Shown here: positions 1 to 36,204 of the stretch, piece after piece
Position numbering within the stretch: the stretch's first letter is position 1
How the letters are laid out: every line of letters begins with the position of its first letter
NCBI RefSeq assembly: GCF_003061025.1
Contig: NZ_QAIL01000161.1
Coordinates: 37,561-73,764, forward strand
Direction of reading: 5' to 3'
Source: Pedobacter sp. HMWF019
GTDB taxonomy: Bacteria; Bacteroidota; Bacteroidia; Sphingobacteriales; Sphingobacteriaceae
DNA: 36,204 bases
The notes under the pieces: model-generated
Seen by the model: only the letters and a program-made list of their open reading frames with translations
Databases searched by the model: none
What the model was told of the DNA's origin: nothing
Made by a program: the position numbers and the translations under genes

Positions 1-1071
1 TGGTGGGAAAACGGAGAAAAATGGATCTAAATGTCCAAAAAAAGCTATTCCTCCACTATAAAGGCCCAGCCAAACATTCCCGAAATCGTCCAGGTCTATA
101 TTTTGCACCGAGGAGCTGTTGCCTGTATTCAGGTAAAAGGGACTAACCGTCTGGATCTGTTGAAGATCACCATCGGTGCTATACAAAGGCTGGAGGATGA
201 ACAGCTGCGAAGATTCAGCACCTATCCAGATAGCCCCTTTGATTTCCTTTATCGAATAAACGAAGGGTTCAACGCTGTTTTTAGTCCGATTAGCAAGATT
301 GATGGACCTGACCCTCTTTGTAAGTGGATTGTAGATCGCCAGTCCTTTTCGCGTCCCGATCCAGATATTGTTTTTACTATCGCAAAACAGAGACTTTACT
401 TCATTGTCTGGTATTAGACCCCGTGTATTTTCCACATTAAGCAAATCAACGCTACGGGTACCGGTATTAAATATAGATAGACCCTTATTAACATGACCAA
501 TATAGAGAAGTCCTTGTTGATCTTCAGCAAGTGTCCAGATGCTGTTTTCGGGCAGAGAAGGAATATTTTTTTTATTGAAATGCTCAAATCTCTTCTTTAA
601 CAGGTCAAAACGTTGTACGCCCTGATGATAGGTTGCCAGCCATAATTTTCCACTTTTACCCCTGATGATATCTGTGATATCATTTGTTGCAATAGATTCT
701 CTGTCGTTAGGATCATGAAGATAATATGAAAACCTGTTGGTCTTCATATCAAGCACATTCAGTCCGTTCGCGCGTGTGCCGATATAAAGTTGATCATTGT
801 CGTAAAAAAGTGTATTGATTTCATTACTATTAACCGAAAGCCCATCCGTTTTTTCTGATTTGAAATAAGACTTAAATGAGTTGCTAGAAAACCGGTTCAG
901 TCCCATTTCAGTCGCAATCCAGACAAAGCCGTATTTATCATGTACAACATCAAGCACCTGCTGACTCGACAATCCTTCCTGCAAGGATAAATACCTCGCT
1001 TTTTTTGCTTGCCCAAACAGCGATATGGAATAACAAAAAAACAACAGAAAAAGCTGCAACCTCATTCTCAT
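1..1071 (-). CDS. Hybrid two-component (HTCS-type) sensor, N-terminal propeller part, truncated by window edge
   Basis: An open frame of 357 codons runs without a stop from ATG at 1071 to base 1, so the gene continues outside the window. The protein starts with a signal peptide (MRMRLQLFLLFFCYSISLFG) followed by repeated two-component-regulator-propeller strands such as GLSSQQVLDVVHDKYGFVWIAT, NEINTLFYDNDQLYIGT, NDITDIIRGKSGKLWLAT, NSIWTLAEDQQGLLYIG, NEVKSLFCDSKNNIWIGT and NIDLDDFGNVWLGLYSGG. In this family two such propellers form the periplasmic ligand sensor. It is usually followed by a Y_Y_Y domain, a transmembrane helix, a histidine kinase and often a receiver plus AraC-type HTH. Such sensors commonly control polysaccharide or nutrient loci. 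The cytoplasmic part cannot be seen here, so HTCS versus plain propeller kinase or GGDEF/LytTR protein is undecided. An upstream alternative ATG is absent; the second Met is at codon 3. Confidence 0.85.
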   Translation of the reverse strand, partial: MRMRLQLFLLFFCYSISLFGQAKKARYLSLQEGLSSQQVLDVVHDKYGFVWIATEMGLNRFSSNSFKSYFKSEKTDGLSVNSNEINTLFYDNDQLYIGTRANGLNVLDMKTNRFSYYLHDPNDRESIATNDITDIIRGKSGKLWLATYHQGVQRFDLLKKRFEHFNKKNIPSLPENSIWTLAEDQQGLLYIGHVNKGLSIFNTGTRSVDLLNVENTRGLIPDNEVKSLFCDSKNNIWIGTRKGLAIYNPLTKRVRSINLANRTKNSVEPFVYSIKEIKGAIWIGAESSQLFILQPLYSTDGDLQQIQTVSPFYLNTGNSSSVQNIDLDDFGNVWLGLYSGGIAFFGHLDPFFSVFPP

Positions 1072-1591
1072 CTATATTAATAACTAATACGCTTTATACT
1101 GACCATATAATGATCTACTTCGGGATGCACCTGCAACCACTCATTATGGATAGAAAAGTTCATTAGTATATATAGAAGTTGGCAGTTCAGAAATTCGGTT
1201 AATTAGAGAGGCAAAAAGTAGTCATTTTTTTTTAAATGTAAAAAATACGTTTAAAAAAACAGTCATTAAGATTACATCTACATAAATGGTACGTTTCATA
1301 CCTGCCTTCGTCTTGGTTCGTAGCTTTTCCGCCGCTTCTGCGCCGTAACTTAGGCAAACAGGTACTTTTACCGAACAATCGGCGCTAAAAGACCGGATCA
1401 TCGAATACCCAACACCAAAGGAGATATACCCCAGGTGGCAAATCTGCAAATTTTCATACAAAAACTTGCTAATTAAAAATTATAGAAATTTATTTCCACC
1501 CTACCCGGTCTGCACCCAGGAAAATTGGATTTAATGGTGGAACCTCAGAAGCTGCAAGGTCCAGAGAGACCATAAATCTAATTTTCAAAAC
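1072..1591. other. Intergenic region with an AT-rich inverted repeat and repeat copy A
   Basis: No convincing gene lies here. It must hold the promoter of the propeller sensor (start 1071), but I see no clear TAnnTTTG box. An inverted repeat with 14-base arms (1227-1240 and 1246-1259, one mismatch, 5-base loop) is flanked by T and A runs and could act as a bidirectional terminator. A 79-codon minus-strand frame (1222-1461) covers a somewhat more GC-rich stretch (about 1300-1440). It has no recognisable domain and ends in a lysine run from the inverted repeat, so I do not call it. Repeat copy A (1505-1586) is listed separately. Confidence 0.5.
1505..1586 (-). repeat. Hairpin repeat, copy A (partner of 7200-7293)
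   Basis: The tail CCGGTCTGCACCCA (1505-1518) is followed by a left arm (1520-1538), a core GGAACCTCAGAA (1539-1550), AAGGT, and a right arm (1569-1586). The right arm is the reverse complement of the left apart from one mismatch and one deleted base. Copy B has the same tail and core but different arm sequence, again self-complementary. It ends 5 bases after the stop codon of the hybrid kinase, so it would form a hairpin at the 3' end of that transcript. There is no clear U tract after it. Confidence 0.7.
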
Positions 1592-3838
1592 TCAACTGCA
1601 CCACTTTTCAAGTTTCCCCATCAGATCTTCCAACCGGATAGGCTTACCAATATAATCATCCATTCCAGCATCCAGACAAAGTTGCTCATCACCTTCAAGA
1701 ATGTTGGCTGTTAACGCGATAATCACAGGTTGTTTAACCAACGTTTTCCGAATCAAACGGGTTGCTTCCAATCCATCCATCACCGGCATCTGCATATCCA
1801 TCAACACCAGACCATAATCCTTCCCATGAACAGCCTCCAGAGCTTCCTGCCCATTTTTCACCAAATCAGGCATATAGCCCAACTTCTGAAGAATATTAGA
1901 AATCACCCGCTGATTCATTAAATTATCTTCGGCCACAAGTAGTACACAAGGGTATCTCAGTGAAAAATCAGGAGATAACTTTTTACGGATGACTTGATCT
2001 TCCATCCGTACAAGTTCTCTGGGTTGAAGCGCATTCAAAACCTGTTTACTGAGGATATGCTGGCGAATAGGCTTAGTCATCACAGAAACAAAAAGTCCCC
2101 GTTGATTCTCTTCAAGCTCTTCTCCAATAGAACTCAGTAACAATATAGGTATCAATGGATATATATCTTTGATCTGCCTGGCCAGCATGACACCATCCAT
2201 GCCTGGCATCTGCATATCGGTGATCACCAAATCAATCGAAGGATCAGCAGATAAAATAGACAAAGCCTGTTTCCCTGAACTGGCCAAAACCGGCTGCAAT
2301 TTCCAATATTCAAACTGCTTTTTTAAAATGGTCAGGTTCGTTACATTATCGTCAACGATCATCACCTTTTTGCCAATCTGTTCGCTCATGCTATAATTCT
2401 CATAAGGCTTCAACACCTTAGTTCCTTTTCGGGTCATTACCATAAATGAAAACGTAGATCCATGGTCCGGCTCACTTGCTACACGAATTTCTCCGCCCAT
2501 CAACCGGACAAGCTTTTCAGAAATGGCCAGTCCCAGACCGGTCCCTCCATATTTACGGGTTGTAGAAGAATCCACCTGTGAAAAAGCCCTGAATAGTCTA
2601 TCCAGTTTATCCGCTGCAATGCCGATACCGGTATCCCGCACTTCAAATTTCAACTCTAGTCTTCCATCCTCTAAAATATTCCCTGCAGAAACATCAACAC
2701 AAACCTCCCCTTGTTCAGTAAACTTCATAGCGTTACCAACCAGATTGATTAATATTTGTCTCAGCCGCAGTTGATCGCCAACAATCTGTAAAGGCACATC
2801 TTCTTCTATATGATAAACCAAATCCAACTGAAGTTCAGCAGATTTAACCCCAAATATATCAAGTACATCTTCAATACACTGCCGCAAATTGAAATCTTCT
2901 TGTTCCAGTTCCAGATGGCCGGATTCTATTTTAGAAAAGTCCAGAATATCATTAATCACATTAAGAAGTGTATCACCACAATTCGAGATCACATCTGCAA
3001 ACATACGCTGTTCCTCCGTCAGGTTACTTTCCTTCAACAGTGCTGCCATTCCAATCACACCATTCATTGGTGTACGGATCTCATGACTCATAGTGGCCAG
3101 AAAGACACTTTTAGCCTGGTTTGCGCGATCAGCTTCCTGCTTCGCTTTCTCCAACTCCAGATTCGAGGCTCGGAGCTGCTCATTGGCTTTCTCCAGTACC
3201 TCCTCATTCTGTTTCCTTACCAAGGATAATTGAGCTTCTTTTTGCAGTTCAGCCACCTCCAGCGTTTGCAAAATATGCTTCTCATTATACTCCTTAAGCA
3301 AATAAGCCCATAATCCACAAATAAAAAAGATCATAGCTGCCAGCAATATATGTATCGTAAAAGTCTGAAGATCAAAATAATCCAGACGGGTAAAATAAAC
3401 ATCGCTGACGCCGCTATTTTGCAGATAGCCGAAAATGGCATGATGGACCAGCACTACGACCAAAATTGGGATCTGCAGCTTCCATTTCTCATAAGTGATC
3501 AGCAACGTACTGCCAATAAACGCGAAAAAGTGCATCTCAAAAAGCCCATGCATCTGATAGATAAACTGGGCCATAAAAATGCCAAGTACTGCACTTAAGA
3601 CGTACTGATAAAGATCAGATGTGGGTAACATAATTTTAACAGAATAATAGGCAAGCAGTGAAAGCCCCCCTACTCCAAAGGCAATAAGCCAGGTATCATA
3701 AAATATAGCAAACACCAGTCCTAATACGAAATAAAGTCCCAGAAAGTAGTTCATTAAACGGTCTGATCTTTCTTTAACGCCAAAAAAGAGTAAACGTGTA
3801 GGGTTATCGGAGGCGGTTAGCTGATGGTTCAACATCAT
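1592..3838 (-). CDS. Membrane hybrid histidine kinase with two receiver domains
   Basis: 748 residues. The N-terminal third (about 25-185) has six hydrophobic segments and no signal peptide. A short motif, [12 protein letters not shown]...VHHAIFGYL (102-138), resembles the integral-membrane input domain of some kinases and chemoreceptors. A coiled coil (about 185-245) leads to HisKA with the phosphoacceptor His252 in [10 protein letters not shown]. HATPase follows with the N box around 365-374 ([10 protein letters not shown]), D402-TGIGI and GGTGLGL at 431. Two receiver domains follow: REC1 with D496/D497, D541 and K589, and REC2 with E637/D638, D681 and K732. All phosphorelay residues are present. 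There is no output domain or Hpt, so the signal must pass to another protein. The start is ATG-ATG. It lies 26 bases after the redoxin-like gene, probably in one transcript, which may hint at an envelope-redox input. The signal sensed is unknown. Confidence 0.9.
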
Positions 3839-3864
3839 CGTTAGATATTAGATTAAGAAATCAA

Positions 3865-4461
3865 TTAGTTTTTGCAATCTGGTACAGTACAGCCATAGGA
3901 TTTAAGCGCCAGATCGCTAAAAACCAAATGAGTTTGTTCTTTCAGCAAACCATTCAATGCAATCTTTGCATAGCTGGTCTTCTCATCCGTGCAATAGCGA
4001 CTGCTGTTATAGTTCCCCCGGTAATATAAATGATGCGACTTGTCTAACAAGACAGCCTGGGGCGTAGAATATACACCACAGACTTTAGCAAGAGACTGGT
4101 CAAATAAAACAGGGATATGAAATCCAAATTTGCCCTGAATGCTTTCTGGGGTAAAAGATTTTGAACTTAATACCACCACTCTGAAATCCACCTGATTTGC
4201 ATATTGCTGAACCAGTGATTTAAAATGTTTCATATTAAACCGCGAACACGGACAATCCGGATTAAAAAAGTGAAGGAAAACAGGTTTTTCATACCCGACT
4301 CCTAAAGGTTCTTTTAATGCGATCAATTGGCCAACACCAATGGCCTTATAGTTCTTTGGAACAGGTGTAGGCAACTGGTATACCCAATCGTTGTACCAAA
4401 ACAGCGCCCCAATGGCAGAAAGCAAGAGCATTAACCAAAATATAACTAGGATTTTTCTCAT
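3865..4461 (-). CDS. Membrane-anchored thioredoxin-fold protein with CPC active site
   Basis: 198 residues. An N-terminal hydrophobic segment (about 4-23) acts as signal anchor, so the domain should face the periplasm. The core has a thioredoxin-like start KPVFLHFFNPDCPCSRFN (residues about 59-76), with a compact C-P-C pair in place of the usual CxxC. It continues with a VDFRVVVLSS strand and the cis-Pro region YSTPQAVLLDK. Two more cysteines close the protein (YGCTVPDCKN). The DCPCSRFN motif fits a redoxin/DUF6436-type family; I am not certain of the exact family name. It is probably a thiol-disulfide reductase or redox sensor. It precedes the hybrid kinase by 26 bases in the same direction. 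Confidence 0.7.
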   Translation of the reverse strand: MRKILVIFWLMLLLSAIGALFWYNDWVYQLPTPVPKNYKAIGVGQLIALKEPLGVGYEKPVFLHFFNPDCPCSRFNMKHFKSLVQQYANQVDFRVVVLSSKSFTPESIQGKFGFHIPVLFDQSLAKVCGVYSTPQAVLLDKSHHLYYRGNYNSSRYCTDEKTSYAKIALNGLLKEQTHLVFSDLALKSYGCTVPDCKN

Positions 4462-4611
4462 GAAATACTTTACAGGCAGCCAAAATATATATAAATAGAT
4501 ACTTACACAACACCAACTGTATTGTTATGACAATAGACTGCAAATAAAACTTCATAATAACATTTTACCCTCTTGCCCAATGAGCTTCAAGATGGAAAAA
4601 GAAACGACTAT

Positions 4612-6990
4612 CTACTCGTATTTCAGTGCGTCGACAGCATTTGCCTTAGCCACTTTAAAGCTTTGCAAGCTGACTGTTATCAAGGCAATGAGCAAAGAAA
4701 TCATTCCTGCAACAATAAAAGGGCCCGGACCAATCATTACCTTGTAATCGTAACTCTTCAACCAACTGTTTATGCAGATATAGGCAACAGGAAATGCAAT
4801 CAAATTGGATAACAACACCAATTTGATAAAATCTTTATTCAGTAGAATCAAAATACTTTTCAAATCGGCTCCTAGTACTTTCCTGATGCTAATTTCTTTT
4901 TTCCGTTGTTCCGCCATATAGAGAGCAAGACCAAGCAGACCCAGGCAAGAAATAAAAATTGCAAATCCGCCAAAGAAATTGGATAATATACTTAAACGAC
5001 GTTCAAGCTTTAGTTTATCAGATATATCCTGATTAATAAAAGTCAGCTGCAACGGATATGCGGAATTAAACTTTTGACTGATCTGTTTAATTAAACCAAC
5101 AGAAGTGCCCGCACTTTGTTCAGGATTTAACTTCATTAACAAAACTTTACTCATACCTACATTATAGAAGAAGAAAGTTGGAAGTGTTTTAACGCCGAGC
5201 CGCTCATTGGAATAATTTTTAATAACCCCAACAATTGTTAACGGCGGATTATCACTCCAGCGAAGGACCGTTCCAACAGGATCTTTAATACCCATCACCT
5301 CTGCCAGTGCTTCATTAACAAGAACAGATGTAGCCGTATCAGCAACAAATTTCGGTGAGAAGTCTCTTCCCTTAACGATTTGAGCTCCTATTGTTTTGCT
5401 AAAATTAAACCCTATGCTCCTGAAGTCAATGACCGATCGGTCATTAGCCGCCTTTCCCGGCCAGCTTAAGCCCCCTGTGATAGAACCATTTTCGGTAAAG
5501 GATTGTGCAAATTCGGAAGAGGAAAGCACTGCTCCTGATTTAACCAGTTCAGCTTTAAAAAGCTCCAGCTTCTTGGCATCTTTAAGTGCTCCCTCCAAAT
5601 CCATTTGGACCAGATTATCCTGAGAAAAGCCCAAAGGCTGGTTCCTCATAAACTGAATTTGGGTATAAACAATAATTGCGCAAACAATCATGCAGATAGA
5701 CAAGCTAAATTGCAGCACGACCAATGTTTTACGTACCGGCAAGGAAGATCCCCCTGTTCCTGTAGATCCTTTTAGAACCTTTACAGGAATAAATGACGAT
5801 AAATAGAAAGCCGGATAACTTCCTGCTAAAAAACCAGTCAGCAATACCAAAATAGAAATGATGATCCAGAATAAGTAGGAACTATAATCTATTTGCATAG
5901 AGATTTCCAGCAGATTATTAAAATAAGGCAGGCACAGTTCCAAAAGTCCAAAGGCAATGAACATAGCAATTAAAGAGAACAACATCGATTCTATCATAAA
6001 TTGACTCATCAGGCTTCTACGAGTAGAACCTAAGGCTTTTCGAACTCCAACCTCACGTGCTCTTTTCTCAGAACGGGCTGTAGAAAGATTCATATAATTG
6101 ATTGTCGCAATAAGAAGCACACAAAAAGCAAGGAATAGAAACAACTTAACCTGATCAATTCGTCCACCAGCAGGTTTACCGTTCACAAACTCATTATATA
6201 GATGAAACTTACTGTAAGGGAACAGAAAAGCTTCAAGTTGTGTTTTCGCATCATGACTCTTAATCATCTTCCTCACAGAAGCATCTAAAGATGCAAACTG
6301 GCTTTTGTCTTTAAGCTTAAAAAAAGTAAAACAAGTGATAGCACCCCAGCCATTCTCTTTATCATCCGGATGCTCCTGATCAAAAAATGCCCAGCTCAGC
6401 AATGCATCATATTGTATGCTCTGATTTTTGGGAAGATCTTCAACCACTGCAGTCACCTTTAACCATTTTCTATTGTCATATTTTAAAGTCTGACCAATAG
6501 GATTACTATTTCCAAATAACTTCCGGGCTGTAGATTTAGTGATCAATACGGAGTTGGGCGTGCTTAAAGCTGTACCTGCGTTCCCGTAGATGAACTTCTG
6601 CTCAAAAATCTGAAGAAAAGATGGGTCTACACTTTTCGCATCCAGTTTATAGTTTTGCTGCTGATAGCTAAATAATCTGGCATCATCCCTACCCATTGCC
6701 ATCCGGCTCGTCTGCTCTACTCCCGGCAAGGTTTGCTGCGCTTCAGCAGCAAGTTTATTGGGTGTTGCAACAGTTGTAGCCAGTTTTCCATTGATATCAA
6801 TATTTAACCGGCTAATATAAATCCGGTCAATATCTTTAAAGTGTCTGTCATAACCCCACTCGTAACTTACGTAAAGTAACAATAATAAGCAGCAAGCCAT
6901 CCCAATGGCCAGTCCACCAATGTTAATTAATGAAAACCCTTTATTCTTTACAAGGTTACGTATGGCAATTTTTAAGTTGATGAAAAACAT
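4612..6990 (-). CDS. ABC transporter permease, FtsX/MacB type
   Basis: 792 residues from ATG 6990. A longer model would begin at a TTG at 6999; the ATG version starts with the family-typical MFFINLKIAIRNLVKNKG. Eight hydrophobic helices are visible, at about 21-41, 281-301, 331-352, 374-395, 425-443, 670-692, 722-740 and 757-777. This gives the duplicated MacB_PCD-FtsX layout with two large periplasmic domains. The FtsX motifs REVGVRKALGSTRRSL (about 312-327) and EISIRKVLGADLKSI (about 699-713) are both present. These Bacteroidota proteins are full-length double permeases thought to work with a MacB-like ATPase and often an HlyD-type adaptor. No ATPase lies next to it here, so the partner must be elsewhere. 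Likely roles are export of peptides or lipids or envelope-stress mechanotransmission. A sigma-54-like promoter and two operators lie just upstream. Confidence 0.88.
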   Translation of the reverse strand: MFFINLKIAIRNLVKNKGFSLINIGGLAIGMACCLLLLLYVSYEWGYDRHFKDIDRIYISRLNIDINGKLATTVATPNKLAAEAQQTLPGVEQTSRMAMGRDDARLFSYQQQNYKLDAKSVDPSFLQIFEQKFIYGNAGTALSTPNSVLITKSTARKLFGNSNPIGQTLKYDNRKWLKVTAVVEDLPKNQSIQYDALLSWAFFDQEHPDDKENGWGAITCFTFFKLKDKSQFASLDASVRKMIKSHDAKTQLEAFLFPYSKFHLYNEFVNGKPAGGRIDQVKLFLFLAFCVLLIATINYMNLSTARSEKRAREVGVRKALGSTRRSLMSQFMIESMLFSLIAMFIAFGLLELCLPYFNNLLEISMQIDYSSYLFWIIISILVLLTGFLAGSYPAFYLSSFIPVKVLKGSTGTGGSSLPVRKTLVVLQFSLSICMIVCAIIVYTQIQFMRNQPLGFSQDNLVQMDLEGALKDAKKLELFKAELVKSGAVLSSSEFAQSFTENGSITGGLSWPGKAANDRSVIDFRSIGFNFSKTIGAQIVKGRDFSPKFVADTATSVLVNEALAEVMGIKDPVGTVLRWSDNPPLTIVGVIKNYSNERLGVKTLPTFFFYNVGMSKVLLMKLNPEQSAGTSVGLIKQISQKFNSAYPLQLTFINQDISDKLKLERRLSILSNFFGGFAIFISCLGLLGLALYMAEQRKKEISIRKVLGADLKSILILLNKDFIKLVLLSNLIAFPVAYICINSWLKSYDYKVMIGPGPFIVAGMISLLIALITVSLQSFKVAKANAVDALKYE

Positions 6991-7013
6991 AAGAATCAAT
7001 TTTCATAGGGATG

Positions 7014-7028
7014 GCCAATTATATGCCA
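7014..7028 (-). promoter_or_regulatory. Sigma-54-type promoter of the permease
   Basis: Read on the minus strand the sequence is TGGCATATAATTGGC. It has the -24 TGGCA and -12 TnGC elements at the exact 12-base GG-to-GC distance of sigma-54 promoters, with one departure from TTGC. The predicted start is near 7002, giving a leader of about 12 nt before ATG 6990. A separate TAnnTTTG match (TATTTTTG, plus positions 7033-7040) has no matching -33 element. Confidence 0.55.
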
Positions 7029-7080
7029 TTTACAAAAATAGGCCTTTAAAATCAAAGAAAAGCTCATTTGAAAAACTCAT

Positions 7081-7117
7081 TGTTCATTATCGAACAGTTC
7101 CTGTCCACCACCGAACA
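7081..7117. promoter_or_regulatory. Two tandem TGTTC-N6-GAACA operator sites
   Basis: Site 1 at 7081-7096 is TGTTCATTATCGAACA, and site 2 at 7102-7117 is TGTCCACCACCGAACA. Both have the form TGTyC-N6-GAACA and are 21 bases centre to centre, two helical turns. They lie about 55-90 bases upstream of the sigma-54-like element. That is the usual place for enhancer sites of an NtrC-family activator, which would be encoded elsewhere. Confidence 0.55.
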
Positions 7118-7180
7118 AATAACTTTGAGGAGATTAACATCCAACACACCATATCGACCTACACCCAATCTAATCTAAAC

Positions 7181-7210
7181 CATACCAGTCTGCACCATAC
7201 CAGTCTGCAC
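7181..7210. repeat. Perfect 15-base tandem duplication
   Basis: CATACCAGTCTGCAC occurs twice in direct succession (7181-7195 and 7196-7210). The second unit is the start of repeat copy B. The conserved tail of the repeat family has thus been duplicated once here, perhaps by replication slippage. Confidence 0.85.
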
Positions 7211-7293
7211 CCAAGAAAATATGTTTTCATGAGCGAACCTCAGAACCTGAAGCTCTTCGCGCAAGGTTCTGAGAGCTCAGAAAACATATTTTC
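7200..7293 (-). repeat. Hairpin repeat, copy B (partner of 1505-1586)
   Basis: The tail CCAGTCTGCACCCA (7200-7213) is followed by a left arm (7215-7234) and the core GAACCTCAGAACCT (7235-7248). A right arm (7275-7293) complements the left with one base missing. Inside, CTCAGAACCT (7239-7248) pairs perfectly with AGGTTCTGAG (7264-7273), so the element folds into a long stem with a second stem at its tip. It ends 12 bases after the stop codon of the 7306-8058 gene, the same relation to a gene end as copy A. Confidence 0.8.
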
Positions 7294-7305
7294 CCCCAAA
7301 ATAAA

Positions 7306-8058
7306 CTATTGATTATAAGTATTCACAGCCCTTTCCAAATACCTTGAACCAGACCGGTTAACATAAAACCCACCAGCAGCAAAACCCAAACCGACACCCA
7401 GCAATAAAAAGCTGGAGGTTAAATTAGGTCCTTTATACGTAGGAATATTATGTCCACCAAAGCCAGGCTCCGAAGTAACCTCATGTCCTCTGGTTACAAA
7501 AGTAATGAGCCCCGCAAGAATCGATGCTCCTGCCGTAGCGTACAATAACGTACCAGTATTGGTCTTTTTCCTGTAAACATTCAAAAGAGCTATACTTTCT
7601 GCATTGTCAGCCATGTCATCTTTCAGATTTCTGTAGTTTACATTTTTCAAGTCCTGATATCCTTTATTGTAATACAGGCTAACATCAGCAGCAGTAGCTC
7701 TCCCACGCCTAAACCTGGAATAACGGTCATAGATCAAGGGGTCATAATTGATCTGCTGATAAAGATTGATTCTCCCCTGTGCTATCCGCTCTGAAAAGGA
7801 TCCATAACTACCATAATTCAGCTTGCGGGTATTGGCAAAAAAACCATCTTCATTGTTGTAGAATTTAACCCGGTCCGTATTAAACCTGCGCGAATCAGCC
7901 TTCAACTGCCAGGAATTGAGAAAATCCGGCCTTAACCTGATCTTGCTGGCATAGATTACAGAATCGGAATTGAGGTAAATAAAGTTTCTGGATTCGTCCA
8001 CTTGTGAACGGGCGCTCAGAGCATAACCAACCAGAGCGATGATGAGTAATTTTTTCAT
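7306..8058 (-). CDS. Hypothetical secreted or membrane protein with two C-terminal helices
   Basis: 250 residues from ATG 8058. A frame extension to 8139 starts with a non-signal sequence, whereas the ATG at 8058 gives a clean signal peptide, MKKLLIIALVGYALSARSQ. The mature part begins with a region rich in Tyr, Arg and Asn (about 20-165). It ends with two hydrophobic segments, GTLLYATAGASILAGLITFV (about 172-191) and LTSSFLLLGVGLGFAAGGFYV (about 215-235), separated by a Gly/Pro-rich loop. I do not recognise the family. It is transcribed alone, divergent from the MGMT gene, and its 3' end is followed by repeat copy B. Confidence 0.7.
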   Translation of the reverse strand: MKKLLIIALVGYALSARSQVDESRNFIYLNSDSVIYASKIRLRPDFLNSWQLKADSRRFNTDRVKFYNNEDGFFANTRKLNYGSYGSFSERIAQGRINLYQQINYDPLIYDRYSRFRRGRATAADVSLYYNKGYQDLKNVNYRNLKDDMADNAESIALLNVYRKKTNTGTLLYATAGASILAGLITFVTRGHEVTSEPGFGGHNIPTYKGPNLTSSFLLLGVGLGFAAGGFYVNRSGSRYLERAVNTYNQ

Positions 8059-8203
8059 ATCGGTTTGTATTTGTGTGTACTCAATACTACAAAATTTCCA
8101 ACCTAAAGTTCTTGTGTAAACAAGAAAATACATAGGCACTCAAATCAGCAAGAAATGGGTTTTTAATGATCACCAATTGCTGTACTTTTACATAAAATAC
8201 TAT

Positions 8204-8785
8204 ATGAAAACGCAGCAAACCGGATCAGAAATAACGGATAACACCAATGAAATATCGATCATCAACACTATAGATATTTCCACTCCTTTAGGACCTATGA
8301 TCGCAGGCGCTACAACTGAAGGCATATGTTTTCTTGAGTTTACCGGGCGGATCAGGCTCGAAAAGGAATTTACTGATTTAAAGAAACTGTTGAATGCCGT
8401 TATGAAGCCTGGAAGAAATGTACATTTAGATCAGCTGGAAACAGAACTGGCTGAGTATTTTGAAGGAAAACGCAAAACTTTTTCCGTTCCTTTACATACG
8501 CCAGGTAATGATTTTTCGCGTGCGGTGTGGGAATCCTTGCAACAAATACCCTATGGAACTACCTGTACATATAAAGAACAGGCAGATCAGATGAATAACC
8601 CCAAAGCAATCCGCGCAATTGCTTCCACAAACGGCCGCAACCGTCTCGCTATTATTATCCCCTGTCACCGGGTTATTGGAAGTAATGGATCAATGACAGG
8701 CTATGCAGGCGGGATAGATAAGAAAAAATGGCTCCTAAAATTTGAAAGGAGCCATTCAGAAGTGCCTGCGGGTAGTTTATTTTAG
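8204..8785 (+). CDS. ogt: Methylated-DNA--[protein]-cysteine S-methyltransferase
   Basis: 193 residues from ATG 8204; a TTG start at 8177 would add nine residues without homology value. The enzyme removes O6-alkyl groups from guanine by irreversible transfer to its own cysteine. The active-site motif IIPCHRVIG is present with Cys144. The DNA-binding part, FSRAVWESLQQIPYGTTCTYKEQA, and the arginine-finger stretch AIRAIASTNGRN precede it, and TGYAGGIDKKKWLL follows. There is no Ada-type zinc N-terminus or AraC HTH, so this is a stand-alone Ogt/MGMT-type repair protein. The last codons hold the terminator of the convergent minus-strand cluster, which may constrain codon choice there. Confidence 0.93.
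   Translation: MKTQQTGSEITDNTNEISIINTIDISTPLGPMIAGATTEGICFLEFTGRIRLEKEFTDLKKLLNAVMKPGRNVHLDQLETELAEYFEGKRKTFSVPLHTPGNDFSRAVWESLQQIPYGTTCTYKEQADQMNNPKAIRAIASTNGRNRLAIIIPCHRVIGSNGSMTGYAGGIDKKKWLLKFERSHSEVPAGSLF
8722..8756 (-). terminator. Intrinsic terminator of the minus-strand cluster, inside the MGMT coding sequence
   Basis: AATGGCTCCT (8727-8736) and AGGAGCCATT (8747-8756) are perfect 10-base complementary arms with a 10-base loop. On the minus strand the hairpin is followed by a run of six T (plus A at 8723-8728, overlapping the stem base). It begins 38 bases after the stop of the DUF4397 gene and lies wholly within the end of the convergent MGMT gene. Confidence 0.8.
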
Positions 8786-8793
8786 TCGATCTG

Positions 8794-9666
8794 CTAGTTA
8801 TGCTTGATCAATGTTGCAGTAAGTGCTGCCGAGGCACCCCCTTTTAACCCGCTGATAAATATGGTATAGATTTTTCCCTGTTCCAGGGTAATTCCGTTAA
8901 GACCACTCCCATTTAAAACAAGTAAAGATTGGCTGGTATGATCTCTCACCTCCAGGTTCAGACTACTCCCGGCATTCACTTCTTTAAAAGGGCCTAGTGT
9001 TTTCCAGCTTAACCCAGGAATAGTTGCGGGTGCCTTACCACTCGCATCATACGTGATAACGACCTGGTCTCCGAAATTGCCATAGGCTACTTTATTAAAC
9101 ACCGCTACTCCTCCGGTATAAGCCAGATCCACATTGGAAGCATCAGGAGAAAAATTAGCAAAACGGATTTTGGCTTTACCAGCAGCTGGTGCAGAGAGGT
9201 CGTCGTATACAAGGATCAGACTGTCCCGGTTTCCTGGATTGAGTTTACTCGGTTTTAATTTTGGAACGGCAAAAAGGGTGTGGTAATAGGTAGCTATTGG
9301 TCCGTTAGGACCTGAAAAAGAGGCTTTATCAGTTTCTTGTACAAAACTGGCATTTCCACCAAATACATAAGAGGATTTATAGGTGGTATTGCTACCTTCT
9401 GTAGTATTGTACTGTACTTTACCAAACTGAGTATCAACATAGCCTGCACTGGACGTATTGCGGGCAATAGAGGTTCCATTAATCTGTCTGGTGAAGTCCA
9501 GGAAATTGATAGCTGTACTAGTGTTTAAGGCATTGACCAGTTTTACTTTGGCACTTAGTGGTGGCCGGTCAGCATTGTCGCTGTCCAGATAATCTGTTTT
9601 CTTGCAGCCAAGAAAAGCGATGGCAAGTAGAGAAAGTTGTATGATTTTTAAGGTATATAGTTTCAT
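8794..9666 (-). CDS. DUF4397-domain lipoprotein
   Basis: 290 residues. A lipoprotein signal ends in LLAIAFLGC with Lys-Lys after the Cys, typical of this phylum's lipoproteins. Two beta-rich repeats follow. The second has the DUF4397 pattern KIRFANFSPDASNVDLAY...VFNKVAYGNFGDQVVI (about 162-205), with a closing LEQGKIYTIFISG. The domain's biochemical role is not known; it is common on exported proteins and often beside outer-membrane receptors. It starts 11 bases after the TonB-dependent receptor, so the two are almost certainly co-transcribed. It may form a surface or periplasmic partner of the receptor, in the way SusD partners SusC, but it has no SusD-like sequence. Confidence 0.8.
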   Translation of the reverse strand: MKLYTLKIIQLSLLAIAFLGCKKTDYLDSDNADRPPLSAKVKLVNALNTSTAINFLDFTRQINGTSIARNTSSAGYVDTQFGKVQYNTTEGSNTTYKSSYVFGGNASFVQETDKASFSGPNGPIATYYHTLFAVPKLKPSKLNPGNRDSLILVYDDLSAPAAGKAKIRFANFSPDASNVDLAYTGGVAVFNKVAYGNFGDQVVITYDASGKAPATIPGLSWKTLGPFKEVNAGSSLNLEVRDHTSQSLLVLNGSGLNGITLEQGKIYTIFISGLKGGASAALTATLIKHN

Positions 9667-9677
9667 GTTTTCCTGGA

Positions 9678-12449
9678 TTAAAATTTCGCGGATACTCTTA
9701 CAAATGGCTGTATGCCGGCATTACTTCCGGATTGGGTTGCGCCGGGAGCTGGCAAGCGGGTAACATTGCTGCCTGGTGCCGGAATACTGTAATCGCCCAG
9801 TACATTGAACAGATTATTGGCGCCTATGGTGGCCTGTATGGCTGGTGTAATTTTATACCCTGCAGAAATATCCGTTACCCAGATCGGGCTGAATTTCTGA
9901 TAGAAATAATCTGGCTTAGGGAAATTGGCATTAAGCTGTGATACGGTGGTTACAGATCCAAAGTATACGGTGCGCAGCAACAGATTGAGTTTTCTGTAAG
10001 TATAAGTTCCTTGTAAAGTGATTTTCTGGGAAGGAATATTACTCGTTACCCGTGCTTCTTCAGATTCATCGAAAATGATATACCTGTAAGCCTCTAATCC
10101 TTTTGGCGTATTTACTTTGGTGAGTGTCGTTTTAAGGAAATTACCTCCGGCAAGAAAAACTGCATTAGCACCATTATCAAACAAAAAACGGTAACTCCCG
10201 GTAAACTCTATGCCACGCGTTCTGGTACTAAAGGAATTGTAAAAGAACTTGGCCTGAACGGTTCCAGTCTGAATAAAAAGACTTCTGACATCGGCGGGAA
10301 GGTTTGGATCAGTCGCAGAAAAACGACCAGTATTCCCTACCCTGTCATTAATGTCTACCTGGTAAGCATCGATGGTGAACTCTACATTTGGAATAGGTCT
10401 GGAAGTAAAACCAGCTGAATAACCTTTCGATTTTTCGGGCGCCAATGTAGGAATTCCAAGGGCCTTAGTGGCTGGATTGACATTGTTTGCGGTAACCTGG
10501 TCTATAGCAACCCCATTTTGAAAAGTTGTGGAAGTTTCGGTATAATAGTACTGGGCGAGGTCTGGCGCCCGGAAGCCGGTATTGATGGATCCTCTAATGC
10601 CCAGCCAATCAGCAAAGCTATACCTTGTGGCCCATTTATAGGTAAATACACTTCCAAAATCCTGAGAATGTTCTACGCGTACTGCGCCGGATACAAGCCA
10701 TTTAGAGGTTACGTTCAACTCTACATCCAGATAACCAGCAGAAATAGAGCGGTTCACATTCACTTCGTTCGAAGGCCTGAAGCCAGCATGGATCTGGGAA
10801 CCAGGCGACAAGCCGTTTAAGGGGGTACTTCCAACCGAAGCATAATACGGGATACCTGTGGTTGTGGTATCTACACGGTAGATGGTTCTCAGGTCAGCTT
10901 TGGAATAGGATGCTTCTTCTCCGGCAATGATCTGATAAGTTTCTACTCTATACTGCCCTCCAAAGGCGACATTTAAGCCTTTTAATACTTTATCAAAATA
11001 CCTGGAGAAATCTATACTAGATGTATTTTGACTGGCATTGTAGCTTCCGGCATCAAATTTACGGGGTGATTTTTGTCCTAAACTGGCATTCATGGAATTG
11101 CTGATCACATTTCCAAAACCATTTTTACCATATACATTAGAGAAGTCTACCGTCCAGTTTTGAACTTTGGCCTTCAAACCAATTGCAATAGATTTGTCTG
11201 TAATAATATTGTCCATAGCTGGTAAGAAACCGTCTGGGTAAAGAAAAGTGTTGTTCCGCTCCGTCCAGCCTGGCAACCTGTATACTGCAGTAAATTGGGA
11301 GTTGCGGTGGCTAATTCCTCCAAATGAATAGATTTCTACATTTTCCTTTACAGGTATGGAAGCGTTAAAGAAAAGTAAACCATCTATAGCTTTATTGGTG
11401 CTTCCTCGCTGGTCAAAATAGTGTCGGTCTATCCCTCTGCCTGCTATAATAGCATCATCAATTTCTCGGGTATAAATCTGGTCAAATCCTCTTGTATTTG
11501 CTCCTCCTCCATAGGCTGGACCAATGTAAAGACCGGCATCACCATTGCCCACCGGCAGGGAAACGGCCTGGGTGGCAAATTCACCAGTAACATTGAGAAA
11601 TCCGCCTTTATCGCCAATTTTTACACCATAATTACTACTGGTTCTGGTGGTTAAACCATCTCCCCTTCGTCTGGCACTAGCCGTTGAAGTGAGCGACAAT
11701 TCATCTGTGTTTTTTTTAAGTACAATATTAATAACCCCGGCAATAGCGTCTGAGCCATACTGCGCCGCTGCACCGTCTCTCAGAATCTCAATACGCTCTA
11801 TGGATCCAGTGGGTATAGCGTTCAGATCATATCCGGTTGCGCCATTACCCAATCCACCCCAGCTAATGTTGGAACTCTTATGGCGTCTTTTTCCATTAAC
11901 CAAAACCAGTAACTGATCTACGCCCAGCCCTTTAAGTTGTGCGGTAGAGGTGGCAGAGGCAGCATCTCCTCCTCCAGATACAGAAGAATTAAACGATGGG
12001 GAAACGTATTGCAGCAACTGGGTTACGCTGACCTGCGGAGAGGTTTCCTGCAAACTTTTTAGATCAATCACGTCTATAGGGGTGGCTGAATTGAGTGTTG
12101 TCCGGTTTACGTTTCTAGATCCAACAATTTCCAGTTCATTTAGGGTGTTGTCTTTTGATGCCTCTAAACTTACACTGATCTGGCTGTTTCCCCCAATTTC
12201 AATTTCCTTGGTTTCATAACCCAAATAAGAAAACAAAAGATATTTTCCATTTTTTACAGTAATTTTAAAACTACCATCCGTATTGCTGACTACGCCACCG
12301 CTCAGCCCTTTTACGCGGATCGAAACTCCGGGCAGTGGCAGTCGATCAGCAGAGGAACTTACAGTTCCGGTAATTGCCCTGGGCTGGGCATAGGTCTTTA
12401 TAGAGATAAAGAGTATAAATAGCAGGTAAAAGAGTATATATTTTTTCAT
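9678..12449 (-). CDS. TonB-dependent outer-membrane receptor with carboxypeptidase-like N-terminal domain
   Basis: 923 residues from ATG 12449; a TTG one codon earlier is less likely. It has a signal peptide (1-22), then a CarboxypepD_reg-like domain (about 24-105, ITGTVSSSADRLPLPGVSIRVKG). The plug domain carries LVLVNGKRRH, NAIPTGSIERIEILRDGAAAQYGSDAIAGVINIVLKK and a C-terminal beta-barrel ends in VSAKF, an outer-membrane type terminal residue. This is a CirA-like receptor and not a SusC: the SusC signature and a SusD partner are absent. The substrate is unknown. The position after thioredoxin-like, YceI and cytochrome c peroxidase genes, and behind a polycysteine leader, suggests uptake of a sulfur compound, metal complex or haem-like molecule. 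The gap to the upstream peroxidase gene is 100 bases and contains a weak hairpin (ACCTG/CAGGT around 12490-12504). Confidence 0.9.
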   Translation of the reverse strand: MKKYILFYLLFILFISIKTYAQPRAITGTVSSSADRLPLPGVSIRVKGLSGGVVSNTDGSFKITVKNGKYLLFSYLGYETKEIEIGGNSQISVSLEASKDNTLNELEIVGSRNVNRTTLNSATPIDVIDLKSLQETSPQVSVTQLLQYVSPSFNSSVSGGGDAASATSTAQLKGLGVDQLLVLVNGKRRHKSSNISWGGLGNGATGYDLNAIPTGSIERIEILRDGAAAQYGSDAIAGVINIVLKKNTDELSLTSTASARRRGDGLTTRTSSNYGVKIGDKGGFLNVTGEFATQAVSLPVGNGDAGLYIGPAYGGGANTRGFDQIYTREIDDAIIAGRGIDRHYFDQRGSTNKAIDGLLFFNASIPVKENVEIYSFGGISHRNSQFTAVYRLPGWTERNNTFLYPDGFLPAMDNIITDKSIAIGLKAKVQNWTVDFSNVYGKNGFGNVISNSMNASLGQKSPRKFDAGSYNASQNTSSIDFSRYFDKVLKGLNVAFGGQYRVETYQIIAGEEASYSKADLRTIYRVDTTTTGIPYYASVGSTPLNGLSPGSQIHAGFRPSNEVNVNRSISAGYLDVELNVTSKWLVSGAVRVEHSQDFGSVFTYKWATRYSFADWLGIRGSINTGFRAPDLAQYYYTETSTTFQNGVAIDQVTANNVNPATKALGIPTLAPEKSKGYSAGFTSRPIPNVEFTIDAYQVDINDRVGNTGRFSATDPNLPADVRSLFIQTGTVQAKFFYNSFSTRTRGIEFTGSYRFLFDNGANAVFLAGGNFLKTTLTKVNTPKGLEAYRYIIFDESEEARVTSNIPSQKITLQGTYTYRKLNLLLRTVYFGSVTTVSQLNANFPKPDYFYQKFSPIWVTDISAGYKITPAIQATIGANNLFNVLGDYSIPAPGSNVTRLPAPGATQSGSNAGIQPFVRVSAKF

Positions 12450-12549
12450 CAATATGTTGGTTTAGGTTTGGACATAAAGGCTCCTGTTCACCTGTTTTCA
12501 GGTAAATCGTCGTGTATAAATGAAGCCGATTACTGGAGTATTGTAGAGG

Positions 12550-13506
12550 CTATTTTTTCACAAACCGATCATCTGTCAGAGAAATTAAAAAAGCCTCTAG
12601 GTCGTTGATTTCGTCTTTAGTAAGACCAAGAGGTTTGCTTAAGGCAAGGTCTCTGTTTTTACCATTTTTGACCACATCGTCTGGTGCATTGTAATAGTTG
12701 ATTACCTCTTTCAGGGTCTTAAACATACCGTTGTGCATATACGGTGCGGTTACGCCTACATTTCTGAGGCCCGGTATTTTAAACTCACCTATATGTTCTG
12801 CATTTTTAGTTACCTCATACCTTCCAGCATCATTGAGCTCTTTGCCATTGAATAAGCCAATGCTTTTAAAACGGTCAGCTGTAAAATCTTCTCCTGAATG
12901 GCAAGTATTGCAGTTGGCTTTTCCGATAAACAGCATCCGTCCGCGGACGGCTGCAGGAGAAATGGCATGGTCGTCGCCGTTAATGTATCTGTCATATGGG
13001 CTATTAGAGGTTTCCAGGGTACGTTCATAGGCAGCAATTGCCTGCAACATATTTTTTTCAGTCGGAAGGGAATTGAATACCTTTTTAAATAACTCCACAT
13101 AGAGTTTACTGCTGTTGAGTCTTTCCAGAGCTTCATGAGCAGAAAGGTTCATTTCAACCGGATTAATGATCGGTTGCAAGGCCTGCTCTTCCAGTGAGGC
13201 TGACCTACCATCCCAAAACAAGTGGGAACGTCCTGATAGATTGGTTACTGTCGGCGTATTCCTGGCCCCCTTTGTACCTCCGACACCCAGGCTTACGGCA
13301 GAGGTATCTGCAAAGGCAAACTCTGGTTTATGGCAGGATGCACAGCTAATACTCTGGTCTTTAGAAAGTATGGGATCAAAAAACAATTTCTCTCCTAATC
13401 TCTCCCTGCTGTTGATTTCGGCAGGATCATCTGCCTGAAAACCAACTGTCATGGTGAAGACCAGTAAACTTAAAACAGTAAAGATTTTTATTTTATTTCC
13501 TTTCAT
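12550..13506 (-). CDS. Di-heme cytochrome c peroxidase (CcpA/MauG family)
   Basis: 318 residues from ATG 13506; the frame extends to a TTG at 13521 that sits inside a hairpin. A hydrophobic signal (about 6-24) places it in the periplasm. Two c-type heme motifs are visible: CASCH (Cys55-His59) and CNTCH (Cys199-His203). Family motifs include RNTPTVTNLSGRSHLFWDGRS (82-102), the NPVEM loop (115-119) and PYMHNGMF (255-262), which would supply the Met ligand of the electron-transfer heme. The enzyme reduces hydrogen peroxide with electrons from cytochromes or other periplasmic donors. Some relatives instead oxidise proteins or organic substrates. It belongs to the six-gene cluster, so a role in peroxide defence or redox processing with the thioredoxin-like proteins is plausible. 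Confidence 0.92.
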   Translation of the reverse strand: MKGNKIKIFTVLSLLVFTMTVGFQADDPAEINSRERLGEKLFFDPILSKDQSISCASCHKPEFAFADTSAVSLGVGGTKGARNTPTVTNLSGRSHLFWDGRSASLEEQALQPIINPVEMNLSAHEALERLNSSKLYVELFKKVFNSLPTEKNMLQAIAAYERTLETSNSPYDRYINGDDHAISPAAVRGRMLFIGKANCNTCHSGEDFTADRFKSIGLFNGKELNDAGRYEVTKNAEHIGEFKIPGLRNVGVTAPYMHNGMFKTLKEVINYYNAPDDVVKNGKNRDLALSKPLGLTKDEINDLEAFLISLTDDRFVKK

Positions 13507-13520
13507 CTCAGATTTTAACA

Positions 13521-13547
13521 AGGAAGCTGCCCATTGGGCAGCTTCTT
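13521..13547. terminator. GC-rich hairpin between the yceI-like and peroxidase genes
   Basis: GAAGCTGCCC (13523-13532) and GGGCAGCTTC (13536-13545) pair perfectly around an ATT loop, with one or two further weak pairs outside. On the minus strand it follows the YceI stop and lies 15 bases before the peroxidase ATG. The sequence after it (CCTTGTTAAAA) is not a strong U tract. It may be a partial terminator or mRNA-processing hairpin that sets different expression of the two halves of the cluster. Confidence 0.55.
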
Positions 13548-13559
13548 TATAAGATTCAG

Positions 13560-14159
13560 TTACTTATTGGCCACCAGCGCGACATTCAGATCGAAATCAT
13601 CATAGATCAGTTTATCACCCAGGTTTTCGAAGAAACTTTTTGACCTGAACTTGATTCCATATTTACTACGGTCTACAGTGATCTTTGCATTGGCCGTCAA
13701 TTTGGCGTTGTCTACCTTAACTGTGGCAGGGAAAGAAACTTCATTGGTTACACCTTTGATGGTCAGCTTTCCTTTGATTTCATATTGTCCGCCTGTCAAT
13801 GGTTTAGCAGAAGTAATGACAAAATTAGCTTTGGGGTATTTCTCAACACCAAAGAAATCATCACTTTTCAAATGACCAAGGAGCTTACCATTGGTTTCTG
13901 CATCAGTTACATCTGTTACCGTAATGGATTTGGTGTCGAGTTCAAAGCTGCCGCCTTTTAAGACATTATTTTCTACATTAAGTGTTCCTGAGCTGACAGC
14001 TATAGTGCCGCTGTGCTCTCCGGTTGCTTTCTTAGCTTGCCAGTTGAGTTTACTACTTTGGCCATCTACTTTATAGGAAACTACCTTGAAGGGTGCAAAG
14101 GCGTAAATACTACCTGCAAGCAGAAGAACTGCGAGGTTTTTAAGGTTTGTTGATTTCAT
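13560..14159 (-). CDS. YceI-family periplasmic lipocalin-like protein
   Basis: 199 residues with a signal peptide (about 1-22). The body fits the YceI domain: YKVDGQSSKLNWQAKKATGEHSGTI, then FELDTKSITVTDV, LKSDDFFGVEKYPKANFVITS, LTIKGVTNEVSFPATV and VDRSKYGIKFRSKSFFENLGDKLIYDDFDLNVALVA. YceI proteins bind polyisoprenoid or amide-type ligands in a lipocalin-like barrel, and many are induced by stress or high pH. Their exact job is unsettled. It starts 24 bases after the second thioredoxin-like gene and is followed by a hairpin before the peroxidase gene. Confidence 0.93.
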   Translation of the reverse strand: MKSTNLKNLAVLLLAGSIYAFAPFKVVSYKVDGQSSKLNWQAKKATGEHSGTIAVSSGTLNVENNVLKGGSFELDTKSITVTDVTDAETNGKLLGHLKSDDFFGVEKYPKANFVITSAKPLTGGQYEIKGKLTIKGVTNEVSFPATVKVDNAKLTANAKITVDRSKYGIKFRSKSFFENLGDKLIYDDFDLNVALVANK

Positions 14160-14183
14160 AAAATTGTGGTCTGTATTTTATAT

Positions 14184-15473
14184 TTATTTAGATTGTGCGT
14201 TGAAGTAATCAGCATCCGGTACAGGTTCAGCAATGAGTTCATTTAGAACTTTGTTAAACTTAGCTGCATACTCATCATAGTATTTTCCGGTTACCTGACC
14301 AGTAAATCCCGTATAAATTTCTCTAACTTCTCCCTTACGGTCTATGATAATTGTGGTTGGATAAGCAATGAATTTATTCAAGGCCGGAAGTTTATCTGCA
14401 ACCAATCTTTTATCGGCAAGACCTCCAAAAAGAATATCATACTTAACCTTGTATTTATCACGGAGCTTACCCAAAACATATTTTCCATATTCAAGGTCAT
14501 CCTTTTGCTCAAAACCGATGGCAATGGCTTCTACACCACGATCTTTATTCTTATCGAACCATGGGGCAAGAAAGACGGTCTGGTCTGTGCAGTTCGGACA
14601 CCAGGTTCCTACCAGTTCCACAATCACCACTTTACCTTTATATTTCTCATCAGTAAGAGATACTGGCTTTCCGCTAAGGTCTGGGAAGGTAAAGTCTAAT
14701 CTTTTAACACCCTCTTTTAGATGCGTGAGCTGATAGGGATCTGGAAGTTCGGCTTTAGCGTCTTTAACTCCTGTAAATTTCAGGTTATCGTAAATTCCCT
14801 GGCTAATCTCTCCCGAAATGGTACCATCTTCATTGATGTGTCCTTTGTAGATTTTTGGGCTTGGACCAGTAAAACCGGATAGTACAAATTCATTACCTTG
14901 TACAGTACCTTCCAATTCCCGGCTGTCGCCAGTAACCTGCATGATCACTCCTGTAAGTTTATTTCCTGTTTGCTTTAAAATCGCTACTTTATTTGGTACC
15001 GCCTCTTTGGAGAAACCTTTGAATTCCCATTTACCTGAAAGATCAGCTGCCGGTGCAATATCTTTTCCTGGTTCAACAAAACGATAGGATTTGCCTTCTT
15101 CTGCTGTAAATGGCAGAGAATTGCCGCGAAGGCCTGGAACCAGGCTACGATATTCGCCGCTGATTTTCCCATCAGATTCTATTTTGGCCACTAGTGCAGC
15201 ATCATAGGTGTTCATTTTAATAAACAGAGAGTCTTTGCCTAGTCTTTCTACATGGAAATCATCGCGACGAGTCCCATTGATCAATGTAAAAACAGCATGC
15301 TCCGGGTCTTTACCTTTCAACTCAAAGTTGAAAGGTACTTCATTCTCACTGATCCTGAAGACACCACGCCAGATGCCTTGTTTAATAAAAGGTACATGGT
15401 CATCCGCATAGGTGGCGAATGAAGCCAGTGTGACCAGTCCGAGGGATAACAGCCCTATAATTCTTGTTTTCAT
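14184..15473 (-). CDS. TlpA-like thioredoxin-domain protein, copy 2 of a tandem pair
   Basis: 429 residues with a signal peptide ending near TYA (about 1-23). The first 240 residues are two beta-rich segments (GIWRGVFRISENEVPFNFELKGKDP and DLSGKWEFKGFSKEAVPN...LEGTVQG) that I cannot name. The last third is a TlpA/AhpC-TSA domain (about 255-410) with VELVGTWCPNC, where Cys292 and Cys295 form the redox pair. The cis-Pro region AYPTTIIIDRKGEV follows. It should act as a periplasmic thiol-disulfide reductase, for example for cytochrome c maturation or for reducing a partner protein. Its closest relative in view is the neighbour at 15498-16805; the two align along nearly their whole length, so they arose by tandem duplication. 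Confidence 0.85.
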   Translation of the reverse strand: MKTRIIGLLSLGLVTLASFATYADDHVPFIKQGIWRGVFRISENEVPFNFELKGKDPEHAVFTLINGTRRDDFHVERLGKDSLFIKMNTYDAALVAKIESDGKISGEYRSLVPGLRGNSLPFTAEEGKSYRFVEPGKDIAPAADLSGKWEFKGFSKEAVPNKVAILKQTGNKLTGVIMQVTGDSRELEGTVQGNEFVLSGFTGPSPKIYKGHINEDGTISGEISQGIYDNLKFTGVKDAKAELPDPYQLTHLKEGVKRLDFTFPDLSGKPVSLTDEKYKGKVVIVELVGTWCPNCTDQTVFLAPWFDKNKDRGVEAIAIGFEQKDDLEYGKYVLGKLRDKYKVKYDILFGGLADKRLVADKLPALNKFIAYPTTIIIDRKGEVREIYTGFTGQVTGKYYDEYAAKFNKVLNELIAEPVPDADYFNAQSK

Positions 15474-15497
15474 ATTTTTGGGTTTGATTAGGTTTAT

Positions 15498-16805
15498 TTA
15501 TTTTCCTTTGGTAGCAGATGAAACAGAAGCCGTTACTGAAGGAACAGGTTCTGCAATCAATTCGTCAAGTACTTTATTGAATTTCGCTTTATACTCTTCA
15601 AAATATTTCCCTGTTACAGTCCCTGTATAGCCCGTATAGATTTCTCTAACTTCTCCTTTACGATCAATAATAATGGTGGTTGGAAACGCGATGAATTTAT
15701 TGAGCGCAGGTAATTTTTCAGCAACTACCTTTTTATCCGCAATACCCCCAAAAAGGATGTCATACTGGATGTCATATTTATCTCTGAGTTTGCCCAGTGT
15801 ATATTTGGCATAATTCAGATCATCTTTTTGCTCAAAACCTATTGCAATCGCCTCTACACCCCTTTTTTGATTTTCTTTAAACCAGGGTGAAAGGAATACA
15901 GTTTGATCTGTGCAGTTTGGGCACCAGGTACCAATAGTCTCTATGATCACAACTTTGCCTTTATACTTATCGTCGCTCAACGATACTTGTTTGCCGTTAA
16001 GGTCCGGGAAAGTGAAGTCTAGTTTTTTGTAGCCTTCTTTGAGGAAAGTAAGTTTGTATGGATCAGGAAGTTCAACTTTGTCATTCTTGATACCATCAAA
16101 CTTCAGGTTCTTATAGATTCCGAATCCCTGCTCACCACTAATACTGTTATCGTCATTAATGGTTCCTTTAATGATAAAAGGGCTTGGTCCGGTAAAACCT
16201 GACAATTGAAATTCATTACCTTGCACGGTGCCTTCCAACTCCCGGGTATCACCAACTACAGTCATAATTACACCGGTGAGTTTATTGCCAGTTTGTTTTA
16301 ATAAGGCAATGGACGCAGGTACAGCTTCTTTCGTGTAGGTTTTGATCTCCCACTTACCTGATATGTCATGAGCGGGTTTAACATCTTTTCCAGGTTCAAC
16401 GAAACGATAGCTTTTTCCCGGTTCTGCTACAAAAGGAAGTGAATTACCTCGAAATCCAGGAACCAGACTTCGGTATTCTCCGGTCAGCGTGCCATTATCT
16501 TCAATTTTAGCAACCAATGCTGCATCATAGGTATTCATTTTCACATAGATTGAATCTGCTCCTCTTCGGTCTACGTGAAAATCATCTCTTCTACTACCGT
16601 TCAAGAGTGTCAATACGGCGTGTTTGGGATCTTTGCCTTTAAATTCGAAGTTAAAAGGCACCTTCGATTCACTGACATTAAATTCGCCGCGCCAAATACC
16701 TTCTTTAGGGAAAGGTTTAAGTCCGGCAGCAAAGGTATGACCACCCAGTAGTAATACGGCTGCGAATAGTTTAGTTGCGGTTGGATAGGTTTTAATTTTC
16801 ATCAT
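15498..16805 (-). CDS. TlpA-like thioredoxin-domain protein, copy 1 of a tandem pair
   Basis: 435 residues, start ATG-ATG at 16805/16802, signal peptide ending near TFA (about 1-26). The architecture is the same as its neighbour: a beta-rich N-terminal half (GIWRGEFNVSESKVPFNFEFKGKDP, DDFHV, NTYDAALVAKI, SLVPGFRGNSLPF, LEGTVQGNEF). A C-terminal TlpA domain follows with ETIGTWCPNC (Cys295, Cys298) and AFPTTIIIDRKGEV. It is the first gene of the six-gene cluster, 24 bases before copy 2. An unusually long leader of about 445 nt separates it from the nearest good promoter. Likely a periplasmic thiol reductase; the N-terminal domain may bind a partner or ligand. Confidence 0.85.
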   Translation of the reverse strand: MMKIKTYPTATKLFAAVLLLGGHTFAAGLKPFPKEGIWRGEFNVSESKVPFNFEFKGKDPKHAVLTLLNGSRRDDFHVDRRGADSIYVKMNTYDAALVAKIEDNGTLTGEYRSLVPGFRGNSLPFVAEPGKSYRFVEPGKDVKPAHDISGKWEIKTYTKEAVPASIALLKQTGNKLTGVIMTVVGDTRELEGTVQGNEFQLSGFTGPSPFIIKGTINDDNSISGEQGFGIYKNLKFDGIKNDKVELPDPYKLTFLKEGYKKLDFTFPDLNGKQVSLSDDKYKGKVVIIETIGTWCPNCTDQTVFLSPWFKENQKRGVEAIAIGFEQKDDLNYAKYTLGKLRDKYDIQYDILFGGIADKKVVAEKLPALNKFIAFPTTIIIDRKGEVREIYTGYTGTVTGKYFEEYKAKFNKVLDELIAEPVPSVTASVSSATKGK

Positions 16806-16918
16806 CTTAATTATTAAATGTTAATTTATACGCTATTTGATAGCTCGGTTTGAGCAATTTTCCCGTTGTTGAGAATTTCCCAGATTTCAACGAGGCTCCC
16901 TTCTTTTCTATAAATCAA

Positions 16919-17040
16919 CTAATTAATGGTGGTGATTAATTAGAGGTGGTATTTGTTCAGTCCCGATATCCCCCTTTATTACAGCAAGCCCGAATAAATG
17001 ACCACCATAATATTCCGGTTACTAAATGCCGGGGGATATC
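16919..17040 (-). promoter_or_regulatory. Structured leader segment with nested inverted repeats and possible loop-loop pairing
   Basis: GGGGGATATC (17031-17040) and GATATCCCCC (16965-16974) are perfect 10-base arms enclosing 56 bases. CTAATTAAT (16919-16927) and ATTAATTAG (16935-16943) form a second hairpin. Read as minus-strand RNA, the loop of the second hairpin contains CACCACC. The 56-base loop contains AUGGUGGU, which is complementary to the downstream ACCACCAU, so a kissing or pseudoknot contact is possible. A smaller hairpin (GCTAT/ATAGC near 16832-16844) follows before the start codon. I do not recognise a described riboswitch. The segment also contains an ATG-nine-codon frame (MVVIYSGLL), probably chance. 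Confidence 0.5.
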
Positions 17041-17113
17041 AGGACATCCCAAATCAATAGCCGTTGGTTCGTACAGCTGCTTTTTATTCCGTAAAATTTA
17101 AAATTTGACCCTT

Positions 17114-17135
17114 AAAAAATGTGTTTTTAACACAT
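17114..17135 (-). terminator. Attenuator-type intrinsic terminator overlapping the leader-peptide stop codon
   Basis: On the minus strand ATGTGTT (17135-17129), AAA loop (17128-17126) and AACACAT (17125-17119) form a perfect 7-base stem, followed directly by TTTTT (17118-17114). The 5' arm holds the last two codons (Met-Cys) and the first base of the stop codon of the 30-codon leader ORF, so a ribosome at the end of that ORF would block the hairpin. Confidence 0.75.
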
Positions 17136-17219
17136 ACAACACCTGCAACAACAACAGTTTTCCATGCACCTGTTAGGGTGGTCATGCATGGGAAAATAGA
17201 TTCTAATTGATGTTTTCAT
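17127..17219 (-). CDS. Polycysteine leader peptide (30 residues), putative attenuator ORF
   Basis: ATG at 17219 to TAA at 17127 encodes 30 residues beginning MKTSIRIYFPMHDHPNRC and ending CCCCRCCMC. Eight residues are Cys, at positions 18, 22, 23, 24, 25, 27, 28 and 30; two His occur at 12 and 14. A strong promoter lies about 37 bases upstream of the ATG and a terminator overlaps the stop codon. Within the ORF, the stretch for codons about 8-21 contains a second hairpin (CCATGCA/TGCATGG, plus 17162-17168 and 17185-17191, extended by AAAA/TTTT with a bulge). The arrangement of promoter, short ORF with a run of one codon type, and terminator is that of amino-acid attenuators. Alternatives are a nascent-peptide sensor for copper or another thiol-binding metal, or a free small metal-binding peptide. 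It is too short for routine gene callers. Confidence 0.75.
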   Translation of the reverse strand: MKTSIRIYFPMHDHPNRCMENCCCCRCCMC

Positions 17220-17255
17220 ATCAGGTATGACTGCGTTATTTTCAATAATTAATGT

Positions 17256-17285
17256 CAAAGATAGAAATGAAATCTGAAAAAACAA
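17256..17285 (-). promoter_or_regulatory. Bacteroidota-type promoter of the polycysteine leader and cluster
   Basis: On the minus strand TTG (17285-17283), a 19-base spacer and TATCTTTG (17263-17256) match the phylum's -33/-7 consensus TTG-N19-TAnnTTTG exactly. Transcription should start near 17250, about 30 nt before the leader ATG at 17219. The -33 element overlaps the U tract of the response-regulator terminator just upstream. Confidence 0.8.
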
Positions 17286-17314
17286 TTAATTCTACTAAAA
17301 TAGTAGAATTAATT
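17277..17314 (-). terminator. Intrinsic terminator of the response-regulator gene
   Basis: AATTAATTCTACTA (17284-17297) and TAGTAGAATTAATT (17301-17314) are perfect 14-base arms around AAA. On the minus strand the stem is followed by GTTTTTTC (plus A run 17277-17282). It lies 68 bases after the response-regulator stop and insulates the polycysteine-leader promoter. Confidence 0.85.
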
Positions 17315-17382
17315 TTAAGAAGCAACTCATTTTACATCATAAACACCTATAAATAAGGTGCTTATCCATAATTTAAAAATCA

Positions 17383-17739
17383 CTAAATATGATCTTCTAT
17401 TCTCTTTAGTAATGTTTTTAACTCGAAAGGCTTACTCAGAAAATCATTGGCGAAGTACTGGTCGATCATTTCATGCTGCGGGAAATGAGCAGACATCAGG
17501 ATGACGGGTACCTCTTCTGTACCGCTACCTTCTTTCAGATTTTTACAGAGCTGGAGTCCATCCCCATCCGGCAACCGGATATCCATCAAAATAAGATCAG
17601 GATGATGATGTACCATATGTTTTTTAAAATCATAGGCCGAAGCAGAAACACTAACGTCATAACCGGCATCCTGCAGTGTAAATTCAATAATGAACCTAAT
17701 ATCTTCGTCGTCTTCTACAACATGAACTTTTTTTCGCAT
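17383..17739 (-). CDS. Single-domain response regulator (CheY-like receiver)
   Basis: 118 residues from ATG 17739; an upstream extension to 17781 adds a sequence unlike a receiver start, while MRKKVHVVEDDEDI is the usual beginning. The acidic pair D10/D11, the phosphoacceptor D53 in LILMDIRLPDGDG, the conserved Ser83 (VILMSAH) and Lys103 (FLSKPF) are all present. There is no output domain, so it must act by protein contact or as a phosphorelay intermediate. The hybrid kinase at 1592-3838 is one candidate partner, but there is no positional link. Transcribed as a single gene with its own terminator. Confidence 0.9.
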   Translation of the reverse strand: MRKKVHVVEDDEDIRFIIEFTLQDAGYDVSVSASAYDFKKHMVHHHPDLILMDIRLPDGDGLQLCKNLKEGSGTEEVPVILMSAHFPQHEMIDQYFANDFLSKPFELKTLLKRIEDHI

Positions 17740-17839
17740 GACTTGCGCTATGGTTTTATAGTTCAAGTATAAGATTATCACTTTAACTCTGATGTTCCAG
17801 CTGATTAAGAAAAAGTTAACTGCAAGATTTTAAATTAAA

Positions 17840-17871
17840 ACGGTCACCTGGGGAAGACCCCGGATGACCGT
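17840..17871 (-). terminator. Intrinsic terminator of the DUF885 gene
   Basis: ACGGTCA (17840-17846) pairs with TGACCGT (17865-17871), and CTGGGG with CCCCGG inside around an AAGA loop, with one mismatch. On the minus strand it is followed by TTTT AATTT. It begins 22 bases after the stop codon at 17894. Confidence 0.75.
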
Positions 17872-17893
17872 AAAATCTGTTTATAAAGAAAAC

Positions 17894-19672
17894 TTATTGT
17901 TGCGTTTTTGCCCAGGTATCCATTTTATTTTCAAATACACTCAGCGGCAGTGAGCCGTCTTTAAGCACTTGGTTATGGAATTCTGCCAGGTTAAACTTTC
18001 CGCCAAGTTCTTTTTCATATCTGTTGCGCAGCTCGCGGATTTTCATCGCGCCGATCTTATAGCCTAAGGCCTGCGCCGGTATCCCCATATACCGCTCAAT
18101 TTCTGCTGTTGCTCCCTGTTCGTTAATAGCCTCATTATCCATCATGTACTTGATAGCCTGCTCTCTGGTCATATTTTTAGTATGAATAGCCACGTCGACC
18201 ACTAAACGAATGGCTCGGTGCATTTCATCACCCAAAGCCCCCATATGCTGATATGGATCAGTATACAACCCAAGTTCTTTACCCAAAGACTCACAATACA
18301 GGGCCCATCCTTCTACATAAGCATTATGCATTCCGAATCTGCGAAATTTGGGTAAGCTTGTATTCTCCTGGGTCAGTGAGATTTGATAATGATGCCCTGG
18401 GATAGCCTCGTGAAGAAATAAAGATTCCATTCCGGAAGTAATATTAAACTTCGCGGCATCCAGAATTGGTACATAAAAAATACCAGGCCGTTTTCCATCC
18501 GCGGAGCCTTGATTGTATTCCGCACTTGCAGAAGCTGCCCTAAAGGCTTCTGTTTGCCTGATCTCAAAAGGTGTTTTAGGAACATGGTTAAACATCTTTT
18601 TTAAATTTGGCTCCATGCGTTTGTGGATATCCTCAAAAGCATCCAAGACTTGTTTAGGTGTTTTATAAGGCATGAATCTCGGATCGTTTCGCATGTATTC
18701 AAAAAACGCATGCAGGTCTCCCTTAAAACCAACTTTGTTTCTGATGCTGTCCATTTGATTTTTAATCCTTGCCACCTCTTTCAAACCCGTCTGGTAAATT
18801 TCTTCAGGCGATTTAGTCGTAGTGGTTTGTTGTCTCACCAGGTAGATATACATAGCTTTACCACCAGGCAAAGCAGATAAACCAGAAGTTGTTCTGGCTT
18901 TTGGCAGATATTCGTTCTTTAGAAAATCACCCATCTTTTTATAAGAAGGGACGATTTCATTTAAAATGGCTTTACTGTAAGAGTCGGTTAGCCGCTTTTT
19001 GTCTGCATCTGAAAAATCTTTAGGAAAATTAGCAACCGGGCCATAAAAAAGGCTTTTCTTCGGATCGCTGACCACCATACTGTACATTTGAGGATACATT
19101 TTAACCACCAATGCTTTTGGGAGAACTATTCCGGTTTGTATTCCTTTTTTAAAATTACCAATGGCCGTATCCGCCCATACAGTAAATGCAGAAATCCGTT
19201 TCAGCCAGTTGTCATAATCCTTAATCGTTTTAAATGGTTGTGCACCAGTACCAGAGCCAAGCTGTCCAAAAGTGAGTGGCAGTGCAAACATCTGATTAAA
19301 CGGCAGGTATTCAAAGTGATACTTCAAACCATCCAAGCTCACCTGTAACTGGTCTTTTAAAACATCATAGGAAAGCTTATCATTGTCATTTAATTTTTCA
19401 CGATCATAGCCCTTCAGGCTATCCAGATATTTGGTGTAAAAGTCCTTGGTTTCACTAATAAACTGAACGGAGCCATCATTAGGCAGGAGATCGTTATACC
19501 TGTCATCGCCTGCATAAGTTGCATTGAGAGGAAATAACTTCAAACCCTCTTCATAATATTGGTCGCAAAGTTTGGAAAAGTTCTTGTTCTCCTCTCCATT
19601 ACCGTTTTTGTTCTGTTGCTTGCAGGCTGCAAATGCGCCTGCACACAACAAGACATACATGATTCTCTTCAT
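17894..19672 (-). CDS. DUF885-family lipoprotein, putative metallopeptidase
   Basis: 592 residues, the usual length for the family. A short lipoprotein signal ends in AGAFAAC (Cys17) followed by Lys, so the protein is probably anchored facing the periplasm. The DUF885 hallmark HEAIPGHH (421-428) is present, followed by YVEGWALYCESLGKELGLY (452-470). Downstream are RLVVDVAIHTKNMTREQAIKYM (489-510) and GYKIGAMKIRELR (537-549). The His and Glu residues are the proposed metal ligands and the family is treated as an M1-clan-like peptidase. Substrates in this genus are not known. The gene stands alone with its own terminator; a small perfect inverted repeat (GATTTAG-AAA-CTAAATC, 19681-19697) lies just upstream of the start and may be a regulatory site. 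Confidence 0.88.
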   Translation of the reverse strand: MKRIMYVLLCAGAFAACKQQNKNGNGEENKNFSKLCDQYYEEGLKLFPLNATYAGDDRYNDLLPNDGSVQFISETKDFYTKYLDSLKGYDREKLNDNDKLSYDVLKDQLQVSLDGLKYHFEYLPFNQMFALPLTFGQLGSGTGAQPFKTIKDYDNWLKRISAFTVWADTAIGNFKKGIQTGIVLPKALVVKMYPQMYSMVVSDPKKSLFYGPVANFPKDFSDADKKRLTDSYSKAILNEIVPSYKKMGDFLKNEYLPKARTTSGLSALPGGKAMYIYLVRQQTTTTKSPEEIYQTGLKEVARIKNQMDSIRNKVGFKGDLHAFFEYMRNDPRFMPYKTPKQVLDAFEDIHKRMEPNLKKMFNHVPKTPFEIRQTEAFRAASASAEYNQGSADGKRPGIFYVPILDAAKFNITSGMESLFLHEAIPGHHYQISLTQENTSLPKFRRFGMHNAYVEGWALYCESLGKELGLYTDPYQHMGALGDEMHRAIRLVVDVAIHTKNMTREQAIKYMMDNEAINEQGATAEIERYMGIPAQALGYKIGAMKIRELRNRYEKELGGKFNLAEFHNQVLKDGSLPLSVFENKMDTWAKTQQ

Positions 19673-19778
19673 TTCGGATTGATTTAGAAACTAAATCTAA
19701 GGAATTGATTGATCTAAAAAAAATCTCCTATTAAACGTCAGGTATTATAATAAAAACTTACAACCAGACGAGACAAGC

Positions 19779-21014
19779 TTATTTTTGTGATTTTACCTGA
19801 TGCTCAATATTCGGCAGGAAGCCGGTAATGATACCAATCAGCGGTAAGAATGCACAGATTTTAAATATATATTCAATACTCGTCTTATCAGCCAGCCAAC
19901 CTAAAAATGCAGAGCCTACCCCCCCCATTCCAAAGGCAAAACCAAAGAATAAACCTGCAATCATGCCTACTTTACCAGGTACCAGATCAGTTGCATAAAC
20001 CAATATAGCAGAAAATGCAGAAGAGATGATGACACCTATAATCACTGCAAGTATACCTGTCCAGAACAAACTTGCAAAAGGTAAAAGCAAGGTAAAAGGT
20101 GCTGCCCCTAATATAGAGATCCATATGATGTATTTTCTACCAAAACGGTCTCCAAGAGGGCCACCAATCATTGTTCCTGCGGCCACCGCAGCTAAAAACA
20201 CAAAAAGATACATTTGTGATTGCTGTACAGAAACATGAAATTTATCAATTAAATAGAATGTAAAATAGCTGGTCATACTGGCCATATAGAAATACTTTGA
20301 AAAGATCAGCACCAGTAGAATAGACAATGAAACCAATATTCTTCTCTTAGACAATGCCGGCCCTGCAGATTCAGCGGTATTTACAGATGCTTTTTTCTTC
20401 AGATATAAATGTTCTTTGTACCATTTACCAATTCGGGTTAAGATCATCATGCCCAGAACAGCTGCCAGAGCAAACCAAATTACATAAGATTGGCCATAAG
20501 GAATCACAATCCATGCAGCAAGAAGTGGCCCAATTGCACTTCCTGCATTTCCACCCAGTTGAAATATAGACTGAGCCAATCCTTTCTTCCCTCCAGAGGC
20601 CAGGTGGGCTACTCTGGAAGATTCGGGATGAAATATAGATGAACCAATCCCAATCATGCTGACTGAAATCAGTAAACTTAAAAAACTATTTGCAGTAGAC
20701 AGCAGTACCAGGCCAACTAAAGTAAAGGCCATGGCAACAGCAAGAGAATACGGACGAGGTTTTTTATCGGTATAAAAACCAACAAATGGCTGCAGTAAAG
20801 AAGCAGTAAGTTGAAAGGTAAAGGTAATCATCCCGATCTGTGTGAAAGAGAGTTTAAAATTCTGTTTGATCAACGGGTAAATAGCAGGTATCACCGACTG
20901 CATCATGTCATTAAGCAGATGGGTAAAACTAATTGTAAAGAGCACGGAGAATACTGTTTTTTGGACCAGTTCTTTCGTGTCAACTGTTGTGGCTTGTGGG
21001 GTAAGAGGTTTCAT
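19779..21014 (-). CDS. fsr: MFS exporter, fosmidomycin-resistance (Fsr) type
   Basis: 411 residues with twelve hydrophobic helices. The family-specific stretch IGIGSSIFHPESSRVAHLASGGKKGLAQSIFQLGGNAGSAIGPLLAAW (about 121-170) matches Fsr-like transporters closely. The conserved DRFGRK loop (about 287-292) is the MFS signature in the second half. Fsr exports fosmidomycin in Escherichia coli; in Bacteroidota the natural substrate is unknown, so the symbol names the family only. It is the second gene after the FadR-type regulator (45-base gap) and an operator matching that of the regulator promoter lies in the gap. Confidence 0.85.
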   Translation of the reverse strand: MKPLTPQATTVDTKELVQKTVFSVLFTISFTHLLNDMMQSVIPAIYPLIKQNFKLSFTQIGMITFTFQLTASLLQPFVGFYTDKKPRPYSLAVAMAFTLVGLVLLSTANSFLSLLISVSMIGIGSSIFHPESSRVAHLASGGKKGLAQSIFQLGGNAGSAIGPLLAAWIVIPYGQSYVIWFALAAVLGMMILTRIGKWYKEHLYLKKKASVNTAESAGPALSKRRILVSLSILLVLIFSKYFYMASMTSYFTFYLIDKFHVSVQQSQMYLFVFLAAVAAGTMIGGPLGDRFGRKYIIWISILGAAPFTLLLPFASLFWTGILAVIIGVIISSAFSAILVYATDLVPGKVGMIAGLFFGFAFGMGGVGSAFLGWLADKTSIEYIFKICAFLPLIGIITGFLPNIEHQVKSQK

Positions 21015-21025
21015 AATTAAAATAA

Positions 21026-21043
21026 ATCAGATCATCTGATGAT
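21026..21043. promoter_or_regulatory. Operator between fadR-like and fsr-like genes
   Basis: Two overlapping palindromes are present: ATCAGAT-C-ATCTGAT (21026-21040) and ATCATC-T-GATGAT (21031-21043). The second matches the site in front of the regulator gene in 12 of 13 positions when read on the opposite strand. It lies 11-29 bases upstream of the exporter start codon, suggesting separate control of the exporter by the same regulator. Confidence 0.65.
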
Positions 21044-21059
21044 TAAGAGTAAAAAAATA

Positions 21060-21722
21060 TTATAAAATTTGGCCTATTATTTTTATAGAAGTATTCCAAG
21101 CCTTTTTACTATCACCTGCAATAATGTATTTTAAAAGTTGTTCGTGAGAAGGCTGACTAAGAGTGAATATTTCGGTGTCCTTGTAGATCTCAAAAAACCA
21201 TTTTTTTACATGTACTGATGCGGATTTATAAAGGTCTGCCAAAACTTCGTTTTTAGAGGCTTCTGCCAGAGCAGTATGAAAATTAATATCCGCCTCAATG
21301 CATTCCTTTAGCAATCCATCCTTTGCATATTGTTTTCTTTCTGCCAGATGTTGTTTCATTGCTGAAATATCAGCTTCCGTACGGCTTACTGCCGCCTTTT
21401 CTGCAATTTTCATCTCCAGCAGCTGCCTTACTTCATTTAAATCGTGTATGTCGGCCCGTTTTAACCGCTGGTCCATTGGCTCCCGGCTACCAGTAAAAGG
21501 TTCTACAAAAGTACCAAGTCCCTGCTGTACGCGTAACAGCCCTGAATTGACAAGAATTTTTATCGCTTCTCTGATGGTCGATCTTCCTACACCAAAGTGC
21601 TTCATAAGCTCCGGCTCAATAGGGAGCTTATCATTAACTTTATAATGCCCAAGTGAAACTTGTTCCTGTAATCTTGCAGCTACTTCGTCGGCCAGTGATT
21701 TCTTAGCAATTATTGTCGTCAT
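21060..21722 (-). CDS. FadR-subfamily GntR transcriptional regulator
   Basis: 220 residues. The N-terminal winged helix (about 8-75) has the GntR pattern LPIEPELMKHFGVGRSTIREAIKILVNSGLLRVQQGLGTFV. The C-terminal all-helical FCD ligand domain follows with LNEVRQLLEMKIAEKAAVSRTEADI, ADINFHTALAEASKNEVLADLYKS and HEQLLKYIIAGD; the Asp and His residues would form the metal/carboxylate site typical of FadR regulators. The ligand is probably a small organic acid or sugar acid, not identifiable here. An operator touches its start codon and overlaps the predicted transcription start, so autorepression is likely. A second copy precedes the exporter gene. Confidence 0.9.
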   Translation of the reverse strand: MTTIIAKKSLADEVAARLQEQVSLGHYKVNDKLPIEPELMKHFGVGRSTIREAIKILVNSGLLRVQQGLGTFVEPFTGSREPMDQRLKRADIHDLNEVRQLLEMKIAEKAAVSRTEADISAMKQHLAERKQYAKDGLLKECIEADINFHTALAEASKNEVLADLYKSASVHVKKWFFEIYKDTEIFTLSQPSHEQLLKYIIAGDSKKAWNTSIKIIGQIL

Positions 21723-21735
21723 ATCATCAGATGAA
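21723..21735. promoter_or_regulatory. Operator at the fadR-like promoter
   Basis: ATCATCAGATGAA is a near-palindrome adjoining the ATG at 21722 and covering the predicted transcription start. It is 12/13 identical to the reverse complement of the site at 21031-21043. Position and sharing argue for repression by the regulator encoded at 21060-21722. Confidence 0.65.
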
Positions 21736-21738
21736 TGA

Positions 21739-21768
21739 CAAAAATAGTGGTTTGTTTCAAATAACCAA
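21739..21768 (-). promoter_or_regulatory. Promoter of the fadR-like gene
   Basis: Minus strand: TTG (21768-21766), 19-base spacer, TATTTTTG (21746-21739). It fits TTG-N19-TAnnTTTG, with the start expected near 21733. A perfect 14-base palindrome, ATCTTTTAAAAGAT, lies just upstream at 21781-21794. Confidence 0.7.
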
Positions 21769-21816
21769 AAAATGATATGAATCTTTTAAAAGATGTACTG
21801 TTTATTCATGCTAGAG

Positions 21817-21850
21817 CAATATCGGGCCGTTTGAAAATGGCCCGATATTG
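21817..21850. terminator. Strong hairpin downstream of the lyase-like gene
   Basis: CAATATCGGGCC (21817-21828) and GGCCCGATATTG (21839-21850) are perfect 12-base arms with a 10-base loop, 13 bases after the stop of the gene at 21863. No U tract follows on either strand, so it may stabilise the 3' end or terminate weakly. Confidence 0.65.
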
Positions 21851-21862
21851 TCAATATATAAT

Positions 21863-22645
21863 TTACTGAGCAGCATCCTGGTAAGTATCTGCAATTCGTA
21901 TTTTTTTCACAAAATGGGAAACCTGATCTGTATCCCCGCCATACACACCCCATTTAGGATCGCAAATATTCACATCCAGGGTACGGCAGTACAAACGTTG
22001 TGCATTATTGGAAAGGGTTTGTTTGACACCATTGTACCAAAATTCAATATACCCAATTGCAGGATTACGCGATACTTTCATGCCGATCACAAAACTAAGC
22101 CAGGTATTTGTTGAAAGCGTAGTAGACCATGGAACTGTGGCTACGTGATTGTCATCGAAATGCTGCAATTCCAGAAGCCCGTTACGTGTTCTGAGCATGA
22201 TGGGATGGTTCTGTAAAGCCCCATCTGTAGGGTAAGATTTCCACTGGAAGATGGCTTCCGTTTTGAGATTTTGCGGCATGTAAATCTTGCTTGTCCAGCC
22301 AATATAAATCAGATCTCCCTCTGATGCCTGATAATTCTTTGCCCCATGGCCTTCCGTACGGTGACTATTCACTGGTTTAAGAAATTTCCATGTCAGTGTG
22401 TTGGTTTCGTCATTAACTGTAGTAACAGTCCCGGTACCTTCAATATTAATGTCTTTCCACACATTGGCAGATCCATTGACAGCGTCTCCGTTAAACAGAA
22501 CAGAAAATGGCTGAATGGAATTTAATTGACTACCGGAGCTCAAAAGGTCTGGAGAGTTACCTGTTAAGTCCTGATTTTTCTTGCAACCACAAACTGCAGT
22601 GATCGCTACATAAAGCGCTAAAGATGCTAATTTAACTTTTCTCAT
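21863..22645 (-). CDS. Lipoprotein with heparin-lyase-like (polysaccharide lyase) fold
   Basis: 260 residues. The lipoprotein signal has the site AVCGC with Lys-Lys after it. The mature part looks like a jelly-roll lectin/lyase domain. It includes EGDLIYIGWTSKIY, TEAIFQWKSYPTDGALQNHPIMLRTRNGLLELQHF, WLSFVIGMKVSRNPAIGYIEFWYNGVKQTL and the ending DPKWGVYGGD...VKKIRIADTY. These resemble heparin lyase I-like proteins (PF14099 type), where such strands line a glycan-binding groove. I cannot confirm catalytic residues, so it may be only a carbohydrate-binding protein. It has no PUL neighbours and appears to be transcribed alone or after the AsmA-like gene (92-base gap). Confidence 0.6.
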   Translation of the reverse strand: MRKVKLASLALYVAITAVCGCKKNQDLTGNSPDLLSSGSQLNSIQPFSVLFNGDAVNGSANVWKDINIEGTGTVTTVNDETNTLTWKFLKPVNSHRTEGHGAKNYQASEGDLIYIGWTSKIYMPQNLKTEAIFQWKSYPTDGALQNHPIMLRTRNGLLELQHFDDNHVATVPWSTTLSTNTWLSFVIGMKVSRNPAIGYIEFWYNGVKQTLSNNAQRLYCRTLDVNICDPKWGVYGGDTDQVSHFVKKIRIADTYQDAAQ

Positions 22646-22737
22646 AAGAGTGATTTTAGGGTTAATTGAGAACTTAAGTTAAGTAACCTCAGTGCCCTAA
22701 TGTGCTGATATATTGGCTTATGATTCAGCGATATTAG

Positions 22738-25158
22738 CTAGTCATGATTTTTATTCCATTTGAACTTGATCTTTCCATTTTCTCCATCTGTCGCAAGGAT
22801 GTGCAGTACAATTCCCTTCATTCTTTTCTCCTTACGTTCTGAGACAGCAAGCTCCGTATCTTTTTTGGGATTTCTCAGTGGCACATCAAGCGCAATATTG
22901 GTTCCACTCCCGAGAGAATATACCCCAGACACGTTCATATTAAGAACGCTTGAGCTAATCATCATGGGATTGATCTTTATTTTTTCTCCGTTCAGATCGA
23001 AGTTCCCATTCAAGTTACTGAAAGTGATATTGTTCAGGTCTCTTAATGGGAAAGCAAATTTACCCACACTGGTAATCGGTTCAAAATTAAGCAGAGCTCC
23101 TTTTTTTAGATCAAAAATAATGTTTCCATCAATAGAATTTTTCTGAATACCTCCCTGGTCGGTAATGGCTCCGGTAATTTTAGCTTTAGAAAACAAATAC
23201 CCTCTCAAGTTTTTGGAGGTCAGAGAAGTTAAACCAAAGTTGTTGAAAGAGTAAAAGAAGTTTTTAATATCTACATTACTCACTGTTGCATTTACAGCAA
23301 AACGATTGTGTCCATTCTTTTGATAGAGCGTACCGTTAACGGCTAATGATCCTCCCGCATGCTTTACAATTGCATTTTTAATCGTCATTCCAGATTCAGA
23401 AAGGGCCAGATCTGCTTTAGCACCGGTAGCTATAAATTTAAGATAATATAATTTATCTATAACCACGTTCATATTCACCTTACTTTGATCAAACAGTGCA
23501 TTTAAATTATCTGAAAAACTGGTTTTGGAAGATTTGCTTCTTTTAACGGATACAGGTTTCCTTGTACTCAGGAAACCCAAAAACTCTCCTATATACAATT
23601 GCGGACTTCGGATCTGCCAGTTTAGAACGATCTTTTCGGGGTCATTATAATAAAGGTTTAGAAAGTTCTGTATAGAACCTTCCATATTTACTATACTCTT
23701 ACCACTCTGCAGGCGGATATTGCGGATAAAGAGGTCCTTTTCTGTGAAATTTAAAGAAATGGCCGTATTTTTAAAGTTGATTCTTCTTGGTACATAATCT
23801 ACATCTGCGTTTTTAATATCTACGAGCCCCTGAACATAGGGCTTAGTGAGCTGGAAATTAACTACATCTGCTTTAAAGGCCAAAGTCACATGAGCAGTAC
23901 CCTTTTTGAATTTCAGTAAGTTATCGGCGATCACATTGTTCAGTTTTGTAATGTCAAAATTGGATTTAAAGACGCCTTTTGCCACAGGCCTTTCAAAATT
24001 AACAATTGCCGCAGTATCGATGCTGAAAGGCATCTGTTCATAGTCTCCTGCAAGACGATATAGCATAACGGAAGAATTTGCATCGTTAAAACCCCGATCA
24101 GGAACATGGTTATTGGTATAAACACCATCAAAATTACAGTTTTGGATTTCCCCGCCAGGAATGGTTAGCACATTCTTTCTGACCTGTGCCTTTACATGAA
24201 TATTCGGATCTCCTCCAGCCCCCATATCCCCAATAAGATCACAAGTTACATGTATAGGAGATGCCAGGTTGAACATATTTAGCTTTTTACTGATATTGGG
24301 TGTAAGCAGGGCTGACGCGTTCTTCCATAGAATTGCCGGGGCTTCTATATTGATCACAAAATTAGCAGGCCCCTCTCCCACATCAAATTTGGCACCAATA
24401 ATAAAATCCTCCTCTCCAATCTTTAACCTGTTGGGTGCAACCACAATCTGTTCGTGCTTCTTATCGTAATGAATAGCAAAAGGCCCCTCTAAAAGACGGT
24501 CTTTAATAAAAGAGCCTTTTTGGGTGTTAAATGCAAGGCTTTTCACCAAAGTCTTCAACTTAAGGCTGGCATTCCAGCCAGAATCAGGATATTCCATATT
24601 TCCGTCCAGATCGTTAACATCAAATTGAAACAATTTATTCCCTTTTTGATTGTCAAGCACGAAACTTACCCTATTAAGTTCAAATTTCCTGATCTCTGTC
24701 GAAGACTCCTTATTGTCTTTTTTAGGTTCTTCTTTTTTCTTCTTTTTAAAGATCGACGTATTGCTGTATCCTGTACTGTCTGTATAAAGATAAACTGCGG
24801 CATCATTGATACTCACCTTTTTAATCTCTATTGTACCTTTTAATAAAGCCATTGCATTGACGGTTACATTGAACCTTTTTGCGTCCAGTAGAGTATGCTT
24901 ATGGACATTCCATTGCTGATCTTTGATCACTACATTTTTCAGTGTAAGCGAAATTCCTGGAAAGCCTTTAAAAAAAGTGGGATCCATATCACCCACTGTC
25001 AAAGTTCCATTTAGATTTTCATTCATTTTTTTGGTGATGGATGACAAGAGTTCTTTCTTATGAGAATTCACATAAAATCCCAGAGCAGTGAAGATCACGA
25101 CAATTAAAGCGACAATTACACCTAATGTTTTGAGTAAGATTTTTGTCCAGCGCGGCAT
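22738..25158 (-). CDS. AsmA-family envelope protein
   Basis: 806 residues. One N-terminal transmembrane helix (about 8-28, LGVIVALIVVIFTALGFYV) leads to a long beta-rich periplasmic body. The AsmA-type start is visible in NLNGTLTVGDMDPTFFKGFPGISLTLKNVVIKD. The C-terminal part, ITGAITDQGGIQKNSIDGNIIFDLKKGALLNFEPI, fits the AsmA-like C-terminal domain. A lysine- and glutamate-rich linker (about 136-152) interrupts the first third. AsmA-like proteins, distant relatives of TamB/VPS13-type bridges, are thought to help phospholipid transport or outer-membrane homeostasis. Its length is within the range for Bacteroidota members. It is followed by the lyase-like lipoprotein in the same direction. Confidence 0.85.
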   Translation of the reverse strand: MPRWTKILLKTLGVIVALIVVIFTALGFYVNSHKKELLSSITKKMNENLNGTLTVGDMDPTFFKGFPGISLTLKNVVIKDQQWNVHKHTLLDAKRFNVTVNAMALLKGTIEIKKVSINDAAVYLYTDSTGYSNTSIFKKKKKEEPKKDNKESSTEIRKFELNRVSFVLDNQKGNKLFQFDVNDLDGNMEYPDSGWNASLKLKTLVKSLAFNTQKGSFIKDRLLEGPFAIHYDKKHEQIVVAPNRLKIGEEDFIIGAKFDVGEGPANFVINIEAPAILWKNASALLTPNISKKLNMFNLASPIHVTCDLIGDMGAGGDPNIHVKAQVRKNVLTIPGGEIQNCNFDGVYTNNHVPDRGFNDANSSVMLYRLAGDYEQMPFSIDTAAIVNFERPVAKGVFKSNFDITKLNNVIADNLLKFKKGTAHVTLAFKADVVNFQLTKPYVQGLVDIKNADVDYVPRRINFKNTAISLNFTEKDLFIRNIRLQSGKSIVNMEGSIQNFLNLYYNDPEKIVLNWQIRSPQLYIGEFLGFLSTRKPVSVKRSKSSKTSFSDNLNALFDQSKVNMNVVIDKLYYLKFIATGAKADLALSESGMTIKNAIVKHAGGSLAVNGTLYQKNGHNRFAVNATVSNVDIKNFFYSFNNFGLTSLTSKNLRGYLFSKAKITGAITDQGGIQKNSIDGNIIFDLKKGALLNFEPITSVGKFAFPLRDLNNITFSNLNGNFDLNGEKIKINPMMISSSVLNMNVSGVYSLGSGTNIALDVPLRNPKKDTELAVSERKEKRMKGIVLHILATDGENGKIKFKWNKNHD

Positions 25159-25229
25159 AGGTTAAGGATCAAACGTTAAATAATATAGTTTCCAGCTAGC
25201 AATTCTGCGACCAAAATGCAATATTGCCT

Positions 25230-25268
25230 CTTGTTTGTTTAAAATTTATGATATAAATTTTAAACAAG
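25230..25268. repeat. AT-rich inverted repeat between MFS and AsmA genes
   Basis: The right arm (25253-25268, ATAAATTTTAAACAAG) is the full reverse complement of the left arm (25230-25249), except that the left carries four extra bases (GTTT). The loop is GAT. It lies 45 bases after the MFS stop and about 70 bases before the AsmA-like start. A T run occurs only on the plus side (25275-25280), so minus-strand termination is uncertain; it could also be an operator. Confidence 0.55.
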
Positions 25269-25313
25269 AACTCCTCTTTTTTAAAGATAGCAAACTGAAG
25301 ATAATAATTAAAC

Positions 25314-26468
25314 CTATGAATCTAATTTCTCCAGTGAATTCTTGTACTTAAAAAACAACTGAGAAATTGGAGCGAGCATTAAACCGCAAAGGCCGAAAAT
25401 AATAAAGGATACTCTTAGATTAAAGGCATGGGCAAGATATCCAATCATTGGTGGGCCCAGTAACATTCCTGTAATAGTATAGGTTGTGATGATAGAGATC
25501 GCCATCCCCGGAGAATATTTTCTGGAGGCGCCTGCAAGTGCGTAGGACATCGGAACAACAGCTGCAGTACCAAACCCAACCAGCGAAAAACCAGCCATTG
25601 CTGTCCAAAAATGAGGAAAAATAATGGCCATTGAAATACCGCATACAATACATACAGCACTCATAATATAAGTTGCAGGCATACCAATGCGTACAATAAT
25701 CAGGTCTGATGCAAATCTCGACATGGCCATAAAAGTCATAAAGATCAGATAACCGTAAGTAAAGATCTTCACTTTAATCACCTCTTGAAAATAGATGCCG
25801 CTCCAATCAAACATACCACCTTCACAAATGGCAGCAAAGAAAACCACTAACCCAAGATATAGTATGTAAGGATCCGGCTTACTAATAACCAGTTTATTCC
25901 CACTCTTTGCCCTGTCATTTTGTAATAGAAATCGATAAGAGTAACAGGTTGCTGCCAATGCCATTGCTGCAACAATCATAAAATGAAGTTGTAGACTTAC
26001 ATTCAGAGCAAGTAAAAAGGTAGAGAATGCAATTCCTGCAATACCTCCGGTACTCCAGAAGCCATGAAAGGATCCAATTATTTTTTGGTCAAATTGTTTT
26101 TGAAGCGCAATCGCTTGTGTATTTACAGAGATGTTGAAGATCCTGGTCGTAAAGGCAAACATCACCATGGCCACAATCAAACTCAGCGTATTAGGTGCAA
26201 AACCAATCAAGGCCAGTGCTATTGTATTTAAACCATATCCAAATGCTAATGGAACCCTGCTGTTAAACCGGGAAACCAGCCATCCCGAAATAGGCAGCCC
26301 TATTAATGAACCGATGGGTAAAGCAAGCAAGGCCGAGCCAAGTTCTGCTTCGTTAAAGTTAAAGGTACTTTTAATGGTGGGAATTCTGGAAGCCCAGGTC
26401 GCAAAAGTAAAACCTGAAATAAAGAAAAAAAGACTCAGGAAGATCCGGTGTTTATTTTTTGTAATCAT
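25314..26468 (-). CDS. MFS transporter, YbjJ-like
   Basis: 384 residues from ATG 26468; a TTG seven codons upstream lies within the promoter region. Twelve hydrophobic helices. The N-terminal pattern FFISGFTFATWASRIPTIKSTFNFNEAELGSALLALPIGSLIGLPISGWLVSRF is characteristic of YbjJ-type MFS proteins of unknown substrate. FHGFWSTGGIAG (about 134-145) and the hydrophilic DWSGIYFQEVI loop (about 220-230) are typical of the same group. It is divergent from the YtxH gene, with its own promoter at 26487-26494. Related proteins are variously annotated as sugar or drug transporters; no substrate can be assigned. Confidence 0.85.
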   Translation of the reverse strand: MITKNKHRIFLSLFFFISGFTFATWASRIPTIKSTFNFNEAELGSALLALPIGSLIGLPISGWLVSRFNSRVPLAFGYGLNTIALALIGFAPNTLSLIVAMVMFAFTTRIFNISVNTQAIALQKQFDQKIIGSFHGFWSTGGIAGIAFSTFLLALNVSLQLHFMIVAAMALAATCYSYRFLLQNDRAKSGNKLVISKPDPYILYLGLVVFFAAICEGGMFDWSGIYFQEVIKVKIFTYGYLIFMTFMAMSRFASDLIIVRIGMPATYIMSAVCIVCGISMAIIFPHFWTAMAGFSLVGFGTAAVVPMSYALAGASRKYSPGMAISIITTYTITGMLLGPPMIGYLAHAFNLRVSFIIFGLCGLMLAPISQLFFKYKNSLEKLDS

Positions 26469-26486
26469 CAATGGGAATCGGTTGCG

Positions 26487-26494
26487 CAAAGGTA
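26487..26494 (-). promoter_or_regulatory. -7 element of the YbjJ-like gene
   Basis: Minus strand TACCTTTG, exact TAnnTTTG and followed by CGC as in the element at 27921-27928. The -33 position, 19 bases away, reads CTG, one base off TTG. Start expected near 26481, with a leader of about 12 nt before ATG 26468. Confidence 0.6.
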
Positions 26495-26554
26495 ATTTTT
26501 AATTTTCTTAAAACAGTATCAGCCTTAGTGTGTTTTATACAAAAACAATGAACT

Positions 26555-26914
26555 ATGAAATTCAATAAACTATTATCAGACTGCGCCTCACGTAAAACAG
26601 ATTCTTCGTTGCCGATTGTGGCATTACTTGCAGGACTTGCCGTTGGAGCAGTGGTGGGAATATTATTCGCTCCTGAAAGTGGTGAAAATACCAGAGGAAA
26701 GATTTCTGATAAAGCTGGTGATTTAGCCGAAACCGTAAAAGATAAGCTACATAGTATAAAAGGAAGATTCAGTCATGAACTTGATGAAGCTGCAGATGCA
26801 AAAGACGAGATCGTTAATAAAGTAAAGAAAAAGGCCGAAGATACGGCAGATAAAGCTAAATCAGCCGTCAAAAACGCATCAGATGACGTGAATGATGCTG
26901 TACAACATAGCTAA
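26555..26914 (+). CDS. YtxH-domain protein
   Basis: 119 residues. One hydrophobic segment (about 19-40, LPIVALLAGLAVGAVVGILFAPE) carries the YtxH signature ending in FAPESGENTRGKI. A long, lysine/glutamate/alanine-rich amphipathic tail follows (about 45-119) that would form a helical rod, similar to LEA/apolipoprotein-like stretches. YtxH-type small membrane proteins are associated with general stress in Firmicutes and are widespread in Bacteroidota; no biochemical function is known. It is followed by its own terminator. Confidence 0.88.
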   Translation: MKFNKLLSDCASRKTDSSLPIVALLAGLAVGAVVGILFAPESGENTRGKISDKAGDLAETVKDKLHSIKGRFSHELDEAADAKDEIVNKVKKKAEDTADKAKSAVKNASDDVNDAVQHS

Positions 26915-26923
26915 ACTCCTGTA

Positions 26924-26960
26924 ACGGAAAAATTTCCTTTTTTATTGGAAATTTTTCCGT
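26924..26960 (+). terminator. Terminator hairpin of the YtxH gene
   Basis: ACGGAAAAATTTCC (26924-26937) and GGAAATTTTTCCGT (26947-26960) are perfect 14-base arms around a T-rich 9-base loop, 9 bases after the stop codon. The following ATCTTTATT is a weak U tract. It separates YtxH from the toxin-antitoxin pair. Confidence 0.75.
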
Positions 26961-26993
26961 ATCTTTATTCCAATCAAAGGAAATGGAGTTGTC

Positions 26994-27461
26994 ATGGCAA
27001 AGAAAACAGCTAAATCTTATAAAAACGACCCTGAAAATACTATAAATAGTGTTAATGAGGTTATGGGAACCTATCAGCCCTATTATTTGAACCAAATCAG
27101 CCTGCTCACCAATTCAAAAAAAGGCTTGTCAGCAAAAGCTGCGCTTGATTTTATTTCCATATCTGGTTTTTCAAAAGAAGAATTCCAGGAAACTTTTAAA
27201 ACCACGGTTAAGACCATTCAGAATTATGCCACCAATGATTTAAAGCTGGATGCAGCCTTAAGTGAAAAGTTATTAAAATCTTTTGCCCTGTTCGATAAGG
27301 GCATGGAGGTCTTTGGTTCGGGCCATGCTTTTCATCAATGGCTCAATATGCCGTCCTACGGACTCGGCAATCAAGTTCCTTTTGACCTGATGGATACCAT
27401 TACCGGGATAAGCCTGATTGAAGAAGAACTGATCAGAATTGAGTTTGGTGATTTAGCGTAA
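26994..27461 (+). CDS. Xre/MbcA/ParS-type antitoxin (DUF2384)
   Basis: 155 residues. The C-terminal half fits the toxin-binding DUF2384 domain: LSEKLLKSFALFDKGMEVFGSGHAFHQWLNMPSYGLGNQVPFDLMDTITGISLIEEELIRIEFG (about 90-153). The middle (about 46-85) is a helical segment, FISISGFSKEEFQETFKTTVKTIQNY, as expected for the Xre-like HTH that binds the operon promoter. It lies directly in front of the RES-domain toxin, with one base between stop and start codon, the standard antitoxin-first layout of this type II system. It should neutralise the toxin and repress the pair. Confidence 0.92.
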   Translation: MAKKTAKSYKNDPENTINSVNEVMGTYQPYYLNQISLLTNSKKGLSAKAALDFISISGFSKEEFQETFKTTVKTIQNYATNDLKLDAALSEKLLKSFALFDKGMEVFGSGHAFHQWLNMPSYGLGNQVPFDLMDTITGISLIEEELIRIEFGDLA

Positions 27462-27462
27462 T

Positions 27463-27915
27463 ATGCTTGTTTACCGGATTACACTGGCTAAATATGCAAC
27501 CGCTCTTATGGCTTCAGGACGAGCCGCAAGGTGGAACCCCAATGAAATAGACATGATCTATACTTCCGGCTCTATATCTCTTGCCTGTTTAGAGAATGTG
27601 GTACACAGAAACCAGCTTGGATTAAATTCAAACTTCAGGGTGATGACGATTGAAATTCCAGATGATCTACTTATTCTTGATGTGAAGTATAGCAACCTGC
27701 CTTCTAACTGGACCGATTTTGAGCATATGCCCATAACTCAGACGATGGGTGAAGACTGGATAAAACAGGGTCGTTCTCCCGTCCTAAAGGTATGCTCATC
27801 TATAATTGATGGAGAATATAATTACCTGTTGAATCCTATGCACACCGATTTTAAGCTCATCAAATTACTCGATTCCAAATCTTTTGTTTTTGATAAGCGT
27901 ATAAAGGGTCTTTAG
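27463..27915 (+). CDS. RES-domain toxin (NAD+-degrading)
   Basis: 150 residues, typical of RES toxins. The domain motifs are in order: VYRI with Arg5, ASGRAARWNPNEIDMIYTSGSISLACLE (Arg23/Trp24, Tyr33, Glu44), then SSIIDGEYNYLLNPMH (about 112-127) with the conserved Ser, Asn-Pro and His. RES toxins consume NAD+ (phosphorolysis or hydrolysis), causing bacteriostasis when free of the antitoxin. All key positions appear intact, so the pair is probably active. It is followed after 5 bases by the -7 element of the cvfB-like gene. Confidence 0.92.
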   Translation: MLVYRITLAKYATALMASGRAARWNPNEIDMIYTSGSISLACLENVVHRNQLGLNSNFRVMTIEIPDDLLILDVKYSNLPSNWTDFEHMPITQTMGEDWIKQGRSPVLKVCSSIIDGEYNYLLNPMHTDFKLIKLLDSKSFVFDKRIKGL

Positions 27916-27920
27916 TTTAT

Positions 27921-27928
27921 TACCTTTG
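27921..27928 (+). promoter_or_regulatory. -7 element of the cvfB-like gene; decides its start
   Basis: TACCTTTG is an exact TAnnTTTG match, followed by CGC. No good TTG is found 19-21 bases upstream. Transcription would start near 27933, downstream of the TTG (27926) that would open the longest frame. That TTG therefore cannot be the start codon of this transcript, and ATG 27983 is favoured. Confidence 0.65.
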
Positions 27929-27982
27929 CGCTATTATATATTATACCCAGTCATTGAAGAAAATGGCTTAACAACAAACAAA

Positions 27983-28828
27983 ATGATATCAATTGGACAA
28001 TACAACGATTTAAGGATCATCAATAAAACCGAAAACGGGCTAATCTTAACCGACGGAGACAAAGAGGTTTTACTGCCTTATAATCAAGTTCCACCAAATA
28101 CTGAAACCGGCGAAAATATCTCTGTTTTTGTTTATGTACACAAAGACGGCCGTTTACTGGCCACCACAAAAAGACCTCTGGCCTGTGTGGGAGATTTTGC
28201 TTATTTAACCGTGGTAGATGAAGGAGAAGACGGTGTATTTATGGATCTTGGCATTGACAAGGATGTGTATGTACCTCAAAAAGAACAAAAAAGACCTATG
28301 TTTAAGGGAGACAAACATGTAGTGTATGTATTTCTTGACGACAATAATGACCGTATGGTTGCCTCCTCCCGCCTCACCAATTTTGTTGAAGAAGAAGATA
28401 TTGAGCTGGAAGAAGGTGATGAAGTGAGTTTATTAATTGTAGACCGTTCTGATCTTGGCTTCAACGCAATTATAGACAATAAATATATTGGTTTATTATA
28501 TACCAATGAGTTGTTTGATGAACTGAATTCAGGAGAAGTTAGAAAAGGCTGGGTTAAAAAAATAAGGGTTGATGGCAAAATAGACCTTAGCCTGCAACCT
28601 ATGGGATATGGACATATCCTGGACAACAAAGACATCATACTGGAAGAGTTAAGGGCCTGTGGAGGTATTATACATTTAGGCGATAAGAGTTCACCTGATG
28701 ACATCTACGGCCGCTTTAAACTGAGCAAAAACGCATTTAAAAAAGTGATTGGTAGTCTTTACAAAGACAGGTTGATCACCGTTTCAGACCATGAGATCAA
28801 AATTGTCGTAGACGAAGAAGCAGAATAA
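27983..28828 (+). CDS. cvfB: CvfB-like S1-domain RNA-binding protein
   Basis: 281 residues from ATG 27983, chosen because the protein then begins MISIGQYNDLRIINKTENGL, like other family members, and because the longer TTG frame starts inside the promoter. Repeated S1-type beta-barrels are visible: the first at about 1-60 (LILTDGDKEVLLPYNQVP), then VGDFAYLTVVDEGEDGVFMDLGIDKDVYVPQKEQ (about 73-107). A third follows at about 135-205 (EEGDEVSLLIVDRSDLGFNAIIDNKYIGLLYTNE). The C-terminus (about 225-278, DDIYGRFKLSKNAFKKVIGSLYKDRLI) is a winged helix. In staphylococci CvfB binds RNA and influences virulence and biofilm genes; YitL is the Bacillus relative. Its role in Bacteroidota is unstudied, probably post-transcriptional regulation. 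Confidence 0.88.
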   Translation: MISIGQYNDLRIINKTENGLILTDGDKEVLLPYNQVPPNTETGENISVFVYVHKDGRLLATTKRPLACVGDFAYLTVVDEGEDGVFMDLGIDKDVYVPQKEQKRPMFKGDKHVVYVFLDDNNDRMVASSRLTNFVEEEDIELEEGDEVSLLIVDRSDLGFNAIIDNKYIGLLYTNELFDELNSGEVRKGWVKKIRVDGKIDLSLQPMGYGHILDNKDIILEELRACGGIIHLGDKSSPDDIYGRFKLSKNAFKKVIGSLYKDRLITVSDHEIKIVVDEEAE

Positions 28829-28856
28829 AGCAGGGTTTCCCCTGCTTTATTTTTTT
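28825..28856 (+). terminator. Intrinsic terminator of the cvfB-like gene
   Basis: ATAAAGCAGGG (28825-28835) and CCCTGCTTTAT (28840-28850) form a perfect 11-base stem with a TTTC loop, followed by TTTTTT. The stem begins within the stop codon. It lies between two convergent genes; on the minus strand it lacks a U tract. Confidence 0.88.
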
Positions 28857-28858
28857 AT

Positions 28859-30970
28859 TTACTGGGCCACTATACTTATAGCTGCACCGCCACCCGGCGC
28901 TAATTTTAACCGGAGGACAGTTTTTGCATCTGCTTGAACATGTTCAATAATATAAGCTTCCGGATTGGACTTCCAGTCAGCATCATTTGCATCGCGGTAA
29001 ATACTCATTTTGTACTTTTTGCCTTTCTGGAGAAAGTTCAATGGAATTAGAGCTGTTCTGGCCTCCTCATTTGTAATTGCACCAATAAACCAGTTTTCTG
29101 TTCCCTTTGCCTTACGGGCTGTGGTGATGTAAGCTCCAGGTTCTGCCTCTACCACTTTGGTATCATCCCAGTCAACGGCTACATCTTTAATAAATTGGAA
29201 AGCATCCGGGTGAGCCTCATAATTTTCAGGTAAATCTGCTATCATCTGTAACGGACTATAAAGGGTCACATACAAAGCCAGCTGCTTGGCCAGCGTAGTA
29301 TGAACCTGCCTTGCGGGCGCATAACTTGCATAACCACGAAGTTTAAAAATACCAGGTGTATAATCCATCGGCCCTCCCATCAATCTGGTAAAAGGCAAAA
29401 TGGTTTCGTGATCCGGATGGTTACCATCACTAAAGGCATTGTATTCATTTCCCCTGCCCGACTCATAGGCCATCCAATTCGGATACGTCCGGTGCAAACC
29501 CGTAGGACGATTGGGCTCATGAGAATCCAGCATAACCTTGTAATCAGCCGCTTTTTGAGCAATTCGCTCATAATGATTGACCATCCACTGTCCATCATGA
29601 TGTTCACCCCGGGGAATTATTTTTCCAACATAGCCTGTTTTTACTGCCGGATAGCCATACCTCTTCATAAAGCGAAAAGCCGTATCTGCGTAACGCTCAT
29701 AGGTCGTTGCAGAACCAGAGGTCTCATTATGCATAATCATTTTAACTCCTTTAGACTTTGCATAGTCGGAAATGCCCTGTACATCGAAATCCGGGTATGG
29801 GGTTACAAAATCAAACACATTTTCTTTCCAGTTGCCAAACCAGTCTTCCCATCCTGTATTCCATCCTTCTACTAATACCCCAGCTATTCCGTTCTTTGCT
29901 GCAAAATCTATATAACGTTTAACATTGGCCGTATTGGCACCATGTTTCCCGTTGGGAATAAGTTGCCCTTTAGAATCCAGGCTATCCAGGTTGTCTGCAT
30001 AACTCCAGGTACTTTTACCAGTTTGCATTTCCCACCAAACCCCGGCAAACTTCATCGGCTTGATCCAGCCTGTTTCTTTGATCCTTGAAGGTTCATTCAG
30101 GTTCAGGATAGTTTTTGAAGCCAGTATATCCTCTGCCCGGTTACTCACAATGATGGTTCTCCAGGGGGTATGAAAAGGCGCGTGTAAGTAGGCTTTATTC
30201 CCCAGTGCATCAGGAACCAGATTGGCCGAAAGTTTAAAACTATCCCTGTCTACATGCAACTGCATAGCCGGATAATTGATCAGCGCCGCTTCATGAATAT
30301 TGATGTACATCCCCCCAGCTGTTTTCAGCATGAGCGGAGTTTGAACCGCATATTGATCGGGAACTACCCTAACAGCGATATCTGTTGCTTTTCTTTCCAC
30401 GGCCCAGGCATCAACCTTGCTTAAAGTTGATGTTGTATAAGAATATTCATTGGTATCGTAATCTCCCGGGATCCAAAAGGCCTTGTGATCACCTGTTAAA
30501 TTAAACTCTGTGAGTTCCTTTGATACTACAAAATATTTTAGGTTGGGTTGCTGGGGAAACATATACCGAAAGCCCAGTCCGTCATTGAATACCCTGAACT
30601 CTACATCTAGTAACCTAAAAGGTTCAGTTGTTTGCTTCAAATGCACCATCAGCTGTTCATATTGATTTCTGATCTGGCTTACCTCTCCCCAAACGGGTTT
30701 CCAGTACTCATCAATACTCTTCCTTTCGATCCCTACAATTTCAAAATGATTATCCAAATCACCGTTCTCCGCCAGTGCAAACCCAAGAACAGATCGCCGG
30801 ATCACTGCCTGGCCGTCAAAATACAAAGCATAACCTGGGTGCCCGGTTTCATCCAGTGTAAATTTAAGCCTGACCTTGTTCATGCTTGCTTCAGCACTTT
30901 TTTCCTGGGCCATCACATTACATGCAGCCACGATCCATAATACACAAGCAAATAGTTTATTCATCTTCAT
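28859..30970 (-). CDS. susB: Glycoside hydrolase family 97, SusB-type alpha-glucosidase
   Basis: 703 residues from ATG 30970; the longer frame would run into the SusD gene and lacks a signal. The signal peptide ends near NVMAQ (about 22). The N-terminal GH97 beta-sandwich (about 30-290) is followed by a catalytic barrel (about 300-580) and a C-terminal beta domain. Glu485 (SHEPNRPTG), Glu503 (AYESGRG) and Glu509 (GNEYNAF) have the same spacing as SusB Glu508, Glu526 and Glu532 in the Bacteroides enzyme, which serve in calcium binding and inverting catalysis. At the site where retaining GH97 members have an Asp nucleophile this protein reads VKTGYVG, which also favours the inverting type. It should hydrolyse alpha-glucosidic links in malto-oligosaccharides, in the periplasm. 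It is third in the SusC-SusD-GH97 operon, 10 bases after SusD. Confidence 0.92.
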   Translation of the reverse strand: MKMNKLFACVLWIVAACNVMAQEKSAEASMNKVRLKFTLDETGHPGYALYFDGQAVIRRSVLGFALAENGDLDNHFEIVGIERKSIDEYWKPVWGEVSQIRNQYEQLMVHLKQTTEPFRLLDVEFRVFNDGLGFRYMFPQQPNLKYFVVSKELTEFNLTGDHKAFWIPGDYDTNEYSYTTSTLSKVDAWAVERKATDIAVRVVPDQYAVQTPLMLKTAGGMYINIHEAALINYPAMQLHVDRDSFKLSANLVPDALGNKAYLHAPFHTPWRTIIVSNRAEDILASKTILNLNEPSRIKETGWIKPMKFAGVWWEMQTGKSTWSYADNLDSLDSKGQLIPNGKHGANTANVKRYIDFAAKNGIAGVLVEGWNTGWEDWFGNWKENVFDFVTPYPDFDVQGISDYAKSKGVKMIMHNETSGSATTYERYADTAFRFMKRYGYPAVKTGYVGKIIPRGEHHDGQWMVNHYERIAQKAADYKVMLDSHEPNRPTGLHRTYPNWMAYESGRGNEYNAFSDGNHPDHETILPFTRLMGGPMDYTPGIFKLRGYASYAPARQVHTTLAKQLALYVTLYSPLQMIADLPENYEAHPDAFQFIKDVAVDWDDTKVVEAEPGAYITTARKAKGTENWFIGAITNEEARTALIPLNFLQKGKKYKMSIYRDANDADWKSNPEAYIIEHVQADAKTVLRLKLAPGGGAAISIVAQ

Positions 30971-30980
30971 TCTTTTATCT

Positions 30981-32807
30981 TTAATACCCGGGATTTTGCT
31001 GACCTTTAATTTGGGAGTTGGAATTAAACTCATCTAGTGGTATTGGCCAGGAATAAGATTTTGCCTCATTAAACTGCAGACTCGGAGCTGTGATCGTGGA
31101 TCCAAAATAAGCTGCCTCCGAAGGTCCTATGCGCCAACGACATACATCAAACCACCATTGTCCTTCATTAAATAGTTCCGCCCAGCGTTCATAATACAAT
31201 GGATTTTTTCCCAAAACTGGATCATTAATGGCTTTGGTGTTTGCCGTCAGACTCTGGTAATCTACCGGAGAGGCGCCGTTTATAGGGTAATCATAAGCCC
31301 TTCGGTGCACTTTATTAATATATTCCAATGCAGTAGCCGCATCTCCACCACCTTTTGCTGCCTCCGCATACAATAAATAGACATCTGCCAGACGAAGGAA
31401 ATACCAGTTCCAGGCATCCGCCTGTACAGTTTCAATTTTATAAAAAAGAGCAGCATATTTACGATAACCCCAGCCATAGGTATTTACCTGCCCGGCAAGA
31501 TAAGGCGGTTTAGATACCGGTGCCCAATTGGTTCCATCAAACTTCAACGAATCCAGCCAAGGCTGTACCGTATTTACATACAATCTTGGATCGGCCAGTT
31601 TCTGGTCCCTAACATTCTGTGCCTGAATTTTATAAGCTGGATCCATCACCTTGGCCGGATTACTGTAACTAGCAGGTTTTGAGCTGTTGTATTTTGGATT
31701 GCTCACCAGGGTATAATAGCCAAGAGGATAACCAAAACGCTTAATATTCATATCATGAATGTCTCCGTTTCCGGTATAACCCAGCCCATGCGCTGCCGTT
31801 TCCGTGCCATCAGCGCCAAGCACATTTGGAGACCAGATCATCCCGTTCAACGTCGTAGCATTAGGATTAGGACCATACGGTCCGTAATTATTCTTACTAT
31901 CCTGATCTACATTCAGTTCAAACAACGATTCCTCATTGAATTCATTAGCCGTTATCCCAATAAAGGCATCCTTGTATTTTTCATAGGGCATCAAAGATTT
32001 ACCGCTGTTCTGGATCACGTCAAGCAATACGGTTTTGGCATTGTTCCAATCCTCGGTAAAAACATAAGCCTTACCAAGTAAACCTTTTGCTGCCCATTCA
32101 GAAATCCTTCCCAAATCTGTACCTGTCCACACTTTACCTTTAAGCAGATCTGCAGATTTTTTAAGATCACTCTCAATAAAATCCCATACCGCGCGGGTAG
32201 TTGCCCTTGGTTGCTGTGTGCTTTCTACAGTTTTAGGAAAAGTCTCGTACAATGGAATACCCATTTTGGCGGCATTGACACCACCCTGTTTAATATAACT
32301 CTCACCATAAAAACATTCCAGCTGGAAATAATAGAAAGCCCGGAGAAACAATGCCTGTCCACGTATATAATCGATGGTTTGTTTCTCAGAAGCAGAAGCA
32401 TAATTCTTTTCATAGAAATCAGCAGCCTCTAGTGTTACATTACAATTCTTAACTCCGGTATACAAGGCACTCCAGGCTTGGGAAGAGAACTGATTGGTTA
32501 CGCTGAGGTTATTGTTCATCCATTCCAGCCAGGTGGCATCTCCATAGTTCCCGTTAGAAGTGTGAACAGCGTTGGCCATAGCCTTCGGCATTAAATTAAA
32601 GCCATATAAAGCCAGACTCCTTAAATCAGAATAAGAGGGAGACAGGATACTTTGCAGATCATTGATGGTCTTTGGATAGGTACTGGTCGAATAAAGATCA
32701 GTTGGCCCTACCAAAGAAGGTGCTTTTTTACATCCGGTTGCAAAAAGCAACAGCAAAATGTATATATATAAGTTCTTAAACATGTGCATGAATTTTAAAT
32801 AGAACAT
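30981..32807 (-). CDS. susD: SusD/RagB-family outer-membrane glycan-binding lipoprotein
   Basis: 608 residues from ATG 32807, whose A is the last base of the SusC stop codon (TAATG), so translation is coupled. Alternative starts at 32789 or 32783 would give a more usual signal length (MHMFKNLY...). The lipoprotein signal ends in LLLLFATGC followed by Lys-Lys. The helical TPR-like N-terminal region includes IRGQALFLRAFYYFQLECFYGES, and the C-terminal RagB/SusD domain includes NWYFLRLADVYLLYAEAAKGGG and NPLYYERWAELFNEGQWWFDVCRWRIG. SusD caps the SusC barrel and binds the glycan. The GH97 neighbour suggests alpha-glucan or malto-oligosaccharide, but SusD sequence alone does not fix the substrate. 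The symbol marks the family. Confidence 0.93.
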   Translation of the reverse strand: MFYLKFMHMFKNLYIYILLLLFATGCKKAPSLVGPTDLYSTSTYPKTINDLQSILSPSYSDLRSLALYGFNLMPKAMANAVHTSNGNYGDATWLEWMNNNLSVTNQFSSQAWSALYTGVKNCNVTLEAADFYEKNYASASEKQTIDYIRGQALFLRAFYYFQLECFYGESYIKQGGVNAAKMGIPLYETFPKTVESTQQPRATTRAVWDFIESDLKKSADLLKGKVWTGTDLGRISEWAAKGLLGKAYVFTEDWNNAKTVLLDVIQNSGKSLMPYEKYKDAFIGITANEFNEESLFELNVDQDSKNNYGPYGPNPNATTLNGMIWSPNVLGADGTETAAHGLGYTGNGDIHDMNIKRFGYPLGYYTLVSNPKYNSSKPASYSNPAKVMDPAYKIQAQNVRDQKLADPRLYVNTVQPWLDSLKFDGTNWAPVSKPPYLAGQVNTYGWGYRKYAALFYKIETVQADAWNWYFLRLADVYLLYAEAAKGGGDAATALEYINKVHRRAYDYPINGASPVDYQSLTANTKAINDPVLGKNPLYYERWAELFNEGQWWFDVCRWRIGPSEAAYFGSTITAPSLQFNEAKSYSWPIPLDEFNSNSQIKGQQNPGY

Positions 32808-35800
32808 TAAAAAGTGATGTCCAGGCCAGCAGAATAAATCCGGGTCTGCGGATACTGAGAAACAGCATCTATGCCGCGGGTGGTTGGTCCGGGAAACCCC
32901 GCTGCAGAAAATGCAGCACCGAGTTCGGGATCAAGCCCGGAATATTTTGTAATGGTGAATAAATTGTTTCCCATTACAAAGACCCTTGCTTTTTTAATCC
33001 GCAACTTCTGAAGCACAGTATTGGAAAATGTATAGCCGATCTGTAAATTTTTCAATTTCAGATAGTCGCCCTTCTCCACAAAATAACTATTTACCGAACT
33101 GTAATTTTTATTGGGATCCAAAACAAAAGTTCCATTGCTCACCACGCCTAAACGCGGCTGATCTGTGAGCTGATTGTCTCCAAGGAAAGAGGCATTAAAT
33201 ACTTTAGAGGTGGTGTTGCCATCAGAAAATGGCGACATTTCATAAGCCTTCACACCATTAAACAGATCCACACCCGCCACTCCATTAAACAACATGGCTA
33301 CATCAAAACCTTTATAGTTTAAGCGCAGATTGATCCCGTAAACCAGTTTTGGATTAGGATTACCAATAACCTGACGATCCGCATCTGTAATATTATGGTT
33401 TCCATCCAGGTCTTCAAACTGCAGATCACCTGCACGGGAAGTTATCCCTCCTACTTTTTGTACAGCAGCATCCGCATCAGTTTTAAATATACCCAGTGAT
33501 TTGTATCCATAGAAGGAACCAAATGGCAGTCCGGCCCTGCTTATGGTAATGGTTTGATTAGGCATCATATTATACCCGGCATCGCCGCTGCTATAATAGT
33601 TATAACCATCATAAAGCGCACCAGTAGAAGTTCCATCCAATCGGGTTACTTTATTCTTATTGAACCCGGCAGTTACGCTTAAATCATACTCCAGTTCTCC
33701 TGATCTATTTCTGTAACCCAACATCAGATCTACCCCTTTATTATTAACCGCACCTATATTAGCAATATATGGGCTGGTAATTCCAGAGCTCAGGGAAACC
33801 GGAAGCGCATACAACATATCTACTGTATTTTTATTATACCATTCGGCGGTGAAGTAGAGTTTATTGTCAAAAAATGAAGCATCTAAACCAATATTAGTTT
33901 CTTTTACCGTTTCCCAGTGCAAATCCGGATTTGGTATAGCACCATAACTGTTACCCAGGATCAATGGAGCATTAGGCGCAAAATTCTGTCCACCGACACC
34001 ACTCTCTCCAAAACTTTTAAAAGGTCCGTATACCGCCAGATAAGAATAAGGGGCGATATTACTGTTTCCTAATTCACCATAACTTCCACGGATCTTCAAT
34101 AAACTTACTACAGGCAGTAGAGATTTGAAGAAAGGTTCTTCAAAAATATTCCAGCCGGCAGATGCGGCAGGGAATACACCTTTTTGTTTATTTGGGCCAA
34201 ATACGGTATAGTTTGCATCCTGTCTTAAAGAGCCTGATAGATAGTACCTGTTCCTGTAATTATAGTTTAATCTTCCAAAATACGATTGGATTAAACCGTT
34301 ATTATCATACTTACCATTGACAACATACTGGCTGGCTGATGTTGGAATTACAGAAAATCCAGGCTGTCCAATACTACCCACTGTGGTATTGATGTTGTCA
34401 AACTTACTGGTGATTTGTTCAAAACCAACGATGGCATTCAGATGGTGTTCTCCAAACGACTGATCATAGGTCAAAACATAATTGCTTAACAGTTGTCTGC
34501 TGTCTACACTGAGTTTATTAAGGGAATTATTGGCATTGGAAACAGAACCAATGGAAAATGCATCTTGAAAATAATTCTGAGCTTCATGATAGTAAGAATA
34601 ACCAAATGTGGTCCGGAAACTCAGGTGGAACGGAAGCAAAATATTTGCATAGACATTTCCCTGAAGGTTATTCTTGAAATCCTCAACATCTGCAGCATTA
34701 GCCGTACCCAAGGGATTAGGCCCCCCAAACGACAATCCGTTATAACCGCCAGGTGCAGTTCCATAAGAACCATCTTTATTATAGAGCGGAACAATTGGTA
34801 AAGTACGGAAGGGTGCATTGTGCAATTGTGCTTCTATACCAATAGGTGGTGCAGTTTGCCGTTGAGAGACCGACAGTTGTTCACCAATTTTTATGTATTT
34901 ACCTAAACTGTATTCTGTATTGACCCGAGCACCGGCAATATTGGAATAATTCCGGATATAGACTCCCTCCTGCTTATTGTAAAACCCAGATACCAGGTAA
35001 TTGACATCGGGAGAGGAACCAGCTACAGAAAGGTTATAATTTTGCTCCTTCGCATTTCTATACAGCACATCTACCCAATTGGTATTCGCCAGTGTATCCA
35101 GGTGCTGGGCGCCAGCAAAAAATTGCGGATGAACGATATTTTGCAATCTGATAAATCCATCCTTATCCAGCAATTGTATAGTTTTAGGCTTAGTAACTCC
35201 ATACCTGGCATTAAAATTAATGACCGGTGCGCCTGAGCCCCTCTTTGTCGTAATTACAATAACCCCTCCAGCTGCCGCAGAACCATAAATGGCCGCAGCG
35301 CTCGCATCCTTCAGTACATCAATCGAGGCAATATCCTGCACATTCAGGTTATTACCGTCAGGCATCCTTACCCCATCTACAATATACAATGGAACAGGTT
35401 GGTTTAAAGAAGAAAGGCCTCGGATGGTAATGCTCGGAGTAGCATCCGGTGCACCTGAATTCTTTACGATATCAACCCCCGCAATTCTGCCCTGCAAAGC
35501 TTCTGTAGGATTAGTAATAGGCTGGTCTTTAAAAATATCTCCTTTTACAGAAGCGATAGAACCAGTCAGATCTTTTCTCTTCTGGGTACCATACCCCACA
35601 ACAACCACTTCATTCAACTGTTTATTGTCTTCTTCCAGTACAACAGTACTATTATGATCTGAAACTTTGATTTCTCGGGAAAGGAAACCCAGCATAGAAA
35701 AGATAAGAACATCCGTTGAAGGGTTATTAACTTCTATACTATAATTACCTCTTTTATCTGTAAGCTGGCCAATACTAGTTCTTTTAACAAGGATACTTAC

Positions 35801-35929
35801 GCCTGGAAGCGGCGTTCCATTAGTGTCGGTGACCTTTCCGTTTACCGCAGTTTTCTGGGCCATGGCCCCAAGAGCAATAAACAGGGACAGCCAGCAAAAA
35901 CCTAATGATTTTTGTAATTTTTTGTTCAT
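32807..35929 (-). CDS. susC: SusC/RagA-family TonB-linked outer-membrane transporter
   Basis: 1040 residues from ATG 35929. The longer frame to 35974 adds residues in front of a clear signal peptide (MNKKLQKSLGFCWLSLFIAL...GAMAQ). After it come a CarboxypepD_reg-like domain (about 28-105, VNGKVTDTNGTPLPGVSILVKRT) and the motif LNEVVVVGYGTQKRKDLTGSI at the TonB-box/plug border. The plug carries the SusC signature PLYIVDGVRMPDGNNLNVQDIASIDVLKDASAAAIYGSAAAGGVIVITTKRG. A large barrel completes the protein. There is no FecR-interacting N-terminal STN domain, so sigma/anti-sigma control is not indicated. It imports glycan fragments captured by SusD. First gene of the operon; a 34-codon ORF lies in its leader. 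Confidence 0.95.
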   Translation of the reverse strand: MNKKLQKSLGFCWLSLFIALGAMAQKTAVNGKVTDTNGTPLPGVSILVKRTSIGQLTDKRGNYSIEVNNPSTDVLIFSMLGFLSREIKVSDHNSTVVLEEDNKQLNEVVVVGYGTQKRKDLTGSIASVKGDIFKDQPITNPTEALQGRIAGVDIVKNSGAPDATPSITIRGLSSLNQPVPLYIVDGVRMPDGNNLNVQDIASIDVLKDASAAAIYGSAAAGGVIVITTKRGSGAPVINFNARYGVTKPKTIQLLDKDGFIRLQNIVHPQFFAGAQHLDTLANTNWVDVLYRNAKEQNYNLSVAGSSPDVNYLVSGFYNKQEGVYIRNYSNIAGARVNTEYSLGKYIKIGEQLSVSQRQTAPPIGIEAQLHNAPFRTLPIVPLYNKDGSYGTAPGGYNGLSFGGPNPLGTANAADVEDFKNNLQGNVYANILLPFHLSFRTTFGYSYYHEAQNYFQDAFSIGSVSNANNSLNKLSVDSRQLLSNYVLTYDQSFGEHHLNAIVGFEQITSKFDNINTTVGSIGQPGFSVIPTSASQYVVNGKYDNNGLIQSYFGRLNYNYRNRYYLSGSLRQDANYTVFGPNKQKGVFPAASAGWNIFEEPFFKSLLPVVSLLKIRGSYGELGNSNIAPYSYLAVYGPFKSFGESGVGGQNFAPNAPLILGNSYGAIPNPDLHWETVKETNIGLDASFFDNKLYFTAEWYNKNTVDMLYALPVSLSSGITSPYIANIGAVNNKGVDLMLGYRNRSGELEYDLSVTAGFNKNKVTRLDGTSTGALYDGYNYYSSGDAGYNMMPNQTITISRAGLPFGSFYGYKSLGIFKTDADAAVQKVGGITSRAGDLQFEDLDGNHNITDADRQVIGNPNPKLVYGINLRLNYKGFDVAMLFNGVAGVDLFNGVKAYEMSPFSDGNTTSKVFNASFLGDNQLTDQPRLGVVSNGTFVLDPNKNYSSVNSYFVEKGDYLKLKNLQIGYTFSNTVLQKLRIKKARVFVMGNNLFTITKYSGLDPELGAAFSAAGFPGPTTRGIDAVSQYPQTRIYSAGLDITF

Positions 35930-35954
35930 GATGTTTAATTTGGTTAGTGGTTCT

Positions 35955-36059
35955 TTAAAAATAGTTAGATACAAACACGGACCTTAGTTGAAGCTTGGGT
36001 TTAAAAAGGCGGCCATACAGAAAATATGCCAGCCGGTAAAGTTCAAGATGAGTTTTCAT
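35955..36059 (-). CDS. Possible 34-residue leader ORF upstream of susC
   Basis: ATG at 36059 to TAA at 35955 encodes 34 residues, starting MKTHLELYRLAYFLYGRL and ending VFVSNYF. The stop is 25 bases before the SusC ATG, and the ORF begins about 22 bases after the predicted promoter's -7 box. The peptide is basic and aromatic (K, R, Y, F), with no signal peptide. It could be a translational-coupling or leader ORF, a small protein, or chance. Nothing else explains the 130-base leader. Confidence 0.4.
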   Translation of the reverse strand: MKTHLELYRLAYFLYGRLFKPKLQLRSVFVSNYF

Positions 36060-36080
36060 ATTTGGTTTGATTTATGAACT

Positions 36081-36111
36081 CAAAGAGACTCTATAAATAA
36101 ATAAGTCGCAA
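36081..36111 (-). promoter_or_regulatory. Probable promoter of the susC-susD-GH97 operon
   Basis: Minus strand TTG (36111-36109), 20-base spacer, TCTCTTTG (36088-36081). It differs from TTG-N19/20-TAnnTTTG by one base in the -7 box (C for A), which may make it activator-dependent. The expected start near 36075 gives a leader of about 145 nt before the SusC ATG. The rest of the region to the window end is AT-rich with no further feature seen. Confidence 0.5.
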
Positions 36112-36204
36112 TTTTCAAAAACAAAATATAAACCAAACACATCAATATCAATACTAAATACCTATTTATCAATTTATTACAAAACAATAACCACAATAAA
36201 ATAT

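Follow-up and report, generated by a model that had tools for sequence, protein, structure and literature searches.

Cysteine-rich leader ORFs beside SAM-I riboswitches in Bacteroidota: a candidate composite sulfur sensor and its variant ahead of a TlpA cluster in Pedobacter

The leader of a TlpA-YceI-MbnH-TonB gene cluster in Pedobacter sp. HMWF019 carries, within the window (the whole 36,204-nt stretch of DNA analysed here), a short ORF that ends in a run of cysteine codons. Probably this ORF is translated into a regulatory leader peptide through which the supply of cysteine (charged tRNA-Cys) is sensed; it would act through refolding of the leader and induction of the cluster. From its counterparts in relatives we propose a wider scheme, to which we give about as much credence as doubt. 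This is a composite sulfur sensor of the Bacteroidota, in which the P1 helix of a SAM-I riboswitch would gate a Cys-rich ORF and the ribosome would read cysteine, either as codon supply or through a nascent arrest peptide that senses thiols. In this way a single leader would compute methionine/SAM and cysteine status for metY/metX, a methionine transporter and the TlpA/MbnH/TonB cluster, and the window would be a case in which the riboswitch half is dead and the cysteine half enlarged.

The leader of the TlpA cluster in the window

The leader runs on the minus strand, between a response-regulator gene (17383-17781) and the first gene of the cluster, which encodes a TlpA-like thioredoxin-fold protein (TlpA1, 15498-16805). 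The genes that follow on the same strand encode a second TlpA-like thioredoxin-fold protein (TlpA2, 14184-15473), a YceI family protein (13560-14159), an MbnH/MauG-type di-haem enzyme (12550-13521, with scores under the NCBIfam cut-offs), a TonB-dependent receptor (9678-12452) and, as the final gene of the run, a DUF4397 protein (8794-9666). These six genes are those given in the preliminary description, which held the leader to be empty apart from a promoter, an ORF and a terminator. It is not: a palindrome, a long hairpin, a hairpin with a CACCACC loop and a degenerate SAM-I element are also there. From 5' to 3' the order is palindrome, promoter, Cys ORF, weak hairpin, long hairpin, CACCACC hairpin and SAM-I remnant, and none of 100 shuffles folds as stably as the leader (z -5.3).

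The 27-nt palindrome, TTAATTCTACTATTTTAGTAGAATTAA (17286-17312), adjoins the promoter on its upstream side and is a candidate repressor operator; from its resemblance we take it to be perhaps of the Rrf2 type. Comparable palindromes were seen by eye 5' of the -7 element in relatives, for example TAGTCTATAAAATTTATAGACTA in the Chitinophaga locus L109. At 17256-17285 (minus strand), where a consensus promoter had been noted, TTG (17285-17283), a 19-nt spacer and TATCTTTG (17263-17256) form what we take to be a match to the Bacteroidota-type promoter consensus, and like motifs (TATCTTTA or TATACTTTTA) are carried by the leaders of relatives. A sigma-70 scan, which is blind to promoters of the Bacteroidota type, gave two sites elsewhere, where shuffles gave 3.6. 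As the predicted -7 element ends at 17256 and the AUG lies at 17219, the AUG is some 30 nt past the predicted start and the ORF would not be leaderless.

The ORF itself, MKTSIRIYFPMHDHPNRCMENCCCCRCCMC, spans 17127-17219 on the minus strand, with its ATG at 17219-17217 and the last base of its stop codon at 17127; its assignment rests on the sequence, a chance test and positional counterparts in relatives. Frame reading bore out the composition first described, namely 30 codons with eight Cys, seven of them among the final nine codons (CCCCRCCMC). Tandem Cys codons stand near its 3' end and, as in attenuators of the trp/his type, codons of one amino acid are clustered within a short ORF. When the 577-nt intergenic stretch was dinucleotide-shuffled (n=5000), an ORF with at least seven Cys among its final nine codons never arose (0/5000) and one with at least three Cys within five residues arose 42 times (42/5000). 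The Cys run of the window ORF is not chance. The exact run is unique to the window among the genus genomes searched, the best match to the exact peptide in 118 other genus genomes being no better than E 0.0089. Its eight Cys exceed the count in every TlpA-leader ORF at the 79 loci described below, where the maximum is six. A search of the curated leader-peptide models of NCBIfam, given 29 of the 30 residues, returned 0 families at E<=10.

Over the last codons and the stop lies a weak terminator-like hairpin, ATGTGTT-AAA-AACACAT followed by TTTTT (17114-17135, minus strand). Its stem (17135-17119) is exact and its T run (17118-17114) is in place, just as first described, but the structure has two G-C pairs and -4.7 kcal/mol, and an equally good hairpin was present in 33/3000 shuffles. 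A terminator scan of the leader omitted it and gave another weak site at 17078-17059. In the mechanism originally suggested, a ribosome on the Cys codons would mask the 5' arm of this hairpin and so block intrinsic termination at 17114. The exact 7-bp stem with its T run fits such a model, which we nevertheless consider improbable in view of the low stability, the shuffles and the rarity of the arrangement: an exact stem of at least 5 bp with a loop of 3-8 and then TTTT was found near the stop in 2/53 Cys ORFs, the window's counted in. For want of conservation the stop-codon terminator was rejected as a mechanism common to these leaders, and in the window it would be a local addition at best.

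Two hairpins further downstream appear to be better candidates for the acting element than the stop-codon terminator. The long hairpin predicted at 16960-17045 (minus strand) carries ATGGTGG near its tip (GGTGG at 17006-17002), and the next hairpin (16919-16943, minus strand, from sequence and fold), CTAATTAAT-CACCACC-ATTAATTAG, has a loop complementary to that GGTGG; a kissing contact between GGTGG and CCACC is an attractive candidate. We prefer these hairpins because they recur in Pedobacter and Mucilaginibacter, in whose leaders, folded individually, comparable long hairpins were seen and the complementary GGTGG and CCACC motifs are again present. The CACCACC-loop hairpin is near-invariant in our alignments A2 and A3. 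A consensus fold of the long hairpin from 21 sequences (window, Pedobacter and Mucilaginibacter) retained seven pairs, one of them changed on both sides, in a poor alignment, so that covariation lends this hairpin hardly any support. ATGGTGG was not found in Chitinophaga leaders with an SSGCMP ORF, though CCACC is kept there. Complementarity over 9 nt of the ORF (17185-17177) to the hairpin, seen by eye, was dropped as being, by estimate, roughly at chance level.

Cys ORFs and SAM-I elements ahead of the cluster in relatives

A search for TlpA1 in 99 genus genomes gave some match in 97, many of them merely distant thioredoxin-fold paralogs; an ortholog with at least 78% identity is present in 17/99, the window's own genome included. 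Keeping the best 80 of 154 relatives gave 79 loci for the comparison of leaders, from Pedobacter, Mucilaginibacter, Chitinophaga, Dyadobacter, Siphonobacter and others. Downstream of TlpA1 on the same strand, MbnH is found in 76 of these loci, YceI in 64, the TonB receptor in 60 and TlpA2 in 41, with some loci ending early.

For a strict test we required a sense-strand ORF of 8-50 codons with at least three Cys in five residues, not more than 900 nt upstream of TlpA1. Such an ORF is present at 43/79 loci (best 80 of 154 relatives), against 3/79 on the antisense strand and 41/1580 in shuffles. By clade, the hits comprise 12/18 in the Pedobacter group (which takes in one Sphingobacteriaceae MAG), 20/21 in Mucilaginibacter, 10/20 in Chitinophaga, 1/19 in Cytophagales and 0/1 in a Chitinophagaceae MAG. 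Absence of Cys codons from relatives with this cluster, which the preliminary description named as refuting it, was not observed: Cys-cluster ORFs occur at most Pedobacter-group and Mucilaginibacter loci and at half of the Chitinophaga loci. The 36/79 loci that failed include 10/20 from Chitinophaga and 18/19 from Cytophagales, and the six Pedobacter misses hold two-Cys forms (RCCMS, RCCLLA, RCCF, RCCK, RCCHFMAA and RCCLFMAA). The ten Chitinophaga hits divide into seven with an SSGCMPCCC-type ORF, two that look incidental (L100 and L105) and one that is ambiguous (L116). Several Mucilaginibacter leaders have two Cys ORFs. Peptide ends at the TlpA loci are clade-specific (NCCCR, RCCMS, CCCMCM, RCCCMVQYVFWF, RCCCCCL, SSGCMPCCCS, RCCTCCC), and since they differ between clades, clustered Cys is the shared feature.

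Many of these leaders also hold a SAM-I element of a derived sequence type. A covariance model, R1, was built from 25 variant SAM-I elements, which it then finds itself; it matches the TlpA leader with 98-128 bits at 21/21 Mucilaginibacter loci and 11/18 loci of the Pedobacter group, more weakly at two Siphonobacter loci (57-58 bits) and one Flectobacillus locus (43), and at 0/20 Chitinophaga loci. The Rfam SAM-I family RF00162 scored over its cut-off in the leader at four of six loci tested (L002, L003, L005, L015) and, among twelve others, at six (L061, L065, L070, L074, L082, L092), with a match only further upstream at L072 and L073 and none at L100, L109, L117 and L131. In Pedobacter the element lies between the ORF and TlpA1. 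In Mucilaginibacter it is directly 5' of the Cys ORF, which begins 8-9 nt past it in 20/21 TlpA leaders; in L086 a two-codon ORF at +4 comes ahead of the Cys ORF. The distance from SAM element to Cys ORF is 6-10 nt in L070, L097, L137 and L138. A tandem pair of variant SAM-I elements precedes the Cys ORF in single leaders of L070 (4575-4827) and L097 (4575-4826). Within the genus, L214, L209 and L205 have a divergent SAM-I about 1 kb upstream of TlpA1, before a small conserved protein (MSVYFDYPSIRDFFEIHGNTSCEKLDDYEHCK..).

In the window the alignment to R1 reveals a degenerate SAM-I riboswitch at 16821-16918 (minus strand), ending 15 nt before TlpA1, with its closing helix P1 kept and its core broken. 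It scores 46.4 bits, a value that is by itself no proof of decay since SAM-I elements of the ordinary kind at other places in these loci reach 31-46 bits with R1. We judge the remnant to be decayed because several inner-helix pairs are broken, the GCAAC and GTGCT core is visibly lost and the Rfam SAM families gave no match to the window at E<=5, the gathering score of RF00162 not being reached. In L073 and L099, judged by eye, the outer helix is again retained and the core missing. Five Pedobacter loci, namely L071 (whose leader sequence is incomplete upstream), L072, L075, L076 and L139, carry a Cys ORF in a leader that, over the length examined, shows no SAM element. On these comparisons, several lineages with a Cys ORF have lost the riboswitch half or never acquired it. 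The window ORF might be regarded as a chance frame, or one decaying after loss of the SAM riboswitch, as the degenerate remnant and the unique Cys run would allow. We hold this to be very improbable: the frame has more Cys than any of its counterparts, its run did not arise in shuffles, and promoter and hairpins are kept.

SAM-I elements and Cys ORFs at metY/metX and other genes

SAM-I elements were surveyed in 40 genomes of the genus, giving 127 rows, of which 113 were analysed, 109 with the gene found. Excluded were seven rows of G020, G027, G038 and G039 and one weak row of G019, and six TlpA leaders were handled separately. Genes were named (metY, metH and so on) by visual inspection of their start sequences, and one example of each was checked: metY and metN pass curated cut-offs, metH is a partial match, and MetX and cysteine desulfurase are best matches under the cut-offs. 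An ORF with at least three Cys was present in 34/35 SAM-I leaders of metY/metX, compared with 1/34 for metH, 0/9 for cysteine desulfurase and 5/31 for other genes. The corresponding controls were 5/30 for TPP riboswitch leaders (29 loci over the family cut-off and one below) and 303/3500 for shuffled metY/metX leaders. The build is therefore not unique to the TlpA cluster, as had been supposed, Cys ORFs standing also behind SAM-I at metY/metX.

The spacing is equally regular. Wherever the end of P1 could be recognised in metY/metX leaders (34/34; that of L243 could not), the first AUG lies 5-9 nt downstream and the ORF that it starts has at least two Cys, whereas in metH leaders the first AUG is 14-172 nt away from P1. 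Typical metY/metX peptides end in ACMCCCIG, TCMCCCIQ or ICMCCCIY, and also in ..CMCCCIQ. In 31 metY leaders the ORF stops 73-157 nt ahead of the gene (median 131). Past the Cys ORF, the metY leaders L227-L263 show two conserved hairpins, CUUCC/GGAAG and (by eye) CCC/GGG, then TACGC; CCCU/AGGG and CCUC/GAGG were seen by eye as variants of the CCC/GGG stem. The post-ORF part had no Rfam match in the two leaders tested. In a consensus fold of the metY leaders, checked for a conserved antiterminator, the hairpins seen were all local, and no covarying alternative pairing was established in either the window-leader or the metY consensus folds.

The window's own genome has a SAM-I element with a Cys ORF at metY (L142; the protein is over the TIGR01326 curated cut-off). 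It also has a SAM-linked five-Cys ORF, not adjoining the aptamer, before a TonB receptor (L140, ..MCAAFHHPCCMH), a cysteine desulfurase with SAM and without a separate Cys leader ORF (L141), and metH with SAM, where a two-Cys ORF overlaps the gene out of frame and there is no separate Cys leader ORF (L143). In one genome SAM-I and a Cys ORF precede metN (L264, SCCLYVCCCPAR). Within the genus, several TonB-receptor leaders with SAM-I (among L144-L169) hold short ORFs whose Cys are fewer or more spread out (NACFRMRGVC, HHCCRMCM, YMQKNCCC); these may be a weaker version of the module.

A survey at the level of the class covered 69 loci, or 68 sites, L310 and L336 being the same site. Here, outside the genus, 7/11 metY leaders have an ORF with at least three Cys 2-15 nt past the SAM element; L307 has two Cys, and L312, L318 and L322 have no Cys ORF. 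Leaving aside the window's own family, such an ORF with at least three Cys is found in 5/8, in four families. Ends from outside the genus include ..VEFSTCCCCCC, ..CWCMCCCCCCMLS, ..HICWCMCCCCCCMLS, ..KCCCCTAA and ..CCMCICCPCC, with up to six consecutive Cys. For metH the class-level figure is 1/30 with a three-Cys ORF, 50 nt away. Among six additional genomes, the ORF of one metY leader has two Cys (L353) and another metY leader is without any Cys ORF (L359). In L337, from another Bacteroidia genome, SAM-I is followed after 3 nt by an ORF ending in ICCCMCCCC.

These findings bear on the signal. Cysteine shortage, or a metal or thiol signal, had been put forward for the cluster; sulfur amino acids are favoured over copper because Cys ORFs recur both at the TlpA cluster and behind SAM-I at metY/metX. 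Sensing of copper or another metal by a Cys-rich leader ahead of an MbnH/MauG-type redox cluster would suit the peptide's cysteines and the MbnH/MauG-like enzyme and TlpA proteins encoded downstream. It appears very improbable, as the same kind of leader at metY/metX and, in one genome, metN, tied to SAM-I, would be unexpected for copper. Metal as the main signal was set aside on these grounds.

Selection on the peptides, proposed mechanism and known systems

Third-position bias, suggested earlier as a check on the ORF, was found in one group of ORFs and was slight or absent in others. In 13 Mucilaginibacter ORF2 sequences, chosen by their FWF-type end, pairwise changes numbered 973 at third positions against 577 and 510 at first and second positions, and 3-nt indels keep the frame. 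Ends of the RCC..Q[YF].FWF type are present at 13/21 Mucilaginibacter loci, picked by that pattern. The metY and Pedobacter groups show little or no third-position bias and their N-termini drift; single-change codons were 1549 synonymous against 3449 nonsynonymous in the metY group and 68 against 153 in the Pedobacter group. Beyond their Cys codons, many of these ORFs are free of amino-acid constraint; this is common in leader peptides and does not demonstrate translation. At several Cys positions both TGT and TGC are used.

In Dyadobacter, 6/48 genomes have a strong R1 match, and at the four loci read the module is found ahead of the cluster's divergent YceI-TonB half or of its TonB gene. The ORFs (25-34 aa) begin 5-7 nt past P1 and end in [KR]CCP[GNE]DKWRS in 6/6. 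The module with the conserved CCPxDKWRS was recorded at L123, L124, L125, L136 and L368-L373. Over the last ten codons, pairs of four equal-length ORFs differ by 29 synonymous and 7 nonsynonymous changes, two of the four being near-identical, so that the independent events are few. Judged by these substitutions, the peptide end CCPxDKWRS is under selection at the amino-acid level, which favours a real product and is also compatible with a nascent-chain sensor.

In a nascent-chain sensor, the peptide itself, through its thiol state, a metal or an arrest sequence (CCPxDKWRS or RCCCxVQYAFWF), would stall the ribosome and set the leader fold. We regard this as unlikely, though it draws on the conservation of post-Cys residues within clades (Dyadobacter and the FWF-type Mucilaginibacter peptides), for which a pure codon counter would have no need. 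Between clades and genes the ends are unlike (CMCCCIQ, CCCCCC, NCCCR, CCCMCM) and Cys alone is common; the metY/metX and SAM setting indicates sulfur amino acids, and the Dyadobacter comparison has the few independent events just noted.

Under the preferred reading, in which the ORF reports cysteine supply, scarce cysteine would slow the ribosome at the Cys codons. The slowed ribosome would alter folding of the leader, involving the long GGTGG hairpin, the CCACC hairpin and possibly the weak terminator, and the altered fold would, at the level of termination, RNA decay or TlpA1 translation, raise expression of TlpA-YceI-MbnH-TonB, which may serve as a redox/uptake system for sulfur limitation. 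Translation initiation in Bacteroidota is largely without Shine-Dalgarno pairing. Where relatives have the riboswitch directly 5' of the ORF, a P1 closed by bound SAM would lie 5-10 nt ahead of the AUG and lower translation of the ORF, and methionine/SAM and cysteine signals would converge on a single leader.

The usual view of a SAM-I riboswitch is that it controls the gene behind it. The partner element in relatives passes the Rfam cut-off for SAM-I (S box, RF00162); the window copy fails it, and in relatives P1 can abut the leader ORF instead of the main gene. In mycobacteria, leaderless polycysteine short ORFs are reportedly cysteine-responsive attenuators of operonic expression. By description, they are like the window ORF in being short, with a run of consecutive Cys codons near the 3' end; they differ in phylum and in being leaderless, whereas the window's AUG follows a predicted start and in relatives a SAM-I riboswitch ends 5-10 nt ahead of the AUG.

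Upstream of cysS in Rhodobacterales, the uORFC-8-2 motif is a leader ORF with tandem Cys for which ribosome-mediated attenuation was proposed; it differs in its two Cys codons, a 3' U run in all cases and its occurrence in alphaproteobacteria, and the accessible part of that paper mentions no riboswitch (PMC8632094). A cobalamin riboswitch at ppe2 of Mycobacterium tuberculosis acts via translation of a uORF (Kipkorir et al. 2024, in PMC12713380) and is similar in being positioned to govern an upstream ORF. As far as the accessible text describes it, the ppe2 uORF overlaps the gene by 4 nt in a translational relay (PMC12713380), whereas the metY leader ORF ends well before its gene and has its own Cys codons. 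Accessible portions of other reports speak of unspecified leader-peptide attenuation ahead of amino-acid operons in Flavobacterium psychrophilum (PMC9723704) and of unspecified sORFs in Bacteroides leaders (PMC7366714). In the literature within our scope, with subscription papers largely outside it, neither SAM-I joined to a Cys-rich leader ORF nor such leaders in Bacteroidota were found. Attenuators built on Cys codons and riboswitches acting via a uORF are thus already known; what appears to be new is the joining of SAM-I to a Cys ORF, in several families.

If the scheme is true, a riboswitch and ribosome-mediated attenuation would be united, in several families belonging to one class, in a single device that integrates the two sulfur amino acids. 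Natural variants of it are on hand, with both halves, with the cysteine half only and with a decayed riboswitch. For the uncharacterised TlpA-YceI-MbnH-TonB cluster, sulfur limitation would be a physiological lead.
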